Of a stretch of DNA of 64,000 bases, positions 1-64,000 are shown in pieces (position 1 is the stretch's first letter; each line of letters opens with the position of its first letter). Position numbers and translations under genes: made by a program. Under the pieces are notes generated by a model that saw nothing but the letters and a program-made list of their open reading frames with translations, had not been told where the DNA came from and ran no database searches. Source of the stretch: Liolophura sinensis (Eukaryota; Mollusca; Polyplacophora; Chitonida; Chitonidae); contig NC_088303.1 in NCBI RefSeq assembly GCF_032854445.1, positions 22,081,501 to 22,145,500 of the forward strand, read 5' to 3'.

Positions 1-44
1 ATATATGTGCTCATCTATTATATTCATATTCCTTAAGTTACATT

Positions 45-139
45 ATAAGGATTGACTGTAATATTTTTAGGTTTATTGAGGTATAAACAAAAAAACCGCT
101 GTGCAAACTTTTGTATGAATTGCTACAGTCAATCCTTAA
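45..139. repeat. Short inverted repeat at the left edge
   Basis: aaggattgactgtaa (48-62) and its complement ttgctacagtcaatcctt (about 119-136) face each other, ending immediately before the ~57-bp tandem array. Confidence 0.55.
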
Positions 140-1370
140 GTAACCTCACCATTGTATGTCCTCAAGTTGACGTGAAGTGGATGCTTTCGTAGATGATTGT
201 TGACGTCAGTGTTTGACGTGTTCACGCTCAGGCCTTTAGACTTTCCTCGATGGTTGGTGAAGTCAGTATTTGGCGTCCTCACACTCAGGTGTTTAGGGTT
301 TCCGTAATTGTTGGTGAAGTCAGCATTTGGCGTCTTCACACTCAGGTCTTTTGCTTTCCTGGATGGTTGTTGAAGCCAATATTTGGCCACTTCACGCGCA
401 GGTCTCGATGCTTTCCTCGATGAATGTTGACGTCAACGTTTGGCGTCTTCACACTCCGGTCTTGATGCTTCCCTCGATGGTGGTTGAAGTCAATGTTTCG
501 CGTCTTCCCGCCTCGGTCTTTGCTTTCCTCGATGCTTGCAGATGTCAGTGTTTAAGTTTTCATATTTGAAAGATATTATCCAACTGATCACAGTCAGTCC
601 ATTGTTGGAATCATGTATACCCAAAGCCTTGTCAAATCAAACTCGACTGATCTATCACGAATCCCACAGTATGTGCGTAATGTTACTTAATGCCTTCCTC
701 ACCTGATTGTTAATATTAATAGCCTGTCACCTTTCATGGTAATTTATGCTAAGAGGCACAAGGTGTATGTGTACTGATTTGGACAGTGAGATAAATGTTC
801 TGTAATAGCTAGAGTAATAAGCAGCCTTGTCTCACGACTCGCTCATTACGGACACGTCCTCACTTCTTGGCCTCATTTGTCAGCGTCCCCCCCCCTCCCC
901 CAAAGCAAATGGTTTTAAGATTTGTAGTCTTGAAACATCTCTAATCCATGTGATATCCTTGTCCCACGACTCGCTCATTACAGACACACCTTCACTTCTT
1001 GGCCTCATTTGTCAGCCCCCCCTCCCCCCAAAGCAAATGGTCTTAATATTTGTAGTCTTGAAACATCTCTAATCCATGTGAAAGTCGTTGGACAAGTGTT
1101 TAATTATTTCCACATCAGGTATTTTCACATGAATTCTTTGAAATCTCTTTCCTGTTTGATTGTCGTAATTATAAACGCTAGTTACGTCTTCTTATGTCAT
1201 ACAGTCATTTGTACTAAGATTTCCAAGCTGTTTAAACGCTGATTAGGACGGTTTGTAGATATAAGAAAATAAAGGCGCCCAAAAGTTTACATACTTATAT
1301 TTCAAGTGAAAATTCCGCCCTTTGGCCATTTCTAAATTTTTTTTTAAACAGAGATAAACAAAAATATGCT
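140..1370. repeat. ~1.2 kb dispersed repeat with internal tandem array, copy 1
   Basis: Positions ~150-560 hold about seven imperfect ~57-bp units (core ctttcctcgatggttgttga, gtcttcacactcaggtct). A single-copy-like tail follows, with a ~130-bp tandem duplication at 825-1080 (catttgtcagc, caaagcaaatggt). The same order recurs at 11,280-12,240. ORFs here are by-products of the repeat. Confidence 0.75.
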
Positions 1371-4108
1371 GTGTTTCGTTCCTCTGGGTCATGAAAATCA
1401 CAGATGCCCGGATAATCAGATAAGTCACCTGCAGTTTCGACCGTTTGATCTTTTCAGTGATTAAATCATATCTCCTTAACAGGGAGAAAAAATAGGTCTT
1501 GTTTTGGTCATTTAAGACTATCGAAATCACGGATACGTAGATCGGGAAACATGTATAGCTTTTTATAATGTAGAACACTTCTAGTATCCGTGTTCTCGTG
1601 ATCAAGTTCGCCACGATATGATTGAAACATTGTTGATGGGGCGCTAAGCTTGTAGAGATAATGAATCGACCTGTGACAAAGTTGAAGGGTCTCATCATAC
1701 CTGCGGACCTGTAACTTGTCAGGCTTGTGGCCAGTGGAACTTCTAAAACACATAGTTATGTGTATGACCTTTCAGAAAAATTATGATTTCAATGGATAAT
1801 TAAAGATGGGTATGTCACAACAATCTATGAAAGATCTATCAGGTAACAACTTCTCATGACGAATCTGTTCAGTCTGGATTGTCTATACAATGTGATCCAG
1901 AGGAAATTTACACCAGATTTGTCCTTTTTTGTAAATATGCAGAGCTGCAGAAGAATGAATGTGTTCCTTTTTGAAGTCTCGACACCGACATGTTCTTTAT
2001 TATGCTGCTAGTCTGAAATGGTTGACACCGCATGGTGTCTGTAACAATCAAAGATTGCTTGAGTTTGTAAATCTGGCATTTCAGTCCACACTATTATGGC
2101 ACGGAAACAGAATTCTGAAACTAGCGACATAACTTGCAAACGCTGCAGTGAAAATACTGAACCGTTCTCACATGTTTCAATGCATAAAACGAGTCTTTAG
2201 TCAGAAATGTTAACATATTACCAGTCGAATTATCTCTAAGTACAAACGACGACAGTAACGTACATTAGATATAGGCTCATTTCCATTTTAAAATACTCGC
2301 CAATTTGTGAACAAAGCGGATCTTTCATGACAAAAAGGTGGAATGTCGAGGAACACACAGATTTATGGATCTGAAAAGATGAGCCAAAAAAAAAAAAGTA
2401 AAACCCTTCCAGACTAGGCGACAAAAATTCCCGCATTTAATGAGAATGAGTGACAATAGGTTATTTGCATGGCAATGTATTGAAATGTTTTATTTATTTG
2501 CCTATGGGATAAAGGGCCGGGATAAATGTCATATCCCACCTTCTGTCAACTTTTGAGAGAGCTACTTGATTGGCTCATGGAAGTTCATTCCGCAGCCAGT
2601 CCGTTTATTCCATTGCCTGAAAATACAGTAGTACGAGCTTTATACCGTCTTTATATAGATGTCAATATACTGTGAAAAAAATGAAGCAAAAGCAAATGAG
2701 CTGATTGGCGATAGAAAAGGACCGCAGGTTTCAACGTACGAAAACAACGACAGAGGGACTGTTGTCGACAACCATTGTACAGAAAGCTAATTAATTCCTC
2801 AAAATCTGACGGTCTAAGATTGCAGAACTTGGGGAGCGTAGGCGGAACCCTCGCCTGTTGTGCTGTCGGACCACCACCACCCATCACCTAGATCTGATTT
2901 TGGGATTGGTGTATGCATTACATCTTTCTGAGCCGTGCTTAACATGTAGGTCGGCGTAATGCAAACGTCGGAGCAATGCAAACATTTGTGCATGGAGTAT
3001 TTTTCATCAATCATTTGTTGTTTTTTGTAAATGACATTATATTACACGGTATGTAATTTATTGATACCAACCATTATCACATCATTATTGTAATTGAAAC
3101 TCAATAGGCATAGATTTCTTGACTGACACATACGCATACAAGCATACATGTGATAACTACATTAATACAGCTTTAAGTTGGGTAAAGGATACTTCAATCT
3201 CGATCAGGATACTTCTGGCATTTAGCACCAAAACGAATGAATAAAAAAGATCATAAAAATGCTTTATGTGTGTTGGTTTAATAGATTGTGTCTTCCAAAC
3301 AGGTTGGTGTTAATAGAGATAGTGGTGCATATCTATGTCTCTCTTATTGGTCCGTCAATCAAGGTTTTTGTAATGTACTCGTCTCTTCTTTCTGGAAGGG
3401 GATTGATCAAAGTTATATTTTTCCCCGTTGATGTCAGACAAGGCTAAATCGTCTTCATTCATCCACACCAATATATCTTCCCCTCACCGCACACCGTACG
3501 CTCATATTATCAGCGGGAATACCTCACCATGTTTCAGTTTGTCACTCCCGCTCATTCTCCGCTATAGACTTACTTTTGGGAATTCCCCGCGACATGAAAT
3601 TTACAATCTGCGTCAACCAGTGGAACGCTATTACACACACCGGCTGTTGTACGAGAAATATTTACTTTGGACGATCTGGTCGATCGGCTGCTGCTGTTGT
3701 TGTTGTCTTGATCAGGTCATCACTTTGATGCGCAGTGAAACTTTTAATGCCAGTGGCCAGACACACAAGCCTATCTTTTTTCAGTGCCGGAATATTAGCG
3801 AGGCCAGCTTCTGAAAAACTTTTAGTTCACTGATGTCGAAATTTCTTTTTCATTCTCCTTTACAATTCCCTTGTCCAGCTCATGCGTGGAGTCTTTCATG
3901 TTGTTTCTTTAAAATGTATCACATGGCGTAAACCATCCAATATTATTATATCTCGTAGGGCACTTCTCGCTTTCCGTTGGCCGAGAGGTAATCACATGAT
4001 ATTCCGCAAAACATGATGTGCAACGATCACGCGCGCCAAGGAATGCAACGTCACACTCACAAAATATTATCCCACATTCACGAGGCAATATCCAACGATT
4101 TCGTGCTA
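1371..4108. other. Gene-poor stretch
   Basis: AT-rich sequence with only short overlapping ORFs on both strands and no recognisable domain, apart from a family D trace at 1609-1645. I see no gene. Confidence 0.5.
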
Positions 4109-4306
4109 ATAGGGCTTATGAGAGATACGAGTTCTCTTGATTTCCGTGTGGGGGCGCGGGCGCAAATATACCGGAAGTTGGGGTTACAAAACGAACCAAT
4201 CTCCAAATGCAGATGCGCGAAGGCCGTGTACTGCCAGAGTACTAACCCCAACTTCAGCCTAGCGCGTCCATGCGAAGCTCTCTGAAACTCATATCTCTCA
4301 TAGGCC
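4109..4306. repeat. ~200-bp foldback (inverted repeat)
   Basis: Outer arms 4109-4136 and 4276-4306 are near-complementary (agggcttatgagagata against tatctctcataggccct). An inner pair, gaagttggggtta and taaccccaacttc, lies at 4174-4187 and 4241-4254. It is MITE-like with no coding capacity. Confidence 0.65.
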
Positions 4307-5639
4307 CTATATCCAACGATTACGCGCGTCTATTCCACAGCATTTATCTCCCTTTCAGAGCTCTCTGGCGGCTGCTTGTTCGTGAAGCTTATGGAAAACT
4401 AATAGGGGTCTGTGGCCAGTTTTCCATAATCGACAATATTAACGTTCAGCGCTGTAGCTCAGCCCCAAACATTCCGTGGCCAATAAGCTTTGGTGCATAC
4501 CTGGCCCAGCCTGTGAGAAAGAATCCATCATGACAAAGGTTGACCATCAAAATCTGGACCTTTCTATGCCGGCAGCTGGGAGGGGTGCCTAGCAACGCCA
4601 AGGGGACGTCACTCGCAGCCTCATCACCAGCTGTCTCCTTGTGTCCTCTCGCCCAGAATTTCAAATTTTCACCATTAAAACTCATACCTGCCCAAAGCTT
4701 AGACAATTTCCATCATTTTGATACCGAGCATGCACCTGTACACTAAAAACGGCAGGCTGGCAGCAAAAAAGACTTTACGCCCTAAAATACACAGAATTAC
4801 ATTCGTCCCTACCGAAAAACGGAAGTTGTAATGGGTCTGTGTCCTTACAGCCCCCTTATCGACGTTCAAATTCGGCGATTTAAAGTAGAACTCGAAAAGG
4901 TACTGTCTTTTTTTTTCGGTATAATAAAACATAAGGTGGGACATGAGGAATTCTCAGCTCTCGACAAGTGATAATCATGAGCCTATGTTGATCAGTGAAA
5001 TTAACGAACTGACACAAGGGATGTTTTCCCGCTGATGTTAGGAGCACACGGGATAAGTCCCTTCATTGTTCAGACGAAAGCGTTATACGCTTGTCCTTCA
5101 GCAACACGCAGTTACCATGTTGGTAACTCGCATTTCAATATGTCGAAAAACCAACTCAAGAAAATGTTTCAAAGGTTTACACATCTATTTATTTTAGTTG
5201 CTTTACCAAGTGACATTTCTACATGAAAACGACGTATATAAACGCGTTAATTGTGAACATGACTAGGGTATTTAGGACAACAAAGCATCATCAGCATGTA
5301 ACCAAAGATGTAACTCTCTCTACGATGTCTTAAATATAATACATATTATATGTGTATCAATCAAATACAGTTGTGTAAAGCAAAGTATCTCAACATATTT
5401 AATCAAGCCAGAAATGTAGGATGGCTTTACATGTAAATTGTGTACTATAGTGCGAACACTGTGCTCAGTATGAGAATGTTGCTTTCAGATATTTCGTTGA
5501 AGGAAAATAGTGCTGCATATAGTGAATATACAAATAAGATGGTGCGCAGGCTAAAAATAAGTAAATAAATAAACGTCTTTGGGGAATGTGATTATAGAGA
5601 ACTTGATTACAAGTACTGGATGTGTTTATATGCTATGTT
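4307..5639. other. Gene-poor stretch
   Basis: Short ORFs only, none with recognisable motifs. I see nothing I can name. Confidence 0.5.
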
Positions 5640-5745
5640 CAGAGGCGGCATGGACTCGCCCTGCCACAAGAATACACAGTGCATACACACCCCAATAATT
5701 CCTTGTCGTCATATGACTGAGAAACCCGATGCATACATACAACCA
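5640..5745. repeat. Dispersed repeat (family H), first copy
   Basis: gactcgccctgccacaagaa, then acacacc and cttgtcgtcatatgactgag. It matches 28,045-28,130 (cactcgccctgccacaagaa). Confidence 0.5.
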
Positions 5746-5875
5746 TTGATTGCCAGGTGTGAATAGACGTGAAAACCTTTGCGTATACAAACAATAGTGA
5801 AACGTGCGTAAGAGAATATTACCACAGAACATTTAAACAGACCGACGAGGTCCATGTATGCTCCGAAAAGCAGCC

Positions 5876-6022
5876 ATTTATTTATTTATTTATTTGATTG
5901 GTGTTTTACGCCCTACTCAAGAAAATTCATACGACGGCGAGCAGCATTGTCGTGGTAGGAAACCGGGCATCCACAGGTTGATGGAAGGCCTTACCGCTTA
6001 CGGAGAGGAATCCAGCATTTCG
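5876..6022 (-). mobile_element. SINE A, head-truncated
   Basis: The (ATTT)n tail and body (gattggtgttttacgccctac, ggaaaccgggc) are present but the tRNA-like head is absent. It abuts the 63-bp tandem array. Confidence 0.85.
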
Positions 6023-6050
6023 CGAAAAAAGAATATATATATATAGTCTT

Positions 6051-6933
6051 AAAGAGACTATATATACAGGAGATTTCTGGGGAAAAATCGACCAGCGCAA
6101 ATCCAGTGGAATTTTAGAGACTGTATATACAGGAGATTTCTGGGGAAAAATCGACCAGCGCAAATCCAGTGGAATTTTAGAGACTGTATATACAGGAGAT
6201 TTCTGGGGAAAAATCGACCAGCGCAAATCCAGTGGAATTTTAGAGACTGTATATACAGGAGATTTCTGGGGAAAAATCGACCAGCGCAAATCCAGTGGAA
6301 TTTTAGAGACTGTATATACAGGAGATTTCTGGGGGAAAATCGATCAGTGCAAATCCAGTGGAATTTTAGAGACTGTATATACAGGAGATTTCTGGGGGAA
6401 AATCGATCAGCGCAAATCCAGTGGAATTTTAGAGACTGTATATACAGGAGATTTCTGGGGAAAAATCGATCAGCGCAAATCGAGTGGAATTTTAGAGACT
6501 GTATATACAGGAGATTTCTGGGGGAAAATCGATCAGCGCAAATCCAGTGGAATTTTAGAGACTATATATACAGGAGATTTCTGGGGGAAAATCGACCAGC
6601 GCAAATCCAGTGGAATTTTAGAGACTGTATATACAGGAGATTTCTGGGGGAAAATCGATCAGCGCAAATCCAGTGGAATTTTAGAGACTGTATATACAGG
6701 AGATTTCTGGGGAAAAATCGACCAGCGAAAATCCAGTGGAATTTTAGAGACTGTATATACAGGAGATTTCTGGGGGAAAATCGACCAGCGCAAATCCAGT
6801 GGAATTTTAGAGACTGTATATACAGGAGATTTCTAGGGGAAAATCGACCAGCGCAAATCCAGTGGAATTTTAGAGACTGTATATACAGGAGATTTCTGGG
6901 GGAAAATCGACCAGCGCAAATCCAGTGGAATTT
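6051..6933. repeat. 63-bp tandem array, 14 units
   Basis: Unit core is caggagatttctgggga, then gcgcaaatccagtgga and gactgtatata. Copies differ at few sites. As 63 is a multiple of three, both strands stay open and would encode 21-residue repeats (plus strand NFRDCIYRRFLGENR, minus strand RWSIFPQKSPVYTVSK). No independent evidence of a gene was seen. Confidence 0.93.
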
Positions 6934-7647
6934 TTGCCATTATTGTAGAATTGCCCAAGTAATTACCTTTCAGACAATATCAGCCCCATGTGCACCCGTT
7001 ACTGTTTAAAATTGATATGCTGGTGGCATTGGAAACTTTTTCAAACTTAAGAATCATTTTAAAACTATATGTATGAATAATACCGGTACGTGGGAAGTTA
7101 TTCTGGGTAATTACAGAATATTTAATTTGATTAGCGAATATGGATGTTTTGTCAAGTCTCCTGTATAGCCTCCTTAAATGGCGGTTTCTGAGCAATGTTT
7201 AATTTGTATCAATAAATATTCTAATAATTAGGGCTGTCCAGGTTAGCACTTTTTTATTTTTTTCAATTATTTTCTTTCGTCTTATTAACCCCAAGGCATA
7301 TATATATGGGCGTTCAAATCATTGTATACACGAGTAAATGTACAAAGATTAGTCCAGAAAAGTTATACGAAAGCTGTGACCCATTACAGAAAAGAACATT
7401 AAGAGTAAACCAGCTTGTTTAGGCGGGTTATCTTCCTTACTTTGACGGCAAGGTCACCGTAATTCACAGCCATGTCACCTAAACTCAGAATTACTTTAGG
7501 TCTATGAAAACCCTGTTTTGGGATATGTACCAGCTTCACGTTTTTGAGGACAGTTCTGCTAGCAGTGACAAAAACCACTGAGTTGTTTGCAAGTGAATGT
7601 AACAGATCGATCCGCGTAGAAGAAAAGCAGGCCAAATGATATCTGAA
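6934..7647. other. GPCR 3' flank
   Basis: Probable 3' UTR and intergenic DNA of the minus-strand receptor. A minus-strand AATAAA (tttatt near 7,253) could end its transcript. Nothing else is visible. Confidence 0.4.
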
Positions 7648-8784
7648 CTATCTCTTCACAGACGACATGGTGTCACGTGACTTGCACGGTTCCCTGTCAC
7701 GTGCTTGACACGGGAGTTTCAAACTGAAAGGCAGTTTTCTTCTGATTGCCGGAATCCTCCAAATTAGAAGAATCGGGTCCATTATGGAGTTCATAATTAA
7801 TAACAGTAGAAGCAGGTTTAGCAATAGCTTATAATTGCCGCTAGGATGCGCTTGTAAGATGTTGTCAAGATACAAAGAATACAATGCAATGGGAGCACAA
7901 AGAACAACAGTAATCAAATGAAGAAAGAAGTAGACAATGGTCAGCGAGGTAGTTGTCCGCGAGACGCCTCCGTGTTTTTCGCCTGCCTTACTATGTGACA
8001 TGTACTTGAGGTACAGAAAAATAACCGTATAGATAGCAAAAGTCATAAGACTTTGAGTTAACGAAATGATAGGCCTATACTTACGAGTGTACATAAAATA
8101 GCCGGGAACAAGTGTCGTACACAGATCAACGGGAGGTCGATCTGTGGCAAGGGGCAAGAGAACGGCGGGAAGAAGCAAGCCAGCAGAGAGTAACAATTGA
8201 AGTAGTAGAACTATGCACTTAACAGGCCTGCTGTAGCCTGTGATTTTGTACACCATAGGAAAATAAATGGCGTAGACACGATCACAAGCCAGAGAAAATG
8301 AGCCAAATCCTTGAACAAACAGTGCCAAGGGTGGAAAGAGCCAGTTCATGAGATCAATACAAGTAACTGTCACGGGATCTTTAGAGCCAAACGCTGCACT
8401 CATCCAACTCAGTAAATCGGGCAACTTTGAGGAGAGTGCGTAGAATATATTCGAAATGAGACTGCTCATCAGGAGATATCTCGCCGGCAATACCTGAGAG
8501 GAAACCTTAAAAGCTGCCTGTAGTACGAAACCGTTGATCAAGCCTGCGATAGACAAGAGAACAAGACTTATAGATAGCAAGGGGATGGAGGAGAGACTGA
8601 GCTGAAGATTCTGGTAGAAAGTCTGTGTCGGTCTGACCGCATCACCTGTCCAGTTTTCCTTTGTTTCCTCAAGACTGAGACTGTACTCAATGGATTCATT
8701 GAAAAAATTTGGTGCAGCGGATCTGGTGCTGCAGTTGGACAGAATACTCTCTAATGTTGACGAGCAGTTGATGTCTGGACCCAT
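7648..8784 (-). CDS. Rhodopsin-like (class A) orphan G protein-coupled receptor
   Basis: A 378-residue uninterrupted ORF with seven hydrophobic segments: about 68-92, 103-126, 140-166, 190-212, 238-261, 280-303 and 318-342. The extracellular N-terminus has four N-glycosylation sequons (N6, N17, N29, N44). TM1 carries the GLINGFVL Asn. TM3 has a conserved-position Cys142 (probable partner Cys222) and ends in CDRVYAIYFP, a DRY-type motif. TM7 has NSIMDPILLIW, in which Asp-Pro replaces the usual Asn-Pro of NPxxY and the Tyr is lost. The start is supported by an in-frame TAA nine nucleotides upstream. The ATG directly follows tttcag, a good splice acceptor, so a 5' UTR exon probably lies upstream. 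The ligand and subfamily are not recognised; lineage-expanded chemosensory or peptide receptors are possible. Confidence 0.85.
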   Translation of the reverse strand: MGPDINCSSTLESILSNCSTRSAAPNFFNESIEYSLSLEETKENWTGDAVRPTQTFYQNLQLSLSSIPLLSISLVLLSIAGLINGFVLQAAFKVSSQVLPARYLLMSSLISNIFYALSSKLPDLLSWMSAAFGSKDPVTVTCIDLMNWLFPPLALFVQGFGSFSLACDRVYAIYFPMVYKITGYSRPVKCIVLLLQLLLSAGLLLPAVLLPLATDRPPVDLCTTLVPGYFMYTRKYRPIISLTQSLMTFAIYTVIFLYLKYMSHSKAGEKHGGVSRTTTSLTIVYFFLHLITVVLCAPIALYSLYLDNILQAHPSGNYKLLLNLLLLLLIMNSIMDPILLIWRIPAIRRKLPFSLKLPCQARDREPCKSRDTMSSVKR

Positions 8785-8794
8785 CTGAAATTAA

Positions 8795-8888
8795 CAAGAT
8801 TGAATCGAATTACGTTACTCTTCCATTCCCTAACGTAACAAGATGGATTCAAATTACATTACTCTTCCACTCTCTAACGTGGAACTCG
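8795..8888. repeat. Two-copy tandem duplication upstream of the GPCR
   Basis: Two imperfect copies of a ~46-bp unit (sharing aacaagat, attac and ttactcttcca, then ctaacgt) lie just before the receptor ATG, within the presumed 5' intron or promoter. Confidence 0.6.
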
Positions 8889-9227
8889 GTCGTGCAGAGT
8901 GTACTATCCTCGACACCTCAACGACACGAAAACTTCTTATTCTTTAGTTCGACAGTCATTATGACTTTATATCAACTAGTTAATCGTGAAGAATGAAGCA
9001 GCCGTGTCGGCCATAGCAACGCAGTTACGTGATTTGAAAATGACGGTTTGCGAAGTTCGAATGCTGTCCGAGCGGATTGTCGGTTACATATGTATTTATT
9101 GCAACCTTTTGGTCTTTATTATTCCAGCATGATGAGGTCAATTGGATTCAGAGGTACTTTAAGATCACGGGAAATCTGTTTTGGTCGCTTACAGTTTTAG
9201 CCCTTGAGGACATCTTGAGTAGTTCTG

Positions 9228-9285
9228 TGTTGGGGAATGTAACTATTCAGAGCGGCTAATATGGAAGCTAAGCAGGAAGCATAGT
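9228..9285. repeat. Short dispersed repeat, copy 1
   Basis: gaatgtaactattcagagcg, then ggaagctaagcaggaag, matches 63,938-63,985 with about seven differences. Confidence 0.5.
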
Positions 9286-9340
9286 ATCAGATCAACATAT
9301 CATCAGTTGTGAAGCTCACCAAGTGATTTAGAATTCCTTT

Positions 9341-9926
9341 AGTCAAAGCACTAGCCTTTATAGCTGCGGAGCTCTCACCCGAGGAAATGTTATTTATTTA
9401 TTTTATTTATTTGATTGGTGTTTTACGCCGTACTCAAGAATATTTTACTTATACGACGGCGGCCAGCATTGGGGTGGGAGGAAACCGGGCGGAGCCCGGG
9501 GAAAACTCACGACTATCCGCAGGTTGCTGACAGACCTTCCCACGTACGGCTGGAGAGGAAGCCAGCATGAGCTGGACTTGAACTCACAGCGACCGCATTG
9601 GTGAGAGGCTCCCATGTCATTACGATGCGCTAGCGCGCTAACCAACTGAGCCACGGAGGCCCCCTCCCCGAGGCAATGAGTTCCTGCAGTTGATACTCGA
9701 CGACAGAATCAAAATTATGATAAAACAGAACAATGGGATAAATAAAAATGTAAGGGCTCAAAAACGGGGACAAAAAAATGGATTTGATGAGCCCTGACCT
9801 TTTTTTATGCCATTGTTCTGTTTTATCATAATTTTGATTCTGTCGTCGAGTATCGACGACAGGAACTCATTGCCTCCGGTAGCTCGAAATGAGAGCTCCG
9901 CAGCTATAAAGGTTAGTGCTTTGACT
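9341..9926. repeat. Long palindrome (arms ~110-130 bp), left arm split by a SINE
   Basis: The left arm (9341-9389 plus 9667-9742) and right arm (about 9815-9926) are complementary across gtcaaagcacta, tttatagctgcggagctctc, gaggcaatgagttcc and cgacgacagaatcaaaatta. A third partial copy lies at 10,150-10,196. Confidence 0.82.
9390..9666 (-). mobile_element. SINE A, full length
   Basis: It contains the tRNA-like head with A box (tggctcagttggt) and B box (gagttcaagtcc), the conserved body and an (ATTT)n tail when read on the minus strand. It is flanked by a 12-bp duplication, cccgagg(a/c)aatg, at 9378-9389 and 9667-9678. It splits the left arm of a palindrome. Confidence 0.9.
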
Positions 9927-10149
9927 TGAGAAATTGTAAATTTACATAGCCTCTTTAGTAGTATAGTGACTAAAAATGAAACGTGGCTTGCCTGCCACCT
10001 GGGTAACACACAACAGAGGGCAATCCAGTGTGTGATCTTCCTGAATTGCACGTTTGAAAATACGTTTTGTTTCTGAAATCTGACACAAAGCGCGGCAAAC
10101 CCATGCTCACATGAACGCATCCCAAAAAGTAACCACTGAGATTTCTGAC

Positions 10150-10196
10150 CTTATACCATTGTTCTGTTTTATCATAATTTTAATTCTGTCGTCGAT
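10150..10196. repeat. Third partial copy of the palindrome arm
   Basis: ccattgttctgttttatcat, then ctgtcgtcgat, repeats the 9,820-9,860 sequence in direct orientation. Confidence 0.7.
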
Positions 10197-11029
10197 GAAT
10201 ATCACAACTGTTGCAATTTATGAGACTGATCCCAGTGATTATGAATACAAAAATTTGCCTTTGTGGCATCAGTGGCGTTCTGAAAATACACACCAACATG
10301 ACCGCCCAAAACCCATGATTAACATATTTTAGTGTCATTGCTTTTGTTTCGAGCACGTTTCACCTCGATATCCACGTTCTAAATATATGGATACTTTAGA
10401 ATGATCAAAAAGGTTGGACCATATTAACCGTAGCTCAAATCCCTTCCCAAATTATGGGCAGATATATTGGTGTTGCCTTTCTAGTTTCGGTATAACATGT
10501 AGTTTTCCCAGATAGGTCAAAGTGTTTTTTTTTTTTTTCACAAAAAGCCTTTTTGGTGTAAAGAAATTAGTTTTATACTATTTTAGTTTTTTACTAATTT
10601 TGTAAAACTATTTTTTTATTCCATTTCATTTGGTCTAAGAATGTGATACGGGCCTTCAACAATAGAGTTTAACTCCTAATTAAGAATTTCTTTGTTATTT
10701 CAAATTTTGTACAAATGTTCAGGAAAATTAGTGCGATTAAGAATTCTTAAGATAATACTTAACTCAGAATCCCTGTGAGTAATTGCCGAAGGCCTAATTT
10801 GTTTCACAAAAGACGGAAATTTTCGACAGTAAACACACAACGCATATTCACCAGGCTTTGAGAAACATCCACAATTGAGTGCTGAAAACAACAAATTTGC
10901 TTTGATTGTTTATGGCCCCCTTTTGGGACTTTCCATATTGTTTTTCGCCTATCTATACACACGTTGTGAATACTTTGGTCTGATTAACAAACATTCCATT
11001 AGATTTAAAAGAATCCACTAAGTTTTGAG
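10197..11029. other. AT-rich intergenic stretch
   Basis: Poly-T and mixed A/T runs around 10,525-10,620, with no gene-like signal. Confidence 0.5.
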
Positions 11030-11039
11030 CCTACTTTGA

Positions 11040-11231
11040 TTTATTTGATTTATTTATTTATTTTTTGAGTGATGTTTTATGTCATACTCAAGAATATTTC
11101 ATTTATGCGACAGTGGCCAGCATTATGGTGGGGGAAACCGGGCAGAGCCCGGGGGAAACCCACGACCATCCGCAGGTTGTTGGTAAACCTTCCCACTTAC
11201 GGTCGGAGAGGAAGCCAGCATGAGCTGGAGC
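11040..11231 (-). mobile_element. SINE A, head-truncated, with target-site duplication
   Basis: The body and tail are present. A perfect 10-bp duplication, cctactttga, flanks it at 11030-11039 and 11232-11241. Confidence 0.88.
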
Positions 11232-11279
11232 CCTACTTTGAGGAAGCATTTCTACTGTTATTTTGTAATAATTCATATC

Positions 11280-12240
11280 CTTATAAACTCACCATTGTGA
11301 TATGTTCAGATGAACTTTTATGCTTTCCTCGAGGGTGGTGAAATCAGTGGATGGCCTCTTCACACCTAGGTCTTTATGCTTTCCTCGATGGTTATTAAAG
11401 TCAGTGTTTGGCGTCTTCACACATAGGTCTGTATGCTTTCCTCGATAGTTGTGAAGTCAGTGTTCGGCGTCTTCACACCTAGCTCTTTATGCTTTCCTTA
11501 ACAGTTGTTAAAGTTAGTGTTTGACATCTTCACACCTATGTCTTTTATGATTTCCTCGATGGTTGTTGAATTCAATGTTGGGCCACTTCACAACTCAGGT
11601 CTTCACGATTTCCTCGATAGTTGTTGAAGTCAATGTTTGGCGTTTTCACACCTAGATCTTTATGCTTTCCCCGATGGTTGCTGCAGTCAATGTGTGGCGT
11701 CCTTCACACTTCTACGATTTGCACGTTAGATGACTGATCTATCATGAATCCCGCTGTACGTAGGTAATGTTGCTTAACGCCTTCCTTATATTTACTCAGA
11801 ATCTCTCATAGTAATTTGTAACAAGAGGAGCATGTTGTGTACGTAATGATTTGGAGAGTCAGGTAAACGTTCCGTAATTGCTACAGTCTTGTCAACGATT
11901 CGCTCATTACAGACACACCTTTACTTCTTGGCTTCATTTATCTCAATCCTGAAGCAAATGATTTTAAGATCTGTAGTCTAGTCTTGACACATCTCTAATC
12001 CACGTATAATTAAAGGACAAGCCGTAATTATTTCCGCATCTGGTATTTACACATCCGAGAGATTATAAACTGAACGTCTTTCGTTCCTGTTGGTCGTAAT
12101 TATTAACGCCAGCCAAGTTTCTTTATGTTATACAGTCATTTGCTGCCAGATTTGCAAGGTGCTTAAACATTAATTTGGAGGGGTTGTAAATATTTAAAAA
12201 ATATAAAGATACCCCTTTTAAAATTTTTATGTGATCATAT
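11280..12240. repeat. Dispersed repeat, copy 2
   Basis: The same ~57-bp units (11,320-11,720) are followed by matching tail sequence (tgatctatcatgaatccc; cgattcgctcattacagaca; cagtcatttg). The duplicated 130-bp block of copy 1 is present once here. Confidence 0.72.
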
Positions 12241-12590
12241 TTCAGTTTCATTTTCCACCGTTGGGTCTTTTCTTTGGTCCATTTCTTTATTTCAAATTTT
12301 ATATTCCTCTCCGCCCATAATTGGGAAGATCTTGCAGAAACCTGCGGGTGGTCGTGAGTTTCCCCCGGGCTCTTTCCCGTTCCTCCTACCAAAATGCTGG
12401 CCGCCGTCGTATAAGTGAAATATTCTTGAGTACTGCGTAAAACACCAATCAAATAAATAAATAAATCAAATTTTATATGATCATATCTCAATTGCAATTT
12501 CCACCGTGTGGTCTTTTCTTTCATCCATTTCTTTATTTCATATTTTTATATGATCATATTTGTATTGCATTTTCCACCATTGGCCTATTT
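12215..12590. repeat. ~75-bp tandem repeat, three units, split by a SINE
   Basis: Each unit carries tatatgatcatattt, gcattttccacc, ggtcttttctt and ccatttctttatttca. The SINE at 12,305-12,465 sits between units one and two. Confidence 0.7.
12305..12465 (+). mobile_element. SINE A, head-truncated, with target-site duplication
   Basis: A plus-oriented copy ending in AAATAAATAAAT. A perfect 13-bp duplication, tcaaattttatat, lies at 12292-12304 and 12466-12478. It interrupts a ~75-bp tandem repeat. Confidence 0.9.
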
Positions 12591-12787
12591 CTTCAACATA
12601 GATAAAATTTTGGCTAGCCCTTTCAATGATGACGGCTTTCGTGCACAGTCGGAACACACTGTATGCCTGAAGGGGCTTCCACTCCTGCCATTTGAAGTTA
12701 CTAATTATTGGTTGATACGAATATTTGAAGCAGCTCTTGTGACCAGTGGCCGCAAGTCTTCGTTATCAGTCTGCAGTGAACGAAGTG

Positions 12788-12900
12788 GGTTTCTCCCGGG
12801 CTCTGCCCGGTTTCCTCCCACCATAATGCTGGCGGCCGTCGTATAAGTGGAATATTCCTGAGGACGACGTAAAACACCAATGAAATAAATAAATAAATAA
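12788..12900 (+). mobile_element. SINE A, 3' half, with target-site duplication
   Basis: Only the 3' half of the element is present. A perfect 14-bp duplication, cagtgaacgaagtg, flanks it at 12774-12787 and 12901-12914, so the truncation arose at insertion. Confidence 0.92.
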
Positions 12901-13040
12901 CAGTGAACGAAGTGTCCAAATCACAGTTCAAGTCGTCAGTCGATAAAACATTATTAAAAGAAAAATTCCTTTCCAAAGACCAGTTTCATTAACAAAATTA
13001 ACATCAAGGGACTCAGGTCAAAACCTTTCAGCAGAGAACA

Positions 13041-13102
13041 TCGCCACGATATGACTGAAATATTGCCGATATGGCGTTAAGCCATAATCATTCATTCATT
13101 CA
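13041..13102 (+). repeat. 3' end of another dispersed repeat (family D)
   Basis: cgccacgatatgactgaaat through gcgttaagccataatcattc and an (attc)n tail. A related piece, gccacgatatgattgaaaca, lies at about 1609-1645. Confidence 0.55.
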
Positions 13103-14304
13103 GCAGAGAACTTGTTGCAATTTACTGTTGCCTTATTGCCATAATATTATCTGGATGTAGGCCTATACAGCCCGACCTCCACCACTGGACCGTTCTGGGT
13201 ATTCATACATACCTTGTTAGTGAGAATTTAAGACTGATTCCTACACAATAAACGTTCTTTCCACCTTCTACAACCATTCATTAATATTCGTTGGTGCTAC
13301 TGATAAACAGTTTTGTCAAAGGTGTGGAATCGATATGCCGTTTTCGGTTCTTCAAGACAAACTGTATCGGATCCTGTCTTTCACCAAGGTTTGAGGTTCA
13401 GCTTTGGAATTTGTTAGCGTTTAGAATCTGCATAACTATTAGAGAGTTTATATTGCTAACGATAATCATACAGCTCAGTCTCAGTAAGCTGCAAACTTAA
13501 AGCTTATTCATCAAACCCTGTGTAAGAGTGTGTTTTCGATCTGTTATATATAGGTAAATTCCATAACATGATATAGTTCGGGCTTTCGTGCACGGGATCA
13601 TGTTCTGGAAACTAAGATCAAGGTTTAGATGAGATAGATCCAGCCTCTTGTCCAGAGTCTCTTTCTTGGCTTCTTCCAGAATGTAAAGTAATATTTGATT
13701 TATTTATCTGATTGAAGTTTTACGCCGTAATTAATATTTGATCTACGTAAACATAGAAAGTCAAATAAAATCTACTTATGTTTGACAAAGTAATATTGGA
13801 ATTAAGGCCAATTTATGGATTTATTTCTTGAAAGGCCAACAAGTAAACCCAGTGAAAGATTCGAGAAATGTAAATCACGAGACATTTAATAATAAAACAA
13901 TAAAAACCACCCAAATCTAGTAATGTTAAAAATACAATCCAAGTACAACTTTAACTCTTCCCTTGCGTGGTTGCCCTGGTTGTTGCCAGTTTATCGTGCG
14001 TCTCATCTGCTGAAATCGCTGGTTCAGTCTTCTGATAGCACTGTGATGAAATCCAAACCTTGCTGTTAGGCCCTTGTATGCCAATTTCAATCAATGCAAT
14101 GCCGCCCTCCCGTTCCTCAGGTGTCAACCGCTATTACAGCAATTATGCAGATAGCCTTTGAATGCATTGAAGTTTCCTTCATACCCATTTCTGCACCCAC
14201 AAGTAATTACACTGCATGTTTCGTACTTTTCAGGGGTGGGGGGACGTGATTATGAGTCCTATACACTGTTGCGATTTGATGACAAACCTGAAAACATCTT
14301 TGAA
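13103..14304. other. Gene-poor stretch
   Basis: Only a SINE A tail remnant (13,695) is identifiable. No coding signal. Confidence 0.5.
13695..13731 (-). mobile_element. SINE A tail remnant
   Basis: Only the tail and the gattgaagttttacgccgta segment remain. Confidence 0.6.
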
Positions 14305-14645
14305 TGAGTGAGTGCTTGGGGTTTAACGTCGCACTCAACAATTTTTCAGTCATATGACGACGAAGGAATCCTTAGGGTATATGTAATGTGCCTCCTTGTA
14401 GCAAAACGGATTTCCACAGCTCTTTTATCTGGTGCTGCTTCACTGAGACGACTTACCGAAGGTAAGTAAGCCATTATACTGATGCGGGTCAACCAGTCGT
14501 TGCACTATCCCCTTCATGCTGAACGCCAAGCGAGGAAGTTACAACTTCCTCTTTTAAAGTCTTAGGTGTGACTCGACCCAGGATTGATACTGGATCTACC
14601 GCTCCCGAAGCTGACGCTGTATCAACTGTGCTATCCGTGCCGGTA
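14305..14645 (-). mobile_element. SINE B, long copy
   Basis: A tRNA-headed SINE with head ccggcacggatagcacag (minus strand), B-box-like gatccagtatcaatcc, a body with cttaccgaaggtaagtaagc, and the 3' end gttaaaccccaagcactcac. It is homologous to the B parts at 16,890 and 21,350. Confidence 0.82.
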
Positions 14646-14959
14646 ACAACATCTTTGAAGCTTTCTTAATCCCTAACCATGGAGATTTGCGTTGTTATTC
14701 TTAAACTGTTAGGATATTTTCATGAATTCGTGTTGATGCGGGTCCGTGTATATACTTTTTCCATTTTAGAATACATACTGTCTTTTTTCTATTTATGGTT
14801 GAAGAACAGCTTATTGCCAATGAGCAGAGAAAATGTGGTTATTCAAGTCACGTCACTCATGCATTTTCACGGTCATTGACGGAGGAAGGGTCAAAATGAA
14901 GGTTGGCAAGCTCAGTAATAGGTGTATCCATCACACGTGTCGATTTTTTCTGTGCATCT

Positions 14960-15730
14960 CCGTCCTGCTGAAGTCACCAGACGAGCAAGGAATGCTTGTG
15001 GAACCCTTGGTTAGGACTCTAGTCATTGCGTCAACGTTTTGAGGCTGGCGTCTCAAACGTCGATCCACTTCTTACTAAACGTGCTCAATAAGCGCCAAAT
15101 CATTTTCTGAATTTTGCAGGCCAAGGGTCCGCATGAAAGTTGATTGCATCCATAAATGCTCTTGTCACTCGGGCCTTATGGGGAAGGCATTTCCTGCTGA
15201 AATCTGATCCAGGGGCCGTGACGAAGCAGGAAAGGGACGACAACGGGCTGAAGTTGTCAAGAGGCCATATTTTCACTGGTTACGTGTGAACATTTACCAG
15301 CTATCACACTGTTGTCGCTGCTCTGGTTTTACTCTATGCTGTGCGTCTTTAGTCAGATTAAAGGATCTTGTCTCGGTAACCTGCAGCTTTTAAGTTGCCG
15401 TCCATAACAAGAAGAGTACGGTGGCGAAATGTGAGATTCCCCCACACCATTACTGACCCGCCGCCAAAACCGTTTCTCTCGTCAACACGCCTGAATGGGA
15501 AGGTGGAAATGTGATTCATCCGCCAAACAGTACATTTCGCCACGAGTGTGCAGGGCTGTGAGTCTGACGTGCTGTCTGCACTGCTGTAACCTTGCTTGAC
15601 GATGTTGTGGCGTCAGCGGCCGACGTATTGCAGGACGACGTGTGTGCAACCCAATCTTCCGCAGACGATTTCTTACGGTTTGTGGCTTTATGCGACGATG
15701 TTATGGTGTGGAATGATTCGGGCCGTTTCA
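14960..15730 (-). pseudogene. Tc1/mariner-type transposase remnant
   Basis: Minus-strand fragments in several frames match the Tc1-like order: VRNRLRKIGLHTRRPAIRRP and TPQHRQARLQQC (open from 15676 to a stop at 15482), then ADESHF holding the first catalytic Asp, then GGGSVMVWG, LLVMDGNLKAAGYRDKIL (15543-15358), HKARVTRAFMDAINF and PWPAKFRK, with TRVLTKGSTSIPC further on. Frameshifts and stops disable it. The usual DNARPH segment is degraded. No terminal inverted repeats were identified. Confidence 0.85.
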
Positions 15731-16309
15731 ACGGCTGTTCGACGTCTGTCTCTGAGATGTGTCAAAGGAATCCTCCCATCATGCGCAGGCATCGTTACCC
15801 GTAAACACTGGAGCGCGGATACCAACCGCTTTATTACGTTCGTTTAACGTCAGTATTGGCATGACGTCGTAATGCCTTTAAGACTGAATGGGTGAACGTG
15901 AATGGGTTCATCGGCTTAAGTATGGCTATTCAATGGTGACACACAAAACTGGCAAATCAGAGCATTGTTAAATACTCTCCATTTGGCAAAGTGTCACGTG
16001 GTCCGTGTGTTTGATGTAACGCGTAATTTAGTCTATGAATGCATATTCCGAGGTCACCTGTCACGAATATTAATGAAGGATGTACTTGTATAATCTCATT
16101 CGTTCAAACGTTTTTAAAATTCAATGCACAATAACTTTTGTGACCGAGTACATTAGGGTTATTAAAACAATTATCTAGAACCACGTGTACAAATGTCATA
16201 TATAAGAGCTGCAAGTCACACTTTTCTTTCCAATGTCAAGAAAAAATATTTTCTTTATATCCTAACCTGGTGTGCTTGGGGGATCGGCCCACTGAGCAGA
16301 TAGCACATT

Positions 16310-19300
16310 ATTATTGCCAGTATTATCCCCATCTACATCAACTCTTTTCGAATTGCCCGGCTATAAATGCTTTTCTTTGATGGGCTCAGAAAGGAGGGGC
16401 GGTGGATTAGCTTTACATACACCAAAGAGTCATGCACGGTAAGGGAAAACCTATGTTTTTTAAAAGATGATGGAAGCTGTGAGACTCTTTTTGTGGAAAT
16501 TGGACTTTCTGGAAAGGTCTACCTCATTGGAATCGTATATCGCCCTCCAGGTAAGGATATAGCTGAATTTAATTAATCTGAATTTAATCTATTATCAACC
16601 CTACAAATCTGCCAAAGAGAAAAGAAAAAATGCGTAATCATGGGCGACTTTAACATAAATCTTCCTAAAACTTATTACCATCAACAATCTAAAAATTTCC
16701 TAGAAATCATGACGTCACACACTTTCTTTCCTCAAATAACCAAGGCTTCCCCCGGGCTCAGTCCGGTTTTCCTCCAACCATAATGCCGTCCGCCGTCGTA
16801 TAAGTGAAATATTCTTGAGTATGGCGTAAAACACCAATCAAATAAATAAATAAATATTTAGGCCCCTACGACTGCATTAATTTTGAACAATTGCACAACG
16901 GCCAGGATAGCACAGTTAGCAGAGCGTCCGCTTCGGGAACAGTAGATCCAGGATCAATCCTGGGTCGAGTCACACCTAAGAGGCAGTTGTAACCAAGCCG
17001 ACAAGGGTCCAATCCCACTCTGTCACTTTAATCGACAATATTTTTACTAATTTTCACTCTCTTTCACTTTCTTTCTGGCATTGTCCTGACATCACAGATC
17101 ATTTCCCCATATTCCATATTCTAAAAGTCAAATATAAACAAAAATCAAGCCTACATGAAACAATCTTTCGCAAATTCTCCATTGCTAACAAAGACACATT
17201 TTCCCAGCGAATTCAAAATGTAAACTGGGATTTTGTTTATCAAGAAACTGCTGATGTAAACATAACAATGGATGTATTCTTTGAAAAGTTTAGTTCACTG
17301 TATAATAAATGTTTCCCATTACCCATGATCAGCGTAAATAAACAAAAAATAATCAAACCGTGGGTAAACAACCTGATATCACTCAATGAGAAAAACAGAA
17401 TTTACCGTCAGCAGCTAATAAATAAAACTGATCGAACGAGAAAACAATATAGAATGTACAGAGATCGGCTTAATTCCACTCTTCGCGTGGCAAGAAAAAA
17501 TATTTTGAAAATAAGTATAATAATGACATCAAGGACATGTGGAAAACATTAAACTAATTGATGAACAAGAAAAACAAGGATCACTTATCCTCGTGTTTTG
17601 GAACTGATGGGCGCAAGTCAAGAGATAAAAGTGAGATAGCAAAGGGTTTCAACGAATATTTTAGCTCTTTGCCTTAAATCTTGAGTCTAATATACCTTCA
17701 GTGGAGAAAATCTTTTCAGATTATCTTGCAAATCCTAGTGACAGTAATTTTTCCTCTCCATACATTTCCCCAACAGACATCTTTAATGCCCTAACATCTT
17801 TGAAATCTAATGCTGATACTGGGCTAGATGGTAACCATATGTCTATTGTGAAACTTGTTTTTGACTTTATATCGACTCTTCCAGCCCACATTATTAATCT
17901 GTCGTTCTCATCAGGCGTCGTCCCCAATATTCTAAAAAGAGCAAAAGTGTTCCCGGTTTAGAAAGCTGGTAGACATGACCTATTAGACAACTACAGACCA
18001 TTATCTATTCTTCCAGGTCTAAGCAAAATATTAAAAAAAACTCGCTACCAATTCTACCATTGATTATCTCAAGTCATAATCGATATTAACCACTATGGAT
18101 TCAAAAGGAACCATTCCACGCCGCCTGCTCATTATATGACAAACTTATAACCGCTAGGGAGAACAAGCATTATACTGTGCTAACCTTCCTTGACTTATCA
18201 AAGGCTTTTGACACTGTCAGTCATAACATTCTTTTTTCAAAACTAGATCACTATGGCTTCCGGGACCTGTCAAATGACTGGCTGGGTAGCTACCTGTTAA
18301 AACGTACATAATGTACATCCTTCAGCAGTGTATTGCCTGAATCCACAGACGTTACATGTGGCGTGCCTCAAGGGTCGATTCTGGGACCAATCCTATTCCT
18401 GTTATATATAAATGACATATTTAAAGTAACAGACGTCATAAAAATCATACTCTTTGCAGACGATACTTGCACAACTTACTACTGTGAAAATGTCTATGAG
18501 GCTATCGCGACTTCATCTTACGAGCTAGGAAAACTGAACATTTGGTTCTGTGCAAACCGCCTTTCACTAAATGTTAACAAAGCAAGTATATGTTAATCTC
18601 GCCCGCGGGTAGACATAGACCACAAATTACTGTTCCCTTGACTGTTTCTGGGACAGAGGTTAATCGAGTCAGGGAGTTCAAATTTCTTGGTTTTATGTTT
18701 AACGAAAAGCTAAATTGGACGTCACACATAGATTGTATTCGTAAAAAGGTTTCGAGGAATCTAGGTATATTAAACAACATTAAGAACTCGACTTTTTATC
18801 CTTTATTATGCTTTGATCTACCCTTATTTTGCATACGGGAATATTTTGTGGGCAAATACGTATAAGTCTCATTTGCAACCTCTGCAAATATTGCAAAAAC
18901 GCGCTATTCGAATCGCGACTATGTCTATGTCCCTAGAACAAAAGCCACTTTTTTGTACTCATGAAATTCTGCCGTTATCTGAATTGAACATTTTTTCTAC
19001 TAATATTGCATAGATTTTTTTATCATACCGAAGAATTAGCACCTATCTTTAATAATTACATAAAAAACTTTGATTTTTAATAAAAACATTAACGTTGGTA
19101 CAACACGTCGGCCATTAGATCTACATCGAACCCCCTTTAAAAGTAATCTGTCCTATCGTTCACTTTAAGTAGCTGGCCCTCGGGAATGGAACAAACTCCC
19201 TTCATACTTACGCAATATTCAGTCAATTTCCTTATTCAAATCTAAACTAAAATCTAAACTATGCTGCAGCACTTATTCTCCGTTTAGTCTAACACACAGT

Positions 19301-19560
19301 AATATACTGGATAGTCGTTACTATAAGCAGCTGTATATATTATTTATGTATTTCCTTTTTTTCACAGGAGCAGATAATCACGACGTTTATAATGACCATA
19401 GTTCACATGCGTGTATATATTATATACAAATAGTATGTTAATGGAATAGAGCAAGCTCCATGGAGCTTTATTCCAGTATGTTTCTGTATGTTTATATGAA
19501 TCTCTTTTTTGTATATTATATTGGTGAAATAACAAACAACTACAACAACAGAAATATCAA
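16310..19560 (+). mobile_element. Decayed CR1/Jockey-group LINE (endonuclease + reverse transcriptase)
   Basis: A 5'-truncated non-LTR retrotransposon broken by frameshifts and stops. Endonuclease traces are ELPGYKCFSL, GIVYRPPGKD, KCVIMGDFNIN, TLIDNIFTN and DITDHFPIFH. Reverse transcriptase traces are DTGLDGNHMSIVKL, LLDNYRPLSILP, TFLDLSKAFDTVSHNIL, CGVPQGSILGPILFLLYIND, ILFADDTCTTY (active-site FADD), LNIWFCANRLSLN and FLGFMFNEKLNW. The C-terminal LQILQKRAIRIAT follows. The 3' end is an A/C-rich tail near 19,540-19,560. A composite SINE interrupts the endonuclease at 16,745-16,989. The clade assignment is approximate, from motif style only. Confidence 0.88.
16745..16989 (+). mobile_element. 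Composite SINE A + linker + SINE B inserted in the LINE
   Basis: A 5'-truncated SINE A (to the AAATAAATAAAT tail near 16,852) is joined through a ~50-bp linker to the tRNA-like head of SINE B. The block is flanked by the 8-bp duplication taaccaag (16737-16744 and 16990-16997). Removing the block and one duplicate restores the LINE reading frame (QITK then PTRVQSHSVTLIDN). The same A-linker-B order recurs at 21,150-21,715. Confidence 0.75.
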
Positions 19561-20848
19561 ATCATTTAAGCTTATGTAACAACAGATTGTGGTTGATTTT
19601 ACCAAAATCCCCAGAAAAGTTAAACTTTTTAAATTTGCGACCGCCTATCAATGCTGTTACTAAGGATATCTATGTACCCAAATCAGATTAGTTGCTGTGG
19701 GGCGATTAGGTACAAGACTATGCTGCTTATCAAATATGTAATTCATATGTAATAACATGAGAAAACAATTCGGCATATACATATTTTTCAAAAACCTTAG
19801 AAACAAAGACAAAGGAGGGAAACAAAGGCAGAGCGAACACTGGTCTGTAGTTTTACACCTAATGCTTATGTCTCTTTTTAAATACTGGAAGAATTAACGA
19901 TAGCAAATTTAATGAGAGATAGAAGTACCCAAGTATATGGGTTTATTAAATATTACTGACAAAGACAACAAATAATATAACTTCATATAAGTTATTCAGG
20001 ACAGGGGTGAAAACAGAATTAAACTGCCGCCGGCATTTTTTCCTGATGAGCTTGGTAACTCAATTAATCAATTTTTAATCTGAAATTCTCACGGGAAAGA
20101 TACAGAATGATATACAAAATATGGTATGTCAGAGGCGAGAACTGGGGTTCTTTATCTGATTGAACAGAATGAGAAAGAACGAAAAACAGACCAACCACAT
20201 CTCGGGGAGTGCTGCAGGGCCACATACCATGAAAATTAGCCTGATGTGGGATAGATGATCACTTGCATTTAGTCATCACATGGATCTTTCTGTACAATCA
20301 TTCTAATGACTGGATTCAATATAGTCAATATACTCGTCATCTGGATGTTAAGAGCTAAATATTCGGATTGTAAATTTATATATTCTGACTGGTCAAAAGC
20401 TAAAAGTGAAATATCAAAGGTCAAACGTGCGAAGTGCTATTTAATTTTATTCCATGGACGACCTCACTTATGACTTATGAATTTGCCTGATCTCCTTGTC
20501 ACGTCAGTCCTGAGAGAAATGATGCCGCCTCACAGCGAAGCAATGCCGATGACAAGAAAGGGCGCGTCACCTATCCACAGCACACGATATACCGTGTTTC
20601 ACAGTATCAAGGCTGTCAATATTTCCGGAACATTGATCATTGCTGAATTTCGCCAGTTATGTTAGCTGGAGGTGTCTGACTAACCTCCAGTTAAGTCCTA
20701 TAAAGATTCTCCGTCACTGTCGTCAGTCATCAGTCGCCTGGGGCGGGGTAAGAACATTAATCGCACTGACATGCCAACTCGCTCCTCAAATGCAGCTCAT
20801 CAAAATATACGGTAGGCCCATATGCCATCTTACTGTCAGGCCACAGTT
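19561..20848. other. Gene-poor stretch after the LINE
   Basis: No domain-bearing ORF or named repeat is recognised. Confidence 0.5.
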
Positions 20849-21095
20849 AATATTTATTTGATTGGAGCCTAACGCCGTACTCAAAAATATTTCGGTCATG
20901 CGACAGCAGCCAGCATCATGGTGGAATGAAACCTGGCAGAACCCAGAACCATGCGCAGGTTGCTGGCATATCTTACCATGTACGATCGGAGAGGAAGCCA
21001 GTATGAGCTGAACTCACAGCGACAGCAGTGTTGAGAGACTCCAGGGTCATTGTGCAGCACTAGCACACTAACATCTAGGAGACAGAGGACCTCTC
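20849..21095 (-). mobile_element. SINE A, near full length, degenerate
   Basis: Body and head-derived sequence are recognisable (gccgtactcaaaaatatttc, gaggaagccag, gaactcacagcgac), with many substitutions. Confidence 0.85.
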
Positions 21096-21149
21096 CCGCA
21101 GTTTAAAAGTCAACAAATTATTTATGGGAAAGTATTTGGGGTGTCTCAA

Positions 21150-21715
21150 ACTTTTTACGGATGGTCGTGAGTTTCACCGTGCTCTGATCAGTTACCTCAC
21201 ACTACAATGCTGGCCGCTGTCGTATAAGTGAAATATTCTTGACTACGGCGTTAAACATCAATCAAATAAATAAATAAATATTTAGGGCTCTACGACTGCA
21301 TTAATTTTGAACTATCAAAATCAAAAAACATCAGGGATCCAAGTTACACCGGCCTGGATAGCACAGTTGGCAGCGCGTCCGCCTCGGGAGCTGTAGATCC
21401 AGGATTAATCCTGGGTCGAGTTTACCTAAGACCTTAAAAGAGGAAGTTGTAACTTCCTCGCTTGGCGTTCAGCATGAAAGGGAGAGTGCAACGACTGGTT
21501 GACCCGTATCAGTATAATGGCTTGGGCGGGCACCTTACTTACCTTCGGTAAGTCGTCTAAGTGAAGCAGCTCTAGATGAATCTGAAATTCTCACGGGAAA
21601 TCCGTCTTGCAACAAGGAGGCACATTACATACACCCTAAGGATACCTTCGTCGTCATATGACTGAAAAATTGTTGAGTATGACGTTAAACCCCAAGCACT
21701 CACTCACTCACTTAC
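21150..21715 (+). mobile_element. Second composite: SINE A + linker + full SINE B
   Basis: A degenerate SINE A (tail near 21,282) is followed by the same linker seen at 16,853 (atttagggctctacgactgc...) and then a long SINE B copy. B starts with ggcctggatagcacagttgg, has a B box near gatccaggattaatcc, a body containing cttaccttcggtaagtcg, and the 3' end gttaaaccccaagcactcac. Confidence 0.78.
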
Positions 21716-21964
21716 AATATACATACGAAGCGGCCTGCGCCTACATTTCACTCCAATACGGTATCATATTCATACTCATTAAAGAGGAAAAACTTACGGC
21801 TGACTTTAGAGAGTTTGCAGAACTATGGTTGTGTGGTTAAGATGGTCATCTACCAAACGCTGGAATACACACAATGAGGCTTTTCTCCCAGCGTCAGGGA
21901 TTTTTTAGTCCCTCTGCGTCTAGTGTAACTGTTCTGGTGCCATAAGTGGCAATACGTGGTGGTC

Positions 21965-22015
21965 AGCATGCTATTTCAATATCAATACGCCGAAAAACAC
22001 CAATCAAATAAATAA
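21965..22015 (+). mobile_element. SINE A tail remnant
   Basis: The 3' end only: aaaaacaccaatcaaataaa and the tail. Confidence 0.65.
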
Positions 22016-22978
22016 ATAAATATTTCAATATCGTCAGCACAAAAGCAAAAATGAAAAATGAACTCCGCAGATGGGGTTCGAACTACATACTTCAGGCGAG
22101 TAATTTCCCCAGATTAGAATGGAACAGGCGGCGCAAAAAAAATAAACAAGACTTTATTTTATTTATTTTAACTCTTTTCGCTTTAAACGTTTAAAATTTC
22201 AGCGTACTTATGCTAATCTATATTCGACAATTTCTTTGCAATAAAACTTGTTAAAGAGGAAATGCAAAAGGAAAGATAATGAGTTTTTTCGACGAGATTA
22301 ATTAAGTTTGAAATTTTTGCATGGAATTTCTTTTTTTTTTTTTGGTCTTAGGTACGTTGTAATAACATACAGTTATACACAATCGATGTAAGAGAATCTT
22401 TGATGTTACTGACATGAGTTTGATGAAGTCATTCTGAGGCATGTGTTAGGTATAACATTTAGCCAGACAGTCGTTAATGATAACATATTTTAAGTACAAG
22501 ATGTCATAAAATATAAAAGACCTCGGCATGAAGATTAAAACTAGAACGGTGACGACAGTGTGATGGTTGGCCAGTGGCAACGCAGAAGCGGTGAAATCCA
22601 GCATCTTGTCAATTAACCTTGTAACCTTATAATTGCTTATGAACGCACACCCTTGGACCACGGCTTAGGCAGAACCAATAAGAACATTCACAGAGACATT
22701 AATTGCAAATTTATAGGACGTCGCTGGTTTAAAATTACTTCAAATATTTACAAAAAATAAAAATCAGGCATTGCAAGAAGAGCAACCATTATTCGTCAAC
22801 CTTTTCCCTCACAAACCACAGTTTAATAAATCAAATCATGCCATTTCTGGACACAGGACGAAGTGCATTTGTGAGCAAAAGAAAATAAGCATTAAGAAGA
22901 GAAATTTACAATTTATACGCGTGCATTAACTGTCATGGTCTTTTCCTTACAATTCTAATCATGACATCATGCCACACT
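22016..22978. other. FReD 3' flank
   Basis: AT-rich DNA between the last SINE remnant and the FReD gene, with no further gene visible. Confidence 0.45.
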
Positions 22979-23034
22979 GTGGCAATGACCATGCGTTCAG
23001 TGGCAATGACCATGCGTTCAGTGGCAAGAACCAT
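22979..23034. repeat. Short 21-bp tandem repeat, ~2.7 copies
   Basis: The unit ggcaatgaccatgcgttcagt is repeated head to tail just past the 3' end of the FReD gene, probably in its 3' UTR. Confidence 0.7.
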
Positions 23035-23069
23035 GTCATATTTATACAACTTACATTAGTGCATGGTCT

Positions 23070-24071
23070 TTAACGTTTCTCGGGAGGCTTAAATTTGGAA
23101 GGGCGGATCTTCATGTGCACCCATTGTAAAGGGGTTCTGTTTTTCCATGTATACCACATGACGTTACGCAGATTGTGAGGATCGACGTCAACCCTGGCGC
23201 TGTACACACCGTTCAGATTGACGTTAGCACACCTACCAAACCACCAACCGGCGCCATAGTTTTGAGCACAATGGCGCTCAGGGGCAATGTCGTTATCGCT
23301 ATCCGGGGTGGAGAACATCATGCCGCTATGAAGCTGCATGCTATCGCCCGCAGACCCCGAATAACCCCTCACAAACAGTCGGCACTTGCTCTCTTCGTCG
23401 GATACGTAAAACTGCTCATACATGGCCCAGGCGGACTCCCCCGTGTAGTCGGATATGCGCACAACGAGTTCCGTCTGGCACTGGGACGTCAGCTGGTTCA
23501 CTCTATGTAGTCCCATCCAGAATTCACTTAGCAAGTTCCCGAAGCCCGCCATGTAGTCATCCCATCCTCTGTTGAAGTCCACCGAACCATCCAGACGCCT
23601 TTGAATTAACGTCCAACCTCCCCCCATATGTTCTAGGTCACACAGGACCAAAAAGCCATGACCGACCCCGAACGGGTAGATCCGGTAGATTCCATTTCGT
23701 ACAGCCCCGCACAGTTGGATATCAGCGCAATCTGTCGGCTTGTAACAATCTAACCGAGGCGGTAACATGGAATTCTCGTTGAACGCGTTGAACATCTGCT
23801 TGGTTGCAGTGGCATTGGAGTCGAGTGCTACGTAAGAGTTGCCCACCGAAAAGGTGGAGTCCATGAACAAGTTTATATCTTGGAAAGTTGGTATGGTGTT
23901 CCCGTTAAGCCGTTGACCTTTATCGAGTTGAGTTACAAACTGCGGGAATTGCTGGGCATTGGACACTGTTGCTGGTGCCAGGAACGCAAGCAAACAGAGA
24001 CAGTAGCTGTAGACAACATCCATTCTGAATATGTTGCGATATAGTTGACTACAAGCCTTACAGAACTTCAT
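23070..24071 (-). CDS. Secreted fibrinogen-related domain (FReD) protein, single exon
   Basis: A 333-residue ORF whose last ~220 residues are a fibrinogen C-terminal domain: GGGWTLIQRRLDGSVDFNRGW, EFWMGLHRVNQLTS, CRLFVRGYSGSAGDS, the calcium-site segment DSDNDIAPERHC and the signature GAGWWFGRCANVNLNGVY, ending WVHMKIRPS. The Cys pair around residues 268/281 and the D257/D259/D261 calcium ligands are present. A hydrophobic signal peptide is best read from Met17 (position 24023: MDVVYSYCLCLLAFLAPA, then ...SNAQQ); starting at the first Met buries it behind a charged lead. Such proteins act extracellularly, often as carbohydrate- or acetyl-binding recognition molecules in invertebrate immunity. 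There is no immunoglobulin domain (unlike gastropod FREPs) and no clear coiled coil. The neighbouring DNA shows no related gene. Confidence 0.9.
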   Translation of the reverse strand: MKFCKACSQLYRNIFRMDVVYSYCLCLLAFLAPATVSNAQQFPQFVTQLDKGQRLNGNTIPTFQDINLFMDSTFSVGNSYVALDSNATATKQMFNAFNENSMLPPRLDCYKPTDCADIQLCGAVRNGIYRIYPFGVGHGFLVLCDLEHMGGGWTLIQRRLDGSVDFNRGWDDYMAGFGNLLSEFWMGLHRVNQLTSQCQTELVVRISDYTGESAWAMYEQFYVSDEESKCRLFVRGYSGSAGDSMQLHSGMMFSTPDSDNDIAPERHCAQNYGAGWWFGRCANVNLNGVYSARVDVDPHNLRNVMWYTWKNRTPLQWVHMKIRPSKFKPPEKR

Positions 24072-25049
24072 TAATTCTGTTATAAATGGGCTCTGTCATC
24101 TAATCCCAGATGTGCCGTCAGGTTGACCGGTGTTAACAATTATTTAAAGTGAGATTAACACACAGTGAAAGAACATGGACTGTGACCGGCCTTACAATGT
24201 CAGAAGAATGTACACGTTATTTAAGCTTAATGATTCTTTATAAAAAAAATGCCTGTCATAAACCCCCAAATTACCTAGTTTATATAGCTATGAGTAACAC
24301 TGTGTAAAAGCTGGTGGTTTGCCTCTGGGGTCTTTCTCTCGAAAACCAGCCGTCAGTACCGATGTATATTAACGTTTTAAAAATAAACATAATAATTTAT
24401 TACACATCCGGTTAAAACACATAATTAGATGCATAAAAACTAAATGTACACAATTTATAACAGGGTTTCAAGACACACCTGCATTTTATTTGCGCTCAGT
24501 AAAATTTCTGTAGTGGGTGAGTGTACTGCATTCTGTACATTCCTCTAAAACTTAAACCTAAAACTTCTAAAAGTCTAATATAGGGTAGCAGGCAGTGTCA
24601 ACAAGAACATTTCAACTGTATACTACAATGTCTTTAATCAAAAATAACAGTTTCAATGAAAGAATGATTTGATTCGTATCAGTAAAAACATATGTTGTTG
24701 TCTACGTAATTCTTCTGTCGTAACTCATCGATGTGTATTGTAAGAACCACGACTGCCAACTCCAACGTGCTGTAAATGTACAGACTGGGAAATCTTTCTA
24801 GCCTAAAGCTTTGGGGTGACATTTTATCATTGTTCATATATTGCGAGAGAACAATTGTCAGTCTAGCTTGGACCCCAGGCGCCATTGTACTGACAAATGT
24901 ACTCCATTATTTCTTCTTCACGTACATCAATCATAATTCACAGAAAATTCTAGGCCTTTGATTCTTGAATACATGCCCCTATAACGGGCTCTTCTTTTAA
25001 TTCATATTTATTATACACCTGCTCGTGTCGTGAATATTATATCTCTTTA
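24072..25049. other. FReD upstream region
   Basis: Presumed promoter side of the minus-strand FReD gene. No confident core promoter element was found; a ttataa-like stretch at 24,080-24,086 is too close to the first ATG to be convincing. Confidence 0.4.
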
Positions 25050-25185
25050 TTTATTTATTTACTTTTTCATTTATGTATTTATTTATTTATATATTTATTT
25101 ATTTGACTGTTTTTTCGCCGAACTCAAGAACATTTCACTTCTACGTAGAGCCCGGGTGGAACCCACGACCATGCCGGACCTTCAA
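25050..25185 (-). mobile_element. SINE A, degenerate, internally deleted
   Basis: A long ATTT tail, gccgaactcaagaacatttc, then part of the body (gagcccgggtggaacccacg). Confidence 0.75.
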
Positions 25186-25394
25186 ACGTCCAGACTATAT
25201 TGAACAATCTGTTATACAGATTTCAACATATTCTACCTTAGAGAGCTAATGTCTATTTATATAATGAGCTGTGGAATAAGTAATTAATGTATTCCTTTGT
25301 TTTATCCTTGTTAACATAGCCCTGTGTACGAGTATCAAACGGAAGAAAGCCTCGATCCTATGAATGAAACTGCAGCAAAGCATGCCTACACAAC

Positions 25395-26575
25395 AAGAAA
25401 CACTTGTGTGGTATGAACACAAATTTGTGTACTCTCCAACAAAAGTCTTGTGTTGTATTTGAACAACTCTATCTTGTGTTGAATTCATACAAGGTCTGTG
25501 TTTTATTATTTTGTAACACAAGCATGGCTACTTTACATTTATCTAACACATGTTTGTGTTGGGGTAACACATTCACGGAACGTCCTTACTGGTTGACGGC
25601 CGGTATAGGAATGTCCGTTTTGACGCATAAATTATACTGCAAACCGAACCCCGAGAACAATTCGAGTCTTAAATTTCCCCCAAACATTCGGTCACGACCC
25701 GCTGTGTACAGGAACTTCGCTTCTTATTTAGCACTAAACACAGAGTCAAATACAAGGACACTTTGATACCCTTTGGGATTGCCCAAATTACTGGATACCC
25801 TATAAAACCCCAAAATACGGGGAACTTCACCTGACAAATTCAACTTAAATGTTTCAAAGAAAATTTCTGATAGTCATTTGAATTGACTGTCTTTTTTTAA
25901 ATCTGAAAATAATTTAGCCCAAATTGGCATACTAAACGGGTGTATAGGAAAGTTATATATATGGCCCGGAAACAATTTAAGGTACCGGTATCTTAATCTT
26001 TCTGCACACAGCACCCCCGCCGCCCACTTCCCCAAGGGTCCCCCATACACTCGAAAGAGAAAACCACACGAACCACATGCTAGTGACCCCACCCTTGTGC
26101 GCATCACGCATATATGTGGAGTTAATTACAGGCCCGGCTAATGCATATGAAGATAAAAGAGGAAGCTGCGTTAATGTTTTGTTCAGCAACAAACAAAAAG
26201 CATTAAAAAATTATATAGCCTAAAGTCAGTGAATAAAGTTATATGATGGAGAGGGCTTTCGGATTAAGTAGCTGGGCTTACAATCCCATTTTCACGTGAC
26301 ATTTTATGCCTATATTTACAGCGTGTATATTCCTGAATATAAACATATGAAACTGCACACAAAAAACGCTTGTGTCGAAATATAACTCACAAACTTGTTT
26401 AAACTTGCAACAAGTACTGTGTATACCATCCAACACATCTTTTGTCGATTCTTTCAATACAAGACGTTGTGTTCAACACAAAATATAGTTGTTCAAATGT
26501 GACAAGAGACTTTCATTGGAGAGAACACAAGTTTGTGTTCAAACAACACCAGTGTTTTTTTCTGTGTGGTTTACA
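25395..26575. mobile_element. Non-autonomous element with ~150-bp terminal inverted repeats
   Basis: Left end 25,395-25,560 and right end 26,410-26,570 are inverted copies, sharing gaacacaaa(t/c)ttgtgt, tctccaa(c/t)(a/g)aaagtc and tttgaacaact. Each contains small palindromes such as aacacaagtttgtgtt. The 850-bp interior has no credible ORF. The superfamily is unknown to me. Confidence 0.72.
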
Positions 26576-26789
26576 CCAGGCTTGTAATAATGTATCGAAA
26601 TCAAAATTTCTACACGTCGTTGTTCTATTTGATGTTAACTTCATTTTACTTACAACTCCTGTTGCGACGTTAATGCGTATATACTAGTATGTCATTCTGC
26701 ACTCATCCAGTGCCGCAATGCAATCATGGGCTAATAGATCAAACTGTTTTATACGATTTCCAATATTTGGGCTAAAAATCAGTTAACAC

Positions 26790-27090
26790 GTTTCTATGTT
26801 GTCGGTACGACAAATCGCACGTTTCTATGATGTTTACCACTGCGGGTCGGTACGACAAATCGCACGTTTCTATAGTGTTTACCACTGCGGGTCGGTACGA
26901 CAAATCGCACGTTTCTATGGTGTTTACCACTGCCAGTCGGTACGTCAAATCGCACGTTTCTATGGTGTTTATCACTGCCAGTCGGTACGACAAATCGCAC
27001 GTTTATATGGTGTTTACCTCTGCCAGTCGGTACGACAAATCGCACGTTTCTATGGTGTTTACCACTGCCAGTCGGTACGACAAATCGCAC
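26790..27090. repeat. 45-bp tandem array, ~6.5 units
   Basis: The core gtacgacaaatcgcacgttt is followed by ctatggtgtttaccactg. The 15-codon period keeps several frames open on both strands, giving spurious ORFs. Confidence 0.92.
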
Positions 27091-27405
27091 TTTTTTTTTC
27101 TTGCAATTTCGGTGTTGACGCAGTGATATCGTGCACTTGCTTACATCAAGCCAACTTTGTTTTCTTCTTCTGTGTTGCTTGCTGAACCGACAACATTTTT
27201 ACTTGCAATTTCCGTGTTGACGCAGGAATATCGTGCACTTGCTTACATCAAGCCAACTTTGTTTTCGTCTACTGTGATGCTTGTTGAACCGACATCATTT
27301 TTTCCTGCAATGTTCGTGTTGACGCAGTGATATCATGCACTTGCTTACATCAAGCCAATTCTGATTTCATCTTCTGTGTTGTTTGTTGGACTGATATCAT
27401 GTATT
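27091..27405. repeat. ~103-bp tandem repeat, three units
   Basis: It directly follows the 45-bp array. Each unit holds ttgcaattt, gtgttgacgcag, cgtgcacttgcttacatcaa and ttgttgaaccgac, at 27,100, 27,202 and 27,304. Confidence 0.85.
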
Positions 27406-27494
27406 ATTTGCGGTATGTTTATTTGTTGTAATAACAACAACAAACTGCTCACAATACCTGTGTTCCAGTGACTGGTTATTTGGTAGGTTAGTGT

Positions 27495-27712
27495 TAAACA
27501 CCACAATCAAGAATTTTGCGGTTATATGAGGGCGGTCAGGTTTATGGGTGGAGGAAACCGGAGCGCCCGGAGTAAACTACCGCACCTGACAAAACCCCTG
27601 ACTTAAAGCTACAGCCGAAACAGTGAGAACTCGAACATGCGAACTCATTGGTAAAGGGGTTGGCATGGGCAGCGAATCAGCCCTTCAGCTGACCGCATGA
27701 GCCGAATTTGTT
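27495..27712 (-). mobile_element. SINE C (related family)
   Basis: It shares a layout with SINE A (ggtggaggaaaccgg, gaactcgaacatgcgaa) but has a different body. A tRNA-like head remnant lies near 27,695-27,712. Confidence 0.6.
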
Positions 27713-28044
27713 AACTACATCGTGGGTGTGTGCTGAAACCGTCTTTCAAGGTTGGTATTAATTACCAGTGGATTTGTTATGACGTTTAGGTTGTCGGACA
27801 TATAGGGTGCAGCAACTCACCTCATGGAAAAAAACATGCATGACAGTAAATATGCGCTTTTGTAACGTATTTATACAAATGCACAGACAAGACTAATCGT
27901 CCCCTACACACATTTAACAAGACTTTAAAATTATACTTGTTACTGCCCTGTTTGGGGCTCAGCACTGAGCTTGGAAACAGTACAATGTGACTAGGTAGGG
28001 TATCATGCCTGGTGTCTTCGGCATGATATTTCAGTGGCGGCAGA

Positions 28045-28130
28045 ACTTTGGCGGGGTGCACTCGCCCTGCCACAAGAAAAAAATATATGTACACCCACTT
28101 ACTGACTCCTTGTCATGTTGTCATTTGACC
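28045..28130. repeat. Dispersed repeat (family H), second copy
   Basis: It shares gccctgccacaagaa, tacaccca and ctccttgtcatgttgtcatt with 5,640-5,745. Confidence 0.5.
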
Positions 28131-28276
28131 TCTCCGTTACACACGAGACATCGTTTTTGTTTCATGGTCGGACAGGGAGTTTTCTGATTCCCATGTTTTT
28201 ATTGTTCTGCGAGTATTTGTGACAATAAGCAGTCGACGCTGATCTTTTGTGTGATGTTACATGGCGTTCTCAGTTA

Positions 28277-28352
28277 CATGAAGCCAGCATGAGATGGACC
28301 ACATTGGTAAAAAGCTCCTGGGTTAACGTGCTAACAACTCATCTATGGAGAC
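28277..28352 (-). mobile_element. SINE A head remnant
   Basis: gaagccagcatgagatgg, then aaaagctcctgggt and a degraded tRNA-like end. Body and tail are missing. Confidence 0.55.
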
Positions 28353-28513
28353 CACGCCCACCTTAAATTAATCAGAGTATGTCCATACAGTGCACTTCAC
28401 ATGTTGTATGTAGTTACCGTGTTAATCAAAAGGCATACCACGGTAAAAAGCAAATGAATATGGCTTTAAGCATATGGAAGGGGATATCCGTTCCCCTGTT
28501 AAATCCTGCTATG

Positions 28514-29956
28514 CTTCTACGACATTCGGCTATGTGGCTACCGAAATGTGGGTATGGTATGTATCTGAACATTGCAAATTGCGATTGCCGCAGGTTCTAT
28601 CTTTCTAACGAGAAAGCTTGTGAGCGCGTTGAAATTTCAAGGGAGGAAATAGCGACCCCTGGTGTCATAACGGTGCATCACTACAGATGAGCGCTCGAGG
28701 TGCTCTCATCTGTGGTGATTCCCCGTTATGACAAGAGGGGGCGCTTCGGTCAATAGTAAATTGAAATAACAACCACTCGAGTTAAGATTTCGTTTTAGCT
28801 GATTTCCCATGTTCGGACGTTGCTGTGTGCTCTTTTGTTCTTACTTCATAAGAAATACTTTCTTACTTAACTGGGGTAAATTTATTAGACTTCATGTTTC
28901 AAAATTTTATTGCCCCGAGACTATTTTTAGGTATGTATTCTTGTGTTGGCTAGTACTCTCTTGACTCTTGGTACTATATGAACAGGCCGTAGAACTTTAC
29001 TGGTATTAATGATAAAGCTCGCATGAAGTTCAAGTAAAAGTCAAATAACGTCTAAAAGCAAACTGCTCCAAATACACCGTTGCTTTTTCTGATTAGATTA
29101 TCTATTTTCAATGCATAAGGGGACCCATCCCAAACGTTTCTGTGTATATCTGGTTAAATGCCTAGGCACCAGGCTTGTATGTCTTTACTCTAACATGTTT
29201 AAGCATAATATTATCATGGGCCCATCGGCAAACATATGGAAAATATATGCCACAAAAAATAACACACATACACACAAAATTAAAAAACAGAACAAAACAA
29301 CAAACAAACAAAAAACGTCACATTTTATCAGGTCAGTGTAAATTTAGGGGCCCCCTAAACCCAAGGGGCTGCTGGGCAACTTCTGACTGTGAGTGTGCCT
29401 ATGCAAGACGATGGCGGGGACGAGGGACTACTTCGAGCAAAATGTAAACAACAACAGATTTGAATCAGCTGCTGAAATATTAACAACCCTCATAATTTCA
29501 TTACAAATTCAAAGGAGTTTTCAAACATTGTCACAACACGTGCAATGAAATCATCAGCAAAACTACTAAAAAGTCCTGGTAATTTTTTGGGTAATTAGCA
29601 AAATTCATCCATGAGTGACGTCTTATTATCTTAACAACAACGACAACTCAACAGTTTGCCGTAAAGTGGACTGTACTTCCAGGGTTGGGAGCAATTGTTA
29701 TTTTTTCCTTTGTTTGATTACAGCGCCCTCTGTTGTCACAATGGCGCATCGCCACAGATGAGAGCAGTGTTGTAAGAAGTCTATATGGCTAACAGCGTTA
29801 CTGGCACATTCGTCTCATCCCTAGCCAGAACTGCAATGGTGGAAACAAATGCACGCCATCGACAGACAGAACCTACGGTATCACAATTTACAATGTTCAG
29901 ATTACATGCCTTACCCACATTTCGGTAGCTATATAGCCGAATGTCGGTAGACACAA
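28514..29956. mobile_element. Foldback element with two nested pairs of inverted arms
   Basis: The outer arms (28514-28605 and 29861-29956) are inverted copies: cattcggctat, agctaccgaaatgtgggta, tctgaacattg. The inner arms (28702-28746 and 29721-29765) share gctctcatctgtgg and agggcgct. The left inner arm also forms a 71-nt hairpin (28663-28733). The ~970-bp centre shows no gene. Confidence 0.78.
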
Positions 29957-30308
29957 AGCAGAAGCTGCAGACTTACATAGCAGTGTAGAACTTGCAACGT
30001 TCTAAGTTACACGCATACGGTTTTGGCGGATCTCCCTTTCTATATTAACGCCACTTGGCCAATAATTCAGCCATATCGTCGCGAGTATCTCAGCCGCAAA
30101 GGGTTTCTTCATTGCAATGTTTCCAGTTTATTTCACACAAATCCTTCCCTTGCAACTACGAATTTACACACGTACAAAATCAAGACTTATCGCGCCGTGC
30201 AACTGTAAGTAATGAAGTTTATGTGGATTAAAAAAAGAACACACATACATCGTTCCCTTGTAACTGCCCATTTATATACTGGTACAGACAATGCGTATCG
30301 CTACATGT

Positions 30309-30572
30309 TTTTTTTTTTTTTTGATTGGTGTTTTACGCCGTACTCAAGAATATTTCACTTATACGACGGTGGCCAGCATTATGGTGGGTGGAAACCGGGC
30401 AGAGCCCGGGGGAAACCCACGACCATCCACAGGATGCTGGCAGACCTTCCCACGACGGCCGGAGAGGAAGCCAGCATAAGCTGGTCTTGAACTCACAGCG
30501 ACCGCATTGGTGAGAGGCTTCTGGGTCACTACGCTGCGCTAGCACGCTAACCGACTGAGCCACGGAGGCCCC
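30309..30572 (-). mobile_element. SINE A, full length, young, with homopolymer tail
   Basis: This complete copy runs from the tRNA-like head (ending near 30,572) to a pure A tail (T run on the + strand) in place of the usual AAAT repeats. A perfect 13-bp target-site duplication, tatcgctacatgt, lies at 30296-30308 and 30573-30585. Confidence 0.92.
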
Positions 30573-30949
30573 TATCGCTACATGTAATAACTCAGTTGTA
30601 AACTGAAGTCTTTGTAGTTTACTAGTCACAAAGGCAAACATCAAAGATCAGGATTTCTCCAAAGGGTGGCCACCACTGAAGTATCATGGACAAGACACCA
30701 GACAAAACATCCCACCGAGCCACATTATACTGACATAATACAGTGCTGTTTCCCTGCTGTAGCCTCTCTCAGTGCTGAGCACCAAGCGAAGCAGCAACAA
30801 GTGCGGTACCATCCTTAAAGTCTTTGATACGACCCGACCCGGATTTGATTCCCGCCCTCCCGACTTCGAACTGGTTGCATTAGGCTATTTATTTACAATG
30901 CCCAGCGGAGTTCCTGGTATGAAGACATCACGTTCGATGACAAAGCCTG

Positions 30950-31085
30950 TGGGGGTTTCTTCACTTACACATGCACGACGGCAGTCCGGTTTATGTGTGG
31001 AGGAAACCATTGCTCGGAGTAAAGTGTCGCCCTTCGCAAGATATGAACAAACCTCTTGACTTAAGGCCGTGGTCGTGTCAGCGGC
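30950..31085 (-). mobile_element. SINE C fragment
   Basis: gacggcagtccggtttatg, gtggaggaaaccattg and aacctcttgacttaaggcc match the copy at 27,495. Confidence 0.55.
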
Positions 31086-32360
31086 AACTGCATGTGCATA
31101 TAAATTTGAGTTGGCGTTGGATCTTTCTCTTTCAATAAACGGTGTATCTATGATCTGAAGGCTCTAAAGAATTCATATATAGCAAAGGCTTTGAAAGATA
31201 TTTTACCCACCTTACCCGCTGGAGTTAAAGCAAACCACACACTTTCCCGACGGTACATCTTATCTGAATCTATATTTGTACAAAGTCAAAAATGGTTTCC
31301 TTTCTGGCAGACTTTATGACAAGAGGGATAGTTTCAATTTTTGACGTTGTAAATTATCCTTACTTGGACAGCAATATACCAAAGGGCCCTGCAAAATACC
31401 GCGTGCACCTCCTCTTGTAGCATTTGTTTCATCCTGTGTGTTGTGTGAGTAGAGTGACAATGTTATTCCATCAAACGCCTCCAGTCGAAGTTTCTTAAGT
31501 TTTACAGTGAATGTAATTCTCTTGTAAATAAATATCTACAGAGCGTCCAGAATCTCTCGCGCTCTGTGTCATGAGTGTGTCTAATTCCGCTTAATCCGGG
31601 GCTAGGGGCAGTATATCCATTGTGTTGAATTAGATCGCCACACTGGATATATGAATAGTTGCAATCAAAGCGCAATTGAGATACATATTTATCTTATATC
31701 TTAACTTATATGCATGTACTAGCACGAGCATTGTACACGATTTGAATACTGATTTCCTTTATTCGCTTAGTACATACCTTGCGTCTTTCCAGCATCATTG
31801 AAAACTGTTGACTGCTTCTCTTTTATGGTTCCGTCCTATTTTCGTATTTCACTTTCTTAGTTCTTTGGTAGTTTGTGTTAAACGTAGTTTAGGGAATAGA
31901 CCTTGCGATTATTGACCTTGAACGTACATCTTGGTTGCCGGCTGGTATACGAATGTCTGTTTCGACTTCAACGGATATGATATATCTATCCGTACATGTA
32001 CTCTTATTGACTGACAGTTCCTGTCATTTAAGGTACGGTACATTTAATCGTTTTCTGTTAAGTTGGTTATGGAAGCGATATCATTGGTCCATTTGAAATG
32101 TTTTAGGTGTAGTAAAACATTGGTTTCTTTGGAAATGACGTCATCGATGAAAATACCGTGAACGTGGGACCAGCATAGTGCCCCAATACAAGGTTGCTTT
32201 GACAGAAATCATCGCTGACGTAACCAAGGCAGTTTACGTATTTTCCGGACTGTCTTACGAAAACTGTACTTTAAAGCCATTTGTACACCTCAAGAATAAA
32301 CCGGAAAAGGTTTTTGTACCTATATATTAGGCCACGCCACATGCTCCATATTCAGACATA
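31086..32360. other. Gene-poor stretch
   Basis: No coding signal. At 31,930-31,985 a piece (tgccggctggtatacgaatg) resembles the interior of the TIR element near 25,590, so it may be another relic. Confidence 0.45.
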
Positions 32361-32517
32361 AATTTATTTATTTATTTATTTATTTGATTGGTGTTTTACG
32401 CCGTACTCAAGAATATTTCACTTATACGACGGCGGCCAGCATTATGGTGGGAGGAAACCGGGCAGAGCCCGGGGGAAACCCACGACCACCCGCAGGTTGC
32501 CGCCAGACCTTCCCACG
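32361..32517 (-). mobile_element. SINE A, head-truncated
   Basis: A well-preserved body with a long ATTT tail. It ends abruptly at ccttcccacg. Confidence 0.88.
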
Positions 32518-32627
32518 CAGAAATAAAAACCAAGTGTTTCGTGTATCCTTTCAGCATGGTTCTCGTTGAATGTGGCGGGACCGGCGGTTCTAGTGTTCTA
32601 GAGATGTTGACTAGCTGCATTGATCCC

Positions 32628-32706
32628 ACTCATTTATTTATTTATTTGATTGGTGTTTTACCCGGTACCGGTAATCAAAAATATTTCACTTTTACGAAGG
32701 TGGCCC
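32628..32706 (-). mobile_element. SINE A 3' fragment
   Basis: The tail plus gattggtgttttacccggta and a short body piece, 110 bp from the preceding copy in the same orientation. Confidence 0.78.
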
Positions 32707-34882
32707 GCACCCCAGTATTTGTTCTTACAAATAAGCTGGCAAATTGACTGACCAACATCTGTACCACCACATGACCCATGGGCCTAAATAAACTAATAAA
32801 TGTTGCTAAGCAAAATTATTCAAGGTATAAGCAGAGATTATTAACACGCTTGTATAGTCTGAATTATCATTTATTTCAAATGGTCACTTTTAACTCGGAA
32901 CATTTATACACATACGTCTGAAACAGTAAATTGTTCTGGTTTTGGTAAACTGCATATTAAATACAAAAATCTGTAAATTCTGTTACCTGCCAGAATTTTG
33001 ACGGCTTGCACTATGAATATTTAAATCACACCTTTACTTATCACGGTTCAATGGGATGTCATTCCCTTCTGCACAGTTTACGTGCCTGCCTTCATATATA
33101 TCCAACGACCACTAATGAAACTTCCAAACGCGTCTCAAGCTAGATTTCAACATTTTCTAAAAACTGGTTTATGTTATATTTTAGTGAAGTTCTGCAGCTA
33201 GGCAACCGGACACATCTGTCATGTCAAAAACTCAACCTCGACCTCACACATTGCTGCGTAAATACCAAATGATGAAGAAATCCTCACCCTGCTATCCACT
33301 AGACAACCTGCACTCAGATTATGATGCGTGGTGAAATGCACAATGACAACATAAACATTCAACTCAATAACAACAATGACAAACTACATACACATGTATT
33401 TACAAACCCATGAACAATATATAACAGTTCATTAGTTGTATTATCAACAATGTAACCATACCAAATCAACATCTATTAACAAAACATAAATTTAGAATCA
33501 GTATATGGCAATATGGTTACAAAATTCATAACAAAACGTTTAACCTCTCCTCAAGAAAGGAACGACACTACTGCACTAGGGTAAATGATGTAAAGTTTCG
33601 CCCGTCGGTTACTGTCGTTTACTTCAATTCGCACTGACAGTTAGCGGCAAGATAACAGAAGAGGGTGATTAGTTTGTTTATTTCATTCGGGAACTGTCCA
33701 TATAATCCCCTGACCACTGCGGATTCTCGCCCGCGGCGCCCAGTCAGTAAAAACCACAATCAAAGCAATGAATCATGGGATACACTTTCCAAGTCTGGGG
33801 GTGAAACTTAAGGTCAGTTACCGTTTATATTTTTAATGATGAGAGGCTGCAGTGTAATAGTTAATCAAACATGTGAAATAAACATATTTTGATTCTAAAC
33901 AACACTGGGCTTACCGATTTACATTACATACGTTTTTCTCAAGAATTCTTGCAAGTTATACGTGTATTTAATAATAATGCCGTTCTAACCCACGAAAAAT
34001 ATTACATGAAACTTGATATGTGAAATTTGTAAAAGTGAATTTTGTAAGTTCTGCTGTCATTTTGATTCAGGATGTATGTGGCGTAAAGGCAGAGAAAACA
34101 GTAAAATTGAAGTGAACACACAGTCAGCCACTTAAGCTGAATTAATTAATAAAGTAGTAATTCAGCAATGTTCTAAAAATATATAAAAATTCTACACCGC
34201 TTATCAACAAAATAAATAGCAAACGATCGTCAGTACCGTCACACTTTTGGTGACGCCATTTTGCCATGTTATAGCTATCTGGAGTGACGTCTCAAAACCT
34301 AGCACATCTCTCGTACCACCGGTATTAAACAATGTGACAATGAGAAAATACAAACAAAATCGCCTGATACCCCAGCTAAGAGTGTATGTATGGGTGTAAG
34401 CATTAGGCCTAGCTGGCTGTACCGACTTCAGGGAATTTACTGAACATAGCAGTACCTTCTGATTGATAACAGTCCCTTTCATTCAGTTTTTGGAAAGATA
34501 TCTTCAAAATAAATCTGACTTTACTAAGGAAAAGTAATGCAAATTCACAATATTTTCTTCAAGTAATGACTCTCCCGAGGAGGTTTTCTTGCCAGCTCAC
34601 TCTTGCAAGTTACTGCAGCATCCTGCCCAACATGTATGCATTGTGAAATTGTACGCGGGCAGACGTTCACAGTTCCCTGCTCATCAGGTGTGGTTCAAAA
34701 TGCATCAGTTTAGCACTTAAATTAACAGCAAAAGTCATTGCATCGACATCTGTCTATCCACTGTAAGAAACCAAACTGACAATCGAGAGCTAATAGTTTT
34801 TTTGACAGGATAGTCAACAGTCAACTGTCACCTGACGCTTTCAGCGCTAGTGATTGGCCAAGTTCAAAAGGGCTTCTACAAC
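32707..34882. other. AT-rich stretch without recognisable genes
   Basis: Low GC, short ORFs only, no named repeats seen. Confidence 0.45.
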
Positions 34883-34962
34883 ATGGCTACTCAGAGTCAA
34901 TTGCCCGTCAGTGCCATATCACCAATGCTGAACTTCATCTTCTCGGCTTTCAAAACTTTATA
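34883..34962 (+). CDS. Weak candidate: first coding exon of an unidentified + strand gene
   Basis: An ATG in good context (acaacATGG) opens 26 codons (MATQSQLPVSAISPMLNFIF, then SAFKTL) and runs into a consensus donor (TA|GTAAGTAT). An inverted CCAAT box (attggcc) lies about 30 bp upstream. The segment is moderately hydrophobic. I do not recognise the protein and could not place a second exon, so this may be chance. Confidence 0.25.
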
Positions 34963-36035
34963 GTAAGTATATATAGTGGCAGACTTTATGTTCACTTTAA
35001 GTAAAGGTCATATCATTAAACACAGTCCAGGAAAAGAATTTGATTTCTTTTTAAGAGTCTAGAGTATTAAGCGGCAAAAACCTCACGTGACATCACTGGT
35101 CACAATATGATTAAAACTGGCAAACCCTAGAATACAAATCTGTTTCGAATGCATTTTATGTTTGAAATAAATTTTTAAAAGAATAAACTATTTTCTTGGA
35201 TAGTGTTTAATGGTCATTCATTTCACATCATATACTTCAAGCCAATGCCTTCTTTGCATTAAAGATTTCAAAGTTCCATGCTTTGCAGGCCAAAAATTTA
35301 CTCTTCCAGGCTACTTGGAATAAATATTAAGCAAATACAATTTTAAAGCAGCGTGTAAGGTACAAATAAGTTGCACTTTCACATCCACACGTACATGGCA
35401 GTGCATCAAGCAATTACAAACAACACATATTTCAAGCATTGTGTCCTTCTAATTAGACCAGCTCATTTATCTGTAGTCTTCCCACAACAGGTGTACCACG
35501 CTGGCTCAGAATTCCACGGCTAATCTACTAGATATTAACCCGTGGTTTTCTCAACATTTCAAAGCCTTGAAAAATTATTTTCAATTTCCACGCGATTCAA
35601 GGCTTGCAGGACCCACACATATCTGCTTACAATCCACGCACTGGGAAACAAGATCTCTCCGTAATCTCATCTATAAATGATGAATGTCTACTATTTCCCT
35701 GTATTCTAAACCTGTTTGGAATCAGCGTTTTTTCACCTGAGCCTACATACATGCATAAACCAAGGTCATGTGTAATTTAATACAAGCATGGCAAATGGTA
35801 TTACACACACCTCATTCCCAAACACAAACTAATTTCTTTCGCAAGTGTCCACAGCACTCAAAGAATAACTGTAAACCCGTGGGTAGCCCTTTCCAGAACA
35901 CCACAAATGTGTGGTCATGTAAACCAGATTAGTTCCCTCACAAACACGTGAAAACCAGCATGTATGTACCATGACAGTCACAGTTACAATGACATGTAAC
36001 TTCACTAGCATCAAAACCAGAAGTTACCAGGGAAA
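34963..36035. other. Region between the candidate + strand exon and the ELYS 3' end
   Basis: No second exon for the candidate at 34,883 could be placed, and no other gene was seen. Confidence 0.4.
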
Positions 36036-36041
36036 TTTTAT
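36036..36041 (-). promoter_or_regulatory. Candidate ELYS polyadenylation signal (AATAAA)
   Basis: Reading the minus strand down from the ELYS stop, I saw no AATAAA or ATTAAA until this one, about 800 nt into the presumed 3' UTR. It sits in the A-rich 3' tail of a degenerate SINE that lies in the same orientation as the gene. This is an inference; 3'-end reads would decide it. Confidence 0.35.
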
Positions 36042-36290
36042 TGATTTATTTAATTTGATCGAACAAATCAATAAAAGCCATTCCGTTTTAGCCGTACTCA
36101 AGAATATTTCACTTATGACTGCAGCCAGCATTATGTAGGGAGGAAACTCATGACCATCTGCAGGTTGCTGGAAGATTTTCCCACGTATGACCAGAGAGGA
36201 AGCGATGTTGCATCAGCTGGACTTGAACTCACAGCGACCACATTGGCGAGTGGTCCCTAAGTCACTGCGACATTGGCACGATAACAAATA
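36041..36290 (-). mobile_element. SINE A, degenerate, past the ELYS 3' end
   Basis: gccgtactcaagaatatttc, gaggaaact, caggttgctgg and gaactcacagcgacc are recognisable. It lies in the same orientation as ELYS, and its A-rich tail supplies the candidate AATAAA. Confidence 0.8.
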
Positions 36291-36835
36291 ATGCACATAA
36301 TTGCAGCCTGTTAGCATCACATTAATGTCATTATTACGTTATTAGAGGATTCATAGCGCACGTATGAAATCTGACAATACACAAGTATATTAATGTAAAC
36401 TGTTTACCAGCATCAATCATACATATTCCCGACTTACTTGTATATGTCTTAGTATCAACTGGTCCTGCATTATGGCTAGGTGTCATTCCAGCTATACATG
36501 TACAATTATTCAGTCATCAACATTAAAGATTTTCAGCACAATGCAAGAAAAAAAATTGTTTCTTCTCGATGTTGAAGAATTAGGATCAATGACATAGCCC
36601 AGGACACCAAAGACTCTCATCCACAGAGTTATTTAACCAGGCTCCACTGCTTGAACACCAGGGGAGGTAATACCCCATAACCTTGATTCAGCATAAACAA
36701 GAGAAACCACACGTTCACAAACAGCCCGGGGAAGTTCTACTCCACAACTTTGCTGAGTGTTTTCTCCCAGGCACACTCAATGACCAATCTGAAGTACTCT
36801 GGAATATTACCAATACAAAAGCAGATGAAGTCTCA

Positions 36836-39800
36836 TCACCAGACTCTACCACCAAACTTTTTCCTTGGTCGCAGCACTTTTTTGCGCAGATTCTGCGAAG
36901 GTACGGTCGTATCCGCAGACTGACTTCCTTTTCTGCTGGCCTGTGACTCTGCAAGCGGTGAGACCAGATTTAGGGGACTATTCGTGGGAGAACACTGGGG
37001 AACTGAGTATGTTTTCTTCCCACGCCTGTAACAAGGACAAACCAAATGCTTCTTCACTAAAAGCTCATCAGGACTGGATGACAGTAATTAGAAACTAGAG
37101 TAACTATAAGAACGTCAACATGAAACATCTTCTGATTTTAATCAAAATTCTATAAATACTCTGTCCATGTGAATGTAGCCTTGGTATAAAGAATAATTGT
37201 ATATCCAGTTGGCTAACTTGTAATTAACAATAAAATATTTCACCTTCCAGAATATCAAAAATTCAAATGCTTCCTTCCACCTGAGAAAGTAGGTCAAAGG
37301 CCAGAAGAGCTGACTTGTAAGGTTTGGAGTTTACAGGAGAACTGATCAAAAAAAAAATTGATGTTCATTTGCCACAAGGATTCACAACGAAGAGTAGGAA
37401 AAACAAGTTCATCAAAATATTTGAAATGAACATCATTTGAAGAAGACAGGCCAAAAGGTTACAAGAGTTCAGGTGAACACAACATAAGCCATAACAAATG
37501 CATTACTTTGAGATGAATAAAAGAATACCAGCAGCATTGTGGTGAGTATAACCCCTGAGGGGAATCTTCATGGGTGTTGATGATGGGTAAAGTGGTTACC
37601 ATGACAACCGTGCAAGTCAACAAATGTGTCCATCAAAAATAGAAACTATATGCAGAAAACAGTTGGAGTTGTGGCCTGGACATGTTATTTACATGTTCTA
37701 TATAAGGAAAATGGCTATCTGGTAACCATGGCAACAGTGCAAATGGAGAAATTTGAGTCGCGATATATCATCATCCATCAAAAATGAAAAAAGTTGAAGT
37801 TATAGCCTTGATACGAAATCATATTTATCTATATAGTATACATAGGGAAACTGGTGACCTGGTAACCATGACAACCGTGGAAAAAAACAAATGTGAGTCA
37901 CGACACATCATCATCTGTGTATCTACCAAAAATTAATATTCTCTGTGGCAGAGATATAACTTGAGATATAGCCTGGACACCAATACAGATGGACAGACGG
38001 AAAAAATCGCTATAACATAATACCCTCCGACTAATGGCAGGGGCACATAAAAAATAATATAATCCGTGTCAAAGGTGAATAAAAGAAATATTTCAAGAAT
38101 TCAAACCCATCACACTGCTTTCAAAATTTTATCCTATCCTCCCGCAAATACACATGTATGACGATCTCAACATTTTCCTTACCCCAATGCCTCAATGTTT
38201 TCACAGGTAAAAGAGCACCTTTTAGTGCTTTTTATTAATCTTTTTTAATTTCATTTTAGAGACAAGACTACAGTGATTCGATTGGCCAATTTCAGGACTT
38301 CAGTCTACACAAAACAATGCCCTCAGAAAATGCTTGAATATTATCTTGTTACAAAGGTTGAAGAATTACAGTGGTTGCCTACAAAAAGGCATTGCATGGA
38401 TTACATGTAAGACTGTTCTGTGCTACACTTACCTGGACTTTCTTGGTTTTTCCACCACTGGTGTTCTAAACTCAGGTGGGGCGGGAATGACACCCGGTTC
38501 AGAGGATGTGTCTGACATCTTATCTACAGACCCCCTGCGAGTCTGAGAACGTGTGAGAGGTGGGGAGAAGATGAACGAATGGATAGGGGTAGAGGGTCTT
38601 TCAGCATCATCTGAAACAGAACAAGAAAACATATTAAAGCCAGCAGCACATGCCATGTCCAGTGTTCCACACTTATTTATGTTTCTACTATACAGAGTTA
38701 TTGTCTGTATGTTACAGTTGTTGCCATCCCTGCAAAGGTTCAGCTGTTATAATGTTTACTTCTCACTGCACACTACTGTTGTCCAGCAATATTATTTCTT
38801 TCCCCAAATTTTCTCTTCACATCAGTGTTTCTTATCTGTTGCAATGTTTTTCTTTTCACAGCACATGAGAGATGCATTGCTGTGTGGCTGTTACAATGTT
38901 CTTTGTCTCATTGTAGATATAGTTGGGTGACTGTTACAATGTTTTTTGTCTCACTGTGGATGGGACATGTGTAGCTGTTACAATGTGTTTGTCTCACTGT
39001 GGATGGGACATGTGTAACTCTTACAATGTGCTTTGTCTCACTGTGGATGGGACATGTGTAACTCTTACAGTGTGCTTTGTCTCAAAGTGGATGGGGCATG
39101 TGTAGCTGTTACAAGTGCTTGGCTCACTGTGGATGGGACATGTGTAGCTGTTACAATGTGCTTGGCTAACTGTGGACAAGACGTGTGGCTGTTACAATGT
39201 TCTTGCCTCTCTGTGGATGAGACGTGTGGCTGTTACAATGTGTTTCATCCTGAAAGGGATGGGAATTGTGTTACTGTTACAATGTGCTTTGTCTTAAGGG
39301 GGACAGGAGCTGTGTGGCTGTTACATTGTTTACACAGGAATTGTGTGGCTTTTATAGCCAGTAACTTACAGTTTGCCTCTCTTTCCAGCTGAACAGGTTC
39401 TGAGAATCTAAAACTTGGTTCTGTCACCATATCTGTGTCCTCAGCTGAAAATGTAAAAATTCATCATTGTCAAATGTGCACAATTTTTTATTTACCTTTA
39501 ACCTGTCAAAAACACTGCCAAGTTACATTTTTATTTTGCTTGTGTCATGAACCGAAGATTTATATGTTCATATAATGATAGGGGAAAACAGAGCAGAATA
39601 TAAGAGAGATCAAGCACTGATGACAGCTGGTCAATACACGGGCAAAAGTCTTGTTGTACTTAAATCTCAGTATCACTTGATAACAACGCTACAGATATGT
39701 CAGTGACAGAGGTATACATACTAAACCATTGCATACTAAGGTCTTCATGACACACAGTTACTCTGAGTGAAAAAAAAACAACAATCAAATACATAAATAA

Positions 39801-41285
39801 ATAATCTGTTTAAAAACTGAATAGGTACAAAGTAAAAATGTACATGTTCACCGAGGAGTTCAAGGACATAATGATTCATAAAACAGAAAGTATATGTCTT
39901 TTCACCTTAATTATAGAACTAAAAAGTTCAATCCTTTGGAAATAATCGTAGTGAAAGAATTATCACTTCCTGTGTAAGAGAGAATTCTTACTTAATTCAT
40001 TAATCTTGGTATTTTTCGGGGCAGGTTTTTGGGTGGATGCTTTGGTAGCTCTGGCCGGTGAGCGCCCTGGAGACCTTGCTGGTGAGCGTGCAGGTGGTCT
40101 GCTGGGTGTGGAGCGGCCCCTAGATGGGGAAGCTGTCGGTGAAGGGGGTGGCGTGCTGCCTCGGCTGGCCTCTTTTTCACGTAATCGAGAGCTCTGTCTG
40201 GTGGGCGTGACAGGTGCAGCAGAGCTACGAGTCGCAGAACGACGCCCAGGTTTTTTCTTTGAAGAAACCTAAATGAGAGTGATAACAACACTGTACGAAC
40301 ACGTAACAACCAAGCAACTGCTACACAGGTAAAACTATGTATATTGGATATAACATCACGGTTAAGAAATGTGTCATTACGCCATGTACACGAATGGCAG
40401 GTAAATGAAAATAAAAAATAATAATCCAACTGTCATTAAGTGCACGCATGTCTAGATGACAGGAAGATATATATATATATATATAGCGTTTCAAGGAAAT
40501 CGGTGTAAAGCTTTAGTAAATAATAATCCGACTATCATTAAACTAAAGCATGCACAAGTTCAGATGATAATAACGATGTATAGCGATGTAAGATGCATGG
40601 AAGTCAGTACAGTACTTTAGAAGAGGTTGCATGGACAAAATCTAAATGCGTTGAAAAGCAGTATTTCACTATTATTAAAAATAATTGTCATCAAACATAA
40701 GCTTGAGTAAATTAGATGATAGGCACGATGTATAGGAAGTTTCATCAAAATCTATGTTTGGGAGTTCCAAGGACAATATTGTGTCTACAGACAAACAGAC
40801 AAGATTCCAGCATACACCCTCTGCCTTTGTTTCAGGAGAATAAAAATGGTGAGACAAAAAGACCATGAAAATGGGATGTTACACGCTAAATTACAACTCC
40901 ATTTGTGGGGTTCTGTGAATATCTCTTGCTGTATAAAAGGTATAATACCAACTTAGGCTGGTTGCAAATTGATTGTTATCCCTGTGACGTCTAAAAAGGA
41001 TTTCTATCCTACAGTGTTTCCTGCCCTAACTTACCAAACCTCCCCAGAGAATATTTGTTTGTCCACCTATAATAACCACATTGAGTAGCATAGCTTGCCC
41101 CTGCATCTTACCTTGTCTTGATCACTGTCTGAGGCCATGTCAGTGATGTCTGTTTCATCAGCTGCTGACATCTCCGACCCCTCTATCACGGACACATCAG
41201 AGATCTTTTTGGATCGTGTTGGCGTAGGTGGTAATGACCCCATGGGACTTACGGACCTGGAGCTCCGACTACGGGTAACACGGCC
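36836..41285 (-). CDS. AHCTF1: ELYS exons: basic chromatin-binding C-terminus and stop
   Basis: Exons 41285-41112, 40268-39992, 39444-39370, 38610-38433 and 37025-36836, following 42000-41758. Basic AT-hook-like stretches appear (KKKPGRRSATRSS; SPSRGRSTPSRPPARSPAR). The protein ends with RRGKKTYSVPQ, SPLNLVSPLAES and a final NLRKKVLRPRKKFGG followed by TGA. Human ELYS likewise has a LISPLASP block and ends in a basic RNRKK...LRRK segment. The last junction (38433/37025) joins AG+G as Arg, giving KSRRGKK. By family knowledge the C-terminus binds nucleosomes and DNA. Canonical PRGRP AT-hooks are not obvious. Confidence 0.88.
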
Positions 41286-44200
41286 CTGAAAACCAATCAC
41301 TCAAAGGGTTGGCAGCAGAATCTGACTGAGACGACAGCTGCCTGGCATGTATTACAGGCAAGTTCAGAGTTCACTTGTTGTAAGACATCTTATCTGCATA
41401 CATCAGACATAGTTTTAGGTGAAATTAACATCAAAACTTACTGTTATTTTACATACAGTTAAAGGCCTGATGGATCAACAGGCCTTGAGGCAGTATATAA
41501 GTACATAAGCTCCTGACATTCTCTGTGCAGAATACCACTAAGTATTTAACTTCTGTGTGAATGTTTGAATGACGGCAGTATTTCAGCCTTACCATGACAA
41601 AAATACTTTAGAACCAGGAATCAGCTGAGTTGGTCAGATCTGCCAACTGTTCAAACCGTTGACTACTGTTCATAAGCTACAAGAATTCATTCCAATATGT
41701 CTTTTTATTACAATAAAAAAATGAAAGTAAGGTTAAGTGATGTGACTAAGATTATACCTCCAGTGAATCAAGGCGCTCCAGCTTAGCCTGGCTGATAGTG
41801 AGGACATTGCTCCTCGTGGGTGACCTGCTTGGCACCGGGGAGATCGGGATGGAGGTGGTTGAGTGAGGGGACCCTGGGATAGGGACTGGGGAGCCTGAGA
41901 CACTGGCAGATTTGGCTGGGGATACCTGTGTGGTACTCAACGACTTGCGGGGAGATCCCGAAGGTGACAAATGCAAATGTAGCAAATCACTTTCACTGCT
42001 CTGGAAAACAACAAAAACAAACACACCAAAAACATCAAATTCTTTTTCTTTTGGGAAGAATGAGTTGTACTGAAAAATAGTTTGTACTAATTTTTAAACA
42101 CAGCATATCACAAGAATTCTGTTGTCGGCCATGGAAACACTACAATTGACACACCTTGTGCACGAAGTGATTGATACTCTCAGACATACAAATTCGATGC
42201 AATTTGTTGAATGTTACAAACCAAATACTACAAAAAAAGCCACAAAACTAGCTTTAAACCCAATCAAATCTGGTAAGTTGATAAGATAAATCACAGTGTG
42301 CGAATGTGGTTTTACCACAGAATAAGTACTGAAAGATCAGTAAAGTGTTTAAGTCTCACAATAAGAGGCTCTATGGTAACTTTTGATGCACTTCTTGTCT
42401 GTACCCTGGGTGAGACTTGGCTTGGTGGCTCAGGAGGGGCAGAGAAGGAATTCTCTACTTGGCTTGTGTCTACAGTCAGGGGGTGGTGTGCATCTTTCTC
42501 AGGGGTGGTTTCCTGCTGAGCCTGAAGTACAGGTATCTCCCAACCTGTTGTCTTCTCAATGGGCACTGTGACAGAGGCATCAGTCGATGATGGTGTGATC
42601 TGGAGACGCAGTGGGGACATCTGACAATCTGACTGATCGACAACGCCCACCAAGGGCAATGGGAAAGGGGAATCACCTGGGGATGAATCGGGAGTCTCTA
42701 GTCTTGGTTCGGGATCAGTGGATTCCTGAATCACAGATGTGGAAGTGGAAGTGGAAGTAGAAGTGGAGGTTGTCACTATCTCCTCAGTCGTTTCACTCTC
42801 TTCCTCTCCTGTGGAGGAACTTTGTGAGGAAGTTTGCCCACGCAATGTTGTCGCTGTACCTTCAAAGCTGACACGCATCTCCTGTCCATGAATAGGAGAG
42901 CGACTCTTTATGGAGGACTGTGTAAATGACTGGCTCTGTGATGACCTCTGCATGGACTGGGAGGTTACAGAGGCCAGTTCGGGAACAACTGAACTCAGTA
43001 TAGCTGTTCCATCTTGTAGATCTCCCCCTCCCTGTGCCTCCTCATCCTCTTCACTGGACTCTTCCATCATGTCTACATCCTCCTCTGTTTCAGCATCAAC
43101 ATCTAAATCAGCAGCCTTGTCTGAATCTGTTACCATAGCCTCTACTTCTTCTTCAGAGCCTGGACAAAACACAGCAGCCACAAATCTGTCATCATCGTCA
43201 ACTTGTCAAGTTGGTATTCAGTACAGGCTTTTCAACTATTATTGAATGAAACTTTGTTAAGTGCCAAAATATTTGCTGTTTAACTTGTCTGATTGGTGTT
43301 TCACGCCGCACTCCAGAATATTTCACTTATCTGACAGCCGTCAGCATTACGATGTGAGGAAACCCAAGACCATCTGCAGGTTGCTGACAGACATTGCCAC
43401 ATTAGGCCGGAGAGTAAGCCAGCATGAGCTGGATTTGAACTCACAGCCATCACATTGGTAAGAGGCTCCTGGGTCATTGCGCCATCCTGGCACACTAACC
43501 ACCTCAGCCCCCTGTATGATTTTCGGGGTTCCAATAAAGAGGTTCGCAAGTACAGATGATCACAGATAATTAAGTCCATATCATGGCTTCTTGAAAACAC
43601 ATATGTATTGAGTAGCTATGAAATTGTCTCAGCCAGGACTCTGCTAAAGACAAGACTGATTGTCCTTTATAGTTTTTTCTCCAGTGGAACTGTTTACTTC
43701 ATTTCCTTTCAATTTGTTAAATACAGTTTACGGATTAACATGGCATAAATACTGTATATAGAGAATATTTATTGTGAAAATAAAGGCTTTGGCGGCCCCC
43801 ATTAAACAAGCAACTGGAAACTTTTGCATGTCAAGCCCCATCTTGGAAGTAACAAAGTGATTATTAGACAATATACATCACCTTCCTGTAGTCTTTGGGA
43901 CCTGTTAAAATTAAATGTAATGTCATCATCAACGTCCACTTCTATATCCTCCTCGTCATCTGCATCTTTCTGTTTCCTTGGTGACAGATGATCAACACGA
44001 GGGGCAAACTTTGGAGAAATCCTGAAACACACAGTTCAATCTTTCATTATTACATGGTACTGAATGTTCCAGGATACTGCTGGAAAGAACTGAGCAGAGG
44101 CTGAGAGAAAACATTGCCACAAGGTAAATCTCGACATAATTCAAACAGGCCATATTGTGATTAAACTGTGGTCCTAACACTCAGAAAATTAGATCAGAAA

Positions 44201-47200
44201 ATTCATGGGAAATGAATATTACTGAATATTAAGGAAACTAATCCACTGGTATTGAAGACAGATTCCTTTTTTTTCTTGGTAAGTGCATAAAAGGAAAAAT
44301 ATCTGGCCCCTGGGGTCTTACTTTTCTGGGGTTGGGCTTCTGTCCTTCAGTGATCGTGGACTAGGGGGACTCCTGCGTGGGGAGGGTCGGCCCAGGGGTA
44401 GGGTCGGGGAAGAAGGTGATTTCACACTGTCTGCAAACCTCAGCACTTTTGGAGTTCCCACCACACTTTTGGAAGTTAATGGGGATGGCACATTTTCTTT
44501 GAAGCTCAACTTCTTTGGTCCTACTACGATTCGCATGGAGTCATCTAGAGTTGTGTGCACCCTTTCTAAAAAGAAATACGGAATGCGTTATAAAGCGCAC
44601 CTACTTAATTCATCACAGCAATACACTGGGGAGGCACTATGAATTGTCCTTGAAATCTCTGGATTTCTCAACACCTCACAGGCAGACATTCTGAACAGAA
44701 GCATTTTAAATCTTAGCAAAAGTTTATGAAGCTATTTAATATTTAATGCCAGCAAGAAGAGCAAAAATTGTTCTGAAAAACGATTTTCTAGATTAGCCAT
44801 TTGAATGCTTTATACAATGGGCAAAATTAGAAGGATTCTACATGAAAATCATGATTTCAAAAGATCGTACAAACCTTGAGATGTCCGCTGAGTTGATGGC
44901 GAGCTGGAGACAATTTTGGGACTGGGTGACCTCTGGATAAGGCGTCGGACCTTGAGTATAGACTGGGGCGTGGGCTGAGCCGAGGGCGGGCCAGTTGAAG
45001 GACATGAAGGTTTTCGAAGAACTGGAGGCGTCTTCAGCAAGGACAATGCACCAGCGCTCATGTAACGAGACATTCGCCTGAATAACACAAAATCAGAAAA
45101 GATCACGATATGACAAAAGTATTTCAACCTTTCTCAAGGCCATATGGAGTACATTTAACCTATATAATGAAGTAAATATACAGATTTTATCCAATTCCTG
45201 TCCTGGAAAAGATAATCATAAAGATAAGTACAATATACATGTACTTTTATACAAAACGATAACATTCAGGCTAATTAATACTGAGGGGAAATTTATAACT
45301 TATAAATTCTAAACAATTTCCTGACAATATGTCCTTTATTTGACATCTGGTTCAGTCTTAATTTATACTGGAATGTAATACCTTTTAGCAACTAAACCCT
45401 TCAGTGGAGTTTCACTATATGCCTCCAAGGATGCATCAGTCAGCTTTTTCCATGGATACAGAGTGGCTTGTTCCTCGTCCTGTGGCTTAGTGAGGGTCTG
45501 TTGGGGAGTTTTCTCCACACGGGGAAACACAATGCTTTGAGACAGGCTAAAAAGTATATGTAATATTTAATTAACAAGCTTGTGATGTCAAGGAACGGCT
45601 ATACCAGGGAATATCCCTCTCCAATACACATTAAAGCAGGGTTTATAACAGATGCAGATTCATCCTAGATTGCATCTACTGAAACCCCAAGATTCATTCA
45701 TAATTGCATTTGCTGAAACCCAATAGATTTTAATAATTGCATCTGCTAAAACTCAACGGATTAATACTTAATTGCCTCTGCTGACACCCAATACATTCAT
45801 CACTTATTGCACTTGCTGAAACCCAATAGATTCATCAGTAATGCCATCTGTTCAAATATAGATGAAATTCTGATTCATCCATGATCTCAAAACAAATAAA
45901 GATTTATCCACAATTCATTTTATCCTTCATTCCAAAGATGCATTTATCCTTCATCTCAACTGCTGAAGCCCAAAACAGATCAAGATTTATCCATAATTCA
46001 TCTTATCCTTCCCTCCAAAGATGCATTTATCCTTCATCTCAACTGCTGAAGCCCAAAACAGATCAAGATTTATCCATAATTCATCTTATCCTTCCCTCCA
46101 AAGATGCATTTATCCTTCATCTCAACCGCGGAAGCCCAAAACAGATCAAGACTTATCCATAATTCATCTTATCCTTCCCTCCAAAGATGCATTTATCATT
46201 CATCTCAACCGATGAAGCCCAAAACAGATCAAGACTTATCCATAATTCATCTTATCCTTCCCTCCAAAGATGCATTTATCCTTCATCTCAACCGCTGAAG
46301 CCCAAAACAGATCAAGACATCCATAATTCATCTTGTCCTTCCCTCCAAAGATGCATTTATCCTTCATCTCAACTGCTGAAGCCCAAAACAGATCAAGATT
46401 TATCCATAATTCATCTTATCCTTCCCTCCAAAGATGCATTTATCCTTCATCTCAACCGCTGAAGCCCAAAACAGATCAAGACTTATCCATAATTCATCTT
46501 ATCCTTCCCTCCAAAGATGCATTTATCCTTCATCTCAACTGCTGAAGCCCAAAACAGATCAAGACTTATCCATAATTCATCTTGTCCTTCCCTCTAAAGA
46601 TGCATTTATCCTTCATCTCAACCGCTGAAGCCCAAAACAGATCAAGATTTATCTATAATTCATCTTGTCCATCCCTCCCAATATGCAAATTCATCCGTCA
46701 TCTCATCTGCTGAAACCCAATACAGATCTCACGCACATACATACACTGTCCTTAACCTGTTTGCATATAACTGAGCAACTTTCAGTGCAATTCATGTATG
46801 TTTTATGAATGGAGACAAAACTACACTGGTTGAGTTGGCCAATTTCTGGGTTTCACAAAAAGTATAATTTTATCAGTCTACACTAAAAATGCCCTCAGAA
46901 TGTGCTTGAATAAACAAACATGCAAAAAGGTTGAAGAATTACAGTATATGTGTTCCTGTAACATGCATTTCTCTGACATACTTGAACAGCTATTCTTTCA
47001 CTTACCGTGTCTGGCTCTCCCGTTTGGGGGTGGTAGGCGTGTTAATAAACAAACTATTCTCACGATCCTTTCTGCCAGTCCTGCCAAATAAAGTAACTAT
47101 CACAATATCAAATATTACATACCAAAATCAAAAGAAACAGACATTTGAAAATGCATTTACAGTCAAACCTGTACCTACGGCCACCTGTCCATCTGCTGTA

Positions 47201-50200
47201 AGCGGCCACTCTCTGCCATGACCAAACGATTTTCCATGTTAAACGACCTGTAATATGCAGGCACCTGTCCAACGCGTCCAGCGGCCAATATATTTTGCAA
47301 CCAAGTTCTATATCAGCCTGTCCTGAGCGGCCGAGACTATTAACAGTAATGATGATTGCCGCATCAGACATTAACAAATTTCAAAATGGCGACCACCCGA
47401 CTTCAATAGTTTTTGTAGTGATTAAAAGTTACAACCTGCCACTTTGTGATGAGAAGTGAAGTGTGAACATGATGGTTAATAGCAGTGAGCTCTATTGTTC
47501 TTTAATCAGGCCTAGCTGGTTATTGTCCGGACACCCTTGCACTGTGGCAGTGGATCTGCTCCATGCTGAGGTCCACGCTATGAATGCCATAAATAGCGGG
47601 CAGACTCGGACATAATCGGATAAAATCTGACCTCCTGTGGTTCCTCCCATAAATGGTTTCTTTGACAAATTATCTGGCTTGCTTGGTCATTATCTTTGCA
47701 GGCAGATGGTGCTGTATTTTCATTTCGCGGGGTCAAAAGATTGCCTGGACCGAACACATGGAGAAATTGATCTCCCTTCACTTGTACATGTTGTTGTTTC
47801 ACCGGTAATGGCAAATATGATTGAACATCTCGGCAGTCTGCCATTTACAGTCCAAAACTTTGTTAGAGTAGTCATTTATAGCTACGTAGGCCAAACTATC
47901 ACATGGCTTTTTAGGGCTTGACAATGACAGGAAGAAAGTTCTCCTGTCATGCGTACCTTCACCTCAAACTCTTTCTGTAATCGACTGTTAAATGCGTGAA
48001 ATCCATAGGTCTACCTCACAAAACTTGAAATTATTGAGTTACTATATTACTACAATTGTTTTATATTTCTATGAAATTTATGTAGCTGACCAGATTAGTG
48101 CTTTAACAATTATGTGTAAGATTATTATGTAGGCCTACATGTGTAGATTTCCTGAAACTTCCTGAAATTCAGTTGTGATTTGGCTTGGTCTTCACAATAT
48201 AACAAACTGTCACATGCGGCCACTTTTTACATGTCCCTTCACTGGCCGCATACAACAGGTTTGACTGTACTTGACTGTTTGATGTTCTAAAGATTAACTA
48301 AACCATGGAAAGATTCCTATTCAAAATATTTGGAGTAGGAAGGCCTAATTAGTTAATTTGAACATGCATGTACAAATAGTGTAGTACTGGAAGAAAATTT
48401 TTCCCATTACAAGTTTTGTGTTCTTATTGTAACTGCACAAGTTGTATATAGCAGAAAAAGAGAACTGATTTCCTTCAAATTTTGAAAAGACGAATTTACT
48501 GTTAATACTTTTCCTGTACGGTCATACAGGGCAGTCTTCAATGAATGAAAGATTATGGCTTTACGCCACCAGGGCGTCTTGAAGGAACAAATTATACAAA
48601 TTGACATTGATGCTCTCAAAGTAAAGGCTTCACTTTGTATCACGCTATACAGTTCTCACCGCTTTGTCTGCATGATGTCCTCCTCCATATCACCGATCTC
48701 GCCCACTTTTTCCATCATGGCCTGGATGAGGGTCGACTGTGAGATCACATGACCCTGCACCCCACGAGAGACCACCGTTGACAGGGGCTTGGGGCGTGGC
48801 ACTGGAAACACACCATAAAAAGCCAATTAGACACTAATCTAGCCCCTGATGTTACTGGATTATACTTTGTGCACAATTCTACAACATTCTGACTTGTTTC
48901 AAATTCACACGGTTTCCAAGCATCCAATTATTATACATGATGATGTTGACCTGACAGTCCTCTTCACTATGACAAAACTGTGCAAGGTGAATTGCACTCA
49001 GTAAAGATTCAACAAGGTCTGATTATTACACATGATGCTAATATTATGTCACCCGAGACTGGTGCAGAGGAGAAACGGACAAGGTCCCAGGAAGACCAAT
49101 CTGTCTTAGACTAAAATCAAACTCAGTCTTTGCTTTCAAATAGATTTCCACTATGCCAAAATTATGACTTACCTGAGGAATCTCTACTTCAATACCTAGA
49201 GTTCTCTTTGATCTTCAAGGTGAAATTGAAAATTGGTGCTTAAATTTAAATCTAAGCTCAGGAATATTACCACAAGCTAAGACTATATCGGGCTTAAATC
49301 TAAGACAGCTTTGTGATCCTGGGGCCAGGGCCTGTATTTATAAACAAATTTAAGATGTAAATCAAAAACTGTAAGTGCTTAAAAATCCTCGGAACTCGGA
49401 ACAGAAAATGACTCAAATTGTGGCCAATACATTGTTCTGTAGTAACGAGCCAGTTTTCAAAGTTTCAACTTTCTACAGTGGAACATTTTATTTGTAGTTG
49501 TTTGAATTTTTGACCTAAAGTCTTAAGACGTTTGATAATTATTGGCCTTAAATAGACTAATTTCATAAAATTTATGCACATTTACTTTTATCACAGGCAA
49601 AAAATGCAAGTCCCAGCTTACAACATACATGAAAACATGAACAGTAAACTTAAGTTGAATTCAAGGTTGACTTTTAGTTCAGTAACTACTTCACTTGAGC
49701 AACATTCTTTGTGTCTCCTATTCTGATCTATGCAAATATACCAAAAAGTGCACAAACCGATTCTGTTGACAGTGTGGTGCTCCTTCACAGCAGGAAGACG
49801 CTCAAACACCATTTTTCTCTGGACAGCTGGCAAAATGTTCAGGTACCCCTCCACCAGAGCGTTGCGTGCAGCTGCCAATTCTCTTGCTCGTGGATTGCTT
49901 TCACCCTGCAGCCAACCAGAGCAAAGTTCATTCTCAACATCACTCATATCAGATTTCGCCTTAGTATACCAGAGGGCAGCTCAAAGATCACTACAATCTG
50001 TAAATAATTTTTTTACAACAGATTTAACAGCATTCAAATATTTAAAATCTAAAGTAGGCTCTTTGTCCTAGGATAGTGAATACTCCTATGCCACACTGAC
50101 ATTTCTTCTCTCCATTCACCTGGAAGAAAGGTGTGAGCAAATTCCCTGGAGGCCAAGCTCAAACAAGGAAAAGAACTACTATCTGACCAGTGGACCACAG

Positions 50201-53200
50201 TGATACAGCCACATACCATTGCTCTGTGTTTGAGAGTCTCGTTAAGGCGTATGCCCTCGATGTAGCGCCCGCGCTGTAGGTAGTACATCACCAGCGTTTC
50301 CAGGGAGTTGGGCTCGCCATTCTCCTGTAGGTACTTTATCAGGTAATGTTCCTCCGTTTCAGATAACGGCAGCTCCAACAGGTTCACAAACGTCTTAGCT
50401 GAAAATGTCAGTTCGATTAAGATTGACAGATCTTTACAAGTTATATATGAACTAAGATTTCATCCGTAACTAAGTTTAGCCATTTCACCAGATTCTGAGA
50501 GTTCTGAAAGGTGTTTTCATGTGTGTTACGAGGGAAAGATGACAGCCCATTAATTCACTCATCATTAATGAAATAATCACAAAACCAATAGAAAATCTAG
50601 CGTTAGTGCGTCAGTACTGAGTATGTGTGACAGTCCATGTGCTAGGGCTGAATACTTATAGTATGTCTGTGATCTGGGACACACTTACTCTGCTGACAGC
50701 CCAAGAAAAGGTGGTATAGCAGCTCCTTCTGGTTAGATTCATCTCTACACTGTCTCTGGTACTCCCAAGCTCTGGCTGTGAGGCTACAGTAAAAAGTAAG
50801 ACACAGAAGAAATGAGGACAAGAGACTTCAGCTACAAGCTCTGGCTGTGAGGCTACGGTTAAAAGTTAGCCATAACACATGCATTTTAGAACACACTTTA
50901 TCCTTATTCCCCAAACCTTTTCCTTACAGCTCAATTCATGCAGCCTTTATAATTTGATTATAAAGACAAAACTAAATTTGTTTAGTAGACCAATTTCAGG
51001 GTATGCCAAACATCAGTCTGCACAACACAACGCCCTCAGAATACGCTTGAATAAACACCCTAAAAACAAGTGAAAGCTTGAATTACAGTAGAACATTGTA
51101 CACATGACCCATTGGGGCAGATTCCTGGGATCAGCTTCACTCTAACTTGAATGTGTATTTAAGGAAAAAAATATTCAACTTTGTGTTAATGTATTATCAT
51201 TTTGTGCTCCCAATATTAAACAATAAGCCCACAAACAAGCCTTAAAATCAGGTTTTAAGTCTTAAACTGCTTGAATTCAGAACTGCCCATGTGCAATCAA
51301 CCCTAGGAAAGATTCCCACACGAAAATACACACTGTTTAACTACATGCCTACATTGATTAAGATTTACACCTAAACATTAGCCACTCTTTCCACTGCATT
51401 ATGGATTTGTGATCATAATCTCACACAGCCAAAAAAGCATGAAAAATATTTTGCACCATTAAAGAACAATGTAATATATATTTATTTATATATTAATTTG
51501 ATTGTTGCAGAGCCTAGGGGGGAAACTCACGGCCATCCGCAGGTTGTTGTCAGAATGTGATATATATATACAATGACATTATCTCCCACCAACCTATTAG
51601 CCAGCAACACAGTGAGCTGCAGTTTGATGTCCTCTGGTCCCGCACTGGTGATGGGACGTGAGCGTATGTACCTGAGGGCCAGTTTACTCTCTCCTTGATA
51701 CAGCAGGGCCTTGACCACGCGGTGACACTGCCAGGGGCCAAGCTCACCGTCCACCATTGGCTGGGTTAGCACCACCTCAGCACCCTGCAGCAAACACAGG
51801 CCACCTCAAAATATGTAATACTAAAGGATATTCTCCTGTAACTAAAATACCAATTTATTAATTCAGTTAGATGACTGAGAAACCACATGATAATGGTAAT
51901 GGGAACCAAGCAGAGAGTGGATTAAAGCAGAGCACACTAGGTGGAGAAGCCCCAAGGCTTTATTTATGTCTTGCTTAACGCTATACTGAACATAGCAGCC
52001 AGCGTCATTAGTGAAGGAAACCAGAGTGCCTGGGGGAAACCAATGTGCCTGGAGGAAACAAGAGTGCCTGGAACAAACCTTTGGTAAAATACTGACATAG
52101 TTTCCCCTAACGTAGATTTTAAAGCTTCAGCTGAACCAGCTACAGCACGCCTCGAGAATGCAACCCCATTGGTTAACAGCTGATTGACTATGGCGTCATA
52201 TTCGGTTCATGTTTTTTCTTTTTATTTTTCTTTTGATACTTTTGTAATGCGAGTTTTTTTTTTCTTTTCACTGGGAAGTCTGCTCCTGTTGTACCTGTCT
52301 ATAGGCTTTCATCAATATACAACAGACTGACAAAATATAGCATATATGTACCTACAATGTGGTTATAAATTCTTATGGACTGTCTTGGCATTTACCTGAA
52401 AGTCTTTATGATCCAAAAGCCAGAAACCATGAACTAATCGAACCAAGCTCTCGGGCATAGACATGGCTTGACCAAAACAGGAAATCTTCTCGGAGAACTT
52501 TAAAATGGCAAAACACAGTAGGGATTAATCTTTCAATAGCAACACACAGTAAATCTGAGATAATCATATCAAAATCATGACAATAATCTTGAACCAAAAT
52601 GGGACGAATGGGGTTCTTGTTTGCACAAATCACGAGGAATGGTGCTAGTTTCCCTTCAACATGAATTATAAAACGATGGGCTGCATTTAATTTTTATTTT
52701 CAAAAACTGACCAGAGCCACGCTGGTTAATCTGAAAAAGTGGGCCTAATAATTCGACAAATGTTTTGTCACAGGTACAAAAAACGCACTGAATTGCTCTC
52801 TCACACGCCAAAAGTTTGAGGAATTAAGGTAACTGTACATTGTAAATGAGAACTGTTTGCTAACGCACCTGTTCCTGATACTGCATGTCCCCGGCTGAGA
52901 CGATATCTAACAGAAGATACAATACCACACAGTGCTTCTCTACCAGGGGGATGTCTTCCAACAGGTACATGTTGATCAGAGCCTGTAAAACGTACAGAGT
53001 ATGTCACATAGAGTATGAGTATCACTTCCTTGTATTTTAGATTGATGACCATAATTGTTTTCTTCACCACTTAGCACTTATTCTGGACCATTTGTCTCTA
53101 TTTTATATCAAATGGCTGGATCCAACACATCCAATGTCCCACCAGTTTTCCGGGTGACAATGTTACTTTTCATTCCATTCCCGGTGAAAGCAACTGTGGC

Positions 53201-56200
53201 CTCATGAAAAACTGTGTAACCAATTTGTAACTAATGTGTGGGACATCCAGTTGACCGCTTATGATTGGTCAATTGCTTGACTCACAGTTTGAAAAGGTCA
53301 AAAGTCAGTATTGCCTCAGCTTGCCGCATAATATATTCAGTTTATTATTTATTCTCGGGACGGTATGTGACTCACATGTAAGCTTGGAGGAGGATAAAGG
53401 CCATTACCCCCTTCACTGTCCCAGAGGTCCGACAGGGAGGGGCCCATGTGCTCCATCAACCCATCAATCATCAACAGATCAGTCTCCTTCACATTGCTGC
53501 CAAAATAAAGGATAAGTTGCATTCAAAATCCACGATGATTTTTTGAACATTTATTTGCCTCTTGTATACCTGTAACTGCATACTCAAGAATTTTTCACCT
53601 ATATGATGACGAGTCAATTAATATGTGGAGGAAAACTGAATGCTTAGAGTTAACTGCTAACCTATGGCAGGTTATTGGCTAACTTCCCCACATGTTACAT
53701 ACGCTATTTTGTGAGAAGACAAGTAGTCTCGTGCAAATATCACGGTCCTCAAAAGAGAGTTTTGTCTACTGATTCCTATCACCAAGGCTAGCACATTGGA
53801 AATTGGGGAAATACTGGAAATTCTCTACCTAAGAACAGAGCTCAACCTACTTTGATGCTGAAGGGGAAGAACCATGCAAAATGTTGAAGATAATGTGAGG
53901 CCCTGTACTTGAGGCAAGCGGTTTCTAGTTGAGCATTTCCTAGTCTCTGCCACTGATAGCTGAGGGTAAGAATAAGCTCTGGCAAATCTAGGCAGAAAAA
54001 GAAGATGCTCTCTCGCTTTTACTGATGTCATATCTGCACCTTGAGGGCACACTTGTGTTTCATGCATCTATTGTGATGGTGGGTGACAGAGAAAATAGTT
54101 CATCAATAAGCACCTGTGAAGTTTCTTCAGTTCCATTCTCCTGTTATTGAATGTACTATACAAACTGCTTGCAGGGTAGGCATACTGTTCCTGGCTCAAC
54201 TCCTCAACCTCTGCAAAACAAACCGATCCTTGGATGAGTCACAGGAAGTCAAATTATTCTCAGACACATCAGGCAAGAAAGGAAATGACACAATGACATT
54301 TACAAGACTGTCTGTAAATGAAAATGTATGTCTGTCAATGTTATGCTTTCAAAAGTCTTTAGAACTTCATAATACAAAAAAAAAATACCGAGAGAAATCT
54401 ACGAAAACAGATAATATTTCTCTTACATCTAAGTTGACATATTGTACATAAAATTTATGTTGAAGTTTCTACATCTTAACCTAGTTAAGGTTGCTATTTA
54501 CAGACAAATCAGATAATGAATAAGCAAGGCATAACACCAAGACCAGTGACTTATTTTGCCTGGAAAAATGACTTGCTGTGATGTCCCGAATGATCACCTT
54601 TCATTTAAAAATTCATGAGACCTGCACATACCATCATTCTCTGGGAGAAGTCCTCTATGTATGAACCAGAGGACCACAGTCAGCTGCTGAAGGACTAGTT
54701 CTATCACCTTCAGTCTGGTGCTTAACTCATGTACACCTGAAAAGTGAACAAGCTTTTGATACGACAAGTTCAAATCAAACTGAAAACATGAAGAAATACA
54801 TATTCATTTATTTATTTATTTACTTGATTGAGTGAATATTTTTATTTATTTATTTGATTGGTGTTTTACGCCGTACTCAAGAATATTTCACTTATATTTC
54901 ACTTATTATGGTGGGAGGAAACTGGGAACCCGGCGGAAACGCACCACCATCCGCAGGTTGCTGTCAGACCTTCCCACGGATGGCCAGAGGGGAAGGCAGC
55001 ATGAGCTGGACATGAACTCACAGCGACTGCATTGGTGGGAGGCTCCTGGCTAATTGAGTGAATATTTCACTTATACTATGGCAACAAGCATTATGGTGAG
55101 AGGAAACTTGGTTGAGCTCAGAAGAAACCTTTCCATGCTGGACTTAAACTCAGAGATTGTATTGGTTAAAGGCTCTTAGGTAATTGTCCTGTGCTAACAT
55201 GCTAGCTTCTAGGCCACAGATGCCCCCTGATGTGAGTCAAATGTAAGCACTACCTGACCGGCCGCATTTCTCATACCTTGGTCTGTTATGGGAGATGACT
55301 GTGCGAGAAAGGCTTGGAAGATGGTGGGCATGTGAGAGAGTTTCTGGTGACAGTGATGGAGAGTTTGCAGTGCCCTCTGGTCCATAGGCACTCCCGACCA
55401 ATCATACAGAGGCACACCTGTCACAAATATCGCAGGTATGTTCATACATAAATCAACACAAATTTATAACAAAGTTATAAGTTAAAGTTACTAGTTACAT
55501 ACATGTTCTTACTACAACGGTTCTATTATTTGGTACCTGTCCAGACCAAAAATATCTGATATGACACAGTGAACATGTGGAGTTCTTACTACAACGGTTC
55601 TATTACTTGGTACCTGTCCAGACCAAAAATATCTGATATGACCCAGTGAACATGTGGAGTTCTTTCTTACTACAACGGTTCTATTACTTGGTACCTGTCC
55701 AGACCAAAAATATCTGATATGACCCAGTGAACATGTGGAGTTCTTACTACAATGGTTCTATTATTTGGTACCTGTCCAGACCAAAAATATCTGATATGAC
55801 CCAGTGAACATGTGGAGTTCTTACTACAACGGTTCTATTATTTGGTACCTGTCCAGACCAGAAATATCTGATATGACCCAGTGAACATGTGGAGTTCTTA
55901 CTACAATGGTTCTATTATTTGGTACCTGTCCAGACCAAAAATATCTGATATGACATAGTGAACATGTGGAGTTCTTACTACAAAGGTTCTATTATTTGGT
56001 ACCTGTCCAGACCAAAAATATCTGATATGACATAGTGAACAACAGGACAGAAAATTTTTGACTGGGGTTTAAAAGTCTCTTTCAATATTATTTTGTTTAT
56101 ATCATGACGACGTCTCCTTCCAACAGGCTGGACCCATTGTTAACATATTGATGGTGCTGCCTCAATAGAACGCCATGACAAAGACACCAAACACAACGCC

Positions 56201-59200
56201 ATACCAAACCAAAGTCAGTGTCAAACTAGGTAGTACCAAAATTGCCATGGTTTAAGTCTTTGATATGACTTGCTTCAGACTTCAGACCCCGAATGTACCA
56301 TTTACAAGGCAGAAAACCAAAATGGTAAAACGAATCATTTTCATAAAATATCTTTAATATCACTTTTTCTTGCGATGAAATATTTTTTGCCTTATGGTGT
56401 AGACTAAAAAGCTGAAACCACCTAATACATATTTTGCATTTTATTTCGCTTCAACATCACAACTTTCAATTGCTGTGCTTTAAACAACATAAAATGTGGC
56501 TGTCCCTTTAGAGAAACAGTATCTGAACAGGTACAACAACAACACACTCTTCACTTACAGGTTTTATCAATCATGTCCTTGATTTCTCCAACTCTTGCCC
56601 AAGACCAATCCAGTAAAAACTTTAATGTACAACCTTGTGGAGTGAAGTCTGCAAATGTCAGAAAGACAAAATATTTTATATGCTAAGGTACCTGAAAATG
56701 ATCTATTGGAGTTCACAGCCTAGTAATACATTGTATCTAAAGTGCACCAACACTAGGGATTTATTATAGACCATTAAGGAAAATTGAGTGAACTCAAACT
56801 TGCTTACTTTCAGAGGAATTGGCATATTCAAGAAAACATCCTTGAAAGTCTTAATCCAGCAGGAGTCCAGTGGAAACAAAATTTAACTATAACAACTGTA
56901 AGTGGTACAATGTAAATAAAATTTGCACTTTTTTCAGTGCATATGATATTTAACAAACACTGAGAACTCATACACCACTCACCTCCATCAGCCCACTGTG
57001 TTATACAGGTCTTGATGAAACTGACCAGGTTATGATTCAAACACAACGACAGCAGCGCCTCCCTGAGCTGCTGCTGAAATAAAATGGAACGTCATGTGAA
57101 AGTGCAGATCATGTTACTTGATAAACTGACCATATTATCCTCTGAAAAATTTATAATAAAACTATACTATTAGTTAAACAAAATCCCTTGGCTCTTGGGC
57201 TCATCATTTACAAGGGCCCCAAATCATTAACCTTATGCGTGCACACAGACATGTAGATATTTTATAGCTCAGCAATATAGGGGGCATTACAGCATTCACA
57301 AGAACTGAGAAGCCAAATATGTACTAGGGTCAGAGAAAGTAGGTCAAAGGTCAGTGATGCAGACTTGGGCAAGTGTCAGGTAGTCCATAGCTATGAAGTG
57401 AAGTACTACAGAGTATAGCATATTACAACAATTTATGGAATTCAGTTTTGGTTTATTTCAGATGGACTCGCTGACAGGGCATGATCCATACAACATGATG
57501 ACAAAGACAAACTATGAGGAACTATAAAAGTTAAAACAGTACTTAAAACAGTGCCAGGATTGAACCCACATCCTTACGAATGAAAGACACACGTCTACAG
57601 CCACTTGACCAGCACTCATTGGGCAGGTATTAGATTAGAACATCACACTCTACTACTGGCTGAGGAGTAAGGCTGCTGATGTACTTACTGGCTTGTGTGG
57701 TGTGGGTGGGTGTCAGTTAAGGCTGCTGATGTACTTACGGCTGGTGTGGGTGGGTGTCAGTTAAGGCTGCTGATGTACTTAAGGCTGGAGTGGGTGGGTG
57801 CCAGTTAGGGCTGCTGATGTACTTACACATAGGGGTGGGTGGGTGTTGGTTAAGGCTGCTGATGTACTTAAGGCTGGAGTGGGAGAGTGCCGGTTAAGGC
57901 TGCTGATGTACTTAAGGCTGGAGTAGGTGGGTGCCAGTTAAGGCTTCTGGTGTACTTACTGGTTTTGATGGCAAAGACTGGTGATGATCTTACTGGATTG
58001 CGTGGGAGGTCCTCGGTTAAGGCTGTTGATGTACTTACTGGTTGGGGTGGGTTGGGGTGGGTGGGTGTCAGTTAAGGCTGCTGACGTACTTACTGGCTGG
58101 AGAGTAAGGTTGCGGATGTACTTACTGGCTGGGGAGTAAGACTGCTGATGTACTTATTGGCTGGAGAGTAAGGTTGCTGATGTACTTACTGGCTGGGGAG
58201 TAAGACTGCTGATGTACTTGCTGGTTGGGGAGTAAGGTTGCTAATGTACTTACTGGCTGGGGAGTAAGACTGCTGATGTACTTGCTGGTTGGGGAGTAAG
58301 GTTGCTAATGTACTTACTGGCTGGGGATAAGGCTGCTGATGTACTTGCTGGTTGGGGAGTAAGGTTGCTAATGTACTTACTGGCTGGGGAGTAAGACTGA
58401 TGATGTACTTACTGGCTGGGGAGTAAGACTGCTGATGTACTTACTAGCTGGGGAGTAAGACTGCTGATGTACTTACTGGCTGGGGAGTAAGACTGCTGAT
58501 GTACTTACTGGCTGGGGAGTAAGACTGCTGATGTACTTGCTGGTTGGGGAGTAAGACTGCTGATGTACTTGCTGGCTGGGGAGTAAGGCTGCTGATGTAC
58601 TTGCTGGTTGGGGAGTAAGACTGCTGATGTACTTACTGGCTGGGGAGTAAGACTGCTGATGTACTTACTGGCTGGGGAGTAAGACTGCTGATGTACTTAC
58701 TGGCTGGGGAGTAAGACTGCTGATGTACTTGCTGGTTGGGGAGTAAGACTGCTGATGTACTTACTGGCTGGGGAGTAAGACTGCTGATGTACTTACTGGC
58801 TGGGGAGTAAGACTGCTGATGTACTTGCTGGTTGGGGAGTAAGGTTGCTGATGTGCTTACTGGCTGGGGAGTAAGACTGCTGATGTACTTGCTGGTTGGG
58901 GAGTAAGGTTGCTGATGTACTTACTGGCTGGGGAGTAAGACTGCTAATGTACTTACTGGCTGGGGAGTAAGACTGCTGATGTACTTACTGGCTGGGGAGT
59001 AAGACTGCTGATGTACTTGCTGGTTGGGGAGTAAGACTGCTGATGTACTTGCTGGTTGGGGAGTAAGGTTGCTGATGTACTTACTGGCTGGGGAGTAAGA
59101 CTGCTAATGTACTTACTGGCTGGGGAGTAAGACTGCTGATGTACTTGCTGGTTGGGGAGTAAGACTGCTGATGTACTTACTACTGGCTGGGGAGTAAGAC

Positions 59201-62200
59201 TGCTGATGTACTTGCTGGTTGGGGAGTAAGGTTGCTAATGTACTTACTGGCTGGGGAGTAAGACTGCTGATGTACTTGCTGGTTGGGGAGTAAGGTTGCT
59301 AATGTACTTACTGGCTGGGGAGTAAGGCTGCTGTGGCTCAAGGTTCTTGGGAGAAGACCGGCGTACACACACAGGTTAAACATCTCTGCAGGGGCCAGGA
59401 GACAGTTTGGGCCCTGCTGCTGCAGACTCATCAACACCTTACAAACAGACAGCACAGAATCACTACATCATACAAACACAAACATTTACATGTGCAGTGG
59501 TGCATCCCTCTACCTCTACAGGGAAGGACTGGGGAAAGAGAATTTCAAATGAGCACTGATGCACTATTATTTGATAATGTTAATTCATTATTGGAAAAAT
59601 TATCATACTATAATGTCTTTTCATTTCAAATATCACATCAGAAATAACAAAGATTACTTTTCTTAAATTCAGGTATAACAATGTAAACATAAGGCCGTGC
59701 CTTTACAACTAAAATAAGCACCAGTAAATTTGCATGACAGTATAAGGTTTCTGCATTAAGGAATTAGTCAAAGCAAAAGGGAACAGCTTTCCTGACTTTC
59801 TTATTCAATGCTGACAATTATGTGTGAGCAGGATTTCTTTAACTGTCTTTGTGTTGCACATATCAAACAACAAATTCCGAATAACTTACCTGTCTTTGAG
59901 TTCCCTGAAATCTTGCTGAAACAAAACTTGTCTCAAGAACACATTTAGCTTCTGCAACAGAAAAGCACAGAACAACTTTCATGAAAACATACATATGTAA
60001 ACTTGAACAGCTCAGCTGTTTACTGTCCCCTTTCATTACCAGCTCTTAATGTTTCACATCTTTCTTTCTGGTATATATACATGTACATTCTTCACCATAC
60101 TTACGGTTACTCAATAGTCAATGCTGTGTCTACATGTATGTATATAAAGGTTTTATTCACATCTGTCTTGTTATAGGATATTGGTTGGTTTTCAGACATC
60201 ATCAGACTGAACTTGCAAGATGTACAGTGAAAAAATACATAACTATGTGCAGAAAAACAACGCAGTAATTTTGAAACCTGATGTGGATGATTGATGAAAA
60301 CATTAATTTAAATGACAAAAGCAAGTCTCCATCTACTCACCGAACGCCAGAGATGATGGATAGAAGTGTTGTTCAGGGGCCAGAGGAGCATTATTGATAA
60401 ATTTCCTCACAGTATCATAGCCAACATGGACTGCCTGTAACACAACACTATTTTGTTGACTTATTCCAAGTATTGAAATCCGGCTCACTATTACTGTGTT
60501 CATTTAACAACTGACTAAATACTGTATGCTGTATCAAGATTTCCCTGACATATGAGTACAACATAGGTGACAGGAAGTCAGAAATCCTAGTGAGATTATT
60601 TACACGTATTTATTTGATTGATCTTTTACACATATACTCATATGAAATATTTCAATTACATTATGGTTTATAAGGGGAAGAAACGGTACAGTGCCTGTAG
60701 AAAACCACTGTACATGGTCAGAAACCTCACAGCTCCAGGTGACATTTTAAAACTAACAATTCTGATTCTAAACTTTAAAGCAGAATGAAATTTTATAAAA
60801 TGTAACTCAAAAAGATACTTTCTGAAAGCTGTTAAGTCTGTGAATGAAAGAAATTTGTATGAAAACTTTAGTGGTAAACAATCAAATATCTTGTTCAATT
60901 TACTTGCTAGTTTTAATACAACCAGATTAGTTTGGGTGCCCAACTGTTCAGGAGCCAAACACTTTTTTGGAACTTTCTTTTGGGTTCTAAATATGTCCCT
61001 GACTTCTCACGTAAAGCTGTAGCTCCTTCACAGAGAGTTCAATCCAACACCTGAATCTAGCGGCCTCGAATGAAGCATGTGACCTCTCTGTGCAGACCGT
61101 TTACATTATAAATGAACGATGTCAAAATGTTTGGCAAATCTCACCAGCAGGCTATCGGGGGCTGCAGTGTCTGTAATTTGGTCCAAACTGTAGAAGGCAA
61201 AGTAGGAACACAATTCCATGGAACCAGTAACCCTAAAATATAGGACAAAGAAAATTCTATTTGTGTTGCCAATAGTACCAATGGCCTGTACTTCTACAAA
61301 ATGATAAAAATGTTACAATCTTCTTTAGTTATGGCACGTCCTAACATCTAGGGTTATAGATAAGTTTCTGAGCTTTCATTATAATGTTGTAACTAGATAC
61401 TGGAATAAGGCCCTGGCTTTTCAGTGCAATTTGTTCACATTTTTAATTTAATTTTGGAGGCAGAACCACATTGGTTGCACCAGCCAGTTTCAAAGTTTTA
61501 CAAAAATTAAAATTTTATCAGTCAACACAGAGTAATGCCTTCAGAGTTTGCTTGAATATTGAATAAACACCTTGCAAACATGTGAAAAGGTTGAAGATAT
61601 ACAGTATATTCCAACTGACCACAAACGACTTGACAAAAAAGTCTTTCAGCCTTGATAAGCCATAACAAATGTGAGCCTACCTTAAAGAGGTGGGCATCTG
61701 GGCGTGGTACCATCTGTTCATATCAAAGAGTCCGAGGTACGCCCTGGTATTGGTGGATGAGCCTGCTTCCTGAGCCTCCCAGATCACCACACTAAGGCTG
61801 AGGTCAGGGCCATGTAAACCTGCTGCCGACAGAAAGTACCACATACCCCACATTACTGTATTTCAGCTGAACTTTGGTAAGAAGAAGCATATAAAGGCCT
61901 GAAATGACATCTTTGTCACTGAATGACACTGAAGTTTTCCTGGTAAGAAGTTTATCAGAATTCACAAAAAGCTCATGAGTTGCATTTTAATTTATTTATT
62001 TGATTGGTGTTTTACACCATACTCAAGAATATTTCACTTATACGACAGCAGCAAGCATTATGATGGGAGGAAACCAGGGCTTGGCGCTTTAGGTTAAATA
62101 CGGTATATCCAAAACTACCCTTCCTCACTTTTTTCGGATTGTATTTTAATGAATTAAATGCACATAAAAGCTTGAATTCTACGGTGGGCTTTGCTGAGAT

Positions 62201-63241
62201 ATTGATCATCATAAATGCCTGTCATGTGAAACTGGGTTTTTATTTTACATTTCTTTTCACCTTTGGTAAAAATGTTATGAAGTAAAGTCTTGATGTTCAA
62301 CATCTGTCTAACAGACCTTGGATGCAGCTATAAAAGCCTAACCTTAATTTCTCCAAAAAATTACAATGCAATGCTCTGTTTGATTAAATTACTGAATTTT
62401 GCTTAAATTACAATGTTCCCAAAAACAATCATTGAGCCAGTAGACTGAAGTTTAACTGGACTTTAAAAAATGTTAGCCAGATATACAGAAGAACTTGAAA
62501 TGCTGCTGTATCACCCCCACCTTCCCACCAACCAAGGCTTAAGTTAATATGTCTTACTCTCTTCAAAGGATTCTTCGCCCTCTGCCTCCTTATTTGGTGG
62601 GTTGTAATACGGGTCCTGCATTGTGTAACAGCCCAAAATACGACTCCATGCAACATCCTGGCCAAAGGGTGAAAAAAGGTCAGCGGATAGATCAAGGTCA
62701 AACCGCAAACCCACAGACAGCAAGTCCTGTATAAAATAAGAATAGCAATCAGACACCATAAAATGACATAGAACCAGAGATTTCAATTATATTATGATGG
62801 GAGGAAACCTATGATTATCTGCCGGTTGCTGACAGGTCTTCCCACATACCGCCTGAGAGGAAGCCACCATGAGCTGGACTGGAACTCACAGACCACACTA
62901 GTGAGAGGCTCCTGGGTGCTGCACTAGCACGCTAACCACTAGGCTACGAAGACCCCACAGGCCAGTTGAGAAGGGTAATTACGAATATTCAGCGCTTTGT
63001 TAACTTGATTTCGCCACAGCAAAGTCATTAGTGCTTACATATCCAAGTCAATTGAGAAGGTTACCTATACCATTTTCAATAAGTTTACTTACCTTGTAAA
63101 ATGTACCATAGCCACTGAACCAGTCCTTACTGCTGTATGCCAGCTGATATAGACTAACACTTGCAATGCTATCCTGCCTGCAATGAGGAAAGTCAATATG
63201 GAGAGCATGAGCTCCAGTGCGAGTCCAGGGAGTTGAGGACA
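36836..63241 (-). CDS. AHCTF1: ELYS/AHCTF1 nucleoporin, 5'-incomplete, 32 exons
   Basis: ELYS recruits the Nup107-160 complex to chromatin and seeds nuclear pore assembly after mitosis. Exons, 5' to 3': 63241-63093, 62726-62558, 61819-61681, 61232-61145, 60434-60341, 59951-59890, 59437-59312, 57073-56983, 56648-56559, 55417-55277, 54736-54632, 54210-54114, 53496-53376, 52982-52869, 52497-52396, 51784-51594, 50783-50689, 50398-50217, 49905-49758, 48801-48660, 47080-47006, 45546-45382, 45077-44875, 44565-44322, 44021-43882, 43159-42360, 42000-41758, 41285-41112, 40268-39992, 39444-39370, 38610-38433, 37025-36836. All have AG acceptors and GT donors, and every junction phase agrees. They give 5,210 nt, about 1,735 residues plus TGA; the human protein has about 2,270. 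Hallmarks shared with vertebrate ELYS are YLGLFDMNRWYHAQMP, FWLLDHKDFQ, ALRYIRSRP and RPKPLS. No further exon is visible up to the window edge, so the N-terminus lies outside. Confidence 0.95.
37550..38055. repeat. ~140-bp tandem repeat, about 2.5 units, ELYS last intron
   Basis: Repeated ggtaaccatg(g/a)caac, gtgagtc(g/a)cga and atcatcatc, with ttgaagttatagcc and catagggaaactgg between. The end, ggacagacggaaaaaatcgc, resembles the end of a dispersed invertebrate repeat. Confidence 0.65.
38220..38375 (+). repeat. Intronic repeat family E, copy 1
   Basis: gattggccaatttcagg, cagtctacac, aatgccctcagaa, tgcttgaata and ggttgaagaattacag. Three further copies lie in other ELYS introns, in the same orientation. 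Confidence 0.7.
38875..39350. repeat. ~45-bp degenerate tandem array in an ELYS intron
   Basis: About ten units share tgtctcactgtggatggg and catgtgtagctgttacaatg. The array ends about 20 bp from the donor of exon 39444-39370. Confidence 0.82.
42360..47080 (-). CDS. AHCTF1: ELYS exons: proximal disordered tail with phosphatase-docking-like motifs
   Basis: Six exons (47080-47006, 45546-45382, 45077-44875, 44565-44322, 44021-43882, 43159-42360) encode a Ser/Thr/Pro-rich, mostly disordered region. TPQSILKVRRL (exon 45077-44875) matches the vertebrate TPQSIL block. KKLSFKENVPSP follows in the next exon and corresponds to human RISF. The 800-nt exon is acidic (EDEEAQGG and similar runs) and contains a hexamer-derived Ser-Thr run near 42736-42765. 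For that exon the GTGAGA donor at 42360 was chosen over a GTAAAA further on because only it keeps the phase with exon 42000-41758. Many SP/TP dipeptides suggest mitotic phosphorylation, which is an inference. Confidence 0.88.
43283..43512 (-). mobile_element. SINE A, near full length, in an ELYS intron
   Basis: gattggtgtttcacgccgca through gccagcatgagctgg to a degraded tRNA-like head, between exons 44021-43882 and 43159-42360. Confidence 0.85.
45640..46720. repeat. 83-bp tandem array with ~41-bp half-unit flank, ELYS intron
   Basis: About nine copies of 83 bp (starts near 45938, 46021, 46104, 46187, 46270, 46351, 46434, 46517, 46600), core gatgcatttatccttcatct and gcccaaaacagatcaaga. From 45,640 to 45,850 a looser ~41-bp repeat (gattcatc, attgcatctgctgaaaccc) appears to be the monomer from which the 83-bp dimer grew. 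Confidence 0.9.
46735..46945 (+). repeat. Intronic repeat family E, copy 2
   Basis: ttggccaatttctgggtttc, cagtctacact, atgccctcagaatgtgcttg and ggttgaagaattacag. It starts where the 83-bp array ends. Confidence 0.7.
47160..48267. mobile_element. TA-flanked non-autonomous TIR element in an ELYS intron
   Basis: Inverted ends CAGTCAAACCTGT...GGCC and GGCC...ACAGGTTTGACTG are flanked by TA on both sides, as for Tc1/mariner or pogo/Tigger elements. The ends carry further cggccac motifs. No transposase is visible in the 1.1 kb. It lies between exons 48801-48660 and 47080-47006. Confidence 0.75.
48660..48801 (-). CDS. AHCTF1: ELYS exon carrying the RPKPLS motif
   Basis: This 142-nt exon (phase in at codon position 2, out at position 2) encodes PRPKPLSTVVSRG, then HVISQSTLIQAMMEKVGEIGDM. 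Human ELYS has the same RPKPLS segment followed by a helix ending in KIGEV at the end of the structured region. It marks the transition from the helical domain to the long disordered tail. The donor is GTGAGA and the acceptor tttccag. Confidence 0.93.
49758..59951 (-). CDS. AHCTF1: ELYS exons: central alpha-helical (ELYS-like) domain
   Basis: Fourteen short exons encode the helical solenoid that follows the propeller in all ELYS proteins. Conserved segments in order are AEMFNLCVYAGLLPR, QQLREALLSL, LKFLLDWSWARV, CVPLYDWSG, VVLWFIHRGLLPEND, LLMIDGLMEHMG, YPPPSLHALINMYLLED, VVLYLLLDI, LVRLVHGFWLLDHKDFQ, WQCHRVVKALLYQGES, ALRYIRSRP, LQLTVLLAN, LLELPLSETEEHYLIKYLQ, YYLQRGRYIEGIRLNETLKH and ARNALVEGYLNILPAVQRKM. 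These follow the human protein closely; for example, the spacing LLAN(6)AW is identical across the 51594/50783 junction. Exon 59437-59312 ends inside a 32-bp minisatellite. Exon 57073-56983 starts with CAGCAG after tttcag, a tandem acceptor. Confidence 0.94.
50780..50865. repeat. Local duplication at the 5' edge of ELYS exon 50783-50689
   Basis: The segment agctctggctgtgaggcta, then c(a/g)gt(a/t)aaaagt, which holds the true splice acceptor and first exon bases (50,768-50,798), is copied at 50,838-50,868. The copy carries ccgtag in place of tgtag and would be a decoy acceptor. Confidence 0.6.
50870..51085 (+). repeat. Intronic repeat family E, copy 3
   Basis: gaccaatttcagggta, cagtctgcacaac, acgccctcagaatacgcttg and agcttgaattacag. 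Confidence 0.7.
51474..51553 (-). mobile_element. SINE A fragment, internally deleted, in an ELYS intron
   Basis: The ATTT tail and ttgattg are joined directly to gagcctaggggggaaactca, so the central body is missing. It ends 40 bp from the donor of exon 51784-51594. Confidence 0.7.
51958..52205 (-). mobile_element. SINE C copy in an ELYS intron, with internal duplication
   Basis: tttatgtcttgcttaacgct, then a short gtgcctgg(a/g)ggaaac motif repeated about three times. A tail like the 27,495 copy follows (cttcagctgaaccagctac, ccattggttaacagc). Confidence 0.55.
53572..53705 (-). mobile_element. SINE C fragment in an ELYS intron
   Basis: catactcaagaatttttcac, atgtggaggaaaactg and ggcaggttattggctaactt. 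Confidence 0.5.
54805..55225 (-). mobile_element. Old SINE A interrupted by a younger SINE A (ELYS intron)
   Basis: The outer copy is degenerate (tail at 54,805-54,840; body and head resume at 55,053-55,225). The inner, better-preserved copy spans 54841-55052. It is flanked by a perfect 14-bp duplication, attgagtgaatatt, at 54827-54840 and 55053-55066, which shows the insertion order. Confidence 0.88.
55505..56042. repeat. 77-bp tandem array, 7 units, ELYS intron
   Basis: Unit core is ggttctattatttggtacct, then accaaaaatatctgatatga. One unit has a 4-bp insertion. The array begins 88 bp upstream (in transcript sense) of exon 55417-55277. Confidence 0.92.
57660..59335. repeat. Minisatellite overlapping an ELYS exon/intron junction
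   Basis: From 58,085 to 59,335 there are about 39 units of 32 bp (core ctgatgtacttactggctgg). From 57,660 to 58,085 there are about nine longer, G-rich units (~46-50 bp, ctgatgtacttaaggctgga). On the minus strand each 32-bp unit reads CAGCAGTCTTACTCCCCAGC, CA and then GTAAGTACAT. The last 22 nt of exon 59437-59312, with its donor, are the outermost unit. Confidence 0.93.
60341..63241 (-). CDS. AHCTF1: ELYS exons: distal beta-propeller blades
   Basis: These five exons (63241-63093, 62726-62558, 61819-61681, 61232-61145, 60434-60341) encode the last part of the N-terminal seven-bladed propeller and its exit. Landmarks in order are GAHALHIDF, FSPFGQDVAWSRILGCY, an acidic loop (NKEAEGEESFEE), LSVVIWE, the strongly conserved YLGLFDMNRWYHAQMP, CSYFAFYSLDQITD and PLAPEQHFYPSSL. 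By family knowledge this propeller helps anchor ELYS at the pore and on chromatin. The first exon begins at codon position 2 after an AG at 63242-63243, so at least one more coding exon must lie upstream, beyond position 64000. Exon 61819-61681 has a tandem CAGCAG acceptor, which could add one Gln. Confidence 0.92.
60608..60690 (-). mobile_element. SINE A 3' remnant in an ELYS intron
   Basis: tatttatttgattgatcttttac and a badly decayed body start. Confidence 0.55.
61420..61605 (+). repeat. Intronic repeat family E, copy 4
   Basis: accagccagtttcaaagt, cagtcaacac, aatgccttcagagtttgctt and ggttgaagatatacag. Confidence 0.68.
61987..62077 (-). mobile_element. SINE A 3' fragment in an ELYS intron
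   Basis: A well-preserved 3' third: gattggtgttttacaccata, tttcacttatacgacagcag and gggaggaaacc. Confidence 0.85.
62786..62956 (-). mobile_element. SINE A lacking its tail, in an ELYS intron
   Basis: It begins at attatgatgggaggaaacc and runs to the tRNA-like head (gctaaccactaggctacgaa). The 3' tail region is missing. Confidence 0.8.
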
Positions 63242-63937
63242 CTGGATAAATGAATTTTGTGTTTATTTCCAATCCACAGTTGCATGTATGACAACTTCTA
63301 TATCTAAAATCTGTTTCATTCTTCGGAAATACAGGTCTGTTATCTTTGATTCACTAACATGGAAATTGGTCTTGTTAAGAATGCTGTCTTCAACATATCC
63401 AAGCTGTGCGCTACAAACACGTTTCCTTTAATTGTACATTAATTCTTACTTCGCACCTCCTAGTTATTTGTGAAAAATAAAGACCATAATATCACAATGC
63501 ACACAAATGTACCTGGTGCATGGAAAACAAGCCAAACTTTGCCATAAACCTCCATTTTCAATTTATACCGTCAAAAGGGCCAATGACAACTTGTTTGGGA
63601 GTCTTTACTTTTTGTGTTAACATGAACAGAAGGAACTGTAAGAAACTACTGTGAAAAAAAAAAAAAAGATGACCATAATTTTGGAAGAGCAGCCAAGTCC
63701 ACCCTCGAAACGAGTCCAGTGATTCAAAAATGACAGTTTACCAGTGTAAATGCTGTTTGGGTAGATGTGCTGGTAAATCTGAGTTAATTGCAACATAACA
63801 GTCTTTATTATTCCTACATACTGAGGCAATTTGAATTCAGAATTACTTTAACATCATAAGAAACTAGTTTTCTGTGCATACAGCTTGAACACCTTACGGA
63901 CAGTACACGCGACAGGACAGAGTTCCATGTTAATAGT

Positions 63938-64000
63938 GAATATAACTATTCCGAGTGACTGATGTGGAAGCTGAGCAGGGAAGACGGCCATCGATCTCAG
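63938..64000. repeat. Short dispersed repeat, copy 2, running off the window
   Basis: gaatataactattccgagtg, then ggaagctgagcagggaag, matches 9,228-9,285. The element continues past the right edge. Confidence 0.5.

Follow-up and report, generated by a model that had tools for sequence, protein, structure and literature searches.

Minisatellites that span a 5' splice site are a known kind of element, represented in humans by ABCA7, CBS and IFI6, and the array in the ELYS gene described here is a further case, in a nucleoporin gene. The VNTR of ABCA7 intron 18 was reportedly studied by De Roeck et al. in 2018, the CBS VNTR is said to involve alternative donor use, and the IFI6 unit is reported to be 12 bp long, so that donor choice keeps the frame, whereas the 32-bp ELYS unit shifts it. 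A 25-bp VNTR of about 12 to 427 copies among people lies immediately next to ABCA7 exon 18 and includes its donor, with whose two bases the array opens (PMC5954066). When splicing moves to the donor one unit further on, the transcript gains a single unit, loses its frame and acquires a premature stop; retention of one unit was measured, apparently at 2 +/- 1% (PMC5954066). Human CBS carries a 31-bp VNTR, c.1444_1467+7(16_21), for which PMC2630376 names Lievers et al. (2001); it is a known polymorphism of 16-21 copies whose units vary by single substitutions, and by arithmetic from its coordinates the unit joins 24 exonic to 7 intronic bases, near the 22 + 10 of ELYS. In IFI6 (6-16, G1P3), downstream repeat units of a donor minisatellite serve as donors, as stated in PMC4526556, the source paper being Turri et al. 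(1995), cited there and in PMC3618361 and PMC2572611. ABCA7 and ELYS share a short-unit array that includes an exon donor, with a single-unit donor shift that breaks the frame in ABCA7 and would break it in ELYS. However, the ABCA7 array is described as beginning at the GT and its splicing has been measured, whereas in ELYS 22 exonic bases are repeated as well and GC stands at 14 of the 39 clean junctions.

The array lies in a gene that is ELYS / AHCTF1, as judged by similarity across several exons. Joining six exons (e1-e6, Table 1) from the window, the whole 64,000-nucleotide stretch of Liolophura sinensis DNA analysed here, gives a single open frame, and the resulting 201-aa query retrieved from the PDB 7vci_T (E 7.5e-25) and 7r5j_T0 (E 2.1e-24), both named Protein ELYS, which we take to be the Xenopus and human proteins, respectively. 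The identity proposed in the first-pass annotation is thereby borne out. The Pfam ELYS family (PF13934) gave sub-cut-off matches in four of the nine stretches scanned, and none in the e3 or e4 stretch. The single-exon read-through ORF alone, compared with the PDB, found one weak, unrelated match (E 1.2), while the multi-exon query found ELYS. We also looked in this one assembly for a second ELYS locus or haplotig that would allow copy numbers to be compared, and in the genome for a retrocopy that could have revealed the junction after splicing; neither was found.

Table 1. Features of the ELYS locus, in positions of the window.
Feature	Position	Strand	Description	Basis
e1	60341..60434	-	ELYS exon of the tested model, 94 nt	
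e2	59890..59951	-	ELYS exon, 62 nt, precedes e3	
e3	59312..59437	-	ELYS exon, 126 nt, phase 0/0, encodes VLMSLQQQGPNCLLAPAEMFNLCVYAGLLPRTLSHSSLTPQP	vertebrate ELYS alignment
Presumed true 5' splice site	59302..59311	-	GTAAGTACAT	frame and homology
GC donor at +96 nt (first base)	59215..59215	-	sole downstream ladder site with ELYS frame open; adds 32 aa	
32-bp minisatellite	58073..59333	-	unit of exon tail and donor; GT type (CAGCCA/GTAAGT) and GC type (CAACCA/GCAAGT)	TRF, unit table
Decayed tail	57668..57959	-	44-bp-period units; mostly retain TAAGTACATCAGCAGCC, most of exon-like half lost	
e4	56983..57073	-	ELYS exon, 91 nt, QQLREALLSLCLNHNLVSFIKTCITQWADG, follows e3; tandem CAG triplets at acceptor	
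e5	56559..56648	-	ELYS exon, 90 nt	
e6	55277..55417	-	ELYS exon, 141 nt	

Exon e3 is flanked by proper GT/AG signals, and the end and donor claimed for it can be read directly on the minus strand, as CAGCAGCCTTACTCCCCAGCCA followed by GTAAGTACAT. We infer from frame and homology that the exon ends at 59312 and that this first donor is used; with the end so placed, the array, which starts at 59333, takes in a coding exon's donor, at 59311. GT and GC sites inside e3 pair less well with the U1 end, the best at -5.2 kcal/mol against -7.0 kcal/mol at the presumed true donor.

The repeat is a minisatellite, a head-to-tail array with a unit within 10-100 bp. TRF reports 39.3 copies at 90% matches (score 2026), in line with the roughly 39 units first counted, and a second array of 44-bp period with 6.5 copies at 85%. 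Each unit consists of the 22 last exonic and 10 first intronic bases of the e3 junction, and the exonic part is repeated as had been described, the exon agreeing with the consensus unit at 21 of 22 bases and with the unit ending at 58572 at all 22. Together, the clean copies, the decayed tail and the stretch between them account for roughly three quarters of this intron, which is 2.2 kb long. The span originally assigned to the repeat (57660-59437) takes in the decayed tail, which has no 32-bp period. Nor do downstream donors always add exact multiples of 32 nt, as had been expected, because indels break the strict spacing: the unit at 59180 carries a 3-nt insertion and that at 58317 is short by 1 nt, so that later donors add 131, 163 and more nt. 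The last tail copy (before 57656) equals the exon copy at 21 of 22 exonic bases while adjacent tail units have diverged, fitting old ends around a younger, homogenised middle.

Could the array have been invented or mis-sized by the assembly? Mis-sizing of tandem arrays is common, but here substitutions scattered through the units and two indels tell the copies apart, and within the array no exact block of 160 bp is found twice. Long reads should therefore place the array uniquely, and we regard an artefact as extremely improbable. Nor does the unit occur elsewhere: all 14 matches of a genome search, which skips very common words, fall at the ELYS locus. This confirms, at the sequence level, an array that is not due to chance and shows no sign of being a dispersed repeat; a foreign or dispersed minisatellite as its source is accordingly disfavoured.

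The tail of e3 is probably ancestral coding sequence, since it aligns with 7r5j_T0 (..HSSLTPQP/QQLREALL.. against ..PSSLSQEEQLEAIL..), in near-register, in a match that is short and gapped at the tail itself. We favour an origin of the array at the exon-intron junction, with e3 probably seeding it, since ELYS coding sequence can be aligned across the exon tail and the genome search turned up no other source of the unit. The slippage that had been suggested as the starting event is itself conjectural: a duplication across the junction would have been amplified by slippage or unequal exchange. The copies furthest from the exon are mostly the more decayed ones. The GC-donor variant, with linked changes G>A at -4 and T>C at +2, may have arisen essentially once and spread by block amplification. 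Conversely, a minisatellite that already existed could have entered the intron and taken over the end of the exon, by capture or replacement, so that the last seven codons and the donor would be repeat-derived. Tandem repeats are indeed abundant, covering 9.8% of the window and 28,158 of 110,000 bases in an 11-piece genome sample, and GTRAGT occurs in the unit of five of 30 other array rows. The near-register alignment with vertebrate ELYS and the confinement of the unit to this locus argue against such a capture, which we judge decidedly unlikely.

In the donor register, the 39 junctions of the clean array, from 59311 to 58093, comprise 24 GT, 14 GC and one AT, and all 49 sites down to 57656 comprise 31 GT, 14 GC, three TT and one AT; as letters of the sequence, 44 of the 48 downstream sites are GT or GC. 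The two proposed unit types are evident, 13 of the 14 GC units carrying CAACCA and one (58572) CAGCCA. The presumed true donor heads a ladder of near-identical donors, as had been proposed: most GT decoys equal its U1 pairing of -7.0 kcal/mol, with weaker pairing at the GC decoys (-4.0). This pairing is only intermediate among ELYS donors (e1 -11.0, e2 -12.1, e4 -11.9, e5 -6.2, e6 -5.7 kcal/mol), so the e3 donor has no built-in advantage over its copies. Variable positions, hand-counted from the unit table with the indel units 59180 and 58317 excluded, make up 4/9 of the donor region and 8/23 of the rest (p=0.70); donor positions thus vary no less than others, giving no sign of selection on the decoys.

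Use of 43 of the 44 downstream GT/GC donors would lead to a premature stop, 40 inside the array and three in e4, and one would leave the frame open. The statement that the frame shifts unless three units are added is correct but incomplete, as in-frame additions beyond +96 meet stops in the array. A GT instead of GC at the first repeat unit would, by eye, give an in-frame stop. Selection of the exon-nearest GC unit for an open frame was considered and dropped, since GC units make up 14 of the 38 clean ones that follow the exon copy, so that finding one in this place is unremarkable.

What would such a ladder do to splicing? We think it likely that in this 5'-splice-site minisatellite the first donor is mostly used, decoy leakage is low, and the array is no device but a burden that the gene tolerates. 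The spliceosome would mostly pick the first donor because it alone appears to complete the 126-nt exon beside a real acceptor, with low-level leakage expected at the nearest decoys (+32 GC, +64 GT, +96 GC and +131 GT). Nearly all leaked transcripts would carry premature stops and be cleared by nonsense-mediated decay, hence the expectation of a tolerated burden. Where identical donors are duplicated, there are conditions in which the downstream one prevails, and this would predict heavier leakage than is assumed here. By analogy with human ABCA7, array length may have a modest effect on ELYS output or on how often e4 is skipped.

A regulated or length-dependent ladder would go further, sending part of the ELYS pre-mRNA, in varying proportion, to unproductive isoforms, with repeat number and GT/GC make-up setting dosage. 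The unproductive outcome of all GT/GC decoys but one and the equal U1 complementarity of most GT decoys speak for it, as does the frame shift that skipping of the 91-nt e4 would cause. In ABCA7, moreover, longer VNTRs go with lower expression and with more skipping of exon 19, the exon that follows, which is the length-dependent effect there (PMC5954066). However, the same paper describes unit retention as independent of VNTR length, and its authors exclude differing proportions of retention transcripts as the cause of lower expression (PMC5954066). As the decoy donor bases are also neither conserved nor purged beyond other positions, we hold this possibility to be unlikely.

RNA folding offers another potential means of handling the decoys: a GT-unit hairpin, CUUACU-(8 nt)-AGUAAG, could hide them and perhaps promote slippage. 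It is predicted at -5.5 kcal/mol in the GT unit and -4.2 at the true donor; for a 301-nt stretch, none of 100 shuffles folds as well (RNA z -5.2; DNA folding z -3.65), and the modelled mean unpaired chance is 0.005 over 23 GT decoys and 0.10 over 14 GC decoys. But array z-scores are inflated by tandem repetition. Of 1000 mononucleotide shuffles, 5% match the single GT unit and 14% match the exon copy, and for the exon-end region the gain over shuffles is weak (z -1.4, 16 of 200 as good). Masking of the decoys is thus very unlikely to be at work. The true donor, at 0.003, is masked as much as they are (five other ELYS donors range over 0.00013-0.155) and so is not singled out; masking as a discriminator of the true donor was rejected on this ground. 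It is similarly improbable, to a high degree, that the array is a heritably variable dosage rheostat of a nucleoporin gene, in which repeat number and the ratio of strong, hairpin-masked GT to weak, open GC decoys, all but one leading to nonsense-mediated decay, would tune ELYS output.

The ~19-nt pseudo-exons are present on paper, but the pyrimidine tract of their AG is poor (0.40); the tracts of five real ELYS acceptors measure 0.53-0.80. Better tracts (0.67 and 0.73) belong to two AGs near the donor, which either precede it by 3 nt or share its G, and every consensus unit contains a CTTAC branch-like motif. For recursive splicing we see no positive evidence. Titration of U1 by ~44 sites in one pre-mRNA appears implausible, since 40 U1 matches lie over the family cut-off.

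The ELYS copies are real, then, and could confuse RNA splicing. With 39 clean junctions, many of them identical over more than 20 bases, the array is a natural donor-competition experiment, set in the gene of a conserved nuclear-pore protein in a non-human genome, and could show how position alone leads the spliceosome to one donor among many equal ones. A further suggestion is that arrangements such as those of ABCA7, CBS and IFI6 recur across animals.

To which gene does the junction at the head of the array belong? When joined, the six minus-strand exons of the tested model, e1-e6, give a single open frame with AG acceptors and GT donors, and their 201-aa translation matches Protein ELYS chains of known structure: 7vci_T, from Xenopus (E 7.5e-25), and 7r5j_T0, from human (E 2.1e-24). 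Pfam ELYS matches stayed below the cut-off in four of the nine stretches scanned, and the Pfam scan left both e3 and the e4 stretch without a match. The end of e3 and the start of e4, HSSLTPQP/QQLREALL, align with PSSLSQEEQLEAIL of 7r5j_T0 in a short, gapped alignment, which makes it probable that what is now the repeat's exonic half was already coding in ELYS when the array arose. The e4 acceptor (57068-57076) sits within three tandem CAGs, ...TTTCAGCAGCAG, so that splicing might also use acceptors offset by 3 or 6 nt. Part of the e5-e6 intron (55505-56041) consists of another minisatellite, with a 77-bp unit in 6.9 copies, which touches neither exon. A GTGGAA-type microsatellite at 42735-42767 encodes a Ser-Thr run within an open frame of 297 codons on the same strand as ELYS.

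Exons of the ELYS model and tandem arrays called by Tandem Repeats Finder (window positions)
Feature	Position	Strand	Description
e1	60434-60341	minus	ELYS exon
e2	59951-59890	minus	ELYS exon
e3	59437-59312	minus	ELYS exon, 126 nt
e4	57073-56983	minus	ELYS exon, 91 nt
e5	56648-56559	minus	ELYS exon
e6	55417-55277	minus	ELYS exon
32-bp array	58073-59333		39.3 copies, 90% matches
44-bp-period array	57668-57959		6.5 copies

The array is a real feature. Exon e3 ends in CAGCAGCCTTACTCCCCAGCCA, followed on the intron side by GTAAGTACAT, and the first-pass annotation, which had described repeated copies of this junction with GT or GC donors, was correct in substance. Parsed in donor register from the presumed true donor at 59311 to 57656, the repeats hold 49 sites (31 GT, 14 GC, 3 TT and 1 AT), 39 of them in the clean part, 59311-58093 (24 GT, 14 GC and 1 AT); CAACCA is found in 13 of the 14 GC units and CAGCCA in the remaining one. 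The 32-bp register is broken twice: 3 nt are inserted before 59180, and 1 nt is missing before 58317. The earlier statement that downstream donors would add multiples of 32 nt therefore holds as far as the insertion and fails beyond it. Within the array no 160-bp block is exactly repeated, evidence against its invention by the assembly.

Its history we infer from one allele. The last copy, before 57656, shares 21 of its 22 exonic bases with the exon copy, while the neighbouring tail units have changed in their exon-like half but mostly retain TAAGTACATCAGCAGCC. Position -16 is C in both end copies; among the 37 clean units without indels it is T in 25 and C in 12, including the exon copy, and as a marker this C is only modest evidence. 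Together, both observations fit a scenario in which the ends would be old and the middle younger and homogenised. Two linked changes separate the GC type from the GT type, and units of both are interspersed, as would be expected if the mixture arose through block duplication. Unit-to-unit differences amount to 3.76 at lag 1, 2.86 at lag 2 and, as the lowest value, 2.69 at lag 10, so that no clear higher-order unit emerges. A small test of position variability did not point to selection on the decoy donors in either direction (4 of 9 positions variable from -3 to +6, 8 of 23 in the rest; Fisher p = 0.70, two indel units dropped).

Most GT decoys pair with the U1 end exactly as strongly as the true donor (-7.0 kcal/mol), and GC decoys at -4.0; the U1 end used here matches the three U1 loci retrieved from the genome. 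The true donor is only intermediate among the six ELYS donors (-11.0, -12.1, -11.9, -6.2 and -5.7 for e1, e2, e4, e5 and e6), and GT/GC sites elsewhere within e3 pair more weakly (best -5.2). With e4 taken as the next exon, 40 of the 44 downstream GT/GC sites lead to a stop within the array and three (+32, +64 and +131 nt) to a stop in e4; the GC site at +96 keeps the frame open, adding 32 residues. Substantial decoy use would come at the expense of ELYS protein, suggesting a dominant first donor. Its preference would likely stem from exon definition, with a real acceptor and a 126-nt exon, and from its being transcribed first; a point against such dominance is that, of two identical copies of a donor, the downstream one can be preferred. 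Alternatively, a hairpin might select the donor: CUUACU/AGUAAG pairing across the junction is predicted in GT units (-5.5 kcal/mol, vs. -0.8 in a GC unit), and a 301-nt stretch of the array is predicted to fold more stably than all of 100 shuffles, both as RNA and as DNA, a result inflated by its repetition. However, the true donor is predicted to be masked like the decoys (unpaired probability 0.003, vs. means of 0.005 for 23 GT and 0.10 for 14 GC decoys), the five other ELYS donors span a predicted 0.00013 to 0.155, and the exon end is not outstanding, 16 of 200 shuffles being as good; a hairpin as donor selector is possible but unsupported.

In the consensus unit, two AGs have fair pyrimidine tracts: one (0.67) is 3 nt upstream of the donor, the other (0.73) overlaps the donor G. 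The AG of the 19-nt pseudo-exons proposed earlier is present, but its tract reaches 0.40, vs. 0.53-0.80 in five real ELYS acceptors. Every consensus unit carries a CTTAC branch-like motif; pseudo-exons of 32n+3 nt would be conceivable, and recursive splicing within the array has no direct support. Titration of U1, likewise raised before, is implausible in view of 40 U1 matches above the family cut-off.

A 161-bp array probe found one candidate place in the genome, this locus, with all 14 matches inside, a result that is strong rather than absolute as the search ignores very common words; there is thus no sign of a dispersed repeat. Neither a retrocopy nor a second copy of the exon region was found in the genome. 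Tandem repeats make up 9.8% of the window; an 11-piece genome sample totalling 110,000 bases holds 28,158 bases of them, 15,851 in two pieces. Among the other array rows, 30 have four or more copies and a period of 12-120 bp; GTRAGT occurs in the consensus unit of 5 of these, two of which overlap. Given this abundance, some arrays would be expected to meet a splice site, and across many genes such an event would not be improbable. Of the 10,000 bases of locus L011, 9,997 are tandem repeat; in locus L012, about 115 copies of a 51-bp unit occupy over half of the sequence. Two arrays about 11 kb apart, at 183-553 and 11317-11709, share a nearly identical 57-bp consensus, suggesting a dispersed minisatellite family. 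The U1 snRNA genes form a tandem cluster of about 2-kb spacing with many identically scoring copies (C10, about 30.03-30.10 Mb, and C627; loci L004-L006).

Human genes provide precedents. A 25-bp ABCA7 VNTR starts at the exon 18 donor; when the donor of the following unit is used, one unit stays in the transcript and a premature stop results. Two frameshifting isoforms account for 14 ± 6 and 2 ± 1%, the latter, as we read it, being unit retention (PMC5954066). Its alleles reach about 427 units, longer ones showing lower expression and more next-exon skipping with unchanged retention (PMC5954066). The 31-bp CBS VNTR, c.1444_1467+7(16_21) (PMC2630376), would by our arithmetic comprise 24 exonic and 7 intronic bases, and in IFI6 repeat units act as donors (PMC4526556). 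The ELYS array, known here from sequence, resembles these cases on paper, by anatomy; by analogy to ABCA7, skipping of the 91-nt e4, which would shift the frame, may also occur. The titles that a literature search on molluscs listed, in a partial library, dealt with other subjects. By its anatomy, the ELYS array appears as a further case of the junction minisatellites of human genes, peculiar in its unusual GT/GC mixture, its out-of-frame unit and its host, a nucleoporin gene.
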